This document shows positions 1-64,000 of a DNA stretch of 64,000 bases, piece after piece. How positions within the stretch are numbered: the first letter of the stretch is position 1; each line of letters starts with the position of its first letter. The stretch comes from Saccharopolyspora gregorii. Its GTDB lineage: Bacteria; Actinomycetota; Actinomycetes; Mycobacteriales; Pseudonocardiaceae. Under the pieces are notes generated by a model. That model was not told where the DNA came from. It searched no databases and saw only the letters and a program-made list of their open reading frames with translations. The translations under genes and the position numbers were made by a program. The stretch lies in NCBI RefSeq assembly GCF_024734405.1, contig NZ_CP059556.1:248001-312000 (forward strand), read 5' to 3'.

Positions 1-125
1 TAGCGGTGGTACGGCATCGCGGAGCCGCGCTGCGGGTTCCAGGGCTGCTGGTCGGCGGGGGCCTGGCGGGAAGGCGTGCGTACCCGGCCGGCGAAGGGGG
101 CCTGGGGTTCCTGCGGCGAAGTCAT
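1..125 (-). CDS. leuA: 2-isopropylmalate synthase, N-terminal fragment
   Basis: Only the first 41 codons lie inside the window; the gene continues past position 1. The N-terminus has a Pro/Gln-rich lead followed by WNPQRGSAMPYHR, which is the characteristic start of actinobacterial LeuA, the enzyme that condenses acetyl-CoA with 2-ketoisovalerate in leucine synthesis. The ATG at 123-125 follows a GGAGA ribosome site. A Leu-rich leader peptide sits just upstream. The neighbouring ask-asd pair fits the known leuA/ask/asd arrangement of mycobacteria. Recognition rests on the N-terminus only. Confidence 0.85.
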   Translation of the reverse strand, partial: MTSPQEPQAPFAGRVRTPSRQAPADQQPWNPQRGSAMPYHR

Positions 126-185
126 CGGGTGTTCGTCTCCTGCTGCTGGTCGGATGTCAGAACCGCAGACCGGCAGGTTGCTACC

Positions 186-222
186 CCGCGACGAGGGGCC
201 GGCCTAACTGACCCCGTCGCGG
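186..222 (-). promoter_or_regulatory. Attenuator hairpin upstream of leuA
   Basis: Positions 215-222 (cgtcgcgg) pair with 186-193 (ccgcgacg), and 212-214 with the G run at 195-198, giving an 8 bp stem, a one-base bulge and 3 more bp. One arm lies inside the leader peptide just after its Leu codons, so a ribosome stalled there would block this stem. A GGCCGGCC segment at 197-204 offers alternative pairing with 168-174. No clear U-tract follows, so translational or Rho-linked control is also possible. Confidence 0.5.
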
Positions 223-248
223 CGGCGAAGCAGGAGAACGCGTGCCAC
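204..248 (-). CDS. leuA leader peptide (attenuator ORF)
   Basis: A 14-codon reading frame starting GTG reads MARVLLLRRRDGVS and stops 78 bases before the leuA ATG. It carries Val-Leu-Leu-Leu in a row (codons GTT CTC CTG CTT, minus-strand positions 239 down to 228), the pattern expected of a branched-chain amino acid attenuator. The codons after the Leu run (Arg Asp Gly) form one arm of a hairpin. The putative -10 is only a few bases upstream, so the leader may be nearly leaderless. Leader-peptide control of leuA is known in actinobacteria; the function here is inferred. Confidence 0.75.
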   Translation of the reverse strand: MARVLLLRRRDGVS

Positions 249-255
249 GTCCGCC

Positions 256-286
256 AGGTTAACCGCAACGGGTGCCCACGACGCAA
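256..286 (-). promoter_or_regulatory. Putative leuA promoter
   Basis: On the minus strand a TTGCGT (281-286) and a TAACCT (256-261) are separated by 19 bases, and the leader GTG begins 7 bases after the -10. The spacer is long for a housekeeping promoter, so this is a tentative call. Confidence 0.35.
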
Positions 287-367
287 CCCCGGCATCCCAC
301 ATGGTGGTCGGCCGCGACCGCCGGGCGGCGGAACACCGGCGCCGCCGGGCGGGGCAGACTGGGGATC

Positions 368-649
368 ATGGCTGCGAAAAAGGGGCGCTCCGGCATCGCC
401 ACCCTGATCAACGGCGCGGGCTTCCTGCTCGCCGTCATCCTGGTGCTGCACATCGTGTTCGTGCTGTTCGGACTGCCCAGCGAGAACGGGCTCGCCGACT
501 CGGTGCGCGGCGCCGCCGAACCGCTGGCCCTCTTCTTCCCGGGGCTGGTGAAGACGACCAACGCCCAGTTGCAGCTGCTCCTCGACTACGGCCTCGCGGC
601 CCTGTTCTGGGTCCTCGTCACCAGCCTCCTCGCCCGCGTCTTCGGCTGA
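368..649 (+). CDS. Small two-TM membrane protein
   Basis: A 93-residue protein beginning MAAKKGRSG, with a hydrophobic helix at about residues 12-35 and a second at about 70-90. It has no recognised domain. The segment around PLALFFPGL and the C-terminal ALFWVLVTSLLARVFG closely match the protein encoded directly downstream (733-1119), so the two are tandem paralogs, probably inner-membrane proteins of the same unknown family. No conserved polar catalytic residues are visible, and no function is assigned. Confidence 0.75.
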   Translation: MAAKKGRSGIATLINGAGFLLAVILVLHIVFVLFGLPSENGLADSVRGAAEPLALFFPGLVKTTNAQLQLLLDYGLAALFWVLVTSLLARVFG

Positions 650-732
650 CGGCCGGTGCCCGGGTCACGAGGCGGACACGGGGGCTACTGGGTGGTAGTT
701 CTGGGGAGTTGTCGCGTGTCACACTTCCGGGT

Positions 733-1119
733 ATGTCGGAGAACGTCGGTGGGGCGACCACCGGTGCGCAGGAAAGCGACCTGCCCAGCGGAGGGCGACG
801 GCGGCTGCGCCGCACCCACGACTGGGCGCAGAGCCGCGCCAAGGCCGTCGGAGCGATCGCCTCGGTGGCCCGCTGGATCGGCACGCTGATCGCGCTGGTG
901 CTCACCGTCCACGTGGTGCTCACCGTCGGCGGCGCCAACCCGGACAACGGCATCACCCGGTTCGTCGCCGACTGGTCGCAACCCCTCGCGCTCGGCTTCG
1001 CGGACCTGTTCACGCCCGAAGACCCGCAGCTGGCGGTGCTGGTGAACTTCGGCATCGCCGCGATCTTCTGGCTGGTCCTCACGTCCATCGTGGTCCGGAT
1101 CATCCGGGCGTTCGGCTGA
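733..1119 (+). CDS. Small two-TM membrane protein, paralog
   Basis: A 128-residue protein with a longer, Arg-rich cytoplasmic N-terminus (GGRRRLRRTHDWAQ) followed by two hydrophobic helices. It shares with the preceding gene a 'P(S/D)xNGI/L...PLALxF' loop and the ending AxFWLVLTSIVVRIIRAFG. The ATG at 733 lies 83 bases after the upstream stop, so the pair could be one transcript. The family is not recognised; tandem duplication is the visible feature. Confidence 0.75.
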   Translation: MSENVGGATTGAQESDLPSGGRRRLRRTHDWAQSRAKAVGAIASVARWIGTLIALVLTVHVVLTVGGANPDNGITRFVADWSQPLALGFADLFTPEDPQLAVLVNFGIAAIFWLVLTSIVVRIIRAFG

Positions 1120-1273
1120 CGGGCGATCAGCCGGCCCCGACCCGGTGATGTGATGCACCGCAACGTGTGATGCTTGCACGGAGCCGGTGGAACAGCGGCT
1201 GAGCGGCGTGACAATGCACGCACTCAACCGCTCGGCGTGGAGCGCGGATTCCCCACCAGCGAGAGGGATGTGC

Positions 1274-3163
1274 GTGACACGGACCGAAGCGCTCGCCGGA
1301 ACCACCAGGGCCACCCGCGCGCTGCTGCCCGCGTGGCTGCTCCGCATGCTGCGGCCCGCGCCGCTTCCGCTGGACTGGACGCGGATCGTCGCCGCCGCCC
1401 TCGGCATCGGCGGCCCCACCCTCGTCGGCCTCGGCGTCGGCAAGCTCGACGAAGCGGTGCTCGTGTCGCTCGGCGCGCTGTGCGCCAGCTTCTCCGACCT
1501 CACCGGCTCCTACCGGTACCGCATCCGCCGGGTCGGGCTCACCGTGCTCAGCGGCGGCTTCGGCTTCGCCGTCGGCGTCGTCGCCCCGAGCCCGCTGTGG
1601 GCGGCCGCGGTGGTCGTCGCCGTCGCGGTGCCCTCGGTGCTCGCCAGCCGGGTCAACGACCTGTGCGCCGCCGCGGGCGCCCAGATGCTCACCTTCTGCG
1701 TCGTCGCCACCGGGCACGTCACCACCGGCGTGCCGGTGGGCGAGCAGATCGGCTGGTTCGTGGCCGGGGAGGTGCTGCTGCTGGCGCTGGTCGCCGCCAC
1801 CTGGCCGTTCCGCCGGGCCGCGCCCGCGCGCGGGGCCGTCGCCCGCGTCTTCGACGCGCTGCTGAAGCTGTTCGACGCCGCGGGCACCGACGCGGCGATC
1901 AACGCGCGCCAGGAGCTCACCCGGGCGCTCAACAACGCGCACGACATCCTCGTCGGCGGTGCTTCCATCTCGCGCAGCCGCGTGCACGACCGGCTCTACG
2001 TGGTGCTCACCCGTGCCACGCCCGTCGTCGAAGCCTCCGTGGCGCTCGCGCACGCCCGCATCCGGCCCACCGACCGCACCCTCGACGCGATGCGCGCCAT
2101 CGCGCGGTGCGTGCGGGACGGCGGCACCGTGCCGCCCTACCGGCCCGCCACCTCCGGTTCGATCATGGTGCACGCGCTGGACCAGGGGCTCGCCGACCTC
2201 ATCGACTCCTGGCGCCGCGCGAAGCGAGCCGACGTCCCCGACTTTCGGGCGCGCCTCGGCACCTGGGAGCGGCTGCGGTTGTGGCGCAGCGACATCAGCA
2301 TCGGGCGCACCGGCTGGCTGCTGACGCTGCGCATGGTGCTGTGCCTCGCCGTCGCCGAAGGCATCGGGATCGCGTTGCAGTTCCAGAACTCGTACTGGAT
2401 CGCGATGACCGTGGCGCTGGTGCTCAAACCCAACTCCGGGTCCGTGTTCGCCCGCACCGTGCTGCGCGGCATCGGCTCGCTCGTCGGCGTGGTCGTCGCC
2501 GGGGCGCTGCTGCTGGCCGTGCCGCCCGGCTGGGGGCTCGCGCTCGCCACCGTGCTCGTCGCCGCGTTCGTCCCCGAAGCGCTCAGCAGGCACTACGGGC
2601 TGTTCACCATGGTCGTCACCATGATCGTGCTGCTGCAGATGCACCAGAGCGACCTGTTCGCCGACCAGCTGCCCCGGGTCCGGCTCGTCGACTCGCTGCT
2701 CGGCTGCGTGCTCGTGCTCGTCGTCGGCTACCTGATGTGGCCGCCGGGGCGCAGCCCCGCGCTCGCGGGCAGGCTCGCCGACGCCGTCGACACCGTCTCC
2801 GAGTACGTGTCGCTGTCCATGGCCGGCCGCGTGCAGGGGCGCTCCGCGCTGCGCCGCCGCACCTACCGGGAGCTGTCCGACCTGCGCACCGCGCTGCAGC
2901 AGCAGCTCATGGAACCGGCCGCGGTGGGGCGCGCCGCCGAGGTGTGGTGGCCGTCGATCATCGTGCTGGAACGGCTCGTGGACGCCGCGACGGAGCGGGC
3001 GCTGCTGATCGAACGCGGCGGGGACGACCTGCGGCTCGAACACACGCAGCGGATCGTCTCGACCCTGCGCACCGCCGCCCGGCAGCTGCGCATCCAGCCC
3101 GACGCGCCCGCGCACAACCTCCGCAACAAGCTCACCGACGTCTACACCGAAGTGGTGTCCTGA
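1274..3163 (+). CDS. FUSC-family membrane protein (aromatic acid/efflux type)
   Basis: About 629 residues. The N-terminal half and a second block at roughly residues 350-500 are each runs of hydrophobic helices, separated by a long soluble linker: the repeated architecture of FUSC/YccS/AaeB-type proteins. These are inner-membrane proteins linked to export of aromatic carboxylates or other small acids. The central segment LQFQNSYWIAMTVALVLKPNSGSVFARTV is split over the family signature (xxYWIxMTVxLVLxP). GTG 1274 was chosen because GAGAGGG lies 6 bases upstream; an ATG at 1268 is in frame but sits on that site. The substrate is unknown. Confidence 0.8.
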   Translation: MTRTEALAGTTRATRALLPAWLLRMLRPAPLPLDWTRIVAAALGIGGPTLVGLGVGKLDEAVLVSLGALCASFSDLTGSYRYRIRRVGLTVLSGGFGFAVGVVAPSPLWAAAVVVAVAVPSVLASRVNDLCAAAGAQMLTFCVVATGHVTTGVPVGEQIGWFVAGEVLLLALVAATWPFRRAAPARGAVARVFDALLKLFDAAGTDAAINARQELTRALNNAHDILVGGASISRSRVHDRLYVVLTRATPVVEASVALAHARIRPTDRTLDAMRAIARCVRDGGTVPPYRPATSGSIMVHALDQGLADLIDSWRRAKRADVPDFRARLGTWERLRLWRSDISIGRTGWLLTLRMVLCLAVAEGIGIALQFQNSYWIAMTVALVLKPNSGSVFARTVLRGIGSLVGVVVAGALLLAVPPGWGLALATVLVAAFVPEALSRHYGLFTMVVTMIVLLQMHQSDLFADQLPRVRLVDSLLGCVLVLVVGYLMWPPGRSPALAGRLADAVDTVSEYVSLSMAGRVQGRSALRRRTYRELSDLRTALQQQLMEPAAVGRAAEVWWPSIIVLERLVDAATERALLIERGGDDLRLEHTQRIVSTLRTAARQLRIQPDAPAHNLRNKLTDVYTEVVS

Positions 3164-3172
3164 CCGGACGGA

Positions 3173-4312
3173 TCAGCGGCGCTGGGCGAGTTCCGCCAGG
3201 ACCGCTCCGAAGTGGTCGGCCGCCTCCTGGACGTCCGCGTAGCGCAACCACGTCGGGGCGAAGCCGAAGCGCAGCCGGCCCGGCCCGGCCAGGTCCACGA
3301 CCACCCCGCGGGACGACAGCTCCTGCGCCACGTCGTGCGCGCGCCGGTGCATCACGCACACGTGCGCGCCGCGCCCCGCGCCGGACACCGGCACCGGTGC
3401 CACTGCCACCGGCAGGTCCCGCAGGCAGCGCACGAAGAACTCGGCCAGCCCGGTCGACTTCGCGGCCAGCGACCCGGGGTCCGCCCCGGACAGCGCGGCC
3501 AGCCCGGCCCGCAGCTCGGTGATCGAGAACGTCGGCGGCATCGCCCCGAACCCGCCGCGGCCGGGCGCCACCTCGGCGAGCTCCGCGCGCCGCCGCTGCG
3601 CGACGAACGAGAAGCCGGGCGCCCCGGAGCCCCCGCCGAGGTACCGGTATCCGCAGCCGACGGCGAAATCCGCGGCCCAGCCGCGCAGGTCCACCCGCAC
3701 CGCGCCCGCGGAATGGCTCAGGTCCCACAGCGACAGCGCACCGCGCCGGTGCGCCAGGGCGGTCAGCTCCGCCGCATCGCGCACCTCCCCGGACAGCGGG
3801 TCGACGTGCGAGAGCGCGACCACCGCCACCTGGTCGTCGAGCTGCGCGGGCAGCTCGGCCGGATCGTCCACGAAGCGCAGCTCGCACCCGGCGGAATCGG
3901 CGGCCGAGCGGGCCAAGTAGTGGTCCGCGGCGAAGTCGTGCCGCCCCACCGCCAGCACCCGCCGCCCGGGCCGCAGCGCCGCCGCCGCGCGCAGCGCGTT
4001 GAACAGGTTCATCGACGCCGAATCGGCGACCACGACTTCCGCGGGCAGCGCTCCGATCAGCGGCGCCAGCTCGGCCGCCGCGAGCCGGGCCTGCCGGTGC
4101 AGCCCCGCGTCGATCTGCGGTTCGGGGGCGCGGAGCTCCCGCCGGTTCTCGACGAACTCGCGAAGCCGGGCCGAGGTGGCGCGCGGCCGCGGCCCGCCGC
4201 TGGTGCCGTCGAGCCGGATCACCCCCGCGGGCAGGGCGTAGCGGGCGCGCAGCGCGGCGAGCTCGTCGGCGCGGTCCAGCGCCTCCGCGGCCGCTCTCGG
4301 GCTCGTCCACAC
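3173..4312 (-). CDS. Kynureninase-like PLP-fold protein lacking the PLP lysine
   Basis: A 379-residue class V aminotransferase-fold protein with kynureninase landmarks in order: LDGTSGGP (about 34-41, usually LDGNSLGP), VVADSASMNLF (94-104), LWDLSHSAGAVRVDL (about 195-209), the YRYL segment at 222-225, and a C-terminal RFGFAPTWLRYADV. In kynureninase the cofactor lysine lies in a GCxYKYLNGGPG motif. Here the codon is CGG, so residue 223 is Arg and no internal aldimine can form there. GTG start at 4310-4312. Either a non-catalytic homolog or a divergent enzyme; kynureninase activity should not be assumed from the fold. Confidence 0.8.
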   Translation of the reverse strand: MWTSPRAAAEALDRADELAALRARYALPAGVIRLDGTSGGPRPRATSARLREFVENRRELRAPEPQIDAGLHRQARLAAAELAPLIGALPAEVVVADSASMNLFNALRAAAALRPGRRVLAVGRHDFAADHYLARSAADSAGCELRFVDDPAELPAQLDDQVAVVALSHVDPLSGEVRDAAELTALAHRRGALSLWDLSHSAGAVRVDLRGWAADFAVGCGYRYLGGGSGAPGFSFVAQRRRAELAEVAPGRGGFGAMPPTFSITELRAGLAALSGADPGSLAAKSTGLAEFFVRCLRDLPVAVAPVPVSGAGRGAHVCVMHRRAHDVAQELSSRGVVVDLAGPGRLRFGFAPTWLRYADVQEAADHFGAVLAELAQRR

Positions 4313-4430
4313 GAGTGAGAGTCATACCCCACCGATCTACCGCGCGTCACTGCCCGGACCGTTCTGCTCCCCCGATCCGGGCCGGTCGGGGGACGTCGCG
4401 GGCCTGCGAAAACAGACCGGGGCGCCGGAT

Positions 4431-5045
4431 TCAGAACAGCGGTTCGCCCCACCGCTCGGTGAACACCAGGTCCGCCAGCGCCTTGCGGGAGCGCGGTGCG
4501 GCCTCCTTCTCCCGGAGCCGGTCCGGCATGCCGTCGGCGGAGCCGAGCCTGCCGACCGCGATCGCCACGACCGGCTCGAAGCCGTCCGGCACCGCGAACT
4601 CGGCGCGCACCGCGTCCCGGTCGAACCCGGCCATCTGGTGGGCGACCAGGCCCTCCGCGACGGCCTGCAGCACCAGGTTCTGCGCCGCGAGCGCCACCCC
4701 GTACTCGCCGTAGGGCAGCGGTTCCCCCTCGTCGTCGGTGGTCCGCGCGAGCCCGACGACCAGCGCGGCCGCCGCCGCGGCCCACCCCTTGTTGCCGCGG
4801 GAGAGCGTGCCGTGGATGCGGTCGAACACCGGCTCGCCGCGGCGCCCGGCGAGGAACCGGGCGGGCTGCGTGTTGCCCCAGGACGGCGCCCAGCGGGCCG
4901 CCTCGAACAGCGCGCGGAGCTCCCCGTCGCCGAGCTCCGCCGCCGGGTCCAGCGCCCGCGGGCTCCACCGCGCCGCGAGCAGCGGGTGCAGCGGCGCCGA
5001 CGAGTCGGCCGCCTTGCCGTCCGGGATCTCGAACACCTCGGTCAC
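4431..5045 (-). CDS. Nitroreductase-family flavoprotein
   Basis: A 204-residue protein with the FMN-binding nitroreductase opening HPLLAARWSPRALD, followed by ARWAPSWGNTQPARF (family signature AxxApSxxNxQPwrf) and a central AAQNLVLQAVAEGLVAHQMAG segment. The family uses FMN and NAD(P)H to reduce nitro compounds, quinones or similar electrophiles in the cytoplasm. It starts 20 bases after the mannosyltransferase in the same direction is read backwards (5065), so the two may be co-transcribed, but no functional link is evident. The substrate is unknown. Confidence 0.85.
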   Translation of the reverse strand: MTEVFEIPDGKAADSSAPLHPLLAARWSPRALDPAAELGDGELRALFEAARWAPSWGNTQPARFLAGRRGEPVFDRIHGTLSRGNKGWAAAAAALVVGLARTTDDEGEPLPYGEYGVALAAQNLVLQAVAEGLVAHQMAGFDRDAVRAEFAVPDGFEPVVAIAVGRLGSADGMPDRLREKEAAPRSRKALADLVFTERWGEPLF

Positions 5046-5064
5046 TCCGGCCTCCTGTTCACCG

Positions 5065-6306
5065 TCAGATCGCGTACGACCACGCCGTCAGCGCGTACGC
5101 CCCGAACCAGGCGCCGAAGCACACGATCAGCACCGTCGAGCACACGGCGGTCGTCGTGCGCCGGTTCGCCAACCCGATCGCCACCGGGATCAGCAGCGGG
5201 AACGCGGGCAGCAGCAGCCGCACCTTCGAGTACATCAGCCCGTCCGAGCCGAGGTCCATCGCCAGCACCGCGAACGCGAACAGCACCAGCGGCCACGGCA
5301 TCCGCGCCCGCACGCACAGCACCAGCAGCACCAGCGCGGCGAGCACGATCCACACCGTGAACGTCTCCAGCACGGACTTGTTCTCGGACAGCGTTTCGAG
5401 CATGAACTTCCCGGTCGCGACCCCGCCGTCGAACGCGGAGGACCAGCCGCGCTGCTGCAGCGCGAAGTAGCCGCCGAGCTCCCCGGTCTGCACCGCGACC
5501 CACCCCACGTACAGCACCATGCCCGCGGGCGCGAGCACCGCGCCGAGCAGCGGCCGCCACCCGTCCTCGCGCCGGAACAGCGCGACGAGCGCGGCGAGCC
5601 CCACGACGCCGATCAACGCCGCCGCGGTCGGCCGCACCAGCCCGGAGGCCGCGCAGCACAGCCCGGCGAGCGCCCAGTTCCGCTCCAGCACCCCCACCAG
5701 CGCCCACACCGCCAGCGCGCAGAACAGCGCCTCCGAGTAGGCCATGGACAGCGTCACCGACATCGGCGAGGCCGCGAACAGCGCCACCAGGAACAGCCCC
5801 GCTCCGCGGGTGCCGCCGACGGAGCGCCCGATCCGGGCCAGGCCGTAGGCGGCGACGATCCCGGCGATCAGGCTCACCGTCGTGGCGGCCCCGTCCAGCC
5901 CGAAGCCGGGGAACGAGCGCACCAGCCGCACCAGCACCGGGTAGCCGGGGAAGAACGCCAGCGGCGTCTCCGGGGACCGGTGGCCGTAGCCGTCGACCAT
6001 GCTGTCCGAGACGCCGCCGTAGCCGTGCGCGGCGATCTCCAGGTACCACTCGCCGTCCCAGGCGCGCAGGTTGTCGCGGAGGGTCTCGTCGTTGGCCGCC
6101 GACAGCCAGCTGAGCACCAGCAGGCCGAACAGCCGGATTGCGAGGTAAACCACACCGGGTGCCAGGAAGGCCCACCGGGCGCCGAGGTCCGCGGCCCCGT
6201 CGCGGGCCCGTTCCCACCACCGCTGGGCGGGACGTTCTCGCTGGTCGTGGATGCTCTCGGCGGGCTGGGGATGTCGTGGCCCGACCGCCTCCGGAGTGGT
6301 GGACAA
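5065..6306 (-). CDS. PIG-V-like mannosyltransferase, multi-pass membrane
   Basis: A 413-residue protein with about ten hydrophobic helices. Family marks of PIG-V/GPI mannosyltransferase 2-type (GT-C) enzymes are visible: RAWDGEWYLEIA near residue 80, FFPGYPVLVRL near 118, and AYSEALFCALAVWAL near 190. Actinobacterial members use polyprenyl-phosphate sugars on the outer face of the membrane; the acceptor here is unknown. The start is TTG at 6304-6306, preceded by a strong GGAGGAG site, which decides it over downstream candidates. Divergent from ask. Confidence 0.75.
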   Translation of the reverse strand: MSTTPEAVGPRHPQPAESIHDQRERPAQRWWERARDGAADLGARWAFLAPGVVYLAIRLFGLLVLSWLSAANDETLRDNLRAWDGEWYLEIAAHGYGGVSDSMVDGYGHRSPETPLAFFPGYPVLVRLVRSFPGFGLDGAATTVSLIAGIVAAYGLARIGRSVGGTRGAGLFLVALFAASPMSVTLSMAYSEALFCALAVWALVGVLERNWALAGLCCAASGLVRPTAAALIGVVGLAALVALFRREDGWRPLLGAVLAPAGMVLYVGWVAVQTGELGGYFALQQRGWSSAFDGGVATGKFMLETLSENKSVLETFTVWIVLAALVLLVLCVRARMPWPLVLFAFAVLAMDLGSDGLMYSKVRLLLPAFPLLIPVAIGLANRRTTTAVCSTVLIVCFGAWFGAYALTAWSYAI

Positions 6307-6613
6307 CCCGCTCCTCCGCCCTTGTCGACAAACCGGCCTGACAGGTTAGTCGTCAGTCACGGCTATGGGTCTGGGCGGTAACGGTTCGGTAGGCTGGCGC
6401 AGCAGCGGAGCGACCAGTCACGGGCCGCTCGACCTGCCGGGTCGAAGCTGCTTCTCGCTGGTCGCGGGGCTCCCCGGTGCGCCGACTAACTCGGTGTGGC
6501 CGCGCTGGTGCTCTTCGTCCACCGGCGTCAGTGCGGGACCACTCCCGCACCCGGGACGACCGCTTCCTCCGGGCACCCATACCCGAGGAACGGCGCGAGG
6601 AGGTTAGTTTCAC
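6307..6613. promoter_or_regulatory. Divergent intergenic region mannosyltransferase / ask
   Basis: A 307-base region with no credible gene. It must hold the promoters of both flanking genes, but no clear -35/-10 pair stands out. A perfect 7 bp inverted repeat (6531-6537 GTGCGGG, 6544-6550 CCCGCAC) lies in the ask leader and could form a small hairpin. GAGGAGG at about 6597-6603 is the ask ribosome site. No lysine riboswitch consensus was recognised. Confidence 0.5.
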
Positions 6614-7879
6614 GTGGCGCTCGTCGTCCAGAAGTACGGCGGTTCCTCGCTGGAAAGTGCCGACCGGATCAAAAAGGTCGCCGAACGCATCGTGGAGACC
6701 CGCAAGGCGGGCAATGACGTCGTGGTCGTGTGCTCGGCGATGGGCGACACCACCGACGAGATGCTCGACCTGGCGCAGCAGGTGAACCCGTCCCCGCCCG
6801 AGCGGGAGCTGGACATGCTGCTGACCGCGGGGGAGCGGATCTCGAACGCGCTCGTCGCGATGGCGGTGGAGGCGCTCGGCGAGCAGGCCCGGTCGTTCTC
6901 CGGCTCGCAGGCCGGGGTGATCACCACTTCGGCGCACCAGAACGCGCGGATCATCGATGTGACCCCGGGCCGGGTGCAGGAGGCGCTCGCCGAGGGGCAG
7001 GTGGTGCTCGTCGCCGGTTTCCAAGGCGTCGCGCAGGACACCAAGGACATCACCACGCTCGGCCGGGGCGGCTCGGACACCACCGCGGTGGCGGTGGCGG
7101 CGGCCATGAACGCCGACGTGTGCGAGATCTACACCGACGTCGACGGCGTGTACACCGCAGACCCGCGGATCGTGCCGAACGCGAAGCACCTGGAGCGCGT
7201 CACCTACGAGGAGATGCTGGAGATGGCCGCGACCGGCGCGAAGGTGCTGCACCTGCGCGCGGTCGAGTACGCCCGCCGCTACGGCGTCCCGCTGCACGTC
7301 CGCTCGTCGTACTCACCCAAGCCCGGAACGATCGTGTCCGGCTCAGTGGAGGACCTTTCCGTGGAACAGGCGATGATCACCGGCGTCGCGCACGACCGGT
7401 CGGAGGCCAAGGTCACCGTGCGCGGTGTGCCGGACAACCGAGGCGTGGCGGGCAAGATCTTCCGCGTGGTCGCGGACGCCGAGGTCGACATCGACATGGT
7501 GTTGCAGAACGTCTCGGGCAGCAGCTCCGGGCGCACCGACATCACGTTCACCGTGGCCAGGGACAACGGTTCGGAGGCCGTCGCCGAGCTGGAGAAGATC
7601 AAGGACGAGGTCGGGTTCGAGGAGGTCGTCTACGACGACCACGTGGGCAAGGTCTCGCTGGTCGGCGCGGGGATGCGCTCGCACCCCGGGGTGACGGCCA
7701 CGTTCTGCGAGGCGCTGTCCAACGCCGGCGTCAACATCGAGATCATCAACACCTCGGAGATCCGGATCTCGGTCCTGATCCGGGACACCCAGCTGGACGA
7801 CGCGGTGCGCGCGCTGCACGGCGCCTTCGAGCTCGGTGGCGAGGAAGAGGCCGTGGTGTACGCGGGGAGTGGTATCTGA
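6614..7879 (+). CDS. ask: Aspartate kinase (alpha subunit; beta from internal start)
   Basis: A 421-residue enzyme that phosphorylates aspartate to commit it to lysine, threonine, methionine and diaminopimelate synthesis. The N-terminus [17 protein letters not shown] is the kinase KFGGTS motif; [29 protein letters not shown] is split across the substrate site; two ACT regulatory domains occupy about residues 265-421. The start is GTG with GAGGAGG upstream. An internal GTG at 7361 (codon 250) is preceded by GGAGG, matching the separately translated beta subunit known in Corynebacterium lysC. It overlaps asd by one base, indicating an operon and translational coupling. Confidence 0.97.
7361..7879 (+). 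CDS. Aspartate kinase beta subunit (internal in-frame start)
   Basis: Within ask, GTG at 7361 opens a 172-residue product beginning [19 protein letters not shown] and containing only the two ACT domains. A GGAGG at 7348-7352 lies 8 bases upstream. In corynebacteria and relatives the same arrangement makes an alpha2beta2 enzyme under concerted Lys/Thr inhibition. The site is seen in the sequence; its use is inferred from the family. Confidence 0.7.
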
Positions 7880-8931
7880 TGGCACCCACCGTCGCGATCG
7901 TCGGCGCCACCGGTGCCGTCGGCACCGTCATGATCGACATCATCGACCACCGCGAATCCGTGCCGTGGGGCGAGATCCGGCTGATCGCCTCCGCGCGCTC
8001 CGCGGGCAAGAAGATCACCGTGCGCGGCCAGGAGCTGACCGTGGTGGAGCTCGCCCCGGAGGCGTTCGACGGCGTGGACATCGCGCTGTTCGACGTGCCG
8101 GACGAGATCTCCGAGCGGTGGGCGCCGATCGCCGCCGAGCGCGGTGCGATCGCCGTCGACAACTCCGGGGCGTTCCGGCTGGACCCCGAGGTCCCGCTGG
8201 TGGTGCCGGAGGTCAACCCGGAGCAGGTGCACCAGCGCCCGCGCGGCATCATCGCCAACCCGAACTGCACGACGCTGTCCATGATGGCCGCGCTCGGTGC
8301 GCTGCACCGCGAGTTCGGGCTCAAGGAACTGGTGGTGTCCTCCTACCAGGCCGCGTCCGGCGCGGGCCAGGAAGGCATCGACCGGCTGCACGCCGAGATC
8401 GCGGCGCTGGCCGGCAAGCAGGTCGGGGAGCGCGCCGGGGACGTCGCCGAGGCGCTGGCCGCGGCCGGGCTCCCGGCGGAGACGCCGTTCAAGGCGCCGC
8501 TGGCGCTGAACGTGGTGCCGTGGGCGGGTTCCCGCAAGGACGACGGCTGGACCTCCGAGGAACTGAAGGTCCGCAACGAGTCCCGCAAGATCCTCGGCAT
8601 CCCGGACCTGAAGGTCTCCGCGACCTGCGTGCGCGTCCCCGTCGTCACCACGCACTCGCTCGCGGTGCACGCCGTGTTCGAGCGCGAGGTCTCCGTCGCC
8701 GAAGCGCACCGCGTGTTCGAGGCGCAGCCGACGATCGTGCTGCAGGACGACCCGGAGGAGCTGGAGTTCCCGACCCCGGCGGCCGTGGTCGGCGCCGACC
8801 CGACCTACGTGGGCCGGGTGCGGCAGTCGCTGGACTTCAGCAACTCGCTGGACTTCTTCGTGTGCGGGGACAACCTGCGCAAGGGGGCCGCGCTGAACAC
8901 CTACGAGATCGCCGAGACGCTGGTGAAGTGA
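7879..8931 (+). CDS. asd: Aspartate-semialdehyde dehydrogenase
   Basis: A 350-residue NADPH-dependent enzyme that converts aspartyl phosphate to aspartate semialdehyde. The N-terminal Rossmann motif [15 protein letters not shown] is at residues 5-19, the catalytic Cys is at 130 in [11 protein letters not shown], and [13 protein letters not shown] follows. Its ATG overlaps the ask stop (TGATG), so the two genes form one translationally coupled operon that ends at the hairpin at 8950-8983. Full length for the family. Confidence 0.97.
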
Positions 8932-8949
8932 TCTCGCGGACTCGCTGAC

Positions 8950-8983
8950 GGGCGCCTTCCTCCTGGTCGGGAGGGAGGCGCCC
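8950..8983 (+). terminator. Terminator after ask-asd
   Basis: GGGCGCCTTCCTCC and GGAGGGAGGCGCCC form a 14 bp stem with a single wobble pair and a short loop, followed by TTCT. It lies 18 bases after the asd stop. Confidence 0.85.
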
Positions 8984-9078
8984 TTCTACTCTCACGAGTG
9001 GGTGGAGCCCACCACCCGGCCTGGTGATCTTGCGGTCGATCCGCTCGAGCTGCCGTCCGGACGTGCCGATGCAGGGGC

Positions 9079-9651
9079 ATGCCCGGGACGAGGTGGCCCG
9101 ACCACCTGCTGACGCTGGCCGAGTTCGACGAGCTTCCGGAGGACGACTCGCGACACCACGAGCTCCAGGAAGGCGTCCTGCAGGTGTCCCCGAAAGCAGC
9201 CCTGCTGCACCAGCGAGCCGTGCACGCGCTCACCCGCGCGCTGACCGCGCAGCTGTCGGCGGAGTGGGAGGCGATCGGTCCGGCGCAGGTGGCGCTCGAC
9301 GCCACGTGGCCGCCGACGGTGCGCACCCCCGACGCGGTGATCGTCCCCACCTCCGTGGTCGACCTCAACCCGAACCGGGTGCACGCGAACGTGGTCGCGG
9401 TGGCGCTGGAAGTCGTCTCCCCCGGATCGCGGAGCACCGACCGCATCGTCAAGCCCTACGAGTACGCGCGGGCGGGGATTCCGCACTACTGGGTCGTCGA
9501 CATCGACGAACCGGTGAGCCTGACCGCGTACCGGCTGGTCGACGGCGGCTACGAGACCTGCTTCGACGGGGCGGGAACCTTCAAGACGACCGCGCCCTTC
9601 GATCTCGCACTCGACCTCCAGAACCTGGTCCGGCGCCTCCCGGGCCGCTGA
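9079..9651 (+). CDS. Uma2-family (DUF820) endonuclease-like protein
   Basis: A 190-residue protein of the Uma2/DUF820 family, a PD-(D/E)XK nuclease fold common in actinomycetes and cyanobacteria. Visible core elements: HELQEGVLQVSP near residue 27, TPDAVIVPTSVVD near 83 (the metal-binding Asp), LEVVSPGSRSTDR near 112 and GIPHYWVVDID near 133. The acidic residues of the E-x(n)-D-E core appear present. Biological role unsettled; these proteins are often single genes, as here, and have been discussed as defence or transposon-domesticated nucleases. Confidence 0.8.
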   Translation: MPGTRWPDHLLTLAEFDELPEDDSRHHELQEGVLQVSPKAALLHQRAVHALTRALTAQLSAEWEAIGPAQVALDATWPPTVRTPDAVIVPTSVVDLNPNRVHANVVAVALEVVSPGSRSTDRIVKPYEYARAGIPHYWVVDIDEPVSLTAYRLVDGGYETCFDGAGTFKTTAPFDLALDLQNLVRRLPGR

Positions 9652-9695
9652 CCGGCACGCGGGGACCCGCCACCGCGCCCGGTTAGGTTGGGGGC

Positions 9696-11168
9696 ATGAG
9701 CTCCGCACCCGTCGTCCTCGGCATCGATCTCGGCACCACGGCGACGAAGGTGGTGGCCGCCACCGCGGACGCGGAGGTGCTGCACCGGACCGAGCGCGGC
9801 TACCCGCTGCGCACCGAGGAGACCGGCGAGGCGACGCAGGACCCGCGGCAGGTGCGCGACGCCGCCGTGCGGGCGCTCACCGAGTGCGCGAGCTGGGCCC
9901 GCGAGCACGGGCACGAGGTGCGCGGGCTGTCGTTCAGCACCGCCATGCACACCCTCGTCGGCCTCGACTCGGCGGGAGAACCCGCCACCCCCGCGTTCAA
10001 CTGGGCCGACACCCGCGCCGCGGACGTCGCCGTGCGGCTGCGCGCCGACCCGTCCGCCGCCGAGCTGCACCGGGCCACCGGCACGCCGGTGCACACCCAG
10101 TCGGTGATGGTGAAGCTCGCCTGGCTGACCGGGGAGCGGCCGGAGCTGGTGCGCGGCGTCGAGCGCTGGTGCGCGTTGAAGGACTACGTGTTCGGCGCGT
10201 TCGCCGACGGGTTCACCACCGATTCCTCGCTGGCCTCCGGCAGCGGGTTGCAGGACGTGCACGCGCTCGACTGGTACGGCCCGGCGCTGGAGGTGGCGGG
10301 GGTCCGCGCCGAGCAGCTGCCGCGGATCCTCGCGCCGACGGACGTGCTGCCGCTGACCGCGTCGATGGCGGCGGCCACCGGGTTGCCGTCGGGGCTGCCG
10401 GTGGCGCTGGGCGGCGGGGACGGGCCGCTGGGGAACCTCGGCACCGGGGCGATCAGCCCGGGCGTGGCCGGCTTGTCGCTGGGCACCAGCGGGGCGCTGC
10501 GCGTGGTGCGGGACCGGCCCGGCGTGGACGCGGGGTGCCGCACGTTCAGCTACGCCCTCGCCGACGGGCTGTGGGTGATCGGCGGTGCGGTGAGCAACGG
10601 CGCCGTCGTCGGGCAGTGGGCCGCGGAGGCGTTCGGCGTGGACGTCGCCGACCTCCTCGACGAGGCGCTGGCGGTGCCGCCCGGCGCCGACGGGCTGCTC
10701 GCGCTGCCCTACCTGCTGGGGGAGCGGGCGCCGTGGTGGGAGGCGGGGCTGACCGGTGCGCTGGTGGGCCTGCGCCGCTCGCACGGCCGCGCCGAGATCA
10801 CCCGGGCCGTCGTGGAGGGCGTGGCGCAGCAGCTGGCGCTGGTGAAGGAGGCGGTGCTCGACGCGGGCGCCGAGGTGCGCGCGGTGCGGGCCACCGGCGG
10901 CGGGTTCCGCAGCGAGGTGTGGTCGGCGGCGATCGCGGCGGCGCTGGACATGGACCTGGAGCTCACCGACAGCAGCGGCGGCTCCGGGCTGGGAGCGGTG
11001 CTGCTGGGCTGGCGGGCGCTCGGCGAGCTCGACTCGTTGCAACACGCGGCCCGCCTGGTGCGGCCGGAGCGGACCGCGCACCCCGACCCGGAGGCCGCGG
11101 CGCTGCTGGCCCGCCGCCGCCCCCTGATCGACCGGCTGCACGGCACCCTCCGCGAACTCGACCTGTGA
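9696..11168 (+). CDS. FGGY carbohydrate kinase, probably gluconokinase
   Basis: A 490-residue sugar kinase of the FGGY family. The phosphate-binding GIDLGTTATKVVA is at residues 9-21; NWADTRAADVA and the ISPGVAGLSLGTSGALRV segment near residue 255 resemble FGGY gluconokinases; the C-terminal ATGGGFRSEVWSAAIAAAL is the second ATP site. It would phosphorylate gluconate or a related sugar acid for the pentose phosphate pathway. No transporter or dehydrogenase is adjacent, so the substrate remains inferred. Confidence 0.8.
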   Translation: MSSAPVVLGIDLGTTATKVVAATADAEVLHRTERGYPLRTEETGEATQDPRQVRDAAVRALTECASWAREHGHEVRGLSFSTAMHTLVGLDSAGEPATPAFNWADTRAADVAVRLRADPSAAELHRATGTPVHTQSVMVKLAWLTGERPELVRGVERWCALKDYVFGAFADGFTTDSSLASGSGLQDVHALDWYGPALEVAGVRAEQLPRILAPTDVLPLTASMAAATGLPSGLPVALGGGDGPLGNLGTGAISPGVAGLSLGTSGALRVVRDRPGVDAGCRTFSYALADGLWVIGGAVSNGAVVGQWAAEAFGVDVADLLDEALAVPPGADGLLALPYLLGERAPWWEAGLTGALVGLRRSHGRAEITRAVVEGVAQQLALVKEAVLDAGAEVRAVRATGGGFRSEVWSAAIAAALDMDLELTDSSGGSGLGAVLLGWRALGELDSLQHAARLVRPERTAHPDPEAAALLARRRPLIDRLHGTLRELDL

Positions 11169-11243
11169 TCGGGCTCCGCGCGGCCCGTTCGACCACGGGC
11201 GCGGGCGGGGCGATCGGGCACCGCTGGGCCGGACGGGGCTCTT

Positions 11244-11274
11244 TTGACTCGTTCCAGTTTTTTCGTGGCACAAT
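11244..11274 (+). promoter_or_regulatory. Putative fur promoter
   Basis: TTGACT (11244-11249) and CACAAT (11269-11274) are 19 bases apart, in the most AT-rich patch of the area (a run of six T). The Fur ATG follows 9 bases after the -10, so transcription may start almost at the start codon. The AT-rich stretch across the promoter would suit autorepression, as described for mycobacterial furA. Confidence 0.45.
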
Positions 11275-11283
11275 GGTGGGGCC

Positions 11284-11817
11284 ATGAACCAGCGCAGCGG
11301 CCCCGCGACCAGGGGCGTCGACCACGCGGACGGGCACTCGGCCCGCCTCCGCGAGCGGTTGCGCGCCAGCGGGCTGCGGGCCACCCGGCCGCGGATCGCG
11401 GTGCTGCGCTGGCTGGCCGGTCACCCGCACTCGACCGCCGACCAGGCGGCGAACGCGGTGCGGCCGGAACTGGGCTCGGTCTCCACCCAGGCCGTCTACG
11501 ACGTGCTGCACGCCTGCACCGACGCCGGACTGCTGCGGCGGATCGAACCGGCCGGGCATCCCGCCCGGTTCGAGTCCCGGACCGCCGACAACCACCACCA
11601 CCTGGTGTGCCGGGCGTGCGGGCGGACCGAGGACGTCGACTGCGCGCTCGGCGCCGCGCCCTGCCTCGACCCGGTCGATCCGGCCGGGTTCGCGGTGGAC
11701 GAGGCCGAGATCGTGTTCTGGGGGCTGTGCCCGGACTGCCGTCCGGACGCGGACCCCACCGGCGACGACCGGCTCGCCGGCACCGACCGGGGCGACCGAA
11801 CCGCCCCTCGCCGCTGA
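11284..11817 (+). CDS. Fur-family metalloregulator (FurA/CatR-like)
   Basis: A 177-residue regulator. Winged-helix DNA-binding region at about 20-90 with RATRPRIAVLRWLAGHPHSTADQA and VSTQAVYDVLHACTDAGLLRRIE. The metal region has NHHHLVCRACGRTEDV and a C-terminal GLCPDC, giving two CxxC pairs as in zinc-structural Fur proteins. In relatives FurA is cotranscribed with katG and responds to peroxide or iron. Here no catalase gene follows; the next gene is convergent iniC. The C-terminal 20 residues are Asp/Arg-rich and probably disordered. Confidence 0.88.
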   Translation: MNQRSGPATRGVDHADGHSARLRERLRASGLRATRPRIAVLRWLAGHPHSTADQAANAVRPELGSVSTQAVYDVLHACTDAGLLRRIEPAGHPARFESRTADNHHHLVCRACGRTEDVDCALGAAPCLDPVDPAGFAVDEAEIVFWGLCPDCRPDADPTGDDRLAGTDRGDRTAPRR

Positions 11818-11836
11818 CTGCGGCATCCCACCACAA

Positions 11837-11866
11837 GGTCCAGGCCCGGGTTCCCGGGCCTGGACC
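11837..11866. terminator. Bidirectional terminator fur / iniC
   Basis: A perfect 14 bp inverted repeat (GGTCCAGGCCCGGG at 11837-11850, its complement at 11853-11866) with a two-base loop lies between the convergent fur and iniC genes. Confidence 0.75.
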
Positions 11867-11919
11867 GGGGCCGGGCTCCCGGCGCGTTCCGGCGCTCGAC
11901 GGGGTCCGGAGCCGGGCGC

Positions 11920-13398
11920 TCAGCGGTGCATGCGCGAGGCGATGAGCCGTTCGCAGCTGCGCAGCACCACCCGCACGGCGTCCCGGTGCGCGCGGTCGTG
12001 CAACGGGTTCACCGCCTGGTCCCGCCAGCGCGCCAGCGCCGCCCCCGCCTCGTCCGCCAGGATCGCTTCCAGGGTGTCCGGTTCCTGGCCGAGCCGGGCG
12101 GCCGCGCTCGGGCCGTGCGCGCCGAGCAGCCGCCGCGCCTCGTTCTGCAGCGGCCGCGGGAAGCTCAGCTGACCCGACTGCAACGCCGACAGCAGCCGCA
12201 TCTCCTCCCACTCCGGCGCGTTCGCCAGCAGCCGCTCGAACTCGCCGTGCAGCTGCCCCACCCCGGGCCGCGGGTTGGCGCGCAGCACCATGTCCACCGC
12301 GAGCAGCGCGGACCGGGCGCGCAGCACGTCCTGCCGCTCGACGAACTGCTGGTGCACCGCTTCCTGCAGGTCGTTGAGCCTGCTGGCCTCCAGGAGCACG
12401 GCGCTCAGCTTCTTCTGGTCGGTGATCCCCTCGCCGAGCGCGGTCAGCGCCTGCGCCAGCCCGAACCGGCCGAAGCGGTCCATCAGGTCCTGGCGCGCAC
12501 TCGGCGGCACCGATTCGGGCGTGGGGTTGTTCGCGAACCGGTCCGAGGACAGCAGCAGCGTCTCCAGCGCCTTCTCCGGGAGCTGCCGCAACCGCACCAG
12601 CGCGGCGAAGTCCTCCGCGGTGAGCGTGACCGCGGCCTGCCCCAGCAGCCCGATCACCGGGATCGCGTACTGGGTGAACGACCGCACCACCGGGTCGTCC
12701 CGCCAGCGCAGCGCGATCCGCTCGGCCGCGGCGACCGCGCCACCGCCGCCGTTGCCGGTCTCGTCGGCGCGGGACAGCGTGATGATCGTGTTGATCGGAG
12801 CGCGCCGCGCCAGCTGCAGCTCGTGCACCGATTGCAGGAACTGCACGTCGGTCTGCTGCGGGTAGCGGGTCAGGTACAGCACCGCGTCCGCCTCGGAGAG
12901 GATCTGCGCGAGCGCCGAGCGCCCGGTGTCCTGCACCGCCGAGGACGACACCCCGGGTGTCTCGATCAGCGTGATCGCCTGCAATCCGGGGGAGGGCGCT
13001 TCGATCACCAGCCGCGACACCTCGTCCGGCCGCCAGCGCTGCAGGTCGCGGATGGTCGCCGGGTCCAGCGTCGTCACCGGCACGTTCTGCACCGCGCCGT
13101 GCGGGGTGTGCACGGTGATCCGCGACTCCGGCCCGTACTGGTAGAAGGTGTTGACCTGGGTGCTCTCCTCGGCGGCGGTCGGCGCGAGCACCTGCCCGAC
13201 CAGCGCGTTGATCAGCGTGGACTTGCCGGAGCCGACCCGGCCGCTGACGGCGATGCGCAGCGGCTGGTCCAGCCGCTCCAACCGGCCCCGCAGCCACGCC
13301 GAGGTGCGCGGGTCGTCCCGGTATAACGTCATGGTGCGGATGAGCAGGGCGCGGGAGCGCTCCAGCAGGTCGCTCCGGGGCTGGTCGGGCGTGCTCAT
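11920..13398 (-). CDS. iniC: Dynamin-like GTPase IniC
   Basis: About 492 residues. P-loop GRVGSGKSTLINALVG near residue 54, a GTPase G3 site LIETPGVSSSA near 145 (Glu in place of the usual Asp), and TLSRADE as the G4 element near 205. The rest is predicted helical stalk, with no clear membrane paddle. It follows iniA with a 4-base overlap (ATGA), as in the isoniazid-inducible iniBAC operon of mycobacteria. In that system IniA and IniC are dynamin-like proteins acting on the membrane during envelope stress. Function here is inferred from family and synteny. Confidence 0.88.
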   Translation of the reverse strand: MSTPDQPRSDLLERSRALLIRTMTLYRDDPRTSAWLRGRLERLDQPLRIAVSGRVGSGKSTLINALVGQVLAPTAAEESTQVNTFYQYGPESRITVHTPHGAVQNVPVTTLDPATIRDLQRWRPDEVSRLVIEAPSPGLQAITLIETPGVSSSAVQDTGRSALAQILSEADAVLYLTRYPQQTDVQFLQSVHELQLARRAPINTIITLSRADETGNGGGGAVAAAERIALRWRDDPVVRSFTQYAIPVIGLLGQAAVTLTAEDFAALVRLRQLPEKALETLLLSSDRFANNPTPESVPPSARQDLMDRFGRFGLAQALTALGEGITDQKKLSAVLLEASRLNDLQEAVHQQFVERQDVLRARSALLAVDMVLRANPRPGVGQLHGEFERLLANAPEWEEMRLLSALQSGQLSFPRPLQNEARRLLGAHGPSAAARLGQEPDTLEAILADEAGAALARWRDQAVNPLHDRAHRDAVRVVLRSCERLIASRMHR

Positions 13399-15206
13399 GC
13401 CGCGCTGATGCGGTTCGCGGTCAGCATCCCGGCCCGCCTGCGCAGCAGCGCCAGCTCCTCCAGCTTGCGGCGGATCTCGCGCGCCCGGTCCTCGCGGTCC
13501 ACGGCGCTGCGCTCGGCGACGCGCTTGATCTCCTGGATGGCTCGGCTGATCTCCATCTGGGCTTCCTCGGTGAGCTGGGTGAAGTGCTGGTGCAGCGCGC
13601 GGTGGGTGGCCCGGATGACGTCCTTGGCGTCCTTGTTCACGTGGAACACCACGTTCTCCACGTAGCGCTGCGCGGTGGTCTTGGCCTCGGCCTGGCGGCG
13701 GCGCAGCCGGGCGTCCTTCTCCTCGCCGAGGCTCCGGCTGCCCAGCACCAGGCCCGAGCAGATGGTCACGACGTTCAGCAGCCCCAACCCGAGCTGGCTG
13801 GTGATCAAGCCGAACATGAGCACGCCGCCGTAGGAGCCGCGCAGCCCCGTCAGCACCTGGTCGAACCGCTTGTAGGTGCCGTTGCTGGGCTGCTTGAGCG
13901 GGGCGACCTGGTCGAACGGGTCCGGCAGCGGTGCCTGCTCGATGTGCGGCCGGGCGCCCGGGTACTCGCGCAGGAACTCGTCGGTGATCCGGTCGCGGAG
14001 CTGCTCGCGGCGGCTGTCCAGCCAGCTGAAGTTCTCCTCGATGGCGGTCAGCAGCGCGCCGTCGAGCCAACCGGCGAAGTCGTCCCAGACGGGCACCGGG
14101 TCGGCTTCCTCCAGGGTTTCGCCGATCTGGGTGGTGATCGCCCAGGTCCGTTCCCGGAAGTCGAATTCGATGTCGGCGAACAGTTCGCCGATCCCGTCGC
14201 TGAGCGCCTTCTGCCAGCGGCCGGTGATCCGGCGCAAATCTTCGGAACGCCGCTGCGCCGTTTCCAGTTCGATCAATGTTTGCGCGGCGGTGCGCGGGCT
14301 CTGCCCGGCGAGTTCGGCCTTCAGCGCCTCGCTGAGTTCGTCGACGGCGTCGGCGACGTTCTGCGCGACGAGCCTGCGGGTGAGCTGGTCGTGCTTGCCG
14401 AGCGCTTCGCCGCGCAGGTATTCGACCAGCTGCGGGAAGCCGGATTCGGCGTTGAGCGCGGCGTCCTTCGCGTGCATCGCCTGCATCCGGATCGTGGAGG
14501 ACACCGGGAAGATCTTGGCGTTGATCCCGGCTCCGGCGAGGTGCCGCTGGTTGACCTCGACGACCTTCCGCCAGTGCGGGGTGACGTCGGTCTTCGGCTG
14601 CACGAGCGCCACGTTCGGGCACAGCTTGGCGACCTTCTTCAGGAAGGTCAGCTCGTTGTGGGTGAGCTCCTGGGTGGCGTCCGAGACGATGAGCAGCACG
14701 TCCGCTTCCGCGACGACGCCGAGGGTGCGGGCGGTGAGGGTGCTGGAGGTGGCGCCGAAGCCGGGCGTGTCCATCAGCACCAGGCCGTCCTTGAGCACGG
14801 CGCGGGGGATGCCGACCTCGCCGCGGCTGACGGGTCGGCCGTTGCCGATGGCCTGCCCGATGCGTTCCCGCACCTGCTCGACGGGGACGGGGAACCGGTC
14901 GAGGGCGGCGGGCCCGCCGGTGGGTTCCTGCTCGACGACCTGGGCGGTCGGGTGGTCGGAGTGCCGCACGAGGGTGGGCACGAGCGTGGTCACGTCGTCG
15001 CCGGAGTCGCACACCGATGCGTTGACCAACGCGTTGATCAGTTCGCTCTTGCCCTGCTTCGGTTCGCCCACGACCAGCACCAGCTGGGCGGGATCCAGAA
15101 CGCGCGTCCGGATTTGGCGCAGCCGGTTGTGCAGGTCGGGGCGCTGCTGCTCGGCGCATTCCGCGGTCGCGCGATCGATCAGTTCCACCATCGCCGTCTC
15201 GATCAC
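13395..15206 (-). CDS. iniA: Dynamin-like GTPase IniA
   Basis: A 603-residue bacterial dynamin-like protein: P-loop VVGEPKQGKSELINALV near residue 45, G3 MDTPGFGATSS near 145, G4 VQPKTDV near 203, a long helical stalk, and a hydrophobic paddle VLMFGLITSQLGLGLLNVV near 460 that would insert into membrane. The C-terminal 100 residues are coiled-coil (KRVAERSAVDREDRAREIRR). In mycobacteria IniA mediates membrane fission or repair and drug tolerance. Start ATG at 15204-15206. iniC follows with overlapping codons; iniB lies upstream beyond a strong hairpin. Confidence 0.9.
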   Translation of the reverse strand: MIETAMVELIDRATAECAEQQRPDLHNRLRQIRTRVLDPAQLVLVVGEPKQGKSELINALVNASVCDSGDDVTTLVPTLVRHSDHPTAQVVEQEPTGGPAALDRFPVPVEQVRERIGQAIGNGRPVSRGEVGIPRAVLKDGLVLMDTPGFGATSSTLTARTLGVVAEADVLLIVSDATQELTHNELTFLKKVAKLCPNVALVQPKTDVTPHWRKVVEVNQRHLAGAGINAKIFPVSSTIRMQAMHAKDAALNAESGFPQLVEYLRGEALGKHDQLTRRLVAQNVADAVDELSEALKAELAGQSPRTAAQTLIELETAQRRSEDLRRITGRWQKALSDGIGELFADIEFDFRERTWAITTQIGETLEEADPVPVWDDFAGWLDGALLTAIEENFSWLDSRREQLRDRITDEFLREYPGARPHIEQAPLPDPFDQVAPLKQPSNGTYKRFDQVLTGLRGSYGGVLMFGLITSQLGLGLLNVVTICSGLVLGSRSLGEEKDARLRRRQAEAKTTAQRYVENVVFHVNKDAKDVIRATHRALHQHFTQLTEEAQMEISRAIQEIKRVAERSAVDREDRAREIRRKLEELALLRRRAGMLTANRISAA

Positions 15207-15286
15207 AGCAGCGATTGTGGACCGTTACACAGCGAAAGGAAAACCCGAGCGGGTGACTTGTGTCAGGACTGTGGTGTGGTAATGCG

Positions 15287-15323
15287 AAAGCCGGGTTCGC
15301 GCGGAATGCGCGAACCCGGCTTT
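15287..15323. terminator. Perfect hairpin between iniB and iniA
   Basis: AAAGCCGGGTTCGCGC (15287-15302) and its exact complement (15308-15323) make a 16 bp stem with a 5-base loop. It starts 36 bases after the iniB stop. On the minus strand the right arm ends in GGCTTT, so it can terminate or attenuate transcription from iniB into iniA. Confidence 0.8.
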
Positions 15324-15358
15324 CAGGGCATTTCGCCTTGATCAGACCGGAGGTCGGA

Positions 15359-16543
15359 TCAGAGCAGGCCGTCCAGCGGCAGGGCCGAGGTGGCCGCACC
15401 GGCGACGTCCTCGACGGCCGGGCCGGCGATGTCGCCGACGACCGGCAGGTCGCTCGGGGCCGGCAGGTGGGAGGCGACGTCCTCGACGGGGAGGGACTCG
15501 GCCACGTCACCGACGACCGGCAGGTCGGCCGGGGCGGGCAGCGCGGAGGCCACGTCGCCCACCGGGCCGGCCACGGCGCCACCGGCGATGCCGCCGACGG
15601 TGTCCACAGCGCCGCCCGCGACACCCTCGACGGTGCCCACGGCGCCACCGGCCACGCCACCGACGGTGTCGACGGCCGGGCCCGCGATGTCGCCGGCGAC
15701 CGGCACGTCGGAGGCCACGCCGCCCACGGCGTCCAGGGCGCCACCGGCGACACCGGACAGCGCGCCCGCGTCGACCGAGGCGGCGTCGCCGCCGACCGGC
15801 AGCGCGCCGGTCAGGTCGTCGACGACCGACAGGTCGGCGGAGCCGCCGGCCACGTTGCCGACCGTGTTCACGGTGGTGTCGACGGTGTTGGTGACCTCGT
15901 TGATGCCGCCGAAGGCGACGTCGCCGACGGTGCCGACGATGCTGTCGCCACCGGCGAAGGCGGAGGAGGTGGTGTCACCGACGACGTTGCCGACGTTGAC
16001 CTCGTTGCCGCTCAGGATCTCGTTGCCGCTGAGCACGTCGTGCACGTTGACCAGGTTGTGCGAGTCGGTCTGCTCGATGTTGACGTTGGTCTCTTCGTTG
16101 ATGTTCTGCTCGGCGTCGTCGGCCGGGGCGGGGGCGGGGGTGTTGTGCGGAGGCAGCATGCTCAGTTCCGTAACTTCCTGCTCGTGTGGCTGTGCGGGAT
16201 GCAATTCGTTGATCGCGACGTGCTGGGTGCTCGCGGCGAACTTCTCGACGCTGCTCTGCAGTGAGCGGCCGTATTCGTCCGCGATCTCGACCGGCGCGTA
16301 GTCGAGCACCAGCGACGATGCGTGCAGCACGTCCGTCGCGCTCATGTCCCCGAGTCCGGCGTGATCCAGCGTGGCGCGCGGATCGGCGTCGAAGGCAACC
16401 TGGGCGTCCGGGCTGGTCACGAGCCTCGTGAGGAACTCGTACAGCGTCGGTGCGTCCGGCTGGCCGGGCGCTTCGTGCGCCCCCGGGGTGGCAGTGGGGG
16501 GCTCGGTACGGCCCGGGGCATCATCCGGCTGAGGGTGGGTCAT
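15359..16543 (-). CDS. iniB: IniB, Gly/Ala/Val-rich envelope-stress protein
   Basis: 394 residues. A disordered Pro-rich start is followed by an IniB N-terminal domain (TLYEFLTRLVTSPDAQVAF, then DPRATLDHAGLGDMSATD) at about residues 32-80. An Asn-rich stretch with the repeated LSGNE motif follows at about 160-175, and from about 215 to the end come low-complexity GGVAGGAV, GDVASALPAP and DLPVVGDVA repeats. No signal peptide or TM helix is evident. Mycobacterial iniB is the first gene of the isoniazid- and ethambutol-inducible operon. Its ATG is preceded by AGGAGA. Confidence 0.88.
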   Translation of the reverse strand: MTHPQPDDAPGRTEPPTATPGAHEAPGQPDAPTLYEFLTRLVTSPDAQVAFDADPRATLDHAGLGDMSATDVLHASSLVLDYAPVEIADEYGRSLQSSVEKFAASTQHVAINELHPAQPHEQEVTELSMLPPHNTPAPAPADDAEQNINEETNVNIEQTDSHNLVNVHDVLSGNEILSGNEVNVGNVVGDTTSSAFAGGDSIVGTVGDVAFGGINEVTNTVDTTVNTVGNVAGGSADLSVVDDLTGALPVGGDAASVDAGALSGVAGGALDAVGGVASDVPVAGDIAGPAVDTVGGVAGGAVGTVEGVAGGAVDTVGGIAGGAVAGPVGDVASALPAPADLPVVGDVAESLPVEDVASHLPAPSDLPVVGDIAGPAVEDVAGAATSALPLDGLL

Positions 16544-16876
16544 GACTGCTTTCTCCTGGCTCAGCGGAACTCGGTTACGTGTGACCGAGTGAAGGTCGTG
16601 CCCGATCCCTCACTCCCGGCGAGCACGCTACTGCGGGGTGTGCTCACGGCCATCGGGTACGACTCCTAGTGATTGGGGGCACTATTAGGGGAGGGGGTCC
16701 TGCCTCGACTAGGGGACCCATGGGGGGATCCGTCAGCACTCCGTGATCGAGCACGCGCTAAGTTGTGACGGCCCTGAGCGTCATCGGGTGGTCACTCGAC
16801 CGCGGGGCCGGACTTCCCGGCCGTGCGTCCCAGCACCGCCGGATGACCCCGGAAGGCGATCGCAGGAAGGGGTTGC
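16544..16876. promoter_or_regulatory. Divergent control region iniB / Hsp70-like gene
   Basis: 333 bases without a gene. Contents: the iniB ribosome site; a 9-2-9 palindrome at 16570-16589; a loose GAGCAC/GTGCTC inverted repeat at 16621-16645; a weak minus-strand -10 (TAGCGT, 16625-16630); and direct repeats TTAGGGGAG (16685-16693) and CTAGGGGAC (16709-16717). The first repeat reads GGGGAGGGGG, 9 of 10 matches to the E. coli MalT box GGGGAKGAGG. A MalT-type regulator is encoded nearby, so these are candidate activator sites. Confidence 0.6.
16570..16589. promoter_or_regulatory. 20-bp palindrome upstream of iniB
   Basis: CTCGGTTAC-GT-GTGACCGAG, one mismatch between 9-base arms, 26 bases before the iniB start. 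It could be an operator or a leader hairpin. Confidence 0.5.
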
Positions 16877-18256
16877 ATGCCTTACGTCCTGGGGATCCAC
16901 GTGGGGGCCACGGCCACCTCCGCCGCCATCGCGCGGCGCGACGGCGGCAGGTGGGGTGCGGCCACCCCGCTGCCGCTCGGTGCCGCCGGGCACACCGTCC
17001 CCACCGTGCTGTGCCGGGTCCAGGACGGGTCGTTCGTCGCAGGCGAGCAGGCGAGCAAGCAGGAGCTGACCCACCACGAGTGGGTCGTCCGAGGGTTCAC
17101 CCGCCAGGTCGGGGACGAGGCGCCGCTGCTGGTCGGCAGCGAGTTCATCTCCGCGCAGGCGCTCGTCGCGGCCGTCGTCGAATGGGTCGCCGACACCGTC
17201 GCCCACCAGCTCGGCCACCCGGCCGAGCACATCACCCTCGCGCACAGCGCCACCTGGGGACCGTTCCGCGCCCACCTGGTGCGCCAGGCGCTCGCCGCGC
17301 TCGGCCTGCGGGACGTGACGCTGGTGCCCGAACCGGTCGCCGTCGCCGTCGACTACGCCAGCAGGCAGCAGGTCGCCGAGCAGGACGCGGTCGCCGTCGC
17401 CGACATCGGCGGCACCGGCTTCGACGCGACCGTGCTGCGCCGCCGCAGCCCCGGTTTCGACGTGGTCGGGTCCACCTTGGACACCGGGCATCCCAGCGGG
17501 CAGGACCTCGACGACGAGATCTTCTCCCACCTGCTGGCGGAGTTCGGCCCCCAGCTCGACGGGCTCGACGCGTCCGACCCGGCGCACCGGGCCGCGCTGG
17601 TCGCGTTGCGGGGCGACTGCGCCCGCGGCAAGGAAGCGCTGTCCTACCACCCGGGCACCACCGTCCGCATCGAACTTCCCGGGCTGCGCACCGACTTCGC
17701 CCTGTCCCGCCCCCGCTACGAGCAGCTCGTCCGGTCGCACCTGGAACGGGTGCCGGAGCTGCTGCTGCAGGCCGTGCAGTCCGCGGCGGTGGCGCCGGAG
17801 GACCTGGCCGCGCTCGTGCTCGCCGGTGGCACCGCGCGCACCCCGCTGGTCAAGCAGCTCGTCGCCGAACGGCTCGAACGCGCCCCGCAGGTGGACGCGG
17901 CACCGGAACTCGTCGCGGCCCGCGGCGCGGCGGCCTCCGCCGTCGGCGTGCTGTCCGCGGTCAGCGACCGCGGTGAGTCCGCCGCCGAGACCAGCGTGCT
18001 CGTCCGCGTCGAAGGCCCCGGATCCGGCGGGCTCGACGTCATCGACGGCGAACCCGAGCGCGAAGAACCACCGCGGCCGCCGGTGCAGGTCGAACCGATG
18101 TACCTGGAACCGCCGGACGAAGACCGGCAGCGGTTGCTCAAGATCCTGAAACTGGGCGCGGCCGCGCTGCTGATCATCGGCGGCCTGGTGCTGACCATCG
18201 TGCAGGGGTTCGGCGGGCAGACCCCGACCAGTCCCGTCCAGACCCAGCAGCGTTGA
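16877..18256 (+). CDS. Hsp70/actin-fold ATPase with C-terminal membrane anchor
   Basis: A 459-residue Hsp70-family protein with only the ATPase part. It begins VLGIHVGATATSAAIARR (phosphate-1), has LVPEPVAVAVDYASRQ and AVADIGGTGFDATVLRR near residues 150-195 (phosphate-2), and ALVLAGGTARTPLVKQLV near 312 (adenosine motif). The DnaK substrate-binding domain is missing; instead an acidic/Pro-rich linker leads to a TM helix near 425-447. Ribosome site GGAAGGGG precedes the ATG. It is divergent from iniB and 77 bases upstream of the LuxR-type regulator in the same direction. A role as a membrane-linked sensor partner is inferred only. Confidence 0.8.
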   Translation: MPYVLGIHVGATATSAAIARRDGGRWGAATPLPLGAAGHTVPTVLCRVQDGSFVAGEQASKQELTHHEWVVRGFTRQVGDEAPLLVGSEFISAQALVAAVVEWVADTVAHQLGHPAEHITLAHSATWGPFRAHLVRQALAALGLRDVTLVPEPVAVAVDYASRQQVAEQDAVAVADIGGTGFDATVLRRRSPGFDVVGSTLDTGHPSGQDLDDEIFSHLLAEFGPQLDGLDASDPAHRAALVALRGDCARGKEALSYHPGTTVRIELPGLRTDFALSRPRYEQLVRSHLERVPELLLQAVQSAAVAPEDLAALVLAGGTARTPLVKQLVAERLERAPQVDAAPELVAARGAAASAVGVLSAVSDRGESAAETSVLVRVEGPGSGGLDVIDGEPEREEPPRPPVQVEPMYLEPPDEDRQRLLKILKLGAAALLIIGGLVLTIVQGFGGQTPTSPVQTQQR

Positions 18257-18333
18257 CGAAACCCACTCCCACCCCCAAGAGTGATCCCGCCGAGTGACCC
18301 GCGAATCGAGGTCTCCGTGAACCGAGGACTCCT

Positions 18334-20826
18334 GTGAACCACCGGATAGCCACCGCCCCAGACCTGGTGACCGGGCCCCGCGCCGTCCGGTTGTGGGAGT
18401 CCGTCGCGGCAGCTCCCGCCGAACCGGTGCAGGTCGGGATCCAGGCCGCCGGCGGTGCGGGCAAGACCGCGCTGCTCGACGAGCTCGCCGACGCCTACCG
18501 GGCCGCCGGCGTGCCGGTCGAGCGGGACGTCCGCCGCGCCGACCCCGCGAGCACCGCCGTGCTGCTCGACGACGCGCACCTGCTCGACGACGCCGCGCTG
18601 CGCGCCGCGCGCGAGCTCGCCGCCGACCCGCGGGCGCGGCTGGTGGTGGCCTACCGGCCGTGGCCGCGCGGCGCGGAGCTCGCCGAACTCGTGCACGTCC
18701 TGGACCGCTCCGGACCGCCCGTCGTGCTGTCCGGGTACACCGCCGCCGACCTCGCCGCCCGCGTCGAACGCGGCCTCGGCACCGCGCCGCCCGCCGAGTG
18801 GATCGACCGGTTGCTCGCGCAGACCGGCGGGGTCCCGCGGCTGGTGGAGGGCGTGCTCGCCGACACCAGCCCGCAGCACCTCACGCCGGCCTCGGTGCCG
18901 TCCCGCATCGTCGAGCACGTCCAGCACGAGCTCGCCGCCCTGGGCGAGGTCGGCGGCCGGTGCGCGAGCGCCGTCGCCGTCGGCGCCGCCCCGCACCCCG
19001 ACGTGCTGGCCTGGCTGCTGGCGCTCGACCCGGCCGACGTGGTGCCCGCGCTGTCCGCGATCCGCGCCAGCGGGCTCACCGACGGGGCGGGCGAGCTGCT
19101 GCCGCTGGCGCGCCGCGCGGCGCAGCTGCTCACACCCGTCGACGAGCGGATCGCGATCGCCCGCAGGCTGGTGCGGGTGCAGCTCGACCGCGGCCGGCCG
19201 GTGCTGGGGCTGCTGCGCCCGTTCCTCGACTCGGAGACGACCTCGGCCGCGGACCCGACGATGGCCGAGGCCTACGAGCAGGCCGGGGTGGAAGCGGCCG
19301 AGCAGGCGCCGGAGCTGTCCTCGCGGTTCTTCGACGCCGCCGTCTCCGCCGGGACCCCGCCCGTCCGGCTCGCCGCGCGCCGCGCCAAGGCCGCCGCGAT
19401 CGCCGGGCACTTCGACGAGGCGCTGCGGCTCGCCGACGCGGTGATCGTGGACGAGACCGTCCCGGACCGGGCGCTGGGCGTGCAGGTCGCGGCCAGCGTG
19501 CTCGCCCACCGCGGACTGCCGGCCCGCTCCGCGCAGTTGTGCCGCTGGTCCGCCGAGCACCTGCGCTGGCCCGGCGACCGCGCCTACGCGGCCGTGTCGC
19601 TGATCGGCACCGGGCGGCTCGCCGAAGCCGAGCAGCTGCTGCGGACGGTGCCCGACCCGGGGCCGCCGACCTCGCTGTCCGGTTCCTCCGACCAGCTCGT
19701 CGACGGGATCCGCGAATCGATCACCGGCAACCCGGTCACCGCGCTGTCCCTGCTGACCCGGTCGGCGTCGCTGGCCGAACCGGTCGGCGGTGCCGCGCTG
19801 GTGCCGGACACGCCGGCCGCGATCGCCACCCTCGCCGCGCTGCACTGCGGCGAGCTCGACGTCGCCGCCTCCGTGGTGGGGCGCGCCATCGAAGCGGGCA
19901 GCGGCGGGCCGATGCTCGCCGTGCGGCACCGGCTGCTCGCCGCGTGGATCCCGCTGGCCCGCGGCGACACCCTCGGCGCGCGGGCCGCGCTGGACGCCGC
20001 CGCGCCCGCCCCCGACGCGTTGCAGGCGCGGGACCGGCTGCTGGCCACCGCGATCGAAGCGGGCATCGCGAACCGGGACAACGACACCGCCGCGCTGAAC
20101 GCCGTCCGCGGCCGCGCCCGGCAGGCCATCGCCGAGCACCCGGCGGACCTGTTCGGGCTGCTGGCGCTCGGCGAACTCGCCGTGTCCTGCGCGCGGCTGC
20201 ACGACCAGGACTGGGTCGAACCGCACCTGGACGCGGCGTTCGCCCTGCTCGCCGAGCTCGGCGACCCACCGCTGTGGACCGGCCTGCTGCGCTGGAAGTG
20301 CCTCCAGGCGGCCGTGGTCAGCGAGGACGCCGCGACCGTGCGCACCCACGTGGCCGCGCTGGAGGCGATGTCCGGGCACAACCCGATGTCCGCGGCGATG
20401 GCCGCGGCCGCCCGCACCTGGCAGGACGTGCTCACCGGAGCGGTCGACCGCGAGCAGGCCGAGCAGGCGGCCCGCGGGCTGCACGCGGCCGGGCTCACCT
20501 GGGACGGGGCCCGGCTCGCCGGGCAGGCGGCGCTGCGCACCGCGGACCGGCCCACGATGCTCGGGCTGCTGGAGTGCGCCCGCTCGCTGCAGGGCAAACC
20601 GGCCCGCCCGCGCGCCATCGGCGAGTCCGGCGACGGCGTGCTCAGCGAACGCGAGCGGGAGGTCGCGGAGCTGGTGCTGTCCGGGCTCACCTACAAGCAG
20701 GTCGGCAAGCGGCTGTTCATCTCGGCGAAGACGGTGGAGCACCACATCGGACGGATCAAGCAGCGCCTGGGCGCGTCCTCCCGGGAGGACCTGCTGGCCC
20801 GGCTCCGCGGGATCCTCGACTCCTGA
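18334..20826 (+). CDS. Large MalT/LuxR-type (LAL) ATPase regulator, IniR-like
   Basis: 830 residues. N-terminal STAND-type ATPase with Walker A GGAGKTAL at residues 40-47 and a Walker B-like VLLDDAHLLDD near 70; a long Ala/Leu-rich helical repeat region; and a C-terminal LuxR helix-turn-helix (LSEREREVAELVLSGLTYK, then KTVEHHIGRIKQRLG) at about 770-820. Mycobacterial IniR (Rv0339c), the activator of iniBAC, is a MalT-like regulator of about the same length, and this gene lies beside iniB. GTG start with GAGGA 5 bases upstream. The start overlaps the stop of a 6-codon mini-frame beginning at 18317. Confidence 0.8.
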   Translation: MNHRIATAPDLVTGPRAVRLWESVAAAPAEPVQVGIQAAGGAGKTALLDELADAYRAAGVPVERDVRRADPASTAVLLDDAHLLDDAALRAARELAADPRARLVVAYRPWPRGAELAELVHVLDRSGPPVVLSGYTAADLAARVERGLGTAPPAEWIDRLLAQTGGVPRLVEGVLADTSPQHLTPASVPSRIVEHVQHELAALGEVGGRCASAVAVGAAPHPDVLAWLLALDPADVVPALSAIRASGLTDGAGELLPLARRAAQLLTPVDERIAIARRLVRVQLDRGRPVLGLLRPFLDSETTSAADPTMAEAYEQAGVEAAEQAPELSSRFFDAAVSAGTPPVRLAARRAKAAAIAGHFDEALRLADAVIVDETVPDRALGVQVAASVLAHRGLPARSAQLCRWSAEHLRWPGDRAYAAVSLIGTGRLAEAEQLLRTVPDPGPPTSLSGSSDQLVDGIRESITGNPVTALSLLTRSASLAEPVGGAALVPDTPAAIATLAALHCGELDVAASVVGRAIEAGSGGPMLAVRHRLLAAWIPLARGDTLGARAALDAAAPAPDALQARDRLLATAIEAGIANRDNDTAALNAVRGRARQAIAEHPADLFGLLALGELAVSCARLHDQDWVEPHLDAAFALLAELGDPPLWTGLLRWKCLQAAVVSEDAATVRTHVAALEAMSGHNPMSAAMAAAARTWQDVLTGAVDREQAEQAARGLHAAGLTWDGARLAGQAALRTADRPTMLGLLECARSLQGKPARPRAIGESGDGVLSEREREVAELVLSGLTYKQVGKRLFISAKTVEHHIGRIKQRLGASSREDLLARLRGILDS

Positions 20827-20877
20827 CCACGGATCCGACCGCGCGGACCGGTGCCGCGGCGGTCCGCGGCCCGCGGA

Positions 20878-20907
20878 ACGGCCCGCCCGGGAACCCGGAC
20901 GGGCCGT
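20878..20907. terminator. Terminator between regulator and esterase
   Basis: ACGGCCCG-CCCGGG and CCCGG-ACGGGCCGT form a long GC stem with a two-base loop between convergent genes, 50 bases after the regulator stop. Confidence 0.7.
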
Positions 20908-20912
20908 CGAGC

Positions 20913-21995
20913 TCAGGCCCCGCCGCCGAGGGCCAGCCCGGCGCGGAGGGTGCCCGCGATCTCGCTCAGCGCCTCGTTGAACCGGGTGCCCGCCTGCCGC
21001 ACGTTGCCGAACCCGTGGATCAGGTCTTCGAAGCGCCGCGCCACCACCGGCACGCCCGCCTCGGCGAGCCGCCGCGCGTACTCCTCGCCGTCGTCGCGCA
21101 GCGGGTCGAACCCGGCGGTGACCACGTGCGCGGGCGGCAGGCCGCTCAGGTCGTCCGCCAGCAGCACCGACAGCCGCAGGTCGGTGCGGTCGGTGCCGGG
21201 GGCCGCGTACTGGTCGAGGAACCAGGTGATGTCCGAGTCGGACAGCAGCAGCCCGCTGCTGAACAGGTCCCGGGAGCGCCGCCGCACCGTCGCGTCCAGC
21301 GCCGGGTACATCAGCAGCTGGAACGCCGGCTTCGGCCCCCCGGCCCGCGTCGCGTGGTACGAGACGGCGGCGGCCAGGTTGCCGCCCGCGCTGTCCCCGC
21401 CGACCGCGATCCGGTCCGGCTGGGTGCCGAGCTCCTCGGCCCGCTCGACCGCGTACCGGAACGCGGCCATCGCGTCGTCGAACGCCGCCGGGAACGGGTC
21501 CTCCGGTGCGAGCCGGTAGCCGACCGAGAGCACTCGCACCCCGGCGGCCTTCGCGAAGTAGCGGCACAGGTCGTCGTGGCTGTCCAGGTCGCCGATGACC
21601 CAGCCGCCGCCGTGGAAGAACACCAGCAGCGGGCTGTGCTCGGTGAGCGACTGCGGCCGGTACAGCCGCGCCGCGAGCTCGCCGTCCGGGGTGGGGATGG
21701 TGCGCTCGCCGACCGCGACGCCGGGCAGCGGTGCCCGGTCGACGATGGCGGTGGACTCCGCCATCAGCGCTCGGGACCCGGCGGCGTCGCCGTTGGTGAG
21801 CTGGGTGCTGCCGGTGAGCGCCTGCATCTTCAGCAGCAGCTGGGCGTCGAGCGCGAGCTCCTGGCCGTCGATCCGCCGCGGCGCTCCCGCGATGAGCCTG
21901 CGCAGCGGCCGCGGCAGCGCGAACGCGGCGTGCAACCCGGCGCCGAGCACGTGCGCGCGCAGCCGGGGCGGGATCAGTTCGACGGCTTTCGACAT
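20913..21995 (-). CDS. HSL-family alpha/beta hydrolase (esterase)
   Basis: A 360-residue hydrolase of the hormone-sensitive lipase family. Oxyanion motif FFHGGGWVIGD near residue 130, nucleophile serine in AVGGDSAGGNLAAA near 200, Asp in AGFDPLRDDG near 296 and His in LIHGFGNVRQ near 325. It would hydrolyse short-chain carboxyl esters or lipid esters in the cytoplasm. No signal peptide is visible. Divergent from the FMN reductase gene. Confidence 0.87.
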   Translation of the reverse strand: MSKAVELIPPRLRAHVLGAGLHAAFALPRPLRRLIAGAPRRIDGQELALDAQLLLKMQALTGSTQLTNGDAAGSRALMAESTAIVDRAPLPGVAVGERTIPTPDGELAARLYRPQSLTEHSPLLVFFHGGGWVIGDLDSHDDLCRYFAKAAGVRVLSVGYRLAPEDPFPAAFDDAMAAFRYAVERAEELGTQPDRIAVGGDSAGGNLAAAVSYHATRAGGPKPAFQLLMYPALDATVRRRSRDLFSSGLLLSDSDITWFLDQYAAPGTDRTDLRLSVLLADDLSGLPPAHVVTAGFDPLRDDGEEYARRLAEAGVPVVARRFEDLIHGFGNVRQAGTRFNEALSEIAGTLRAGLALGGGA

Positions 21996-22162
21996 GGCAA
22001 GACCTCCCGAGGACGGACCGTGCCCGGGAGGCTACTAGCAGGTAGTCGTGACCCGGGACACTGCCGCGGACCTTTGACTTCGAGTTATCTGGAGGTCGTA
22101 GCGTGATCGACGTCCGGCTGCGACCGCAGGACACCGCCGGCCCCCGATGAAAGGATCTGAAG

Positions 22163-22723
22163 ATGACCGTGACCGTGGTGGGGATCGGCGGTTCGGTGCG
22201 CCCGGACTCCCAGTCCGAGCGCGCGATGCACGCCGTTCTCGCCGGGGCGCGCGAGGCGGGCGCCGAGGTGCGCGCCATCGGCGGCGAGAACCTGGTGCTG
22301 CCGTTCTACGACCCGCACTTCACCGACCGCACCGAGGCCGCGCGGGAGCTCGTCGCCGCGCTGCGCGGGGCGGACGGGGTGGTGCTGTCCTCGCCCGGCT
22401 ACCACGGCACCATCTCCGGCCTGATCAAGAACGCGCTGGACTACGCGGAGGACCTCCGCGCCGACGAGCGCCCCTACCTGGACGGCCGGGCCGTCGGCTG
22501 CGTCGGCGCCGCGTACGGCTGGCAGGCGGCGGTGACCACGCTGCAGGCGCTGCGCTCGGTGGTGCACTCGCTGCGCGGCTGGCCGACGCCGCTCGGCGCC
22601 GCGGTCAACTCATCGGAGGCCCGGTTCGAACCGGACGGGACCTGCTCAGACCCGAAGCTGGGAACCACGTTGCGCACCATCGGCATCCAGCTGGTTGAGT
22701 TCGCCGAACAGCGCCGCTCCTGA
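22163..22723 (+). CDS. NADPH-dependent FMN reductase
   Basis: A 186-residue flavodoxin-like reductase: GIGGSVRPDSQSERAM (FMN phosphate loop) at 7-22 and VLSSPGYHGTISGLIKNALD near 75-95. Family members reduce FMN or quinones with NADPH, supplying reduced flavin or countering quinone stress. The gene is followed 98 bases later by dps in the same direction, which suits an oxidative-stress setting, although no shared promoter element was identified. Confidence 0.88.
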   Translation: MTVTVVGIGGSVRPDSQSERAMHAVLAGAREAGAEVRAIGGENLVLPFYDPHFTDRTEAARELVAALRGADGVVLSSPGYHGTISGLIKNALDYAEDLRADERPYLDGRAVGCVGAAYGWQAAVTTLQALRSVVHSLRGWPTPLGAAVNSSEARFEPDGTCSDPKLGTTLRTIGIQLVEFAEQRRS

Positions 22724-22821
22724 CTCCGCACCGCCGGTCGGTGATTATCGGGCGGGCTCGGCGGGTAACCACCGGGGGACATGCCCGAACCGACTGCGCA
22801 CCCGGTGCGAGGAGGTACGCG

Positions 22822-23310
22822 ATGACCGCCACCAAGTCCCCGATCTCCAGCCCGCTCGGCGACTCCGACCAGGACATCACCGGCAAGGCCTTGCAGGGGA
22901 CCCTGCTGGACATGATCGACCTGCACCTCGTGGCGAAGCAGGCCCACTGGAACGTCGTCGGCCGCTTCTTCCGCGACGTGCACCTCCAGCTGGACGAGCT
23001 GGTCTCGGTCGCGCGCGGCTTCGCCGACGACGTCGCGGAGCGCGCCTCCGCGCTGGGCGTCTCCCCGGACGGCCGGGCGTCGACCGTGGCCGAGGCCTCC
23101 GGGGTGCCGCGCTTCGAGGCCGGTTGGCGCACCGACAAGGAGGTCATCGCCGCCATCGTCGACGCGCTGGCGACGGTCATCCGCCGGTTGCGCGGCCGGA
23201 TCGACGAGACGGACAAGACCGACCTGGTGAGCCAGGACCTGCTGATCGCGATCGCGCAGGAGCTGGAGAAGTCGCACTGGATGTGGCAGGCCCAGCTCGC
23301 GGAGTCCTGA
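22822..23310 (+). CDS. dps: Dps-family DNA-protection ferritin
   Basis: A 162-residue miniferritin. The ferroxidase segment KQAHWNVVGRFFRDVHLQLDELV (split: His near 41, Asp near 56) and the downstream ADDVAERASALGVSPDG match Dps, which oxidises Fe(II) with peroxide in a 12-mer and can coat DNA. The ATG is preceded by GAGGAGGT. No Lys-rich tail longer than a few residues is present, so DNA binding by the tail may be weak. A strong hairpin follows. Confidence 0.9.
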   Translation: MTATKSPISSPLGDSDQDITGKALQGTLLDMIDLHLVAKQAHWNVVGRFFRDVHLQLDELVSVARGFADDVAERASALGVSPDGRASTVAEASGVPRFEAGWRTDKEVIAAIVDALATVIRRLRGRIDETDKTDLVSQDLLIAIAQELEKSHWMWQAQLAES

Positions 23311-23325
23311 CCACCCGCACGGCCC

Positions 23326-23362
23326 GGCCCGGTGCTCGCTCGAACGGAGCGGGCGCCGGGCC
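23326..23362 (+). terminator. Terminator after dps
   Basis: GGCCCGGTGCTCGCTC pairs with GGAGCGGGCGCCGGGCC around a four-base loop, 16 bases after the dps stop. Confidence 0.7.
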
Positions 23363-23421
23363 GAACCACGTGCGATGAGGGGGCCCGCCGAGCTCGGCGC
23401 CCGGCGGGCACGGGGGCGCGG

Positions 23422-24486
23422 TCAGGCGCGGCGGGCGCGCACGTACTGCTTCGGCCAGATGTTCTCGGCGTGCAGCTCGTCGGCGGCGTGCAGCGGCCAG
23501 TGCGGGTCGCGCAGCAGTTCCCTGCCGAGCAGCACCACGTCCGCCGAACCGGAGGACACGACCTCCTCGGCCTGCTGCGGCGAGGTGATCAGGCCGACGG
23601 CGCCGGTCGGCACCTCCGCCTCCAGCTTGATCTGCCGCGCGAACCGGGTCTGGTAGCCGGAGCCGACCGGGATCCGCGCGTCGGGCACCGCACCGCCGGT
23701 GGAGGCGTCGACGAGGTCCACGCCGTGCTCGGCCAGCAGCCGGCTCAGCCGCACGGAGTCGTCGCCGGTCCAGCCGCCCTCGACCCAGTCCGTCGCGGAC
23801 AGCCGCGCCAGCAGCGGGCGTCCCGCGGGCCACACCTCGCGCACCGCGTCGACGATCTCCAGCAGCAGCCGGACCCGGCCGTCGAAGTCACCGCCGTAGC
23901 GGTCGGTGCGGTCGTTGACCAGCGGCGAGTAGAACTGGTGCGCCAAGTAGCCGTGCGCGAAGTGCAGCTCGACGACCTCGAACCCGGCTTCCGCGGAGCG
24001 GCGCGCGGCGTCGGCGAACTGCTGCGGGATCGCGGCGACCTCGTCCTCGGTCAACGCGCGGGGGGCGGCCAGCGCGCCGAAGGCGTTCGACGTGGAGCTG
24101 ACGGTCTGCCAGCCGCCGTCGGCCGCGGGCAGCGTGCCGTCGCCCTCCCACGGGGCCGTGGTGGAGGCCTTGCGGCCCGCGTGCGCCAGCTGCACGGCCG
24201 GGGTGGAGCCCTGCTCGCGCAGGAAGTCGGTGATCCGGCGCCAGGCCGTGACCTGCTCGTCGTTCCACAGCCCGGTGTCGGCGGCGCTGATGCGGCCTTC
24301 GGGTGCGACGGCGGTGGCCTCGGCCATGACCAGCCCGGCGCCGCCGACGGCGAACTGGCCGAGGTGCACCAGGTGCCAATCGGTCGGCACCCCGTCCACG
24401 GCGGAGTACTGGCACATGGGGGACACCCAGACGCGGTTGCGGATCTCGGTGGCGCCCAGCTTCAACGGGTCGAAGAGATGGCTCAT
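23422..24486 (-). CDS. NADH:flavin oxidoreductase, Old Yellow Enzyme (YqjM/NamA-like)
   Basis: A 354-residue FMN TIM-barrel enzyme. It begins SHLFDPLKLGATEIRNRVWVS, then PMCQYSAVDGVPTDWHLVHL, the YqjM-class Cys motif; HAGRKAST holds the substrate-side region; and HFAHGYLAHQFYSPLVN near 180 is the family signature. It would reduce activated C=C bonds using NAD(P)H. ATG 24484-24486 is chosen because homology begins there; an in-frame start 17 codons upstream has no support. Divergent from the small peptide gene. Confidence 0.9.
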   Translation of the reverse strand: MSHLFDPLKLGATEIRNRVWVSPMCQYSAVDGVPTDWHLVHLGQFAVGGAGLVMAEATAVAPEGRISAADTGLWNDEQVTAWRRITDFLREQGSTPAVQLAHAGRKASTTAPWEGDGTLPAADGGWQTVSSTSNAFGALAAPRALTEDEVAAIPQQFADAARRSAEAGFEVVELHFAHGYLAHQFYSPLVNDRTDRYGGDFDGRVRLLLEIVDAVREVWPAGRPLLARLSATDWVEGGWTGDDSVRLSRLLAEHGVDLVDASTGGAVPDARIPVGSGYQTRFARQIKLEAEVPTGAVGLITSPQQAEEVVSSGSADVVLLGRELLRDPHWPLHAADELHAENIWPKQYVRARRA

Positions 24487-24773
24487 GACACCCATGACGC
24501 AGTTGCACGCGCGGGTATTCCGCGCTGAGCGGAACAACGCGCGAGACGTGGGTCACCCGCGTACCCGCCGCGGCTGGGAACCCGCTGGGCGGCGGCCGCG
24601 CGCCTCCCGGGAATCCGCGACCCCGGCGGAACCTCCGGTTCGCACCCAGTTCGTTCCCAGGGAATTGGCAGCGCATTCGTGTCGATTCCCGCCGAATTGC
24701 GCCGGTAGTTTCGTTCATGTCGGCGCCGAACGGCCCGGCGAAATCAGAGAAGAGAATCGACCAGGAGGTCACC

Positions 24774-24866
24774 ATGGGATTCCCCATTCCGGTTCCCGGC
24801 AAGCGCCCGCACTTCCCGCGCCCCGAGCAGCCCGCCCCGGGCCGGCCGCAGCAGCCGCGGAAGTGA
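24774..24866 (+). CDS. 30-codon proline-rich cationic peptide
   Basis: A short frame with an excellent ribosome site (AGGAGGT four bases before ATG). The product has 30 residues, 10 of them Pro (every 2-5 residues), with seven basic residues (counting His) and one Glu. Landmarks are MGFPIPVPG at the start, KRPHFPRP at 10-17, and a GRPQQPRK end. No signal peptide, leader or Cys is seen. Composition and PRP motif recall insect and mammalian proline-rich antimicrobial peptides. An ABC exporter begins 83 bases downstream in the same direction, so an exported peptide is a reasonable inference, not proven. Confidence 0.6.
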   Translation: MGFPIPVPGKRPHFPRPEQPAPGRPQQPRK

Positions 24867-24873
24867 CTCCGCA

Positions 24874-24914
24874 CCGGAGGGTCGGCGGCGTCCGCATCGC
24901 CGCCGCCCCTCCGG
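24874..24914 (+). terminator. Hairpin between peptide and exporter genes
   Basis: CCGGAGGG-CGGCGGCG pairs with CGCCGCCG-CCCTCCGG (one mismatch, 7-base loop), starting 7 bases after the peptide stop. There is no T-tract, so partial termination or mRNA protection of the peptide message is more likely than a full stop. Confidence 0.6.
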
Positions 24915-24949
24915 GCGTTCCGCGCGATCGCGCACTGGAGAGGTGAATC

Positions 24950-26770
24950 ATGACCGCTGCGCCGGGGATCCGCGAGATCTTCGCCCGGTTCCGCCCGCAC
25001 CTGCGCCCGGAACGGGCCGGACTGCTGGTCGCGGGGGTGCTGCTGGTGGTCGCCGCGCTGGCCGACACCGCGGCGATCTGGATGTTCATGCTGATCACCG
25101 ATGACGCGCTGGCCGCCGGCAGCCTCGACGCCTTCTGGGCGCCGGGGGCGGCCTGGCTGGGCATCGCGGTGGTCGGCGCGCTCGCCTCGTTCGGCGGGGC
25201 CTACCTCTCCGCGCGCGCGGCGGAACGATTCCTCGTGCGATTGCGCGCGCACGTCTTCGCGCACGTCCAACGATTGTCGCCCGATTTCTTCGCGCGCCGG
25301 AGAACGGGAGATCTCGTCGCCCGGATGTCCGGTGACGTGGAATCGGTGGAAAGGCTCGTCGCCTCCGGAGTGGTGGAAACGGGAACCGCTCTTTTCGGCG
25401 TCGTGCTGTACGCGGGGGCCGCGCTGTACCTGCGCTGGGACCTGGCGCTGCTGTCCTTCGCGCTCGCGCCCGCCTTCTGGCTGGTGGCCCGGAAGTTCTC
25501 CGCCGGGATCCGCGACGCCTCCCGGGCCGAGCGCGCCGCGAACGGCGAGATCGCGAGCACCGTCGCGGAAGGCCTCTCGCACGTCGAGCTGGTGCAATCC
25601 GCGAACCAGCAGCAACGGCAGGACGCGAAGCTGCACGCCGCCTCGATGCGCTGGTTCCGCGCCAAGCTGGTGGAGGCGCGGCTGTCCTCGACGTACGCGC
25701 CGCTGGTCACCGTGGTCGAGACGGTGTGCATCCTGCTGGTCATCGGCGTCGGGGTCTGGGAGATCTCCGCCGACCGCATCACCATCGGGGGCCTGATGGC
25801 CTTCGCCGCCTACATCGGCTACCTGTACCCGCCGCTGCAGGACCTGGGCCGCATCACGATGGCGGTCACCGCCGCCCGCGCCGGGGCGGAACGGCTCGTC
25901 GAACTGCTCGACGCGCGGCCCGCGGTGGTCGACGCCCCGGACGGCACCGCGCAGCTGCCGCCGGGTGGGCGCCCCGGCCGCGCCGTCGAGTTCGACCGCG
26001 TCGCCTTCCGGTACCCGCAGGCGGCGGAGCACGCGCTCCGCGACTTCCGGCTGGCCATCCGGCCCGGCGAGTTCGTGCTGGTCACCGGGCCCAGCGGGGT
26101 GGGGAAGTCGACGCTGGCGAAGCTGCTGCTGCGCTTCTACGACCCGGCGGCGGGGCGGGTGCTGCTCGACGGGGCAGACCTCACCCGGCTGCCGCTGCAC
26201 GTGGTGCGCGACCAGATCGCGTTCGTCCCGCAGGAGGCGGACGTGCTGCACGGCACCGTCGCCGAGAACATCGCCTTCGGCCGCCCGGACGCCACCCCGG
26301 CCGAGGTCGTCGCCGCCGCGCGGGAGGCCGACGCCGACGAGTTCGTCCGCGCCCTGCCGGAGGGTTACGAGACGGTCCTCGGCGAGCGCGGCGCGCTGCT
26401 GTCCGGCGGACAGCGCCGCCGCATCGCCATCGCCCGCGCGGTGCTGCGCCGCACCCCGGTGCTGGTGCTCGACGAACCCACGAACGGCCTGGACGCCGAG
26501 TCGAAGGCCAACGTGGTCGCGCCGCTGCGCAAGCTGTCCCGCACCCGCACCACCATCCTGATCAGCCACGACCCGGAACTGGCCGAGCTCGCCGACCGGG
26601 TGGTGGTGCTGCGCGGCGGGCGGGTGGCCGAACCCGCGCGCCCGCGGAGCCGCGTGCTCAGCGGCGAGCTGCCCGTCCCGGCGGCCGACGACCGGCCCAC
26701 CGTGCGGCTGCACCGCCCGTGGCCCGCCGGGCTCACCGATCCGCTGCGCGCCCGTGGTGGCCGCGCGTGA
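24950..26770 (+). CDS. ABC exporter, fused membrane and ATPase domains
   Basis: A 606-residue half-transporter. Six membrane helices lie in about residues 1-310. The ATPase domain follows with Walker A GPSGVGKST near 380, Q-loop FVPQEADV, signature LSGGQRRR near 484, Walker B VLVLDEPT near 504 and H-loop ISHD. This layout is typical of exporters of lipids, drugs and peptides; no N-terminal C39 peptidase is present. GGAGAGG precedes the ATG. Codon choice in the stretch near 25220-25400 is less GC-extreme than around it. The upstream proline-rich peptide is the obvious candidate cargo. A homodimer is expected since no partner gene is adjacent. Confidence 0.88.
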   Translation: MTAAPGIREIFARFRPHLRPERAGLLVAGVLLVVAALADTAAIWMFMLITDDALAAGSLDAFWAPGAAWLGIAVVGALASFGGAYLSARAAERFLVRLRAHVFAHVQRLSPDFFARRRTGDLVARMSGDVESVERLVASGVVETGTALFGVVLYAGAALYLRWDLALLSFALAPAFWLVARKFSAGIRDASRAERAANGEIASTVAEGLSHVELVQSANQQQRQDAKLHAASMRWFRAKLVEARLSSTYAPLVTVVETVCILLVIGVGVWEISADRITIGGLMAFAAYIGYLYPPLQDLGRITMAVTAARAGAERLVELLDARPAVVDAPDGTAQLPPGGRPGRAVEFDRVAFRYPQAAEHALRDFRLAIRPGEFVLVTGPSGVGKSTLAKLLLRFYDPAAGRVLLDGADLTRLPLHVVRDQIAFVPQEADVLHGTVAENIAFGRPDATPAEVVAAAREADADEFVRALPEGYETVLGERGALLSGGQRRRIAIARAVLRRTPVLVLDEPTNGLDAESKANVVAPLRKLSRTRTTILISHDPELAELADRVVVLRGGRVAEPARPRSRVLSGELPVPAADDRPTVRLHRPWPAGLTDPLRARGGRA

Positions 26771-26791
26771 ACCGGCTGGGAATCCGCTGAA

Positions 26792-26820
26792 CGCCCGGCC
26801 CGCGCGCGGCGGGCCGGGCG
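26792..26820. terminator. Terminator between exporter and S9 peptidase
   Basis: CGCCCGGCCCGC pairs with GCGGGCCGGGCG around a short GC loop between two convergent genes. Confidence 0.75.
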
Positions 26821-26827
26821 GAGCGGA

Positions 26828-28672
26828 TCAGGCGCGGCCCACCGCCCGCCGCGCGAAGTGGATCTCCGCGGCGACCTGGCGCAGGGTCTCCGCCACCACC
26901 AGCGAGCCGTGGCCGGCGTCGTAGCGGTAGAACTCGAACGGCACCTCCCGCTGCGCCAGCCGGTCCAGGTAGTTCAGGATCTGCTGGATCGGGCACCGCG
27001 GATCGTTGTCCCCGGCCAGCACCAGCACCGGCGCCCGCACCTGGTCCACGTAGGTCAGCGGCGAGCACTCCTCGTAGACCGCGGGAACCTCCTCCGGCGA
27101 ACCGCCGAACAGCGCCCGGTCGTAGGCGCGCAGCGGCTCCATCTCGTCCGCGTACGCCGAGACGTAGTCGGCGACCGGCACCCCGGCGACACCGCCCGCC
27201 CACCGCTCCGGCTGGGTGCCCAGCGCCAGCAGCGTCAGGTAGCCGCCCCAGGACGCCCCGGCGACCACGCTCAGCTCGGGCGTGGTGAGCCCGTCCCGCA
27301 CAGCCCAGTCGTGCACGTGCGCGACGTCGGCGAGCTCGGTGAGGCCCGGCCTGCCCTCGATCGCGTCCCGCCACGCCGAGCCGTAGCCGGTCGAACCCCG
27401 GTAGTTGATCTCGACGACGGCGAAGCCCGCGTCCAGCCACGCCGCCCGGTACGCGGAGAACCGGTCCTCGTCCGCCGCGTGCGGCCCGCCGTGCAGGTTG
27501 AACACCGTCGGCACCGGCCCGTCGCCCGCGCCCTCCGGCCGGGACACCAGCGCGTGCACCGACTCGTTCGGGCCGTGCGGGACGGGCACGAACACGTCGC
27601 GCACCGGCTCGGACCCCGGCGGCCGCTCCCCGGGCGGGGTCAGCAGCACCTCGTCGGTGCCGTCCGCGCGCAGCGTCCGCACCAGCGACGGCGTCGCCGC
27701 CGACGACCACGAGTACTCGACCGAGCGGTCCGGGCGCACCGAGGCGCCGCCGACGGTGCCCGCGGGCGTCGCCAGCTCCACCAGCTCGCCCGTCTCCAGG
27801 TCGTAGCGGTGCATCGTGGTCCGCGCGTGGTGGGTGTGCGCGATCAGCAGCGCCGTGCCGTCCGGGTACCAGTCCGCGGACACCTCACCGGGCAGGCCGA
27901 GGTCGATCTCCCGCTCGGTGTCGGCCAGCACGTCCCAGATCAGCAGTTCTTCGCGTCCGTGCCGCTCGTGCAGCACCAGCAGCCGCGGATCTCCGGCGAC
28001 CGGCGCGAAGTCCAGCGCGTCCAGCCCCTTCCCCGGCCCGTCCCACTTGTCCGCGACGGTCGCGGCACCGTCCACCCGCAGCACGCGCAGCGCCGGGTGC
28101 CTGCTGTCGCCGTGCTCGGAGTGCGACAGCACCAGCAGGCTCTCGTCCCAGGACAGCGCGGACAGGCCGCCGTCCTGCTCGTGCTCGTAGACGACCTCCG
28201 GGGCTCCGCCGGCGCGGGACACCCACACCGTCACCCCGTCGTCGGTGGACATGCCGACCCCGGTCACCGTCGGCCCGAGCTCCAAGCCGGCCGGGTAGCC
28301 GGGGTGCGTCCCGGGCAGCGCCGGTTCCGGTTTCCCGCCGCTCGCGGCGAAGTCCTCGCTCACCCAGGAACCGAACTCGTCGCCGTCGGTGTCGTCGAAC
28401 CACCACACCCGCGCGCCGTCGGCGGACAGCGTGCCGTGGAACGTCCCGTTCGGACGGTCGGTGACCTGGCGGTGCGCACCGGAGTCGCGGTCCCACGCGT
28501 ACAGCTCCCAGGTACCGCTGGCGTTGGAGACGTACAGGCTGCGGCCCGGCGCTTCCCGCGCCCAATCCGGCAGCGACACCCGAGGTGCGCTGAACCGCGC
28601 TCGCCACCGGGCCTCCCGCTCGGCGTCGTCGAACAGCTCTTGCGGAATCTTCGCGTCTGGGTACTCGCTCAC
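26828..28672 (-). CDS. S9-family serine peptidase (prolyl/acylaminoacyl peptidase)
   Basis: A 614-residue cytoplasmic peptidase. Residues 40-350 form a WD-like beta-propeller; the catalytic alpha/beta domain follows with NLHGGPHAADEDRFSAYRA near 390, nucleophile GASWGGYLTL (Ser near 473), Asp in VLAGDNDPRCP and His in YDAGHGSLV near 594. The family cleaves short peptides, often after Pro or removing acylated N-terminal residues. It is convergent with the ABC exporter; a link to the proline-rich peptide is tempting but rests on proximity alone. Confidence 0.88.
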   Translation of the reverse strand: MSEYPDAKIPQELFDDAEREARWRARFSAPRVSLPDWAREAPGRSLYVSNASGTWELYAWDRDSGAHRQVTDRPNGTFHGTLSADGARVWWFDDTDGDEFGSWVSEDFAASGGKPEPALPGTHPGYPAGLELGPTVTGVGMSTDDGVTVWVSRAGGAPEVVYEHEQDGGLSALSWDESLLVLSHSEHGDSRHPALRVLRVDGAATVADKWDGPGKGLDALDFAPVAGDPRLLVLHERHGREELLIWDVLADTEREIDLGLPGEVSADWYPDGTALLIAHTHHARTTMHRYDLETGELVELATPAGTVGGASVRPDRSVEYSWSSAATPSLVRTLRADGTDEVLLTPPGERPPGSEPVRDVFVPVPHGPNESVHALVSRPEGAGDGPVPTVFNLHGGPHAADEDRFSAYRAAWLDAGFAVVEINYRGSTGYGSAWRDAIEGRPGLTELADVAHVHDWAVRDGLTTPELSVVAGASWGGYLTLLALGTQPERWAGGVAGVPVADYVSAYADEMEPLRAYDRALFGGSPEEVPAVYEECSPLTYVDQVRAPVLVLAGDNDPRCPIQQILNYLDRLAQREVPFEFYRYDAGHGSLVVAETLRQVAAEIHFARRAVGRA

Positions 28673-28806
28673 CCCACGATCCTGCCCGATGTCCCCGACA
28701 CCGCGCCGCCCCTTCCACCCGCCCGAGGCGGATCACCGGAACCGGGCAACCCCGCACCGCCGCCGCGCGTCACCCGGAGTCGAGGAACAACGCGAGGGAG
28801 CTGTGG

Positions 28807-29814
28807 GTGGAACTCGGAACAAGGACCCTGATCGGCCTCGTCGGGCTGGGTGGTGCGCTCGCCGGATCGGTCGTGGTGACCGCCCCCGCGGTGGCCGCCG
28901 CCGGACCGGCCGCGCCCGCGGCCTGCGAGATCCGCGAACTCCCGCTGCCGCCCGGCACCACCGAGGGCGGGGTAGCGGGCGCCAGCGCGGACGGGCGGAC
29001 CGCCGTCGGCCGGGCCGTGGGCCACGACCCGGTGCAGACCGAGGTCGGCGTGGTGTGGCGGGACGGCGAGATCGTGGACCTCCCCGCCGACCTGCCCGAT
29101 GCGCTGACCGACGTGAACTCCGCCGGGGTCGCGGTCGGTGGGATCTTCGACGAGTACGGCGAACGGCGGCCCTACGTGCTGCGCGACGGCGAGGTCCACG
29201 TGCTGCCCGGGCACGTGACGCCGCGCGGCATCAACGATTCCGGCGTGATCGCCGGATTCCGCACCGATGCGGCCGGGGAGCTCCCGGTCGTGTGGAAGCC
29301 GGGCTCCGACCAGCCCGTCGACCTGGTCGGGCCGCGCGGCATCGCCACCGACGTCGCGGCGGACGGCACGGTGGTCGGCACCGTCGACGGCGACACCCCC
29401 GACGCCCCGACCGACGGCTACGTCTGGCGGCCGGACGGCACCGGCGCCCCGCTCCCGCGGCCCGCGGGCGTCGCGCCGAACGCGCACCTGGAGGCGACCG
29501 GGATCAGCGGGTCGTGGGTGTTCGGCGACGGCCCCGACGGCGCGATCCGCTGGAACCTGGACACGGGGGCGGCCGAGTCGCTGCCCGGCACCATCGCGGG
29601 CTCGGGCGCGATCAACGACCGCGGCGTGCTCGCCGCGCCCGCCGGCTCCGGTCAGGACGGCGTGCTGGTCGACGGCGAGCAGCGGACCCCGCTGCCCGGG
29701 ATGAACGGCTGGCAGGTCGCCCCGCGTTCGATCAGCCCGGACGGGACGGCGCTCACCGGAACCGCGGGGATGCTCAAGGGTCCGTCGAAGCCGGTCCGCT
29801 GGACCTGCGCCTGA
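28807..29814 (+). CDS. Secreted protein with HAF-like propeller repeats
   Basis: 335 residues. A Sec-type signal peptide (LIGLVGLGGALAGSVVVTAPAVAAA) is split by the n-region, with cleavage expected near residue 32. The mature part has degenerate repeats such as TDVNSAGVAVGG, RGINDSGVIAGF and GAINDRGVLA, with VVW or YVW strands, similar to HAF-repeat extracellular proteins thought to form beta-propellers. No catalytic motif is seen. The GTG start follows a GAGGGAG site. Two Cys (one near the mature N-terminus, one near the C-terminus) could form a disulfide closing the propeller. Confidence 0.75.
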   Translation: MELGTRTLIGLVGLGGALAGSVVVTAPAVAAAGPAAPAACEIRELPLPPGTTEGGVAGASADGRTAVGRAVGHDPVQTEVGVVWRDGEIVDLPADLPDALTDVNSAGVAVGGIFDEYGERRPYVLRDGEVHVLPGHVTPRGINDSGVIAGFRTDAAGELPVVWKPGSDQPVDLVGPRGIATDVAADGTVVGTVDGDTPDAPTDGYVWRPDGTGAPLPRPAGVAPNAHLEATGISGSWVFGDGPDGAIRWNLDTGAAESLPGTIAGSGAINDRGVLAAPAGSGQDGVLVDGEQRTPLPGMNGWQVAPRSISPDGTALTGTAGMLKGPSKPVRWTCA

Positions 29815-29858
29815 TCGACCGGCGGCACCGCGAACCGGCCTCCGACGCGAGAACGGCC

Positions 29859-29893
29859 GGCCGGGTGCTCCCCGCTACGGGGAGCACCCGGCC
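29859..29893. terminator. Terminator after the secreted protein
   Basis: A perfect 15 bp stem GGCCGGGTGCTCCCC / GGGGAGCACCCGGCC with loop GCTAC, 45 bases after the stop. It lies between convergent genes. Confidence 0.85.
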
Positions 29894-30063
29894 AGCCCGT
29901 CCGTGGTCGGTTCGAGCACGCCGGTGGTCACCGTCGCGCATCTCCGAAAGGCGCGGCGCACCGCTGGGACGCGGGGTCCCGTTACCCGGGACCGTTCCGC
30001 TCCGCGAATGCGCGGATGGGCGTCGCGAAGTGGGCGAGCACCGGTGTCACGCTTGAAATGTCG

Positions 30064-30294
30064 TCACCGGTAAGTAGCGACCAAGTAGAAGCCGTCGGAC
30101 CTCTCCTCGCACTGGTAACCGACGATTCCTTCGTCGCCGCGGTGGTCCTCTCCGGCTTTACCGCACTTCTCCATGCTGTCGTACGGGCCGAATTCCTTGT
30201 CGACGTCCGCGAGCGCCGTACCTGCGCCGAGCGCGGCGGTACCGGCACCGGCGGCGCAGAGGACGAGTGCGCAGATGCTCTTGCGAAAACGCAT
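30064..30294 (-). CDS. Small secreted two-Cys protein
   Basis: 76 residues with a clear signal peptide: basic MRFRKS, hydrophobic ALVLCAAGAGTAALGAG, and a TALA-D cleavage site near residue 29. The mature part of about 47 residues contains FGPYDSMEKCGKAG and GYQCEERSDGFYLVATYR, with two Cys that could form one disulfide. Small secreted proteins with a 'GPYxSxxxC...YxC...GxxLxxxR' pattern recur in actinomycetes without assigned function. GC content is lower than in neighbouring genes. Confidence 0.75.
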   Translation of the reverse strand: MRFRKSICALVLCAAGAGTAALGAGTALADVDKEFGPYDSMEKCGKAGEDHRGDEGIVGYQCEERSDGFYLVATYR

Positions 30295-30732
30295 GAAAAC
30301 TACCTCGTGGATCGACTTCAGTTGCGAGCGAGTGATGCTACGGGCGCGAGAACACCGGAACGGTTGATGACCGAGTCGATTCCGCAGTGGAGGGAAAATC
30401 CTCGGCGTCCCCGTGGGCGGAAACGGGAGCGGATGAAAGCGTAGTCCAGTTCAGCGGTCGCGTCCTTTTCCGGGCGATATGCCGGAAGTGCCGTGGAATG
30501 TGCGGTGCTGCCGCGGGCCGTCGTCCGCCGGATACCGCGGGTGCGGCCTGGGGGAGTCGGCGAGCGTCGACTCGGCGCCCGCCTGCGCCGAGCGCGGGCC
30601 ACGCCGAACAGCCGGTGGGCGGCAGCACCGCAGGCCCGTGGGGCCTCGCCGGGATCGCCCGGCAGTGGTCCCAGCACGAGAAAAGGGCCTGGCCGGAACT
30701 CCTGCTGGAGTCCTGACCAGGCCCTCTACCTG
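30295..30732. other. Intergenic region, no credible gene
   Basis: 438 bases. It must hold the promoter of the small secreted protein (minus strand); no clear -35/-10 was identified. Frames here lack ribosome sites and family resemblance. The right end contains the tRNA terminator at 30681-30725. Composition is mixed, with a lower-GC patch near 30295-30480. Confidence 0.6.
30681..30725 (-). terminator. Rho-independent terminator of tRNA-Pro
   Basis: Arms AGGGCCTGG and CCAGGCCCT with an inner GGAGT/ACTCC stem; on the minus strand the hairpin is followed by TTTTCTC. It starts 8 bases beyond the tRNA 3' end. Confidence 0.8.
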
Positions 30733-30806
30733 TCGGGGTGGCGGGATTTGAACCCACGACCTCTTCGACCCGAACGAAGCGCGCTCCCAAGCTGCGCCAC
30801 ACCCCG
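30733..30806 (-). tRNA. tRNA-Pro (anticodon CGG)
   Basis: A 74-base gene with acceptor arms CGGGGTG and CACCCCG, D-arm GCGCAGCTTGGGAGCGC, anticodon arm CTTCG-TTCGGGT-CGAAG with CGG at the anticodon, and T-arm GTGGGTTCAAATCCCGC. The discriminator base is A; CCA is not encoded. It reads CCG, a heavily used Pro codon in this genome. Confidence 0.95.
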
Positions 30807-30855
30807 ATCACTCAACGGCGAACATCTCGGGTGCTCGTCCGCCGCTGAGCAAAGT

Positions 30856-31815
30856 CTAGCGGATGTTCGCGCGGGCCCCGGAAGGGGGGTTCCCGAACAG
30901 TCCGGAGGCCTTCGGCGCGGCGCCCTGCGAGCGCGGGACCAGCGTCAACAGCGTCGCCTCCGGCGGGCAGGCGAACCGCACCGGCGCGTACGGGGAGGTG
31001 CCCAGCCCCGCCGACACGTGCAGGTGCATGTCGCCCCACGTGGAAGCGCCGCGGGCCCGTGCCCGGTCCAGCTCGCAGTTCGTCACGATCGGGCCGTAGC
31101 CGGGAACGCGCAGCTGCCCGCCGTGGGTGTGCCCGGCCAGCACCAGGTCGTACCCGTCGTCGGCGAAGGCGTCCAGCACCCGCGGTTCCGGCGAGTGCGT
31201 CAGGCCCAGCCGCAGCTGCGCCTCCTGCGGCGGGTCGCCCGCGATCTTCGAGTACTTGTCCCGCTTCAGGTGCGGGTCGTCCAGCCCGGCCACGTGGATC
31301 CGGATCCCGGAGATCTCCACGTCGTGCCAGCGGTGCGTGACGTCCGTCCAGCCGCGTTCGGTCATCGCCGCGCGCAGGTCCCGCCACGGCAGCGGATCGC
31401 CGTGGATGCGCTTCGTCTTCGCCGAGGGCAGCAGGTAGCGCGCCGGGTTCTTCGGCTTCGGCCCGTAGTAGTCGTTGCTGCCGAACACGAACACCCCGGG
31501 CCGGTCCAGCAGCGACCCCATCGCGCGCAGCGCCGCGGGCACCGCCTGCGGGTGGGCGAGGTTGTCGCCGGTGTTGACCACGAGGTCGGGGGCGAGTTCG
31601 TCGAGGGCGGCGACCCAGCGCTGCTTGGACCGCTGGTTCGGCATCATGTGCAGGTCGGAGATGTGCAGGATGCGCAGTTCCGGCGCGCCTTCCGCGAGCA
31701 CCGGCACGGTGGCGCGGCGCAGCGTCCAGTGCGTTCGTTCGACACCTGCGGCGTAGCCGAAGGTCGCGGCACCCAGTGCGCCGCCGGCGAGCATGATCCG
31801 ACCGAGCTTGTTCAC
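30856..31815 (-). CDS. Membrane-anchored metallophosphoesterase
   Basis: A 319-residue calcineurin-like phosphoesterase with an N-terminal hydrophobic segment (IMLAGGALGAATFGYAAG). Metal-binding motifs in order: HISDLHM near residue 50, VVNTGDNL near 80, FGSNDYYGP near 110 (GNHD variant with Ser-Asn-Asp) and AGHTHGGQLR near 226. The family hydrolyses phosphomonoesters or diesters such as UDP-sugars and lipids. GTG 31813-31815 is chosen because the conserved N-terminal membrane segment begins there. Its position before ponA mirrors Rv3683/ponA2 of M. tuberculosis. Confidence 0.85.
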   Translation of the reverse strand: MNKLGRIMLAGGALGAATFGYAAGVERTHWTLRRATVPVLAEGAPELRILHISDLHMMPNQRSKQRWVAALDELAPDLVVNTGDNLAHPQAVPAALRAMGSLLDRPGVFVFGSNDYYGPKPKNPARYLLPSAKTKRIHGDPLPWRDLRAAMTERGWTDVTHRWHDVEISGIRIHVAGLDDPHLKRDKYSKIAGDPPQEAQLRLGLTHSPEPRVLDAFADDGYDLVLAGHTHGGQLRVPGYGPIVTNCELDRARARGASTWGDMHLHVSAGLGTSPYAPVRFACPPEATLLTLVPRSQGAAPKASGLFGNPPSGARANIR

Positions 31816-32003
31816 GTCGCCCAGCCTACGACCGGTGGCGGACCCGCGACGCTCGGGAGGGCTCCGCCCGATCACCACCCCAGGCACCCTGAACAGCAGC
31901 GGCCCCCTGTCGTTCCCCGTCGGCGGCGAAGCCGCTGAGCAGCGAGCGCGTACCCGGGCCGACCACCCGCCCCACCTCGCGGCAGGAGTCGGACGGCAGG
32001 CGA

Positions 32004-32786
32004 TCAGGCGGCGGTGGCGTAGCGCCAGTAGGCGAGGGCGTACACCCGGCGCCGGTCCAGGCCGAGCTCCTGCTGGCAGTGCTCCCGGATGACGTGCACG
32101 GCCTCGGCTTCGGCGCCCACCCAGACGTCCGGCCGCGGCCCGAGATCCGCCGCCCGCACCGCGTCCGCGAGCACCGAGCTCCGCCCGGCGGGGGCCCCGT
32201 CCCGGTGCAGCCAGGTCCACTCCACGTCCGCCCCGGTGCGCACCTCCTGGCGCTCGGCCGCGTCGGCGACCTCGGCGAACACCCGGACCCGGGCCCGCTC
32301 GTCCAGTTCCTCGACCATCGCCAGCATCGCGGGCAGCGCCGTCTCGTCGCCGGCCAGCACGAGCCGGTCCGCGGCCGGGTCCGGCCGGTAGGAGGGGCTC
32401 GGGCCGACGGCGACGACCTGCGACCCGCTCTCCACGTCGCGGGCCCAGGTCGAGCCCGGGCCGTCGTGGTCGTGCACCACCAGGTCGATCGCGAGCCGCC
32501 GCCGCGCCGCGTCGAACCAGCGCACCGTGTACGTGCGCTGCTTCGGCTGCTGCTCCCGCGGCAGCGCGAAGACCTCGGCGCGGTCGCGGCCCAGCGGCAT
32601 CGGCTGCCCGGGCCGCGGCAGGCAGAGCTTGATCCGCTGGTCGCTGCCGGTGCTGTCGAAGTCGGCGAGCTCGTCGCCGCCGAGCACGACCCGCACCATC
32701 CGCGGCGTGATCCGCTCGACCTCGTCCACCCGCAGCAGCCGGTACCGGGACCGCACCCGCCGCGTGCTCGCCTGCGTGTTCGTCAC
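32004..32786 (-). CDS. Siderophore-interacting FAD/NADPH reductase
   Basis: A 260-residue protein of the siderophore-interacting (ViuB-like) family. An FAD-binding barrel carries RTYTVRWFDAARRRLAIDLV and HDHDGPGSTWA near 105-130; an NAD(P)-binding part follows with VLAGDETALPAMLAM near 160; and the C-terminus ends YALAYWRYATAA, as in the family. It would reduce ferric siderophore to release iron in the cytoplasm. GTG start at 32784-32786. No siderophore biosynthesis or uptake genes are adjacent. Confidence 0.88.
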   Translation of the reverse strand: MTNTQASTRRVRSRYRLLRVDEVERITPRMVRVVLGGDELADFDSTGSDQRIKLCLPRPGQPMPLGRDRAEVFALPREQQPKQRTYTVRWFDAARRRLAIDLVVHDHDGPGSTWARDVESGSQVVAVGPSPSYRPDPAADRLVLAGDETALPAMLAMVEELDERARVRVFAEVADAAERQEVRTGADVEWTWLHRDGAPAGRSSVLADAVRAADLGPRPDVWVGAEAEAVHVIREHCQQELGLDRRRVYALAYWRYATAA

Positions 32787-32809
32787 AGCAGCCGAGTGTA
32801 GGGAGCCGG

Positions 32810-35269
32810 TCAGGGCGGGAAGATGCCCGGCGGGATCGGCACGAACGGCGGATCCGGCTGCTGCTCGCCCGGCGGCCGTCCCGGTTCGCCCGGCGCGGGT
32901 GGCGGTGGCGGTGGCGGTGGCGGGGGTTTCGGCGCGGTGGACGGCGGCGGCACGTACCCGGTGCTCACCGACAGGGTCACCGTCTCGCCGGGCAGCGCGA
33001 AGCCGCGCGGCGTCTGGCTGGTGACCGAGCCCTTGCGGCGTTCGCTGTTGACCGAGCGCTGCTCGACCTCGTAACCGGCCTTCTCCAGGGTGCGCTTGGC
33101 CCGCTCGGCGCTGATGCCGACGACGTTGGGCACCTGGAACTCGTCGCCGCCGTTCTCGTAGCGGTCGGTCACCTCGGGGAGCTCCATCGTGGGCAGGCCC
33201 TCGTGGATCTTCGTCATGGCTTCGAACCAGGTCCGCGCCGGGACCTTGCCGCCGTAGATGTTGCCGCCGTTGGCCCCGCACAGCGTCGGCGGTGTGCTGT
33301 CGCAGATGCCCTGCGGGTTGGTGCCGTCGGAGAAGGTGAGCACCGAGCCGGCGAACTGCGGGGTGGCGCCGATGAACCCGGCGGACTGGTGGGCTTCGGT
33401 GGTTCCCGTCTTGCCCGCGATCGGCCGCGACCAGCCCGCGCTATTCGCGGCGCCGTACGCGGTGCCGCCGGCCTGGTCGTCCTGGCTCATGCCGACGGCC
33501 ATCGCGTTCGCGAGGCCCTCGTCCACGGCTTGCTCGCACGGGTCCTCGGTGATCGAGATCGGGTTCCCGTTGCGGTCGATGATCTGGTCGACCGGCGTCG
33601 GCGGGCACCAGGTGCCGCCGCTCATCAGGGTCGCCGAGACGTTCGCCAGCTCCAGCGGGCTGGTGGGCCCGAAACCGAGCGTGAACGCCCCGATCTTCTT
33701 CTCCTTGACCACGTCGGCCATCGACGGCCCGTTGGCGCCGTTCGGGGCGAGCGGGTCGCCCTGGAAGTTCGAGTGCAGCAGCGTCTGCCGCATCCCGAGG
33801 CGGGTCGCCATGTCCACCGTCTGGTCCAGCCCCACCCGTTCCTGCAGTGCGACGAAGGCGGTGTTCGGCGAGGTCGCGAGCGCCTTCTGCAAGGTCCGCG
33901 GCCCCGGGTTGACGCCTTCGGCGTTGCCGACGGTGTAGGGCGCCGACCCGTTGCGGTACACGGTGGAGGTGTAGTGGCCGGGCGCCTGGATGGTGTTCTG
34001 GATCCCCATCCCCTTCTCCAGCGCGGCCGCGGCGGTGAACACCTTGTAGACCGATCCGGCGCCGAACTTCGCGACGCCGCTGGGCAGCGGGTACGAGGTC
34101 TGGCCGCGTTCGGCGTCGTTGCCGAAGTCGCGGTTGGCGACCAGCGCCCGCACCTCGTGCTTGTCCTTGCCGGGTTCGACGACGGCCATCACGTTCGCGA
34201 TGCCCTTGGTGTCGCGCGGCACGTGCTTCTCGGCGGCCTGCTTCGCGGCGTCGGTGGCCTTCTGGTCGAGGGTGGTGCGGATCGTGTAGCCGCCGGTGCG
34301 CAGGTCCTGCTCGGCGAACCCGGCGTTCTGCAGGTAGTCGATGACGTACTTGCAGAAGAAGCCGTCGGCGGGCCCGGCGCCCACGCAGTTGTTCGGCAGC
34401 GTGTTCAGCGGCGAGACGAGCCCGAGCGGCGCGGCGCGGGCGGCGTCGGCGGTGCGCCGGTCGATCCGGTGCTGCGCCTGCATGGAGTCGATGACGATGT
34501 TGCGCCGCAGCGTGGCCTCGTCCGGGTTCGTCGCCGGGTTCAGCGCGCTGGGGCTGTTCACGATGCCCGCCAGCAGCGCGGACTGCGGCACGTCCAGCTC
34601 GTCCGGGGTGGTGTTGAAGTAGGTGCGGGCGGCGGCGGCGACCCCGTAGGTCTGGTTCCCGAACGGCACCACGTTCAGGTAGCGGGCGAGGATCTCCTGC
34701 TTGCCCAGCCGCTTCTCCAGCTGCAGCGCGATGCGGATCTCCCGCAGCTTGCGCGCCGGGGTCTGCTCGACGGCCTTGGCCTGCTTGACCGGGTCGTCGG
34801 CGGCGACCACGTGCACCTGGTAGTTCTTCACGTACTGCTGGGTGAGCGTGGACCCGCCCTGGGCGATCTCGCCGGACATCTGGTTGGTGACGGCCGCGCG
34901 CACCGTGCCCGCCCAGTCGACGCCCTCGTGCTCGAAGAAGCGGCGGTCTTCGATCGAGGTGATCGCCGCCTTCATCTGGTCGGAGATCTGGTCGGGCGCC
35001 GCGGGCGTCCGGTTCTGGTCGAAGAGGTAGGCGATCGGCACCCCGGCCCGGTCGGTGACCGTGGTCACGAGCGGAGGGTCCTGCGTCATCAGCTCGGAGG
35101 AGAGGTTGTTCACCGCGTCACCCGCGCGGTTGGACACCACTCCGAGAGCCCCGGCGGCCGGGAAGAGCATCCCGGCGACGAGAACTCCGGCGAGCACACA
35201 CAGGCCGAAGAGCTTCAGCAAGCTGTCCCGGACACGCACGACGGCAAGACTAAGTGGTTTTACCGACAT
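32810..35269 (-). CDS. ponA2: Bifunctional penicillin-binding protein with PASTA domain (PonA2-like)
   Basis: About 819 residues: one N-terminal TM helix, a glycosyltransferase domain (IEDRRFFEHEGVDW, then QGGSTLTQQYVKN, then RYLNVVPFGN), a transpeptidase domain with SVYK nucleophile near residue 404, SPN triad and KTGTT, a single PASTA repeat (VPNVVGISAERAKRTLEKAG) near 700, and a Pro-rich tail with a run of ten Pro. It polymerises and cross-links peptidoglycan outside the membrane. ATG 35267-35269 is preferred; an in-frame GTG two codons upstream is possible. Divergent from whiB, as with ponA2/whiB4 in mycobacteria. Confidence 0.93.
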   Translation of the reverse strand: MSVKPLSLAVVRVRDSLLKLFGLCVLAGVLVAGMLFPAAGALGVVSNRAGDAVNNLSSELMTQDPPLVTTVTDRAGVPIAYLFDQNRTPAAPDQISDQMKAAITSIEDRRFFEHEGVDWAGTVRAAVTNQMSGEIAQGGSTLTQQYVKNYQVHVVAADDPVKQAKAVEQTPARKLREIRIALQLEKRLGKQEILARYLNVVPFGNQTYGVAAAARTYFNTTPDELDVPQSALLAGIVNSPSALNPATNPDEATLRRNIVIDSMQAQHRIDRRTADAARAAPLGLVSPLNTLPNNCVGAGPADGFFCKYVIDYLQNAGFAEQDLRTGGYTIRTTLDQKATDAAKQAAEKHVPRDTKGIANVMAVVEPGKDKHEVRALVANRDFGNDAERGQTSYPLPSGVAKFGAGSVYKVFTAAAALEKGMGIQNTIQAPGHYTSTVYRNGSAPYTVGNAEGVNPGPRTLQKALATSPNTAFVALQERVGLDQTVDMATRLGMRQTLLHSNFQGDPLAPNGANGPSMADVVKEKKIGAFTLGFGPTSPLELANVSATLMSGGTWCPPTPVDQIIDRNGNPISITEDPCEQAVDEGLANAMAVGMSQDDQAGGTAYGAANSAGWSRPIAGKTGTTEAHQSAGFIGATPQFAGSVLTFSDGTNPQGICDSTPPTLCGANGGNIYGGKVPARTWFEAMTKIHEGLPTMELPEVTDRYENGGDEFQVPNVVGISAERAKRTLEKAGYEVEQRSVNSERRKGSVTSQTPRGFALPGETVTLSVSTGYVPPPSTAPKPPPPPPPPPPAPGEPGRPPGEQQPDPPFVPIPPGIFPP

Positions 35270-35485
35270 CAACACGCCGGTGTCAGGCGGTTCCGCCCGA
35301 TGTGATGAGGGTCAAAGATAACGGAGCGACAACCCTTGTTTGGTTGTGGAACCGAGGGGCTCTAAAGTTCGTCCACGTCCAGCGACAGCATCGTTACGGC
35401 GCACCATGCGCCGCGGCATCCGGTGCCGGGGGGCTCCGGACAAAATTCGGTCGCCGACGATCCAGTGAGGAGCTGGGGGAGCCTT

Positions 35486-35785
35486 ATGTTCGAGCAGGGG
35501 GACTGGCGGGTTCAGGCAGCATGCCGGGATGAGAATCCGGACCAGTTGTTCGTCAGGGGAGCTGAGCAGCGCAAAGCGCGAATGATCTGCTTCGGCTGCC
35601 CGGTGCGGACGGAGTGCCTCGGAGAGGCGCTCGACAACAAGATCGAGTTCGGCGTGTGGGGTGGAATGACCGAGCGGGAGCGGCGCGCGCTGTTGCGCCG
35701 CCGTCCGGAAGTCCGCAACTGGCGGGAGCTTCTGGAAGCCGCTCGGGACGACTACGCCGACATCGACGAGTACCAGGTGGGCTGA
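35486..35785 (+). CDS. whiB4: WhiB-family iron-sulfur regulator (WhiB4-like)
   Basis: A 99-residue Wbl protein. Four cluster cysteines at 13, 35, 38 and 44 (C-x21-C-x2-C-x5-C), the GVWGG turn near 57 and the basic tail RERRALLRRR typical of the DNA- or sigma-binding end. GGGGGAG precedes the ATG. It is divergent from ponA and convergent with the ATPase pair, matching whiB4 (Rv3681c) in M. tuberculosis, where the 4Fe-4S cluster senses oxygen and redox state. The WhiB4 label comes from synteny. Confidence 0.88.
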   Translation: MFEQGDWRVQAACRDENPDQLFVRGAEQRKARMICFGCPVRTECLGEALDNKIEFGVWGGMTERERRALLRRRPEVRNWRELLEAARDDYADIDEYQVG

Positions 35786-35805
35786 TTAGCCCGTCGTGAT
35801 CACGG

Positions 35806-35837
35806 TCCGGGCGGCTCGTTTTTTCGGGCCGCCCGGA
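35806..35837. terminator. Terminator whiB / ATPase pair
   Basis: TCCGGGCGGC and GCCGCCCGGA frame a loop containing six T, between convergent genes. Confidence 0.75.
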
Positions 35838-35921
35838 AACCCGTTCACTCGTTCAGCGCAATGGCGATCCGACGGATTGTGATCACCGGATTGCGCATTT
35901 TTGCTGCCAGGAATATTTGGA

Positions 35922-37052
35922 TTATTCCGCCGCGAGTCGCCGGCCGATCTCCCGCAAGCCGTCCAGATCGTGCACGTCCGCGGGAAGCGCGGGCACGCCC
36001 ACCAGCGCCACCTCCGGGTGCGCGCGGGTGAACCGGGCGAGCATCCGCCGCTCCCGGTCGGCCACCGCGACCCGGTCGGCGTGCACCCGCAGCACCGCCG
36101 CGGTCAGCGGGGAGGTTCCGGCGGCGTCCAGCTGCTCGGCGGCCGACAGCGCGCGGCTGCCCGTCAGCTCCGCGAACACCGGATGGGTGCGGTTGGCGAC
36201 CAGCCCGGCCAGCGGCATGCCCTCGGCGGTGAGCCGCTCCACGAAGAACGACGCCTCGCGCAGCGCGTCCGGCTCCGGCGCGGCGATCACCACGAAGGAC
36301 GTGCCGGGGGAGCGCAGCAGCCGGTAGGTGTGGTCGGCGCGCTCCCGGAACCCGCCGAACGTCGAGTCGAAGGCTTGCACGAACGCGGAGGCGTCGGCCA
36401 GCAGCTGGCCGCCGATCACCGTGGACACGGCCTTCGAGAACATCCCGAACCCGGCGCCGACGATCTTCCGCAGGCCCTTGCCGCTCGCCTTCGCCGGCGA
36501 GGACAGCAGCTTGATCAACCGGCCGTCGAGCACCGTGGACAGCCGTTGCGGCGCGTCCAGGAAGTCCAGCGCGGACCGGCTCGGCGGCGTGTCCACGACG
36601 ATCAGGTCCCACTCGCCGGAGGCGGCCAGCTGGCCGAGCTTCTCCATCGCCATGTACTCCTGCGTGCCGGAGAACGACGTGGAGATCGTCTGGTAGAAGG
36701 GGTTCTCCAGGATCTGCCTGGACCGCTCCTCGCCCGCGTGCGCGAGCACCATGTCGTCGAAGGTGCGCCGCATGTCCAGCATCATCGCGTTCAGGTCGCC
36801 GGTGGGCTCGAAGTCGTCGAGCACCACCTGCCGCGGCTGGTTGTCCAGCTCCCGCATGCCCAGCGCCTGCGCGAGCCGCCGCGCCGGGTCGATGGTGAGC
36901 ACCACGGTCTTGCGGCCCCGCTCAGCGGCGCGCACCGCCAGCGCGGCGGCCGTGGTGGTCTTGCCGACGCCGCCGGAGCCGCAGCAGACCACGACGCGGT
37001 TCGCCGGATCGTCGAGCAGCCCGTCGACGTCGAGCGCTGCGGGCCTCGTCAT
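35922..37052 (-). CDS. ArsA/Get3-like ATPase, second subunit (Rv3680/BagB-like)
   Basis: 376 residues. Deviant Walker [17 protein letters not shown] near residue 24, where Ser replaces the signature Lys of KGGxGKT, then [17 protein letters not shown] (switch II) near 150. Synteny and the neighbouring partner match Rv3679-Rv3680 (BagA/BagB), heterodimeric Get3-like ATPases in mycobacteria. Its ATG overlaps the stop of the partner by four bases, so both proteins are made together. Substrate unknown; arsenite export is unlikely since no arsB is present. Confidence 0.87.
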
Positions 37053-38050
37053 CGCGACCTCCCGACGCCGTGCTCGGTGAGGATCTCGGCGAGCTCGTAG
37101 AGCTCGGCCACGTCGATCCCGGCGGTCAGCTCGGGCAGCCGCACGCTCGGCAGGTCGGCGGCCGCGAGCCGCTCCTCGGCCTCCTGCTCGGCCCGGGAGC
37201 GCACCGCGTGCTCCACGGTCTCCTCGGTGAGCGCGTCCAGCAGCTCGGCGTCCGCGGTCACCCCGGCCGCTTCGAGTCCGGTGCGCAACCGGTCGGCGTC
37301 GACCCGGCCTGCCGCGGCGGCGGCCACCGAGCGCGCGGGCAGGTGCCCGGGCCGCACCCGGTTCAGCAGCACCGCGCCGGGGCGCAGCTCGGCCGCGTCC
37401 AGCTCGGCGACGGCCTCCAGGGTCTCCCGCACCGGCAGGTCCTCCAGCAGGGTCACCAGGTGCACCGCGGTGTCGCCGGAGTGCAGCAGCCGCACCACGC
37501 CCTCGCTCTGGCCGCGGATGGGCCCGACCTTCGCCAGGTCGGCCATGGCGCGGGTGACGTCCAGGAACTTCACGACCCGCCCGGTCGGCGGCGCGTCCAG
37601 CACCACCGCGTCGTAGACGTGGCGGCCGTGCTCGTCGGTGCGCCCGACGCACTCCTTGACCTTGCCGGTGAACAGCACGTCCCGGAGACCGGGGGCGAGC
37701 GTGGTGGCGAACTCGATGGCGCCCATCCGCTTCAGCGTGCGCCCGGCGAAGCCGAGGTTGTAGAACATCGACAGGTATTCGAGCAGCGCCGGTTCGGCGT
37801 CGATGGCCAGCGCCCGCAGCTCACCTCCGCCGGGGGCGGCGGCGATCGTCTCCTCGGCGTAGGGCAGCGGCGCGGTGTCGAAGAGCTGCGCGATGCCCTG
37901 CCTGCCCTCGACCTCGACCAGCAGCACGCGGCGGCCCCCGGTCGCCAGCGCCAGCGCCAGCGCGGCGGCGACCGTGGTCTTCCCGGTGCCGCCCTTGCCG
38001 CTGACGATGTGCAGCCGAGCGTCGTTGAGTTCGGCGTTCCATCCGGTCAC
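37049..38050 (-). CDS. ArsA/Get3-like ATPase, first subunit (Rv3679/BagA-like)
   Basis: 333 residues with a complete deviant Walker [19 protein letters not shown] (signature Lys present) near 14-30, [11 protein letters not shown], and [18 protein letters not shown] near 145. It pairs with the downstream subunit whose signature Lys is lost, suggesting an asymmetric heterodimer. GTG 38048-38050 is chosen: the conserved N-terminus begins within ten residues. Divergent from the DUF4177 and RidA genes. Confidence 0.87.
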
Positions 38051-38323
38051 ACGATCAGCGTAGGTGGGGTCCGGGGTCGCTGTCTCCCGCACGTAGCAGC
38101 CATCTCCAGGTCGCACATCGGTAGTTCTGCGTAGGCGCGGACGCGTGGTGCTCAGGTGCCGCGGCGGCCGGGGTCCGCCGGCCTGAGTAGTTCCGCCCGC
38201 CGGTGGGCGCGTTCCGGAGGTGGGACGCGGTGGCGGGCCGGGCATGACGCGGACGCGCTCACCCGGGTGAGCGCGCGCGGGGCAGCGGCGCCCTCGCACC
38301 CGGTCGTCTCTACGCTGGTGACC

Positions 38324-38482
38324 ATGACCAAATGGGAGTACGCGACCGTGCCGCTGTTGACCCACGCGACCAAGCAGATCCTGGACCAGTGGGGTGAGGA
38401 CGGCTGGGAGCTCGTTTCCGTCCTGCCCGGTCCGACCGGTGAGCAGCACGTCGCTTACCTGAAGCGCCCGAAGGAGTCCTGA
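38324..38482 (+). CDS. Small DUF4177 protein
   Basis: 52 residues: MTKWEYATVPLLTHATKQI, then QWGEDGWELVSVLPGP and a basic end YLKRPKES. The 'WEY...LxxWGxxGWELVxV' pattern is that of DUF4177, small beta-rich proteins of unknown role. It lies two bases upstream of the RidA gene in the same direction, and this pairing next to the Get3-like ATPases is kept in mycobacteria. Confidence 0.85.
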   Translation: MTKWEYATVPLLTHATKQILDQWGEDGWELVSVLPGPTGEQHVAYLKRPKES

Positions 38483-38484
38483 TC

Positions 38485-38943
38485 GTGGGCGCCTGGAAGC
38501 AGCGGCTGGCCGAGCTGGGCATCGAGCTGCCCGCGGTCGCGACCCCGGTCGCGGCCTACGTGCCCGCGGTGCGCAGCGGGTCGCAGGTGTTCACCTCCGG
38601 GCAGCTCCCGTTCGCCGGGGGCGAGCTGGCGGCGGTGGGCAAGGTCGGCGCCGAGGTGGACCCGGAGTCCGCGAAGGCGCACGCCCGCACCTGCGCGCTG
38701 AACGCGCTGGCCGCGGTGGACGCGCTGGTCGGGCTGGACTCGATCGTGCGGGTCGTGAAGGTCGTCGGTTTCGTGGCGTCCGCGGAGGGCTTCACCGGCC
38801 AGCCCGCGGTGATCAACGGCGCTTCGGAGCTGATCGGCGAGATCTTCGGGGAGGCGGGCAGCCACGCCCGGTCCGCGGTCGGCGTCGCCGAGCTCCCGGT
38901 GGGAGCTCCGGTCGAGGTGGAGATGATCGTCGAAGTGGCGTGA
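38485..38943 (+). CDS. RidA-family protein (enamine/imine deaminase-like)
   Basis: A 152-residue YjgF/YER057c/RidA protein of the longer actinobacterial type (VRSGSQVFTSGQLPFAGG, then CALNALAAVDALVGLDSIVR). RidA hydrolyses reactive enamines from PLP-enzyme chemistry; the Arg that binds the carboxylate in true RidA (near R105) is not obvious here, because the segment reads AGSHARSAVGVAELPVGAPVEVE with Arg at the equivalent SARSxxG position. GTG start immediately after the DUF4177 stop, so cotranscribed. Confidence 0.88.
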   Translation: MGAWKQRLAELGIELPAVATPVAAYVPAVRSGSQVFTSGQLPFAGGELAAVGKVGAEVDPESAKAHARTCALNALAAVDALVGLDSIVRVVKVVGFVASAEGFTGQPAVINGASELIGEIFGEAGSHARSAVGVAELPVGAPVEVEMIVEVA

Positions 38944-39328
38944 GCGCCGGTTCCGCCGCGCGGCTGTGTCCGCGGGCGGGAGTCGGTCGTGGAGGGGTCG
39001 CGGTGCCGCGGCCCCTCTTCCGCGTTCCGGGCCGGTGCGGGGTGATCTCGGTCCGGGCGCCGGACCGCGTCGCGACCGGCGGCGGGACCGTTTCTCGCCA
39101 GGTACGGCCCGCTCCCCGTCTACCAACCAGTACGCTTCGGGCGTCGCTACTTCGGGTGATCAGCAAGCCCTCACCCGAACGGCGGTATGACCACCGGCGA
39201 GTGATCGATCGAGCTTGCTCCTCCGCTACTCCGCGCGAGAGAGTGCACCCCGATCGAGTGCTCTCGGCATGAGGGGTGCGGGGGTCGCTCGCACCGGGTG
39301 ACGAGCGAACGAGCTGGGAGGGGGCGAC
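38944..39328. other. Intergenic region with inverted repeat
   Basis: 385 bases between RidA and the next same-strand gene. No credible gene is seen; a GTGA-overlapping frame after RidA has no family resemblance. A 9 bp inverted repeat TTCGGGTGA (39151-39159) / TCACCCGAA (39171-39179) with an 11-base spacer may be an operator or hairpin. GGGAGGGGG near 39316-39324 is the ribosome site of the next gene. Confidence 0.55.
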
Positions 39329-39937
39329 GTGGCGGTGCGCGAAACGGACCTCTTGTGCCACGAGCTGCTGCTTCGACTTGCCGGGAGGCTGCCGGACCGG
39401 CACCTCTGGCGCTACCGGGACTGGCTGGCGGGCGGGGCGGCCGACGTCCTCGCGCGCTCACTGCCCGCGACGCTGCTGCGGGAACGCGTCGCGCTGTCCG
39501 ACGCCGACCACCGCAGGCTCGCCGAAGCCCTGCTGCCGCTGGGTGCCGACCCGTCCGTGGTGCACGCCGTGCTCCCCGGCGCGGATCCGGACCGCTACAA
39601 CTTCCGCGCCGAGTCCCACGTGGACGACAAGGGCGACCCGGCGGTGCTGGTCCTCGGCGCCACGCTGCGCGGCAGGCAGGGCGTGCGCGAAACCCGCAGC
39701 TCCTGGCGGCACCTGCCGGGAACGCGGCCCAAGCGGATCATCCTGGTGACCGGTTCCGCGGACCCCGTCGAGCTCACCAGCGAACTGCAACGCATCCTGC
39801 GCGCGCTCGGGGACTCCGAGCCGTGCGTCGAGGTGCTGCCGCCCGAGGTGGAACCGACCGCCTACCACCGCGCCGCGCTCGCCGAGTCGGCGCTGGTGTG
39901 CTCGGGCGCCGACGAACTCGTGGGACATCGTGGCTGA
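39329..39937 (+). CDS. Actinomycete protein of unknown function, short paralog
   Basis: 202 residues, no known domain. An N-terminal helical part (LCHELLLRLAGRLPDRHLW) is followed by an alpha/beta-looking part (KRIILVTGSADPVELTSEL) and ends with a VEPTAYHRAALAESALV motif. The next gene carries the same three elements in the same order, so the two are paralogs. GTG start with GGGAGGGGG upstream. No TM or signal. The conserved YHRxAL near the C-terminus is the most distinctive mark of the pair. Confidence 0.7.
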   Translation: MAVRETDLLCHELLLRLAGRLPDRHLWRYRDWLAGGAADVLARSLPATLLRERVALSDADHRRLAEALLPLGADPSVVHAVLPGADPDRYNFRAESHVDDKGDPAVLVLGATLRGRQGVRETRSSWRHLPGTRPKRIILVTGSADPVELTSELQRILRALGDSEPCVEVLPPEVEPTAYHRAALAESALVCSGADELVGHRG

Positions 39938-39972
39938 CGGTGCCGGTGCAGGCGCCGTAGAAGGAGGCATTC

Positions 39973-41277
39973 GTGGTGGACGTCGCTGAGGGTGCGGGGC
40001 CGGTGGAACGCCTGCACAACCTCCTGCTGGCCCTGACCGGCCGGGTGGACGACGACGCCGTCAACTCGGTTCGCGAGATGCTCGGCATCGGGCAGCTCGA
40101 CGCGGCCGCCGAGTTCCTGATCGGCTGCCTGCTGGCGGGCCGGATCCCGGTGACCTCGACGGAGCAGTACCACCTGCGCCGCTCGCTGGACGAGGCAGGC
40201 TCGCCGCACGCGCCCGCGGACCGGTTGCACGTGGTGGAAGCGGTGCAGGACGAAGGGCACCGGTTCAGCGAGAACCCCGACCAGGACCGCACCGACCACG
40301 ATCTGGTCGACGCGCTGGCCCCGATCGCGGGTCGCCTGCACGGCGTGCGGGCCCTGTGGTGCACCTGGCGCACCACTCCCGCGGGCGTCACCTACGGCGC
40401 GGTGCCGCGGCGGGTGCTGCTCGCCGAGGTCGGCGCGGACGGCTCGGTGACCGCTGCCGGGTACCAGCTGCTGGAGGCGCTGCGGCGCGCCGGCGTGGGC
40501 TGCTCGGTGGACGTGTTCACCAGCGGCATGGACCTGCCGCCGTACCACCGCAACGCGCTGGCCACGGCCCGCCGGGTGCACCTCGACCTGGCCGCCCAGG
40601 TCGCGATCCCGAACGGTGCGGCCAACCACGCGCGGGCACCGCGCGCCACCGCGGGCAGCAAGGCCGGCGGTGGAGCAGATCTCCCGGGTGAGCCAGCCGC
40701 GGGGCCGGGAAGACGCGCCGAGGCCCCGGTTCCTGAGACCGCCTCCCACGACTCGGCACGCCACGACCAGGCACGTCCCGAACCCGTCCGCCCGGAACCG
40801 CCGCGGCCCGAACCGGTCCGCGAGCAGGTGCGCCCGGAATCCGCCCGCGAGGAGAAGCCGCCTGCTCGGCAGCAGCCCCGCCCGGAACCGGTCGCGGAAC
40901 AGCCCCGCCCGAACCGCGAGGAAGCGCCCGTCGCCGCGGAGCAGACGCTGCGCCAGCGCCCGGTGAACCCGGAGGACCTCCAGCAGGACCCGGCCCGGCA
41001 GCAGGAGCAGCCGCAGCAGCAGGGCGGTGGGAAGAACACCCGCGTCCCCGCCGCGGTCGACGCCAAGCTCACCGACCGGGAGCGGAACCTGCTGCGCAAG
41101 CTGCACGAGGAGCTCGCCCAGCGCGAGCAGGACCGCGGGGGTCCCGCGTCCTCCGGCGAGCAGCAGGCGCAGCCGGTCGGCAACAAGTCCGGTGCTGCGC
41201 AGGGCCAGGACTCGTGGAACTCCACGATGCCGGGCTCGGCGACCGGTGGGTTCCCGCCCATCGACAACCCGCGCTGA
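39973..41277 (+). CDS. Actinomycete protein of unknown function, long paralog with disordered tail
   Basis: 434 residues. Residues 1-220 parallel the preceding protein: ERLHNLLLALTGRVDDDAV, PRRVLLAEVGADGSVTAAG and DLPPYHRNALATARRVHLD. Residues 220-350 are low complexity, rich in Pro-Glu-Arg (repeats like RPEPVRPEPPRP) and Gln, then a conserved-looking patch VDAKLTDRERNLLRKLHEELAQRE and a Gly/Ser tail. It may bind partners through the disordered part. 35 bases separate the two genes, so an operon is likely. Function unknown. Confidence 0.72.
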   Translation: MVDVAEGAGPVERLHNLLLALTGRVDDDAVNSVREMLGIGQLDAAAEFLIGCLLAGRIPVTSTEQYHLRRSLDEAGSPHAPADRLHVVEAVQDEGHRFSENPDQDRTDHDLVDALAPIAGRLHGVRALWCTWRTTPAGVTYGAVPRRVLLAEVGADGSVTAAGYQLLEALRRAGVGCSVDVFTSGMDLPPYHRNALATARRVHLDLAAQVAIPNGAANHARAPRATAGSKAGGGADLPGEPAAGPGRRAEAPVPETASHDSARHDQARPEPVRPEPPRPEPVREQVRPESAREEKPPARQQPRPEPVAEQPRPNREEAPVAAEQTLRQRPVNPEDLQQDPARQQEQPQQQGGGKNTRVPAAVDAKLTDRERNLLRKLHEELAQREQDRGGPASSGEQQAQPVGNKSGAAQGQDSWNSTMPGSATGGFPPIDNPR

Positions 41278-41279
41278 CC

Positions 41280-41314
41280 GGCCCGGTGCGTCCGCGACGC
41301 GGGCGCACCGGGCC
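41280..41314. terminator. Terminator between unknown pair and Gfo/Idh gene
   Basis: GGCCCGGTGCG and CGCACCGGGCC with an inner CCGC/GCGG, between convergent genes. Confidence 0.75.
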
Positions 41315-41318
41315 GGGT

Positions 41319-42212
41319 TCAGAGCTCGGCCGCGCGCTGCACGCCGTCCAGCACGCGTTGCAGGTGCAGCCCGCGCCGCACGTCGCACGGGTGCGCCGTG
41401 CGGCCGGACCGGATCATCGCCAGGAACTCGTCCAGCAGCTGCGCGTAGCACTCGTGCGCCGCGGTGCGCCTGCCGGTGAGCTGCGACTTCCCGTTGCTGC
41501 CGTAGAGGGTGAACTCGACGAGCGCGGGTTGCACCGGCACCCGCAGCGACAGGGTGAGGGTGCTGCTGGCGCCGCTGGCGTGCTCCAGCACCAGCTGCCA
41601 CATGTCCGACTCGTCCCGGCGCGCGTGGTGCACCCGGGTGATCCGGCCGAGCGCGGCGTCCAGCAGGTCCAGCGCGTGCGGTCCCGCGTCCAGCAGCGCC
41701 CCGGTGGTCTCCTGCCGCCACGGCGTGGCCGCGTAGTCCCCGGAAAGCAGCCCTCCCGCGATCCACTGCGCGGAACCGCCCGTCCAGCCGCCGAGGTGCC
41801 CGAGCCCGGTGAGCCAGTCGCGGACCTCGGGGGCGAACCGGCGGGTCAGCACCAGCAGCGCCGCGACGCCGCTCTGCCGCACCGCCGCCGCCACGGCCTC
41901 CGCGGACGGCACGTCCCCGGCGAGCGGTTTCTCCAGCACGAGGTGCTTGCCCTCGCGGGCGGCCTGCACGGCCAGTTCCCCCTGCACCGCGGGGGGAACG
42001 GCGAACGCGACGGCGTCCACGGCGTCCAGCAGCGCCTCGTAGTCGTCGGCGACGTCCGCGTCGTAGTGGTAGGCGAGCGCTTTCGCGGTGTCCGGGCGCC
42101 GCGACCACACCGCGGCCAGCCGCATCCCGGGGTGCGCGTGCACACCGGGGGCGTGCACGCGCCTCGCCCACGGTCCCGCTCCGACGATGCCGACCCGAAG
42201 TGCTCCGCTCAT
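41319..42212 (-). CDS. Gfo/Idh/MocA-family oxidoreductase
   Basis: A 297-residue NAD(P)-dependent dehydrogenase. Rossmann motif LRVGIVGAGPWARRVHAPG at 5-23, then LVLEKPLAGDVPSAEAVAAA with the family EKP lysine near 95, and DAGPHALDLLDAALG near 175. Such enzymes oxidise sugars, inositols or reduce biliverdin-like substrates. No sugar transport or catabolic genes are nearby, so the substrate cannot be guessed. Confidence 0.87.
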   Translation of the reverse strand: MSGALRVGIVGAGPWARRVHAPGVHAHPGMRLAAVWSRRPDTAKALAYHYDADVADDYEALLDAVDAVAFAVPPAVQGELAVQAAREGKHLVLEKPLAGDVPSAEAVAAAVRQSGVAALLVLTRRFAPEVRDWLTGLGHLGGWTGGSAQWIAGGLLSGDYAATPWRQETTGALLDAGPHALDLLDAALGRITRVHHARRDESDMWQLVLEHASGASSTLTLSLRVPVQPALVEFTLYGSNGKSQLTGRRTAAHECYAQLLDEFLAMIRSGRTAHPCDVRRGLHLQRVLDGVQRAAEL

Positions 42213-42302
42213 GCGGTCATCGTCCCCGTGTCCGGATCATCGCGCAGACCTCGGGGCCGGAGAAGTGGCCCGGTGGCAGGGGAAACCGCCTTTGTTGATC
42301 TT

Positions 42303-42341
42303 GATCACAGGGGTGATCGGGCGCGCGTCTCCGCTTAAGGT
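42303..42341 (+). promoter_or_regulatory. Putative leaderless promoter with operator, NUDIX-MBL operon
   Basis: GTGATC (42313-42318), a 17-base spacer, and TAAGGT (42336-42341), with the ATG 8 bases on, so the message is probably leaderless. The -35 is the right half of a perfect inverted repeat GATCAC-AGGG-GTGATC (42303-42318), a good site for a repressor. Confidence 0.5.
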
Positions 42342-42348
42342 GACCGGC

Positions 42349-43188
42349 ATGGTGCGTTTGCCGGAGGACCTGACGCTGCCCGACGGATTCGTCCTGCCCG
42401 AACGGCCCGATCCGCCCGCGACGCCGAAGGACGCCGCCACCGTCGTGCTGCTGCGCGACGGCGACCGCGGGCCGGAGGTGTTCCTGCAGCGCCGCGTCGA
42501 GGGCATGCCGTTCGCCGGTGGCATGACCGTGTTCCCCGGCGGCGGCGTGGACCGCAGGGACGCCGACGCCTCGGTGACCTGGAGCGGACCGCCGCCGCGG
42601 TGGTGGGCCGAGCGCTTCGAGTGCTCCGAGGACACCGCGCGGGCGCTGGTGTGCGCCGCGGTCCGCGAGACCTTCGAGGAATCCGGTGTGCTGCTGGCCG
42701 GTCCCGACGCGGACTCGGTCGTCGACGACACCCGTCCGTACGCGGACGCGCGGCCGAAGCTGGAGTCCCGCGAGCTGTCGCTGGCCGGGTTCCTCGCCGA
42801 CGCGGGCCTGGTGCTGCGCGCCGACCTGCTGCGGCCGTGGGCGAACTGGGTGACCCCGGAGGAGGAGCCGCGCCGGTACGACACCCGCTTCTTCCTCGCC
42901 GCGATGCCGGAGGGGCAGCGCGCCGACGGCGTCACCTCGGAAGCCTCCCGCGCGTACTGGAGCACGCCGGAGGACGCCCTGGAGGACTGGCGGCAGCAGC
43001 GCTGCGGCCTGCTCCCGCCGACCTGGGTGACGTTGTCCGAGGTCGGAGCCTGCGGCAGCGTCGCCGCGGCCCTGGACGTGCAGCGCCCGCTCGGCAAGGT
43101 GCTCCCGCAGCTGGAACACCGGGACGGCGCGTGGCGCGTGGTGCTGCCCGGCGATCCCGGCTACCGCGGCGAGGAGGAGGGCCGATGA
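42349..43188 (+). CDS. NUDIX hydrolase-like protein
   Basis: 279 residues. VEGMPFAGGMTVFPGGGVDRRD near residue 50 and AAVRETFEESGVLLAGP near 105 match the NUDIX box (GGGx...REtxEEsG) with a long insertion, as in the NUDT19/RP2-type subgroup that acts on CoA derivatives. Start ATG lies 8 bases after the -10. It overlaps the metallo-beta-lactamase gene by four bases (ATGA). In the mycobacterial block the matching beta-lactamase-fold gene is Rv3677c. Confidence 0.85.
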   Translation: MVRLPEDLTLPDGFVLPERPDPPATPKDAATVVLLRDGDRGPEVFLQRRVEGMPFAGGMTVFPGGGVDRRDADASVTWSGPPPRWWAERFECSEDTARALVCAAVRETFEESGVLLAGPDADSVVDDTRPYADARPKLESRELSLAGFLADAGLVLRADLLRPWANWVTPEEEPRRYDTRFFLAAMPEGQRADGVTSEASRAYWSTPEDALEDWRQQRCGLLPPTWVTLSEVGACGSVAAALDVQRPLGKVLPQLEHRDGAWRVVLPGDPGYRGEEEGR

Positions 43189-43970
43189 CCCACCCCTCCT
43201 ACGGCCTGCTGCGGCAGGTGACGCCGTTCGCGTCGGTGCTGCTGGCCGCGAACCCGGGGCCGATGACCTTGGACGGCACCAACACCTGGCTGCTCGGCTC
43301 CGGGCCGGACCGGGTGGTGGTCGACCCGGGCCCCGGGGACGAGCACCTGGAGCGGATCCTGGCGCAGGGTCCGGTGTCGCTGGTCCTGCTCACGCACCAC
43401 CATTTCGACCACACCGAGTCCGCGGCGGAGCTCGCGGAGCGCGCCGGGGCGCCGGTGCGGGCGCTGGACCCGCAGCTGTGCACGGGCGCGGCCCCGCTGG
43501 CCGACGGCGAGGTCGTCGAGGCCTCCGGGGTGCGGCTGACCGTGCTCGCCACGCCCGGCCACACCCGCGACTCGGTGTGCTTCCGCGCGGAGCGCGACGG
43601 GCAGGAGGCGGTGCTGACCGGGGACACCATCCTGGGGCGCGGCACCACCGTCGTCGCGCACCCGGACGGGCACCTGGGCTCCTACTTGGCCTCGCTGCGG
43701 GCGTTGGCGGCGTTGCCCGCCGGACTGCCCGCGCTGCCCGGCCACGGCCCGGACCTGCCCGACGCGGTCGAGGTGGCGAACGGCTACCTGGCGCACCGCG
43801 AGCAGCGGCTCGACCAGATCCGCGCGGTGGTCCGCGCCCGCGGCCCGCAGGTCACCGCCGCCGAGGTGGTGGCGGTCGTCTACGCCGACGTGCCGCCGGA
43901 GGTGCGGGAAGCGGCCGCGTGGAGCGTCGCCGCCCAGCTGACCTACCTGGCGGAACACGGCGAACGCTGA
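43185..43970 (+). CDS. Metallo-beta-lactamase-fold hydrolase (LACTB2-like)
   Basis: 261 residues. Zinc motif LTHHHFDHTESAAELA near residue 66 (HxHxDH), a downstream His in LATPGHTRDSV near 122, Asp in LTGDTILGRG near 145 and a late His in PALPGHGPDLP near 183. The C-terminal helical domain after 200 resembles LACTB2-type enzymes, some of which cut RNA. The ATG overlaps the NUDIX stop, so the two proteins are coupled. Confidence 0.88.
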   Translation: MTHPSYGLLRQVTPFASVLLAANPGPMTLDGTNTWLLGSGPDRVVVDPGPGDEHLERILAQGPVSLVLLTHHHFDHTESAAELAERAGAPVRALDPQLCTGAAPLADGEVVEASGVRLTVLATPGHTRDSVCFRAERDGQEAVLTGDTILGRGTTVVAHPDGHLGSYLASLRALAALPAGLPALPGHGPDLPDAVEVANGYLAHREQRLDQIRAVVRARGPQVTAAEVVAVVYADVPPEVREAAAWSVAAQLTYLAEHGER

Positions 43971-44024
43971 CCGCGGCCCCGCGCCGCTGACGGGGCGGGG
44001 GCGCGATCAGCGAGGCCCCGCGCG

Positions 44025-45248
44025 TCAGACCAGGGCGGGTTCGCGGACCGGGAGCAGCGTGCCGCGCCGCACCCACAGGCCCGCGGCCAGCACGACGCCG
44101 ACCACCCCGGCGAGCAGGAACGCGGCGGGCGGCCCGGCGCTCTCCACGATCCGGCCGCTGATCGACTGGCCGGCCGCCGCACCGAGCGTCACCGCCGTCA
44201 CGACCCAGCCGAACGCCTCCGTCTCGGTCCCGGCCGGCGCGGCCAGGTCCAGCGCCACCGAGTGCGCCGTGGACTGCGGGGTGATCAGGCACCCGGCGAG
44301 CAGCAGCGCCAGGCACAGCCCCCACAACGTCCCGGGCAGCGCCAGCAGCGCGACGAGACCGGCGAAGCCGAGCAGCAGCGCGGGCAGCCGCAGGTGCATC
44401 GGCCGCGGCCACGGCCGCATCCCGTACAGCACGCCGAACACCACGGAGGTCACCGACAGCGCGCTCAGCAGCAGCCCGCCCGCGTTCGGCGCCCCGGCCG
44501 CGACCGCGGAGGCGGGCACGCCGACCTCCACGAAGCCGATGAGGCAGCCGAAGCCGAGCGCGGCCAGCGCCACCGTGCGCATCCCGGGCGCGCGCAGCGC
44601 CCCGAGCATCCCGCCCGAGGTGCGGGAGTCGTCCTGCGGCCGCAACCGGCGGGCGGCGCGCGTCGAGGCGAAGCCGATGCTGCCGACGATCATGCAGGCG
44701 CTGCCCGCGACGACTCCGGCACCGGCCCACGGCAGCGCGACCAGCAGCCCGGCCAGGCCGGGGCCGAGGATGAAGAAGACCTCCATGCTGATCGCCTCGT
44801 ACGAGTAGGCCGCGTCCCGCGCCGGCCCGGCGGGCAGCAGCTGCGCCCACAGCGCCCGGGAGGCGGGGGCCACGGTCGGCTGGCTCGCGCCCAGCAGGAA
44901 GCCGAGCGCGGTGAGCACCACGACCGGTGCCCCGGATTCGATGGCGGTGATCTCGGCGGCGACGAACACCGCGAGCGCCGCGGACATCACGACCATCGGC
45001 CGGGTGGGTCCGATCCGGTCGATCACCCTGCTCTGCACGACCGAGCCGCACGCCACGCCGACGAGCTCGGCGGCCGAGACGAGCCCGGCGGTGGCGAAGC
45101 TGCCGGTCACCTTCTGCACGTACAGCAGCAGTGCCAGGCCGATCATCGCGATCGGCAGGCGGCCCAGCAGGGAGGTCAGGACGGGTGCGGTGGCTCCGGG
45201 CGTGCGCAGCGCGGCGCGGTAGTCGGCCAAGGTGATCGAATGGGACAC
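44025..45248 (-). CDS. MFS transporter
   Basis: About 407 residues with roughly 12 hydrophobic helices. The first loop carries VIDRIGPTRPMVVMSAAL, an MFS motif A variant (R-x-G-x-R/T-R), between helices 2 and 3. A drug or metabolite exporter is likely; no substrate clue is adjacent. The start is GTG at 45246-45248 because hydrophobic homology begins soon after and a GATACT -10 lies 7 bases upstream, making a leaderless message. Three GTACCAG half-sites cover the promoter. Confidence 0.82.
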   Translation of the reverse strand: MSHSITLADYRAALRTPGATAPVLTSLLGRLPIAMIGLALLLYVQKVTGSFATAGLVSAAELVGVACGSVVQSRVIDRIGPTRPMVVMSAALAVFVAAEITAIESGAPVVVLTALGFLLGASQPTVAPASRALWAQLLPAGPARDAAYSYEAISMEVFFILGPGLAGLLVALPWAGAGVVAGSACMIVGSIGFASTRAARRLRPQDDSRTSGGMLGALRAPGMRTVALAALGFGCLIGFVEVGVPASAVAAGAPNAGGLLLSALSVTSVVFGVLYGMRPWPRPMHLRLPALLLGFAGLVALLALPGTLWGLCLALLLAGCLITPQSTAHSVALDLAAPAGTETEAFGWVVTAVTLGAAAGQSISGRIVESAGPPAAFLLAGVVGVVLAAGLWVRRGTLLPVREPALV

Positions 45249-45249
45249 G

Positions 45250-45285
45250 CGTACCAGTATCCGCGTCCTGGTACGCCGGTACCAG
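45250..45285 (-). promoter_or_regulatory. Triple half-site operator at the MFS promoter
   Basis: GTACCAG at 45251-45257, CTGGTAC at 45268-45274 and GTACCAG at 45279-45285: an 11-base and a 4-base gap make two overlapping inverted repeats. A minus-strand GATACT -10 lies within the first. A regulator of the MFS gene probably binds here. No candidate regulator gene is adjacent. Confidence 0.6.
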
Positions 45286-45411
45286 TCGTTTTCCGGGTGT
45301 TCTCCGTCGCCCGGAACGAGCCGCGACCCGGCCGTCCGCGCTTCTCGGGCTGACCGGGCCGCAACGGGGCGGCCGAGCCCGGCCAGGCGCCGCGCGACCG
45401 GGACCGGACGT

Positions 45412-45460
45412 GCGAAAGGGCTGGGGCGTCGCCCCCGACGCGACGCTCCAGCCCTTTCGC
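45412..45460. repeat. Large hairpin-forming palindrome
   Basis: GCGAAAGGGCTGG (45412-45424) pairs with CCAGCCCTTTCGC (45448-45460); after one G-T wobble, GCGTCG (45426-45431) pairs with CGACGC (45441-45446): about 20 bp of stem, 9-base C-rich loop. It is too far from either neighbouring gene end to be an obvious terminator. Confidence 0.75.
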
Positions 45461-45821
45461 TCGCGCGGCCCGTCCCCCGACCAACCACGCTCCTCGAACC
45501 TCCGATGGTCGGCCCCGAATCCGGCACCGGAGGAGTTCCCCGTCGGCTGCCCAGCACCCGCGCGCTCCGCGCGTCGTGAAGGGCCTCCATTAGGTAAGAC
45601 GTTGAGTTCTCGGTCCGGGTTGCACGGCTCGGCGAATTCTTTCCGAGCAGATGTCCCGGGCTCTGACACCAGTGTGCCCTCCGGTTCCGGGGAGGAAACC
45701 GGGCACAACGTCCCCTACATGGCTGGTGACTCGGCGTGTCCGCGGCCGGGTGCTGGACCCGCCGTCCCCGAGCGTGCTCGGAGCGGGGGGCTCGGACGTG
45801 CGAAAACGCGCGCCGACTGAG

Positions 45822-45844
45822 GGGTCCGAGCGAAAGGCGGACCC
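45822..45844 (-). terminator. Terminator-like hairpin after crp
   Basis: GGGTCCG / CGGACCC, 7 bp stem, 9-base loop, 40 bases beyond the crp stop. Confidence 0.55.
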
Positions 45845-45883
45845 GTCAGCCGACGCGCGTTGGGCGACGCGGCCGGTGGTGGC

Positions 45884-46558
45884 TCAGCGCGCGCGGCGAG
45901 CCAGCCGCTCCGGGTCGAGGATCAGCACGCTCTTGCCCTCCAGCCGCAGCCAGCCGCGGTGGGCGAAGTCGGCGAGCGCCTTGTTCACGGTCTCCCGCGA
46001 GGCGCCGACGTACTGCGCGATCTCCTCCTGCGTGAGGTCGTGGGTGACCCGCAGCAGACCGGCTTCCTGGCTGCCGAAGCGCTGCGCGAGCTGCAGCAGC
46101 GCCTTGGCCACGCGACCGGGCACGTCGGTGAAGATCAGGTCGGCGAGCATGCCGTTGGTCCGGCGCAGCCTGCGCGCGACGACCCGCAGCAGCTGCTCGG
46201 CGATCTCCGGGCGGGTGCCGATCCACTGCCGCAGCGCACCGCGGTCCATGGTCAGCGCCCGCACCTCGGTCACCGTGGTGGCGGTCGAGGTGCGCGGGCC
46301 CGGGTCGAAGATGGACAGCTCGCCGAACATGTCCGACGGCCCCATGATCGCCAGCAGGTTCTCGCGCCCGTCGGGCGACTTGCGCCCGAGCTTGACCTTG
46401 CCGGATTGGATGATGTAGAGCCGGTCGCCCGGCTCGCCCTCGGCGAAGATCACGTGTCCGCGCGGGAACTCAGACGGTTCCAGCGACTGGGTCAGCGCCT
46501 CCGCCGCGGCCGGTTCCACGCCCTGGAAGATTCCGGCGCGGGAAAGGGTCTCGTCCAC
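45884..46558 (-). CDS. crp: Crp/Fnr-family cAMP receptor regulator
   Basis: 224 residues, same length class as M. tuberculosis Rv3676 and corynebacterial GlxR. cNMP domain at about 10-125 with [19 protein letters not shown] and phosphate-binding cassette [19 protein letters not shown]-terminal winged helix with [18 protein letters not shown] as recognition region near 175-192. A global regulator of carbon and respiratory genes that binds TGTGA-N6-TCACA-type sites. It sits between nth and MFS as in the mycobacterial block. Confidence 0.95.
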
Positions 46559-46655
46559 CTCGTCCCTCCATGTTGAGACGCGGCGGCTCGTTCGAAGCGG
46601 TGCCCGCGTCGTTCCGCGGTCACCGTACTGTGCCGCCGATCACTACCAGTTGAGT

Positions 46656-46931
46656 TTAAGACTGGTCGCGGGAACGGCGAGTTCGCAGCTTGCCGGCGCG
46701 TCCCACCCTGCGTAGCTGGAACAGCTCCAGCGCACGCCCGATTCCCTGCCGGAACAGCGCCCGGACCTCATCGGGCCGAGCGTTCTCCAGCAGCTCTTCG
46801 ACCTCGTTCTCCTGCACCGCGACGTGCCGCAGCCGTGCCTCCACGCGCTCCATGAACAACGTGAAGAACATGATCACTAGCGGTACGACGATAACGAACC
46901 AGGCAGTCATGATGCTTGAATCCTCGCTCAT
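46656..46931 (-). CDS. Small membrane protein (Rv3675-like position)
   Basis: 91 residues: one strong TM helix (TAWFVIVVPLVIMFFTLFME) followed by an acidic-basic helix (ENEVEELLENARPDEVRALF) and an Arg-rich C-terminus (GRAGKLRTRRSRD). The ATG at 46929-46931 is preferred over upstream starts because the preceding residues are not conserved-looking. In M. tuberculosis a membrane protein, Rv3675, lies between crp and nth; identity with it is inferred from position. Function unknown. Confidence 0.7.
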   Translation of the reverse strand: MSEDSSIMTAWFVIVVPLVIMFFTLFMERVEARLRHVAVQENEVEELLENARPDEVRALFRQGIGRALELFQLRRVGRAGKLRTRRSRDQS

Positions 46932-47015
46932 GCCTTCGAGACGGACGCAACCGGGGGTCGGTTGCCCGTCGACGGGGTCGGGTTCGGGTGTCGTCGTGGT
47001 CCGTAGTCTGGTGGG

Positions 47016-47972
47016 GTGCCGGAGCCAGCCCACGACAGGTCACAGCCTGGTCGATCATCCTCCCATCGGCCCGCCGCGGCCCGATCGGCGCCCACCCGGT
47101 CGACGACCGCGGGCGCCGTGACCTCCGGTTCCGGTCGTTCCCGAGCCGGGGGAGCACCGGCGCGCCGACCGCGCCGCAGCGCGGCGAGCGCCGGGACGGA
47201 GACCCGCACCGGGCTCGTCCGGCGGGCGCGGCGGATGGTGCGGGAGCTCGCCGAGGGCTACCCGGACGCGCACTGCGAGCTCGACTTCGCCGACCCGCTG
47301 CAGCTCGCGGTCGCGACGATCCTGTCCGCGCAGTGCACCGACAAGCGGGTCAACCAGGTGACGCCCGCGCTGTTCGCCCGCTACCCGGCGGCCGCGGACT
47401 ACGCCGGCGCCGACCGGACCGAGCTGGAGGAGCTGATCCGCTCCACCGGCTTCTACCGGAACAAGGCGAACTCCTTGCTGGGGCTGGGCGCGGCGCTGGT
47501 GGAACGGCACGGCGGCGAGGTGCCCGCGCGGCTCGACGACCTGGTGAAGCTGCCCGGGATCGGGCGCAAGACCGCCAACGTCATCCTCGGCAACGCCTTC
47601 GACGTTCCCGGCATCACCGTCGACACCCACTTCGGCCGGCTGGTGCGGCGCTGGGGCTGGACGGTGGAGGAGGACCCGGTCAAGGTGGAGCACGCGATCG
47701 GCGAGCTGATCCCCCGCAAGGAGTGGACGATGCTCTCGCACTACGTGATCTTCCACGGGCGCCGCGTGTGCCACGCGCGCAAGCCCGCGTGCGGCGCGTG
47801 CCTGCTGGCGAAGGACTGCCCGTCGTTCGGCGCGGGCCCGGAGGACCCGGCCGGGGCGGCGAAGCTGGTGCGCGGGCCGGAGGCGCCGCGGCTGCTGGAG
47901 CTCGCCGGGATCTCCGGCGAACTGGACGACGCGACCATCGAGAAGGCGGCGGCGAAGGAGCCGGACGCGTGA
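47016..47972 (+). CDS. nth: Endonuclease III
   Basis: 318 residues, longer than M. tuberculosis Nth by an Arg/Ser-rich disordered N-terminal extension of about 65; the true start may be later. DNA glycosylase/AP-lyase for oxidised pyrimidines: helix-hairpin-helix [14 protein letters not shown] with the catalytic Lys near residue 188, catalytic Asp in [12 protein letters not shown], and a 4Fe-4S cluster C-x6-C-x2-C-x5-C in [18 protein letters not shown]. Four-base overlap with the next gene starts a tight run of three overlapping genes. Confidence 0.93.
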
Positions 47973-48616
47973 GCCGCTGGCGGTACGTCCGCGAGTTCCG
48001 CAGCGAGATCCGGTGGACGGTCGTGGTGCTGGTGCTGGCCGGGCTCGCCGTGGTCGCGCTGTGGCCGGGTGGTTCCGGCGGCGGGACGCCGACCGCGGAC
48101 GCCCCGGAGCAGCGGCCGCAGGCCGCCCCGGTCGACCCGGCGCTGCGCGCGGGCCTCGACCCCTGCCCCGAGCCGCGGGCCGGCGGCCCCGCCGAGCTGG
48201 CCGGGGCGACCGGGACCTGCTTGGCCGACGGCCGCCCGGTGGACGTCGGCGCCGCGCTGGCCGGACGCCCGGCGCTGGTCAACGTGTGGGCGACCTGGTG
48301 CGCCCCGTGCCGCACCGAGCTCCCCGCGCTGCAGGAGTACTCCGCCCGCCCCGGCTCGATCCCGGTGCTGGGCGTGCAGGTGCGCAGCGACGAGGCGGAC
48401 GGCCTGGCGCTGCTGCGCTCGCTGGGGGTGCGCTTCCCGGCGGTGCACGACCCGGACGGCGCGCTGCGCGCCGCGCTGCGGGTGCCGAACGTGCTGCCCG
48501 CCAGCTTCGTGATCACCGAATCGGGAGAGGTCCGGCGCATCGATCCGCCGGAGGTGTTCCGCTCCGCGGACGCGGTGGACGCCGCGGTCCGCCGCACCTT
48601 GGGAGGTCGATCGTGA
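47969..48616 (+). CDS. Membrane-anchored TlpA-like thioredoxin (Rv3673c-like)
   Basis: 215 residues: an N-terminal TM anchor ([20 protein letters not shown]), a Gly/Pro/Thr linker, then a thioredoxin fold with active site [17 protein letters not shown] near residue 107 and the cis-Pro segment NVLPASFVI. The domain faces outside and would reduce or isomerise disulfides in secreted proteins such as MarP. GTG overlaps the nth stop, and its stop overlaps the next start (GTGA). Confidence 0.9.
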
Positions 48617-49308
48617 CGGACCCGGTGGTCGACGGCTCGGCCGCACCGGAGTGGCTCGCCCCGCTGGTGCGGCGCAGCGCGGACGTGGACCAGGGCCACT
48701 TCGGCTGGCCGCGGCTGCGCCCGCCGCGCAGCGCCCGCCCGGCCGCGGTCCTGATCCTGTTCGGCGAGGACGCGGACGGGCCGGACGTGCTGCTGCTGCG
48801 CCGCGCGGACGGGCTCAGCTCGCACCCCGGGCAGGTCGCGTTCCCCGGCGGCTCGATCGACCCGTCCGACGCGGGCCCGGTGGCCGCGGCGCTGCGCGAA
48901 GCGCAGGAGGAGGTCGGCGCGCACCCCGCGGGCATCCGGCCGCTGGCCGTGCTGCCGGAGCTGCACGTGGCGCACAGCGGTTTCCGGGTGACTCCGGTGC
49001 TGGCGCACTGGCGGGATCCGTCCCCGGTGGCCGCGGTCGACCTCGGGGAGACTCGTGCGGTGGCCCGGGTCCCGCTGTCGTGGCTGGTGGACCCGGCGAA
49101 CCGGCTCCGGGTGCGGCTGCGCGACGGGCGCGCCGGTCCGGCGTTCGTGGTGCCGGGGATGCTGGTGTGGGGGTTCACCGGGGTGCTGCTGGCCGGGGTG
49201 CTGGAACTCGGCGGCTGGTCCGCCGGCTGGGACGATGCCCCGGAGCTGGACCTGGACGAGGCGTGGCGGGCCGCGGAGTCCGCCGCGGACGTCGGTTTCG
49301 GCGGCTGA
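48613..49308 (+). CDS. NUDIX CoA-diphosphatase-like protein (Rv3672c-like)
   Basis: 231 residues. LSSHPGQVAFPGGSIDPSD and AALREAQEEVGAHP carry the NUDIX box (G-x5-E-x7-REx2EExG) plus the LLTxRSxxLxxHxGqvaFPGG hallmark of CoA pyrophosphatases (NUDT7/8-type). It may hydrolyse CoA or acyl-CoA to phosphopantetheine products. Position between the thioredoxin and the serine protease matches Rv3672c. The GTG start overlaps the previous stop. Confidence 0.9.
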   Translation: MTDPVVDGSAAPEWLAPLVRRSADVDQGHFGWPRLRPPRSARPAAVLILFGEDADGPDVLLLRRADGLSSHPGQVAFPGGSIDPSDAGPVAAALREAQEEVGAHPAGIRPLAVLPELHVAHSGFRVTPVLAHWRDPSPVAAVDLGETRAVARVPLSWLVDPANRLRVRLRDGRAGPAFVVPGMLVWGFTGVLLAGVLELGGWSAGWDDAPELDLDEAWRAAESAADVGFGG

Positions 49309-49357
49309 CGGTGGCCTGCGCACCGGCAGGGGACGTGACGCGGCGGAAGGGTGTTCG

Positions 49358-50545
49358 GTGAACTGGGTCGATCTGCTGGTGGTGGCGCTGGCGCTGCTGG
49401 CCGCCGTGTCCGGCGCGCGCAACGGCCTGGTCACCGCGCTGTTCTCGTTCCTCGGCGTGTTCGTCGGCGCCGTCGTGGGCCTGCGGGTGGCGCCGCTGCT
49501 GTTGGAGCGGCTGGACAGCCAGCCGGCCCGGATCGGGTTCGGCGTGGGCATCGTGGTGCTGCTGGTGGCGTTCGGCGAGACGTTCGGCATGTGGGCGGGC
49601 CGGGAGCTGCGGGACCGGATCACCTCGTCGAAGCTGACCGGCGTGGACAACGTGCTCGGCGCGGTGCTGCAGTGCGTGGCGGTGTTCGTGGTGGCCTGGC
49701 TGGTGGCGCTCCCGTTCACCTCGGCCTCGGCGATGCCGGGGCTCGCGTCGGCGATCACCCGCTCGCAGGTGCTGAGCCAGGTCGACTCGATGATGCCGAC
49801 CGCGGTGAAGTCGTTGCCGGACGAGCTGCGCCGGATGCTCGGGGTGAGCGGCTTCCCGGACGCGCTGGAACCGTTCTCGAAGACCCCGGTGGCCGCGATC
49901 GACCCGCCGGACCAGGAGCTGGCCTCCAGCGACGTGGTCCGCAACGCGCAGACCAGCGTGGTGAAGGTGCGCGGCCGCGCCGCGTCCTGCGCGCGGGCGC
50001 TGGAGGGCTCCGGATTCGTGGTCGCCCCGCACCGGGTGATGACGAACGCGCACGTGGTCGCGGGCACGGACCGGGTGGCGATCGAGGTGGGCCGCGGCGA
50101 GTTCGCCGCGGACGTGGTGATGTTCGACCCGGCGACGGACCTGGCGGTGCTGGCGGTGCCGGACCTGGACGCGGACGCGATGCCGCTGGACCGCTCCGAG
50201 GTGCCGCCCGGCGGCAGCGTCGTCGCGCTCGGCTACCCGCTGGACGGCCCGTACACGGCGTCGGCGGGCAGGCTGCGGCAGCGGATCAACCTGCGCGGCC
50301 CGGACATCTACGACGCGAACACCGTGGTGCGGGACGTGTACACGGTGCGCGGGAAGGTGCAGAGCGGGAACTCCGGCGGCCCGCTGGTCGCCCCGGACGG
50401 GGACGTGGTGGGCGTGGTGTTCGGCGCCGCCGTGGACGACCCGGAGACCGGGTTCGCGCTCACCGCCGACGAGGTGGCCGACGAGGTCGCCGAGTCCTCG
50501 GCGCTCACCACGCCGGTCTCGACCGGCGAGTGCACCGGCGGCTGA
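49358..50545 (+). CDS. marP: Membrane serine protease MarP (acid-resistance protease)
   Basis: 395 residues: four N-terminal TM helices (CvpA-like region, about 1-125), then a chymotrypsin-fold protease with His in TNAHVVAG near 230, Asp in DPATDLAVLAV near 259 and Ser in QSGNSGGPLV near 337. A Cys just before the protease core (AASCAR) and one near the C-terminus (GECTGG) suit the regulatory disulfide known in M. tuberculosis MarP (Rv3671c), which keeps cytoplasmic pH in acid. GTG start after GGAAGG. Confidence 0.92.
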   Translation: MNWVDLLVVALALLAAVSGARNGLVTALFSFLGVFVGAVVGLRVAPLLLERLDSQPARIGFGVGIVVLLVAFGETFGMWAGRELRDRITSSKLTGVDNVLGAVLQCVAVFVVAWLVALPFTSASAMPGLASAITRSQVLSQVDSMMPTAVKSLPDELRRMLGVSGFPDALEPFSKTPVAAIDPPDQELASSDVVRNAQTSVVKVRGRAASCARALEGSGFVVAPHRVMTNAHVVAGTDRVAIEVGRGEFAADVVMFDPATDLAVLAVPDLDADAMPLDRSEVPPGGSVVALGYPLDGPYTASAGRLRQRINLRGPDIYDANTVVRDVYTVRGKVQSGNSGGPLVAPDGDVVGVVFGAAVDDPETGFALTADEVADEVAESSALTTPVSTGECTGG

Positions 50546-50569
50546 CTCCTCGCCGGACCCGGAACGCGC

Positions 50570-50605
50570 GGAGGCCAGGTGCCCGCGTTCGGGCGCCTGG
50601 CCTCC
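50570..50605. terminator. Terminator marP / holin-like
   Basis: GGAGGCCAGGTGCCCG pairs with CGGGCGCCTGGCCTCC around four bases (one mismatch), between convergent genes. Confidence 0.85.
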
Positions 50606-50620
50606 GGGACCGGTCCGGTA

Positions 50621-51130
50621 CTAGCTCTCGATGGCGTGCGCGGCGTCGTCCTGGCCGCGTCGGCGAGCGAGCTGCTTGGTGTCCTTGAGCGTCGCGATGG
50701 TGCGCTTCGGCGCTCGGATCTTGCGCACCCGCAGGTAACCGAGCAGTCCGAACAGTCCGGCGACGACCAGCATCAGCAGGAACACGATGCCGAAGGAGGC
50801 CCAGCGCCAGATCCCGAGCGCGTGCAACCCTTCGGCGAGGGTGAAGAAGAGGAAGAACATGCTGAAGCCGAGCACGGCCAGCGCGAGGACGAAGTAGACG
50901 CTGCCCTTGACGCCCTTCTTCACCTCACCGGTGACTTCGGCCTTGGCGAGTTCGATCTCGGAGCGGACCAGCGTCGACAGGTGCGTGGTCGCGTCGCGCA
51001 CGAGGGAACCGATGGACTGCTCGCCGCCCGCGCCAGTGCCCTCTTCGGACAGCGGTAGGGATGTGACGGCTGACCAGGCTCCGTCGCTGCTGCCTTGCTG
51101 GTTCTTCTGGGCGCTGTTCACGCCCGCCAT
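50621..51130 (-). CDS. Phage-holin-type membrane protein (Holin-X, Rv3669-like)
   Basis: 169 residues: a polar N-terminus, an amphipathic segment SLVRDATTHLSTLVRSEIEL, two strong TM helices (SVYFVLALAVLGFSMFFLFF and IVFLLMLVVAGLFGLLGYL), and a basic tail. It fits the actinobacterial Holin-X/Phage_holin_3_6 family, ordinary membrane proteins despite the name. Position next to marP matches Rv3669. Role unknown, possibly cell envelope. Confidence 0.85.
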   Translation of the reverse strand: MAGVNSAQKNQQGSSDGAWSAVTSLPLSEEGTGAGGEQSIGSLVRDATTHLSTLVRSEIELAKAEVTGEVKKGVKGSVYFVLALAVLGFSMFFLFFTLAEGLHALGIWRWASFGIVFLLMLVVAGLFGLLGYLRVRKIRAPKRTIATLKDTKQLARRRGQDDAAHAIES

Positions 51131-51203
51131 CGTGCCACGCCGCCTGGTGCCCGACCGAGTGAGACTCCCGGGGCGTTACCGGCGGGTGATCTACCGAGAC
51201 CGA

Positions 51204-52400
51204 TCAGTTCAGCTCACGGGCGGTGCGCCGTCCGCGCCGCAGCAGCAGCGCGGCGGCGATCAGCGCGGCGAGCGCGGACGCGATCAGCACCGCCGTCTTG
51301 GCGCGTTCCGCCGCGTCCCCGGTCAGCGACAGCTCGGCGATGAGCAGGCTGACGGTGAACCCGACCCCGCCGAGCACGGCGAGCGCCGAGATGTCCCGCC
51401 AGGTCACCCCGCCCGGCCGCGCGCCGATCCCGAGCCGCACCGCCAGGTAGGACGTGCCGAAGATCCCGATGAACTTGCCGAAGAACAACCCGGCCATCAC
51501 GGCGATCGAGATCCGGTCGTGGAACACCGCGCCCAGCGCCGCCCCGTTCACCGGCACCCCGGCGGCGAAGAACGCGAACACCGGCACCACCAGTCCCGCC
51601 GACCAGGGTTGCAGCCGGTGTTCCAGCCGGACCGACGGCGCGGCGTCCTCGCCGGGATCGGCCCGCACCCTGGTGAGCAGCCCGAGCGCGACGCCCGCGA
51701 TGGTGGCGTGGATGCCGCTGCCGTGGACCGCGAGCCAGGTGGCGACCGCCAGCGGGACGTACAGCCACGGCGTGGTGATCCGCCTGTGCTGCGCGAACCA
51801 GTAGGCGGCGCCGAGCAGGACCGCCGCGAGCAGCGGCAGCGGGCTCAGCCCCGCGGTGAACAGCACGGCGATCACGATGATCGCGCCCAGGTCGTCGACG
51901 ACGGCCAGGCTGAGCAGGAAGACCCGCGCCGCGGCCGGGATCCCGGAACCGGCCAGCGACAGCACCCCGAGCGCGAACGCGATGTCGGTGGCCACCGGGA
52001 TCGCCCAGGCCTGGCCCGCGCCGGGCGCCCCGTGGCCGACGGCGAACGCGATGATCGCGGGCACCACCATGCCGCCGAACGCCGCCAGCACCGGCAGTGC
52101 CGCCGTCCGGCGGTCGGCCAGCTCCCCGACGACGAGCTCCCGCTTGAGCTCCAGCCCGGCGACGAAGAAGAAGACCGCGAGCAGCCCGTCCTTGACCCAC
52201 TCGCCGACGGTGAGGTCCAGGTGCAGCGCGGCGGGCCCGACCGCGAAGTCCCGCACTCCCGCGTACAGCCCGCCGAGCGGCGAGTTCGCCGCGAGCAGCG
52301 CGAGCGCGGTGGCGACCAGCAGCACCACGCCCCCGACGGTCTCGGTCCGCAGGTAGCGGGCGAGGGCGGCGGTCCCGCGGGCCGGGGCGGGTTCGGTCAT
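51204..52400 (-). CDS. nhaA: Na+/H+ antiporter NhaA
   Basis: 398 residues, full length for NhaA, with 11-12 helices. FFFVAGLELKRELVVGEL near residue 75, ATDIAFALGVL near 140 and LAVVDDLGAIIVIAVLF near 168 (the paired Asp that bind Na+/H+). It exchanges sodium for protons for pH and sodium homeostasis. ATG preceded by AGGAGG. It lies between the holin-like gene and acs, where M. tuberculosis carries a different gene, so it may be a lineage-specific insertion near the acid-resistance protease. Confidence 0.93.
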   Translation of the reverse strand: MTEPAPARGTAALARYLRTETVGGVVLLVATALALLAANSPLGGLYAGVRDFAVGPAALHLDLTVGEWVKDGLLAVFFFVAGLELKRELVVGELADRRTAALPVLAAFGGMVVPAIIAFAVGHGAPGAGQAWAIPVATDIAFALGVLSLAGSGIPAAARVFLLSLAVVDDLGAIIVIAVLFTAGLSPLPLLAAVLLGAAYWFAQHRRITTPWLYVPLAVATWLAVHGSGIHATIAGVALGLLTRVRADPGEDAAPSVRLEHRLQPWSAGLVVPVFAFFAAGVPVNGAALGAVFHDRISIAVMAGLFFGKFIGIFGTSYLAVRLGIGARPGGVTWRDISALAVLGGVGFTVSLLIAELSLTGDAAERAKTAVLIASALAALIAAALLLRRGRRTARELN

Positions 52401-52503
52401 CGGAGGCCTCCTGGTGGCGGACGTGCTGATGCGTCGCCGACCAGACTTCCCGGCACACCTGCCGACGACCCTAGCAGCCGCTCGGGCGCGCACCGGAACG
52501 CGA

Positions 52504-52538
52504 GCGGGCCCGGCCCCCACCGGGAGGACCGGGCCCGC
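52504..52538 (-). terminator. Terminator after acs
   Basis: GCGGGCCCGG / CCGGGCCCGC with a 15-base interior, 14 bases beyond the acs stop. Confidence 0.65.
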
Positions 52539-52551
52539 GAGCGGAGTTCGC

Positions 52552-54531
<1,980 letters not shown>

Positions 54532-54828
54532 TGCGGGGAACCTCCCTGCGCTGCGGGGTGACCTTCGATGTCATCTAGACCGTAGTGCGACGCGGCTCAC
54601 TCCGACAGAGGTTCTCGCTTTGGTGCGACCAATCCTGCCGGTGACGTCCGTGTTCCGGGCTCGGCACCTGCGGAGCAGGCTGGAGCCCCGAACGTTGCAA
54701 TCGAGTTGCCCACACACGGTCGAGTGACCAGGGGCGGGAGGTGCGCGGCCGCCTCCGGTGCCGGGACCTGCGCAGGTGGGAACGGGTCCAGGCGGGGCCG
54801 CCGCACCCGCCGGGTAGCGTCCAGCGGC

Positions 54829-55584
54829 GTGAGTGCCCAAGAGTCGTTGCTCCCGCTGCTGGAGCTGCCCGGTGTCACCGACGCGGTCGCCGCCGCGCGG
54901 ACCGCGATCGACGAGATCCACCGGCACCCGGCGAACCGCCGCGGCTGGCCCGCGACCAGCGCCGAAGCCTCGGTGCGCGCCGCCCGCGCCTCGGCCGCCG
55001 TCGCCGGCGGGGCCACCGAGATCCCGGACAGCGGCGAGGTGAGCGACCCGCTGCTGGCGGGTGCGCTGCGCGTCGCCGAAGCGCTGGGGCCGCTGCTGCC
55101 GACCTGGCAGCGCGCCCCGCTGCAGGCCCTGGCCCGGCTGCACGTGCTCGCCGCCGCGGACCTGCCCGGCGACCCGGATCGGCTCGGCAGGCCCCGCGAG
55201 GACCCGGCCGTCTCGGGGCGGCTGGACCTGCTCGCCCAGGTCGTCGCCGACGCGGGCGGCCGCTCGCAGAACCTGGTGCCCGGGCCGGTGCAGGCCGCCG
55301 TGGTGCACGGCGAACTGCTCGCCCTCGCCCCGTTCGGCGAGGTCGACGGCATCGTGGCGCGGGCCGCCGCCCGGCTCAGCGTGATCGGCAGCGGCCTCGA
55401 CCCGAAGGGCCTCGTCGTGCCGGAGGTCGCCTACTTCCGCCGCCGGGCCGAGTACCTGGACGCCGCAGCAACGTTCGCCACCGGCGAACCCGACGGCGTG
55501 GCGAAGTGGATCGTGCACTGCTGCACCGCGCTGGAGACCGGTGCGCGGGAAGCGAAGTCCATCGCCGACGCCGTCCAGTCGTGA
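54829..55584 (+). CDS. Fic-like protein with degenerate active site
   Basis: 251 residues, mostly helical. The segment ELLALAPFGEVDGIVAR near residue 165 aligns by pattern with the Fic core HPFx(D/E)GNGRxxR, but the His is Ala and the GNGR is replaced. The following helices (EVAYFRRRAEYLDAAATFA, then VAKWIVHCC) resemble the C-terminal part of Fic domains (yyxaL...wixff). Actinobacterial homologs beside acs are often labelled oxidoreductase without evidence. AMP transfer is unlikely. GTG start. It is 26 bases from the nucleoside hydrolase start, so probably cotranscribed. Confidence 0.6.
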   Translation: MSAQESLLPLLELPGVTDAVAAARTAIDEIHRHPANRRGWPATSAEASVRAARASAAVAGGATEIPDSGEVSDPLLAGALRVAEALGPLLPTWQRAPLQALARLHVLAAADLPGDPDRLGRPREDPAVSGRLDLLAQVVADAGGRSQNLVPGPVQAAVVHGELLALAPFGEVDGIVARAAARLSVIGSGLDPKGLVVPEVAYFRRRAEYLDAAATFATGEPDGVAKWIVHCCTALETGAREAKSIADAVQS

Positions 55585-55610
55585 GCACCGCACCGGGGAG
55601 GGGAACGGAC

Positions 55611-56543
55611 GTGCCGAAGAAGGTCCTGCTCGACTGCGACCCGGGCATCGACGACGCGCTGGCCATCGCCTACGCCCACGGCAGCCCCGAGCTGGAGCTC
55701 GTCGGGATCACCACCGTCGCGGGCAACGTGGGGCTCGACCACACCACGAACAACGCGCTGCGCCTCACCGGCTTCTTCGGCATGGACGTGCCGGTCGTCG
55801 CGGGCGCCGACCGGCCGCTGGTGCGGGACGTCGTGCTGGCCGACGAGGTGCACGGCGGCAACGGTCTCGGCGGGGTCCGGCTGCCCGCCGCCACCAGCGG
55901 GGTGCGGGACGGGCACGCCGTCGACTTCATCATCGACACCGTCGCCGCAGCGCCCGGCGAGATCAGCCTGGTCGCGGTGGGCCCGCTGACGAACGTCGCG
56001 CTCGCGGTGCGCAAGGAGCCCCGGCTCGTCGAGCAGGTCCGCGAGTTCGTGATCATGGGCGGTTCCTACACCAGGGGGAACCGCACGCCTGCCGCGGAGT
56101 TCAACGTGCTCGCCGACCCGGAGGCCGCCGCCGTCGCGTTCGGCGCCGGCTGGCGCACCACCATGATCGGCCTCGACCTCACCGCGCAGGCCCGCGCGAC
56201 CGCCGCCGTCCGGGGCCGGTTCGCCGGGCTGGGCAGGCTGGAGGCCGAGCTGATCTCGCCGATCCTCGACTTCTACGGGCGGCACCCGCAGTACCGCGTG
56301 GAGGGCCCCGCCGTGCACGACCCGTGCGCCGTCGCCTACGCGCTCGACCCCGGCATGTTCACCACGGTGCCCGCGCGGGTCGACGTGGAGGTCCACGGCC
56401 GGTTCACCTCGGGCATGACCGTCACCGACTTCGCCGCCCCCGCCGAGCTGCACAACGCCGAGGTCGCCACCGTCCTCGACACCGAACGCTTCTGGGCGAG
56501 CTTGTTCACCGCCCTCGGCCGCGTCGCCACCGGCATGGCCTGA
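55611..56543 (+). CDS. Nucleoside hydrolase (inosine/uridine-preferring type)
   Basis: 310 residues. Calcium-binding LLDCDPGIDDALAIAYA at 5-21 (DxDPGxDD), TTVAGNVGLDHTTNNALRL near 38, EFVIMGGSYTRGN near 147 and VHDPCAVAYALDPGMF near 232, all family marks. It splits purine or pyrimidine ribonucleosides to ribose plus base for salvage. GTG 55611 is chosen for its GGGAGGGG site; GTG 55581, overlapping the previous stop, is an alternative. Confidence 0.9.
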   Translation: MPKKVLLDCDPGIDDALAIAYAHGSPELELVGITTVAGNVGLDHTTNNALRLTGFFGMDVPVVAGADRPLVRDVVLADEVHGGNGLGGVRLPAATSGVRDGHAVDFIIDTVAAAPGEISLVAVGPLTNVALAVRKEPRLVEQVREFVIMGGSYTRGNRTPAAEFNVLADPEAAAVAFGAGWRTTMIGLDLTAQARATAAVRGRFAGLGRLEAELISPILDFYGRHPQYRVEGPAVHDPCAVAYALDPGMFTTVPARVDVEVHGRFTSGMTVTDFAAPAELHNAEVATVLDTERFWASLFTALGRVATGMA

Positions 56544-56556
56544 CCGCCGGACCGGC

Positions 56557-57480
56557 TCAGCTGCCGAGGGTGCGGAGGGCGTCGCGGACCCGGCCGTCGG
56601 CGGTGGTCAGCGCGGCCGCGGCGCGGGGGACTTCGGCGCCGGTCAGCAGGTGCACCAAGGCGGTCTTCAGGTCGCCGTCCGCCGCGGTCAACGCCCGCGC
56701 GCACTCGTCCTCGGACGCGGCCGTCGCCTCCCGCAGGATCTCGACGGTGCGGCCGCGCAGCTTCGCGTTCGTCGCCAGCAGGCTCACCATCAGGTTCGAG
56801 TAGGTGCGGCCCATCCGGATCATCACGGCGGTGGAGAACGAGGTGAGCACCAGCTTCTGCGCCGTGCCCGCCTTCATCCGGGTGGAACCCGCGATCGGCT
56901 CCGGCCCGGTGTCCACCGCGATGGTCAGGTCGGCCGGGGCGTCGCCCGCCGATTCGGGGTTCGCCGACATCAGCGCCGTGCCCGCCCCGATCTCGCGCGC
57001 CGCGCGCAGCGCGCCCAGCACGTACGGGGTGCGGCCGGACGCGGTCAGCCCGAGCACGAAGTCCCCCGCGGCCACCTCGGCCCGGACCACCGCCGCCCCG
57101 GCCTCGGCGTCGTCCTCCGCGTTCTCCACCGGCTTCTGGAACGCCCCGGCGCCGCCCGCCTGGTGCGCCACCACCCAGTCCGCGGGCACGTTGTAGGTGG
57201 GGATCAGCTCGGCCGCGTCCAGCACCGCCAGCCGGCCCGAGGTGCCCGCGCCCACGTAGTGCACCCGGCCGCCGCCGCGGAGCGCGGCCACCGCCCGGTC
57301 GACCGCGTGCGCCAGGTCCGGCAGCGACCGGCCCACCGCCTCCGGCACCGTCCGGTCCTCGGCGTTGAGCACCCGCAGCACGTCGAGCGTCGGCAGCAGG
57401 TCGATGTCCCTGGTCCGCTCGTTGGTGCGCTCGGTGGGGGCGTCCACCCGCACGGCGGGTCCCTCGGCGTCGCGGTTCAT
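56557..57480 (-). CDS. murQ: N-acetylmuramic acid 6-phosphate etherase
   Basis: 307 residues. A SIS-fold lyase with VHYVGAGTSGRLAVLDAAE near residue 72, KPVENAEDDAEAGA (catalytic Glu region) near 112, GLTASGRTPYVLGAL near 137 and STRMKAGTAQKLVL near 190. It removes lactate from MurNAc-6P during peptidoglycan recycling. Its ATG overlaps the stop of the RpiR regulator gene, forming a murR-murQ operon as in Bacillus and E. coli. Confidence 0.95.
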   Translation of the reverse strand: MNRDAEGPAVRVDAPTERTNERTRDIDLLPTLDVLRVLNAEDRTVPEAVGRSLPDLAHAVDRAVAALRGGGRVHYVGAGTSGRLAVLDAAELIPTYNVPADWVVAHQAGGAGAFQKPVENAEDDAEAGAAVVRAEVAAGDFVLGLTASGRTPYVLGALRAAREIGAGTALMSANPESAGDAPADLTIAVDTGPEPIAGSTRMKAGTAQKLVLTSFSTAVMIRMGRTYSNLMVSLLATNAKLRGRTVEILREATAASEDECARALTAADGDLKTALVHLLTGAEVPRAAAALTTADGRVRDALRTLGS

Positions 57481-58403
57481 CGGCCGTCCTCCTTGTGCCG
57501 TCGGCGGTCCGGGCGGGCACCGAGCCGGTGCGCGCCGACCGCCTCGTAGGTGGCGTCCAGCGCCGCCTTCGCCTCGTCGATGTGGCGTTGCGCCACCCCG
57601 ATGAACAGGCAGTCGATCACGGTGAGCTGGCCGATGCGGCTCGCCATCGCACCCGATCGGTACGTCGTCTCGCGCACCGCCGTGGTCAGCACCCGGTCGG
57701 CCACCTCGGTGATCGGGGAGCGGCTGAAGTTGGTGAGCGCGGCCGTGACCGCGCCGCGGTGGCCCGCCTCGCGCAGCGCCTCGATGGTCTCGGTCGTGGC
57801 GCCGGTGTGCGAGATGCCCAGCGCCACGTCGCCCTCCCGCAGCAGCGCCGCCGAGGTCAGCGCCGCGTGCGTGTCCGACCAGGCGAAGCAGGTCAACCCG
57901 ATGCGGTGCAGCTTCTGCTGCAGGTCCAGCGCGACGAAGGCGCTGGCCCCCACCCCGTAGACGTCGATCCGGCGGGCGCCCGCGACGGCCTCGACCACCG
58001 CGGCCAGCGCGTTCGCGTCCAGCTGCCCGGCGGTCTCCTCCACCGCCTTCGCGTCGGCGTAGGCCACCTTGTCGATGATCTGCTCCAGCCGGTCGTCCGG
58101 CTCGATGTCGCCGCCGAGGTCGCGGTCCCGGCTGGAGGTGCGGGCGGTGTCCGCGGCCAACGCGATCCGCAGGTCCGGGTAGCCGCCGACGCCGATCGCC
58201 TTGCAGAACCGGGTCACGGTGGTCTCGCTGGTCCCGGCGGCCTCGGCCACGTCCGTGATGCTGCGCCGCGCGATGGAGGCCGGCGCGGACAGCACGATGT
58301 TGGCGACCCGCTGCTCGGCCCTGGCCAGGCCCGGGAGCAGGGAGCGGATCCGGACCAGCGGGCTGGTCGCACCGGCTTCGGTCGACGCGTCGTCAAGGGC
58401 CAT
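57477..58403 (-). CDS. RpiR-family regulator (MurR-like)
   Basis: 308 residues: N-terminal helix-turn-helix (RRSITDVAEAAGTSETTV, then TRFCKAIGVGGYPDLRI) at about 45-85 and a C-terminal SIS sugar-phosphate domain with RRIDVYGVGASAFVAL and LGISHTGATTETIEALR. Fused reading with murQ predicts it senses MurNAc-6P. Promoter TTGACC-18-TAAGTT lies immediately upstream, with only 6 bases to the ATG. Confidence 0.9.
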   Translation of the reverse strand: MALDDASTEAGATSPLVRIRSLLPGLARAEQRVANIVLSAPASIARRSITDVAEAAGTSETTVTRFCKAIGVGGYPDLRIALAADTARTSSRDRDLGGDIEPDDRLEQIIDKVAYADAKAVEETAGQLDANALAAVVEAVAGARRIDVYGVGASAFVALDLQQKLHRIGLTCFAWSDTHAALTSAALLREGDVALGISHTGATTETIEALREAGHRGAVTAALTNFSRSPITEVADRVLTTAVRETTYRSGAMASRIGQLTVIDCLFIGVAQRHIDEAKAALDATYEAVGAHRLGARPDRRRHKEDGR

Positions 58404-58409
58404 GTGGGA

Positions 58410-58439
58410 AACTTACTGACGAGGATCTGTGCAGGTCAA
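58410..58439 (-). promoter_or_regulatory. Leaderless promoter of murR-murQ
   Basis: Minus-strand TTGACC (58434-58439), 18-base spacer, TAAGTT (58410-58415), then 6 bases to the ATG. Close to the sigma-70-type consensus. Confidence 0.65.
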
Positions 58440-58583
58440 TGCGGGTATCTCCGGTGCCTTCCCGTGCTGGTCGGGGTGCTGGTGTGGAACTCCGCCGACG
58501 GGTGGACGGTGGTCGGCGGCCACCGGGTTGCACCGCCCGTTCGCTAGGCTTCGGACAGATGCCACGGCGCGGAGCGGGGTGAC

Positions 58584-60212
58584 ATGAGCGGGCCAGCGGA
58601 CCTCGGTTCCGAGCTGTTCTGCGCCACCGGATCGGTCTCCGCCCCGGTCGACGAGCACGCCGAATTCCTGCTCCAGCAGCACGAGGCGGGTGCCCTGCGG
58701 CTCTACGACCGCGGCGCGCTGGACCGTGCCGACCCGGACGCGCCGCTGCGCTGGCGGATGACGTGGCAGCGCGCGGACGGCCCGGTCTCGGCGGCGCTGG
58801 TGCTGCTGGCGCGGGACGACCTGGTGCGGTGCTGGTTCGCCGCGCGCACCCCCGGCGGGTGGGGGATCGGAGTCCCGTCGCCGCTGCCGCGCGCCGGGCT
58901 CGCCCGGTTCCCGCTGGCCGACCCGCGCAGCGGGCTCGCCGTCACCGGTTCCACCTTGCGCGACGACCCGGACGACCTCGCCGGGCTGCTCGCCGCCATC
59001 CGGGACCGGCGCGGCGGGACGGCCGTGCTGGTCCGGCACGTCGACCGCGAGGCGGGACGTCCGCTGGTGGTGCCGCGGGCGACCGCGGAGTTCCGCAAGG
59101 CCACCGCCGGTGCGGCCCCGGTCGTGTTCGTCGGGGATGCGGTGGCGCACCGCCTCGACGCGGAACTGCCCGAACCGCTGCGGATCCCGCACCGCGGCGC
59201 CCGGCTGTTCCTGCCCGGGCCGTGGGCCGCCGAACGCGACGATCCCCTGCTGTCCGAAGTGGACGCGGCTGATCCCGCCGCTTGGGACGAAGCCGCCGCG
59301 CTCGCGTTGCGGGTGTCCCGGTGGCGCTCGCCCGCGGCCGACGACGCGGACGAACCGTGGGCGCTGCTGTTCGCCACCGGCTGGCAGGACCAGCGCGTCG
59401 CCGACTCGCCCGTCGGGCCGGGGGAGCGGTGGTTCGCCACCGCGGGCGGCGCCGACAAGTCCGACCTGCGCCAGCGCATCCAGGGGGCCGGAGCGCGGCA
59501 GGCCGAATCCCGCCGGACCGCCGCGCGGCGCGCCGCCGCCGCGCACGAGCTCGACGCCGAGATCGACCGGCGCACCGCCCGCACCGCGGAGCTGGACCGG
59601 TCCCGCCGGGTGCTGGCGGGCGGCGTGCTGCGGTTGCGCGCCGAACGCGACGCGGTGCGGGAACGGCTCGCCCGGACCTCCCTCGGCGCCGCGCGGCGCC
59701 GCACCGCGGAAGCGCTGCGGCTCGGTGCGGCCCGCTCGGCGCGGCTCGCCGAGTGCGAGCGCGAACTCGAACGGCTCCGCGCCGAGGAGGACCGGCTGCG
59801 CGGCCGCGGCGCACCCGCCGAACTCGGGCCGGCGGGCTCGGCCGACCGGCCCGGAGTCCACTTCGGACCCGAGGTGCGCGCTGAGGTGGACCGCCTCGAC
59901 GGCGCGCGGGCGCGGCGCTGCGACCAGGTGCTCGACCTGCTCGCCCAGCACGCCGCGGCGCCCGGCGGCTCGCTGCCCGCGCTGCTGCGCGCGGGCGGGA
60001 TCGGCGCCCCGGCGCTGCGACGCGCCCCGGCGGACGCCGCCACCACCTTCCGGGTCCCCGAAGCGGTCGACCCGACCGGCTGGACCGCGTTCCGCGACCA
60101 CGTGCTGCTCGACCACGCCGGCGATCCACCGACCGCCCTGCACTACCTGGACGACACCGCCGGACCCACCGGTGCGGTGCACGTCGGGCACGTCGGACCG
60201 GAACCGCGATGA
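58584..60212 (+). CDS. Large coiled-coil protein of unknown function, tandem copy 1
   Basis: 542 residues in three parts. The N-terminal part (1-290) ends a mixed domain in IPHRGARLFLPGPW; residues 300-420 are an Arg/Ala/Glu-rich coiled coil (ARQAESRRTAARRAAAAHEL); the C-terminal domain ends ALHYLDDTAGPTGAVHVGHV. All three parts recur in the next gene in the same order. No signal or TM. No family name recognised. It overlaps the next gene by four bases (ATGA). Confidence 0.75.
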   Translation: MSGPADLGSELFCATGSVSAPVDEHAEFLLQQHEAGALRLYDRGALDRADPDAPLRWRMTWQRADGPVSAALVLLARDDLVRCWFAARTPGGWGIGVPSPLPRAGLARFPLADPRSGLAVTGSTLRDDPDDLAGLLAAIRDRRGGTAVLVRHVDREAGRPLVVPRATAEFRKATAGAAPVVFVGDAVAHRLDAELPEPLRIPHRGARLFLPGPWAAERDDPLLSEVDAADPAAWDEAAALALRVSRWRSPAADDADEPWALLFATGWQDQRVADSPVGPGERWFATAGGADKSDLRQRIQGAGARQAESRRTAARRAAAAHELDAEIDRRTARTAELDRSRRVLAGGVLRLRAERDAVRERLARTSLGAARRRTAEALRLGAARSARLAECERELERLRAEEDRLRGRGAPAELGPAGSADRPGVHFGPEVRAEVDRLDGARARRCDQVLDLLAQHAAAPGGSLPALLRAGGIGAPALRRAPADAATTFRVPEAVDPTGWTAFRDHVLLDHAGDPPTALHYLDDTAGPTGAVHVGHVGPEPR

Positions 60213-62092
60213 GCGGCACCGCACCGGAACCGCTGCGCCGCACCGCGTTCTGCGCGGCAGGCCATGCGGGACCCGAGCTGCTCGACGCCGGGAACGCGCT
60301 GGTCCGGCTGCACGAAGCGGGCGAACTGCGGCTCATCGACGAAGGACGCGAATCCGGCGCCGAGCTGCCGCGCCGCTGGCGGGTGAGCTGGGGTCGCGGA
60401 ACCGGCGAAGTGCGCGCCGCGCTCGTGGCCGCACCCGGCTCCGGCGACGCGCACGCCTTCTGGGTCTACGCCGAAGCCGCCCGGCCCTGGTCCCTCCGCG
60501 ACCAGGTGAGCCCGGTGCAGAAGCTGGGACTGCTCGCCGCGCGACCGCGGGACCCGCGCGGGGCGTACTCGCTGACCGAGCAGAACCCGCTGGTAGAACT
60601 CGACGACGTGGACTTCCTGGTGCACACCTTCGACGAAGGCGTGCGGGACTCGCCGGTGCTGGTCTACAACGACGACTTCGCCCGGCCGCTCCCGCCGGAA
60701 CTGCTGCGCTTCCGCAACGCCACCCGCGGCCTGTGCGGGCTGCTGCCCGCCGACGACTCGGTGCGGGACCGGGTGAACGCGCTGCTCCCGCCCGCACGCC
60801 GGATCCCCGCCCGCGCCGCCCGGCTGTACCTGCCGCCGTGGTGGGTCGATCACGAACCGGACCCGGTGCTGCCGCGGGGCCGGTTCCACCGCGCCGGGGA
60901 GTGGCGGAAGCTGGTGGACGCGGTGCTGCGGGCGAGCAGCTGGCGGGCCGGTGGCGCGATCCGGACGACCGGGGACGCCTGGCAGGCGCTGCTGTTCGAC
61001 CCGATGCACGACCGCCGGGTCACCGCCGACACCCGCGGCGGCGCACTGCGCTGGCTGCCCGCGGCCGACGACGGTGGTGCGCGGGTGCTGCGGGACCGGC
61101 TCAGCGCCGCGGCCGGGCAGGAGGACACCGCCCGGGACCAGGCCGATTCCGCGGCTCGGGCGCTCGACGAGCGGAGCGCCGCGGCCGAACGCGCGCGGCG
61201 GCGGGAACGGCGGTCCGCCGACTCCCGGCGGCGGCTGGCCGAGCTCGTCGGACGGCTGCGGAGCGAGCGGGACGAGGCCGAAGCGCTGCTGCGCCGCGGA
61301 TCCGTCCCCGCCGCGTGGCGCGTGGCGCGCGACGCCGAACTGGAATCCGCGCTGTACGCGGAAGAACTCGACGCGGCCGAAGACCGGCTGCTGCTGGCGC
61401 GCCGACGCGTCGCGGCGCTGCGGCGCACCACCGGAGCGGGGGAGGGCGCCGGGCCGTCCGACGCCGGGCCGTCCGACGCCGGGCAGCCCGAGGTCGATCC
61501 GTCCGACGCCGGTACGTCCGACGCTGGGACGGCGCACGGGGAACTCGGCGGTCCCGGTCGTGCCGTAGCGGCGGCGGACGCCGGGCCGGCCGTGAACCGC
61601 TTCGCCGACCTGCTCGACGCGGCCCACCGCGCACTGCCCGCGCTGCGCTTCGGCCCGCAGGTCGATCCGTCCGAACTGGACGGTCACCACCGCAGCGCGC
61701 AGTGGCTCCGCCGCACCTGGAACGTGCTGGTGCTGCTGGACTCGTACGCGCGCGAACGCGCCACCGCCATCGATCACGCCCGCCCGGACCTGCGCGGGTT
61801 CGCCCACTTCGTCCGCGCGCACGGCGGTGCGCGCGGGATCTCCCCGACGCTGATCGCCTCCGGGGAGACCGAGCTGGTGGTCAACACGCCGCGCTACCGC
61901 AACGCCCGCACCTTCCCGGTGCCGGTGGAGGTCGATCCGTCCGGGCGCGCCTTCTTCGCCGCCCACGTCAAGATCGAGCGCAGCGGTGGCGTCGCGCCCC
62001 GCCTGCACTACTACGACGACACCCGCGGACGGACCGCGTCTGTCCACATCGGACATCTCGGCCCGCACCTGCCCAGTCCCGAGACGAACTGA
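60209..62092 (+). CDS. Large coiled-coil protein of unknown function, tandem copy 2
   Basis: 627 residues, same plan as copy 1: N-terminal domain with VLVYNDDFARPLPPELLRF and RIPARAARLYLPPWW, coiled coil at about 300-415 (ARDQADSAARALDERSAAAE), a Ser-Asp-Ala-Gly repeat linker (PSDAG several times) near 420-445, and a longer C-terminal domain FPVPVEVDPSGRAFFAAHV, PRLHYYDDTRGRTASVHIGH, LGPHLPSPE. The C-terminal domain is better preserved here than in copy 1. Start ATG overlaps the copy 1 stop, so the two are co-translated and may form a heteromer. Confidence 0.75.
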   Translation: MSGTAPEPLRRTAFCAAGHAGPELLDAGNALVRLHEAGELRLIDEGRESGAELPRRWRVSWGRGTGEVRAALVAAPGSGDAHAFWVYAEAARPWSLRDQVSPVQKLGLLAARPRDPRGAYSLTEQNPLVELDDVDFLVHTFDEGVRDSPVLVYNDDFARPLPPELLRFRNATRGLCGLLPADDSVRDRVNALLPPARRIPARAARLYLPPWWVDHEPDPVLPRGRFHRAGEWRKLVDAVLRASSWRAGGAIRTTGDAWQALLFDPMHDRRVTADTRGGALRWLPAADDGGARVLRDRLSAAAGQEDTARDQADSAARALDERSAAAERARRRERRSADSRRRLAELVGRLRSERDEAEALLRRGSVPAAWRVARDAELESALYAEELDAAEDRLLLARRRVAALRRTTGAGEGAGPSDAGPSDAGQPEVDPSDAGTSDAGTAHGELGGPGRAVAAADAGPAVNRFADLLDAAHRALPALRFGPQVDPSELDGHHRSAQWLRRTWNVLVLLDSYARERATAIDHARPDLRGFAHFVRAHGGARGISPTLIASGETELVVNTPRYRNARTFPVPVEVDPSGRAFFAAHVKIERSGGVAPRLHYYDDTRGRTASVHIGHLGPHLPSPETN

Positions 62093-62185
62093 GCGGCGGC
62101 TCGGCCGACCCGGCCGGCGAGTCCGCCGACCGCCCCGAACGCGGAGCGCGCAGCAGGAGCCACCGCGCGTCCCGCCGAGACCGGA

Positions 62186-62578
62186 CTACGCGCCCGGCAC
62201 GTGCTCCGGCTCGACGAGCACCACCACGCGCTCGTCCCCCGGCTGCCCCCACTGGTACTCGTCCTCACCGGTGTACTTCTTCGCCATCTTGTTGATGAAC
62301 GCGTTGTCCGGATCCGGCTCGAACCCGGTGACGCGGCCGCGGATCTCGACGTAGCGGTACGGGTTCTCCGGGTCGTGCGCGGACACCGCGATGCGCGGAT
62401 CCCGCTGCAGGTTCCGGTACTTCTGCCTGCCGGTGGTCTGGCTGAACCTCACGTGCGTGCCATCCCACTCGACCCACACCGGGCTGGACTGCGGCTCGCC
62501 CCGCGGACCGAGGGTCGCGATGTGCGCGAACGCGCGCTTGCTGAGGATCTCGGCCAGTTCCTGCGGGATCGCGGCCAT
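62186..62578 (-). CDS. PPOX-class F420/FMN-binding oxidoreductase
   Basis: 130 residues of the split-barrel flavoprotein family: LSKRAFAHIATLGPRGEPQS, PVWVEWDGTHVRFSQTTGRQK, and YRYVEIRGRVTGFEPDPDN. Actinobacterial members (Rv1155-like) use F420 or FMN. ATG 62576-62578 is chosen because AGGAGG lies 9 bases upstream; an in-frame start 11 codons earlier has no ribosome site. Convergent with the coiled-coil pair. Confidence 0.85.
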   Translation of the reverse strand: MAAIPQELAEILSKRAFAHIATLGPRGEPQSSPVWVEWDGTHVRFSQTTGRQKYRNLQRDPRIAVSAHDPENPYRYVEIRGRVTGFEPDPDNAFINKMAKKYTGEDEYQWGQPGDERVVVLVEPEHVPGA

Positions 62579-62700
62579 GAGCGCTGCCTCCTGGTGCTCG
62601 ACGATGAACACCGGTCACGACGCGGCCGGAGGCGCGCCTATTCCGGATTCCCGGGCGGTACACCCGATCGGGAGCAACGGGACGCCCGGCTCCGGGCGGC

Positions 62701-64000
62701 TCAGCGCTCCACCTCCCGCCAGCCCTCCGCGCGCAGCCCCTGCGGTTCCAGCTCCCCGTCCAGCAAGGTCCGCTCCCGGTCCGCCGCGGAGATGCCGTCC
62801 AGCTGCACCCCGCGCCCGGTGTACTGCGCGTCCGGCGCGTAGCGCCAGCGCACCAGGATCCGCTGCCCCGGAGCCGCGTCCACCGCGCCCCGCACCTGCC
62901 ACCACGCGCGGTGCCCGGAACCCGCCAGCACCCGCTGCGGTCCCTCCGGTGCGCCGTCGCCGCTCGCCTCCACCGGCACCGGGCGCCACGAGGCACCGCC
63001 GTCCGCGCTGGACTCCACCACGAGCGCATCGGTCCCGTCGCCGTCCCGCTGGGTGTCGACGAACGCGTCGAAGGACACCTGCACGGGCCCGGCCACCGGC
63101 CCCAGCTCCCGGGTGGTCAAGGTCGCGGGTTCCGCGGCGGGCGCCGACCACTCGCGCGAACCGTGCTCCGGGCGCACCGCCAGCGACTCCGCCACGCCCT
63201 GCGCGAGCACCTGCCGGGCCTCGTTGTTGGACCCCCACTCCCGGGACGGGTGCACCCGGTTCGTCAGCAGCACCACCACCGAGCGCGACAGCGGGTCCAG
63301 CACCAGCGAAGTGCCCGTGTAACCGGTGTGCCCCGCCGACCGCGGGCCGCTCAGCCCCGCCATGTACCAGCGCTGGTCCAGTTCGAAGCCCAGCCCGTGC
63401 GAGTTCCCCGGGAAGCCGCCGTTGAAGTCGGTGAGCATCTGCTCCACCGAGTCCTCGTCCAGCAGCTCCGCGCCGCCGTAGCTGCCGCCGTTGAGCAGCG
63501 CTTGGCCGAGCACCGCCAGGTCGTGCGCGGTGGAGAAGATCCCGGCCTCCCCGGCGACCCCGCCCAGCGACCAGGCGTTCTCGTCGTGCACCTCGCCGCG
63601 CACCATGCCGCGCGGCGGATCGGCCTGGAACTCGGTGGCCGCGATCCGGTGCCGTTCCTGCGGCGGCGGGTTGTAGCCGGTGTCGGTCATGCCGAGCGGC
63701 TCGGTGATGCGCTGCCGCACCACCTCGTCGAGCGGTTCGCCCGCGACGCGGGACACCAGCACGCCCAACGTGATCATGTTCGGGTCGGAGTACTCGTAGC
63801 CCGAACCGGGCGGGTGCTGCGGGGTGAGGGCCATGACGTGCGGGATCCGCTCCTGCGGCGGCAGCTTCCACAGCTTCACCTCGGCCTGCAGCCCCGAGGT
63901 GTGCGTGAGCAGCTGGCGCACGGTGATCGACTCCTTGCCGTGCGCACCGAACTCCGGCAGGTACCGGGCGACCGGCGCGTCCAGCTCCACCGCGCCGTCC
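62701..64000 (-). CDS. Serine hydrolase, beta-lactamase/PBP-like, 3' part
   Basis: The gene runs off the right edge; at least 433 C-terminal residues are in the window. TVRQLLTHTSGLQ and YEYSDPNMITLGVLVSR (Tyr-Ser-Asp/Asn triad) and AGHTGYTGTSLVLDP (HTG in place of KTG) place it in class C/family S12. The SxxK motif should lie just outside. Residues after about 300 form a beta-rich C-terminal domain. In Bacillus a similar protein sits in the murQ recycling cluster, so a role in muropeptide recycling is plausible. Confidence 0.85.
   Translation of the reverse strand, partial: DGAVELDAPVARYLPEFGAHGKESITVRQLLTHTSGLQAEVKLWKLPPQERIPHVMALTPQHPPGSGYEYSDPNMITLGVLVSRVAGEPLDEVVRQRITEPLGMTDTGYNPPPQERHRIAATEFQADPPRGMVRGEVHDENAWSLGGVAGEAGIFSTAHDLAVLGQALLNGGSYGGAELLDEDSVEQMLTDFNGGFPGNSHGLGFELDQRWYMAGLSGPRSAGHTGYTGTSLVLDPLSRSVVVLLTNRVHPSREWGSNNEARQVLAQGVAESLAVRPEHGSREWSAPAAEPATLTTRELGPVAGPVQVSFDAFVDTQRDGDGTDALVVESSADGGASWRPVPVEASGDGAPEGPQRVLAGSGHRAWWQVRGAVDAAPGQRILVRWRYAPDAQYTGRGVQLDGISAADRERTLLDGELEPQGLRAEGWREVER

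Follow-up and report, generated by a model that had tools for sequence, protein, structure and literature searches.

Short peptides served by dedicated ABC exporters are known among the unmodified and leaderless bacteriocins. RiPP loci, such as those of lanthipeptides and lasso peptides, combine a precursor, an exporter, and an adjacent modifying enzyme; their precursors join a recurring N terminus to a variable remainder, and a hairpin lies 3′ of the precursor gene. The known proline-rich antimicrobial peptides are, to our knowledge, animal peptides. In Bacillus subtilis, a leader peptide, bmrB, precedes the ABC exporter BmrCD; there, the terminator is reported to lie inside the short frame, with translation acting as the signal (PMC4191407).

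We analyzed a 64,000-nucleotide stretch of Saccharopolyspora gregorii DNA (the window; part of genome G000) in which a 30-codon gene stands directly before an ABC exporter gene. From its sequence and surroundings, on which our account of the unit is based, the 30-codon gene is likely to be the precursor of a short disordered peptide carried out of the cell by the adjacent exporter. The window represents the Pro-rich branch of a peptide family that spans several orders and two classes of the phylum. These peptides are probably an undescribed family made for export: a search of open-access literature yielded no description of such a peptide-exporter system, subscription papers and preprint servers being largely outside the scope of that search.

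The likeness to unmodified and leaderless bacteriocins lies in a short, mostly cationic peptide and an exporter in which no C39 peptidase domain was found; the peptides showed no double-glycine leader, and a dedicated exporter adjoins the peptide gene in 77 of 80 surveyed loci. The differences are the low-complexity sequences, a recurring N-terminal Phe, and tailoring-type enzymes in two branches. The RiPP features named above recur, with a putative precursor gene and an adjacent enzyme of a modifying type, but no enzyme of a known RiPP class and no leader protease was found here, and putative tailoring enzymes, whose function is presumed from their kind, occur in two branches only (at 20 Gly-Trp loci and 23 kinase loci, and not in the Pro branch). 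The Pro branch resembles the proline-rich antimicrobial peptides in composition and charge, whereas the family as a whole is linked through its exporter to peptides without proline. VioD, the violacein indole hydroxylase, is the nearest solved relative of the monooxygenase encoded at Gly-Trp loci; its substrate is a small molecule, while the neighbor here is a gene for a Trp-rich peptide, the putative substrate. What is shared with bmrB-bmrCD (PMC4191407) is that a short frame immediately precedes an ABC exporter and that stem-loops are present; here, however, the hairpin lies 3′ of the stop codon, each clade has its own peptide composition, and there are partner enzymes and tandem peptide genes. 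The plan of precursor, exporter, and tailoring gene is a known one, and what is new is the low-complexity presumed cargo, which differs from clade to clade while the exporter type stays the same.

The peptide gene and its setting in the genus

The peptide gene occupies positions 24774 to 24866 of the forward strand, with its ATG at 24774 and its stop codon at 24864 to 24866, and encodes MGFPIPVPGKRPHFPRPEQPAPGRPQQPRK. A Shine-Dalgarno sequence, AGGAGGT (24763 to 24769, forward strand), matches at 7 of 7 positions and ends 4 nucleotides 5′ of the ATG, in agreement with the good ribosome site claimed in the preliminary description. That description had also called the peptide one-third proline and cationic, with a KRPHFPRP core, and the composition bears this out (10 Pro among 30 residues, or 33%; net charge of +5). 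The next gene (24950 to 26770, forward strand) begins after a gap of 83 bases, as had been stated, and encodes an ABC exporter of 606 amino acids, assigned by domain matches and by the exporter tree. It had been taken for a full exporter; it is half-size, with one ABC_membrane and one ABC_tran domain in a single chain as in the ABCB/MsbA type, and would be expected from its family to act as a dimer. No C39 peptidase domain was found in its 606 residues, and none of the 25 NCBIfam matches listed was an equivalog at its cutoff.

All six genomes of the genus examined (G000 to G005) carry a peptide gene in front of the orthologous exporter. Those of G003, G004, and G005 were detected by sequence similarity (78 to 85% over 27 residues), and those of G001 and G002 by inspecting the DNA ahead of the orthologous exporter; in the latter two the C-terminal part is changed, MGFPVPVPGKPRPPKPPKPPKPEPGRPPHK. 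The ratio dN/dS was below 1 in 10 of 10 pairs, at 0.11 to 0.26 for the six pairs among G000, G003, G004, and G005 and 0.34 to 0.56 for the four pairs with G001, each pair offering only 3 to about 12 synonymous changes. Twenty-seven further close pairs of peptide genes gave 0.03 to 0.97, the values nearest 1 falling among Gly-Trp repeats, so that the ratio was below 1 in all 37 pairs. On these alignments, the window peptide gene appears to be under purifying selection in the genus. We rejected a chance open frame in view of the conservation, dN/dS, controls, and position. Elsewhere in the same genome (G000), a 38-base stretch with an 87% match was found.

A degenerate pattern for the Pro-rich N terminus, run over 390 genomes of the taxonomic family, returned 14 short ATG frames preceded by a Shine-Dalgarno sequence in 12 genomes (six of the same genus; five of genus g36, two of them with two copies; and one of genus g21), its other matches lying in unrelated frames. 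An intact exporter follows the Pro-rich frame in 11 of the 12, the exception being the g21 genome, G216. These results uphold the short frame as a genuine, conserved gene that goes with the exporter, and loss of the frame among relatives, or its presence mostly apart from the exporter, was not found. At the G216 locus (L321, G216:C5), the Pro-rich peptide gene is intact and the exporter behind it is broken, running into an unrelated gene.

The gap between peptide and exporter folds into a strong hairpin (24870 to 24917, forward strand) with no T-run after it. Hairpins of −41 to −51 kcal/mol are predicted here in all six genomes of the genus, and the hairpin is kept in G001 and G002 although the sequence is unrelated. 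Folding was also compared with shuffled sequences across related loci: 66 of 85 stretches 3′ of the peptide stop had z scores of ≤−2, versus 5 of 83 upstream stretches (83 counted of at most 85 used) and, downstream of other genes, 24 of 98 stretches (98 counted of 100 drawn). A short frame and a hairpin ahead of an exporter, which is the layout of an attenuator, are present at those 66 loci at this threshold.

The divergent neighbor (23422 to 24486, reverse strand; start inferred) encodes an Old Yellow Enzyme-type flavin oxidoreductase, and the convergent neighbor (26828 to 28672, reverse strand) encodes a peptidase of the S9 prolyl-oligopeptidase family, both assigned by domain and family matches. 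Genes of both kinds lie near 6 of 6 Pro-type loci. We considered them as tailoring or immunity genes of the Pro branch and rejected them in that capacity, since they lie as far as 2.7 kb upstream and 8.7 kb downstream, and other genes intervene. The Old Yellow Enzyme gene is probably there by plain synteny; the S9 peptidase gene is treated likewise, and any link of it to the peptide is hypothetical. The monooxygenase and kinase families of the Gly-Trp and kinase types were absent within 7 kb at 6 of 6 related loci of the Pro branch.

One exporter clade with peptides that differ by branch

Relatives of the exporter (E ≤ 1e-120) were found in at least 77 of the 390 genomes of the family and in at least 19 of 396 genomes sampled from the whole phylum, the source genome included; these counts are lower bounds because at most three candidates were scored per genome. 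The clade extends to other orders and to another class of the phylum. A separate contig scan with the exporter was dominated by the common ABC motif, and the 80 loci it retained are distant (23 to 38% identity). In a tree of 80 exporters and four outgroup rows, the family forms one clade, and peptide type tracks exporter branch. The source genome holds two members of the clade (1,296 and 474 bits), well apart from its next ABC exporter (273 bits). The second lies at G000:C1:2318729-2320387 on the minus strand and is preceded by MGKGSSVFVYVNNNRRRKHGWGNGWGHGWGWGHGWGWGHGWGHGWGHGCGCK. This second unit (L080, G000:C1:2317327-2320700) consists of a Gly-Trp-rich peptide, an exporter, and a VioD-like monooxygenase. 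The product of the window's 23422 to 24486 gene resembles the C-terminal half of NF006101, a bifunctional salicylyl-CoA hydroxylase/oxidoreductase, and the L080 monooxygenase resembles its N-terminal half, possibly by coincidence.

A peptide frame was found upstream of the exporter in 77 of 80 loci surveyed with long flanks, in addition to the window: in 59 of the 60 loci L080 to L139 (L136 being unclear) and in 18 of the 20 loci L294 to L313. The candidates were chosen partly by eye. The survey took in 64 loci from part of the family matches listed (L080 to L139 and L310 to L313) and 16 of the 18 new matching genomes in the phylum sample. A clear peptide gene was not found at three surveyed exporters (L136, L297, and L309), nor at two short-flank loci, namely, L235, where the match starts at residue 93, and L237, which is the same exporter as L309. 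The arrangement also occurs in public records of Nonomuraea gerenzanensis (NZ_LT559118.1) and of the Streptomyces nigrescens plasmid SNP1 (NZ_AP026074.1); the PLSDB table, which is incomplete, lists no gene at the arrangement in these records.

The resulting table lists 85 loci, whose peptides (84 of them distinct) are 25 to 61 amino acids long. An ATG start is used in 76 and a Shine-Dalgarno score of at least 5 of 7 is reached in 83; the net charge is positive in 79, negative in five, and neutral in one. Composition differs by branch, the types being Pro; Gly-Trp; poly-Arg with Ser, Thr, or Asn; Lys-Ala-Pro; His-Cys; Arg-Ser or His-Ser; and Asp-Arg. Ten representatives searched against Pfam and NCBIfam matched no family, the one NCBIfam match (E = 0.66) being noise. 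Composition statistics were computed for peptides of 75 of 79 loci (L081 and L082 are not in the table, and L136 and L297 have no peptide; for L101, the nearer frame was replaced by a further-upstream frame that resembles its kin). A Phe residue occurs at positions 3 to 7 in 55 of the 75, compared with a mean of 13.3 and a maximum of 21 in shuffled sequences, which places the constraint on the peptides at the N terminus. Eight loci carry tandem peptide genes (L083, L084, L086, L294, L301, L305, L308, and L313).

Short frames preceded by a Shine-Dalgarno sequence are common in these genomes, and we compared exporter loci with other genes of the same loci under one automatic rule. An exporter was called in 58 of 60 long-flank loci, 50 of them with at least 150 free bases upstream; of 560 control genes, 298 had as much free space. 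Such a frame preceded 46 of the 50 exporters and 125 of the 298 controls (Fisher P value of 7e-12). In 17 of 50 versus 7 of 298, at least half of the frame consisted of its two commonest residues (P value of 6e-11, both Fisher values being uncorrected for kinship), and the frame entropy was ≤3.0 bits in 20 of 50 versus 11 of 298. No such frame was present in the free intergenic space before any of 11 other ABC exporters of the source genome; a low-complexity frame before another ABC exporter of that genome (L238) lies inside a long open frame.

The acidic residues of the exporter membrane domain rise with peptide charge in the raw data (rho of 0.66), but with independent contrasts the correlation was 0.01 (77 tips; L308 omitted as a long branch). 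Charge covariation was accordingly rejected as evidence, and since the effect vanishes with contrasts there is no sign of coevolution between exporter and cargo.

Enzymes encoded beside the exporters

A flavin monooxygenase gene lies beside the exporter in 20 of 79 loci, and these are exactly the 20 Gly-Trp loci. Thirteen of the genes are on the minus strand and seven on the plus strand, with the L138 copy about 1.7 kb away. The nearest solved structures are those of VioD (PDB 8gqr, E = 1e-41; 3c4a, E = 6e-39); in NCBIfam, the N-terminal half of salicylyl-CoA 5-hydroxylase (NF006101) ranks above VioD, both being below their cutoffs. A Trp content of at least 13%, a cutoff set after the data had been seen, is reached by 20 of 20 monooxygenase-linked peptides and by 1 of 55 others. 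We also read 20 loci where the monooxygenase stands away from the exporters listed. At L274, L275, and L277, a Gly-Trp peptide gene adjoins the VioD-like monooxygenase with no exporter in 11 kb; L276 and L286 have a whole or partial exporter; and the other 15 (L278 to L285 and L287 to L293) have neither a Trp-rich peptide nor an exporter.

At 23 of 79 loci, of the poly-Arg, Arg-Ser, and His-Ser types, a Ser/Thr kinase gene lies downstream on the same strand, and kinase and monooxygenase never occur together (0 of 79). The combined Ser and Thr content averages 18% in 21 kinase-linked peptides and 5% and 6% in the rest. The kinases inspected retain the lysine and a catalytic loop of the HLDLKP or HLDLNP type and keep the aspartate of the DFG position as DLN, DLS, or DLG, except for L307, where this stretch reads X. 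The kinase operon occurs in the taxonomic family of the source genome and in families of another class. The exporter tree needs one change for the monooxygenase (support of 82, not starred) and three for the kinase, so the match between enzyme and peptide composition amounts to few events. A second, PknB-like kinase gene lies on the opposite strand about 0.6 to 1.8 kb upstream of the peptide gene at five kinase-type loci, L109, L115, L121, L126, and L099.

A probable secreted product and its alternatives

In the export pathway that we propose, the peptide gene would be transcribed first and the hairpin would set its message off from that of the exporter, either lowering read-through or steadying the upstream message, such that far more peptide than exporter could be made. 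The N-terminal stretch (M-x-F... or F-x(n)-P) may serve as the part recognized by the exporter and the low-complexity remainder as the active part. Before export, Trp residues of the Gly-Trp branch could be tailored by the VioD-like monooxygenase and Ser/Thr residues of the kinase branch by the kinase, while the Pro branch would leave the cell with no dedicated tailoring enzyme. Outside the cell, the peptide might, like a bacteriocin, antagonize competitors, and the exporter would double as protection for the producer. This last step is the weakest, and we put it forward with clear reservation. A role in the envelope, in adhesion, or in a matrix is nearly as likely; we place antagonism first and a surface or matrix function second. 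The suggestion that the exporter might be a lipid or drug pump unrelated to the peptide runs against the genomic context, though the peptide is only its presumed cargo.

The reading that survives best beside this one is itself a variant of the export reading and differs in the role of the exported peptide. Disordered peptides rich in charged or aromatic residues (Gly-Trp and His repeats, poly-Arg, and phosphorylated Arg-Ser) would serve as structural material at the cell surface, forming a coat, a glue, or a condensate. We regard it as possible, if doubtful; the low-complexity repeats, the clade-wise exchange of chemistry, and the VioD-like and kinase partners suit it, and lengths of only 25 to 61 amino acids are very short for such a role. 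A wider picture, to which we lean less than halfway, has low-complexity exported peptides throughout the phylum, one exporter clade with its cargo chemistry swapped (Pro, Gly-Trp, poly-Arg, His-Cys, Arg-Ser, and Asp-Arg), and matching tailoring enzymes that would yield Gly-Trp repeats hydroxylated on Trp as well as phosphorylated Arg-rich peptides, perhaps with a condensing or adhesive role outside the cell rather than an antibiotic one.

The main rival to export, and a serious one though we think it unlikely, is a regulatory leader peptide: ribosomes pausing on Pro- or Arg-rich codons would alter the folding of the hairpin and so switch the expression of an exporter that is a drug or stress pump. 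Poly-Pro and poly-Arg are known to be slowly translated, which favors this rival, as does the order of short Shine-Dalgarno-led frame, hairpin, and exporter. A published leader peptide before an ABC exporter is reported to follow exactly this logic (PMC4191407). The Gly-Trp, His-Cys, His-Ser, and Asp-Arg peptides, however, are not classical stall motifs; the partner enzymes suit the peptide side chains; Gly-Trp peptide and monooxygenase genes occur together with no exporter (L274 and L275); the constraint is N-terminal, not C-terminal; and the window hairpin has no T-run after it. Tandem peptide copies also fit a product better than a switch.

It had been proposed that the peptide resembles apidaecin, oncocin, and Bac7; on that view, the Pro branch would be a bacterial counterpart of the proline-rich antimicrobial peptides, entering rival cells to block their ribosome tunnel. 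The ten Pro-type peptides do have the composition (24 to 47% Pro, net charge of +3 to +7, and RP or PRP spacing). As stated, the proposal does not hold, because sister exporters carry Gly-Trp, poly-Arg, His-Cys, Arg-Ser, and Asp-Arg peptides, and tunnel binding cannot then be the function of the family; it can apply to the Pro branch only. Even there we consider it improbable, since the conserved part is MGFPIPVPGK, in which we know of no motif of these antimicrobial peptides. In the least probable of the four alternatives, the peptide would remain inside the cell as a small accessory or regulatory subunit and adjust the activity of an exporter of lipids or drugs. The strict pairing with one exporter clade would suit this; against it, the peptide composition is entirely different from one clade to the next, yet the exporters can still be aligned, and there are tandem copies and Gly-Trp units with no exporter.

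If the peptides are exported, as we favor, genomes could be searched with the exporter clade for a peptide family that escapes gene callers and RiPP miners: its genes have 25 to 61 codons, are of low complexity, and mostly lack a standard RiPP enzyme. The clade-wise swap of chemistry under one exporter would then offer a direct test of peptide recognition by ABC exporters; two predictions would also follow, namely, a peptide hydroxylation that is as yet untried, from the pairing of Gly-Trp peptides with a VioD-like enzyme, and a phosphorylated secreted peptide, from the poly-Arg/kinase operon. Should the leader-peptide rival be true, this would be an unusually widespread attenuator family.

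Genes for a histidine kinase and a response regulator lie within about 3 kb upstream of the exporter at 13 of 79 loci (L298, L299, L301, L302, L305, L306, L090, L092, L094, L096, L097, L098, and L311) and may encode a regulator of the unit.
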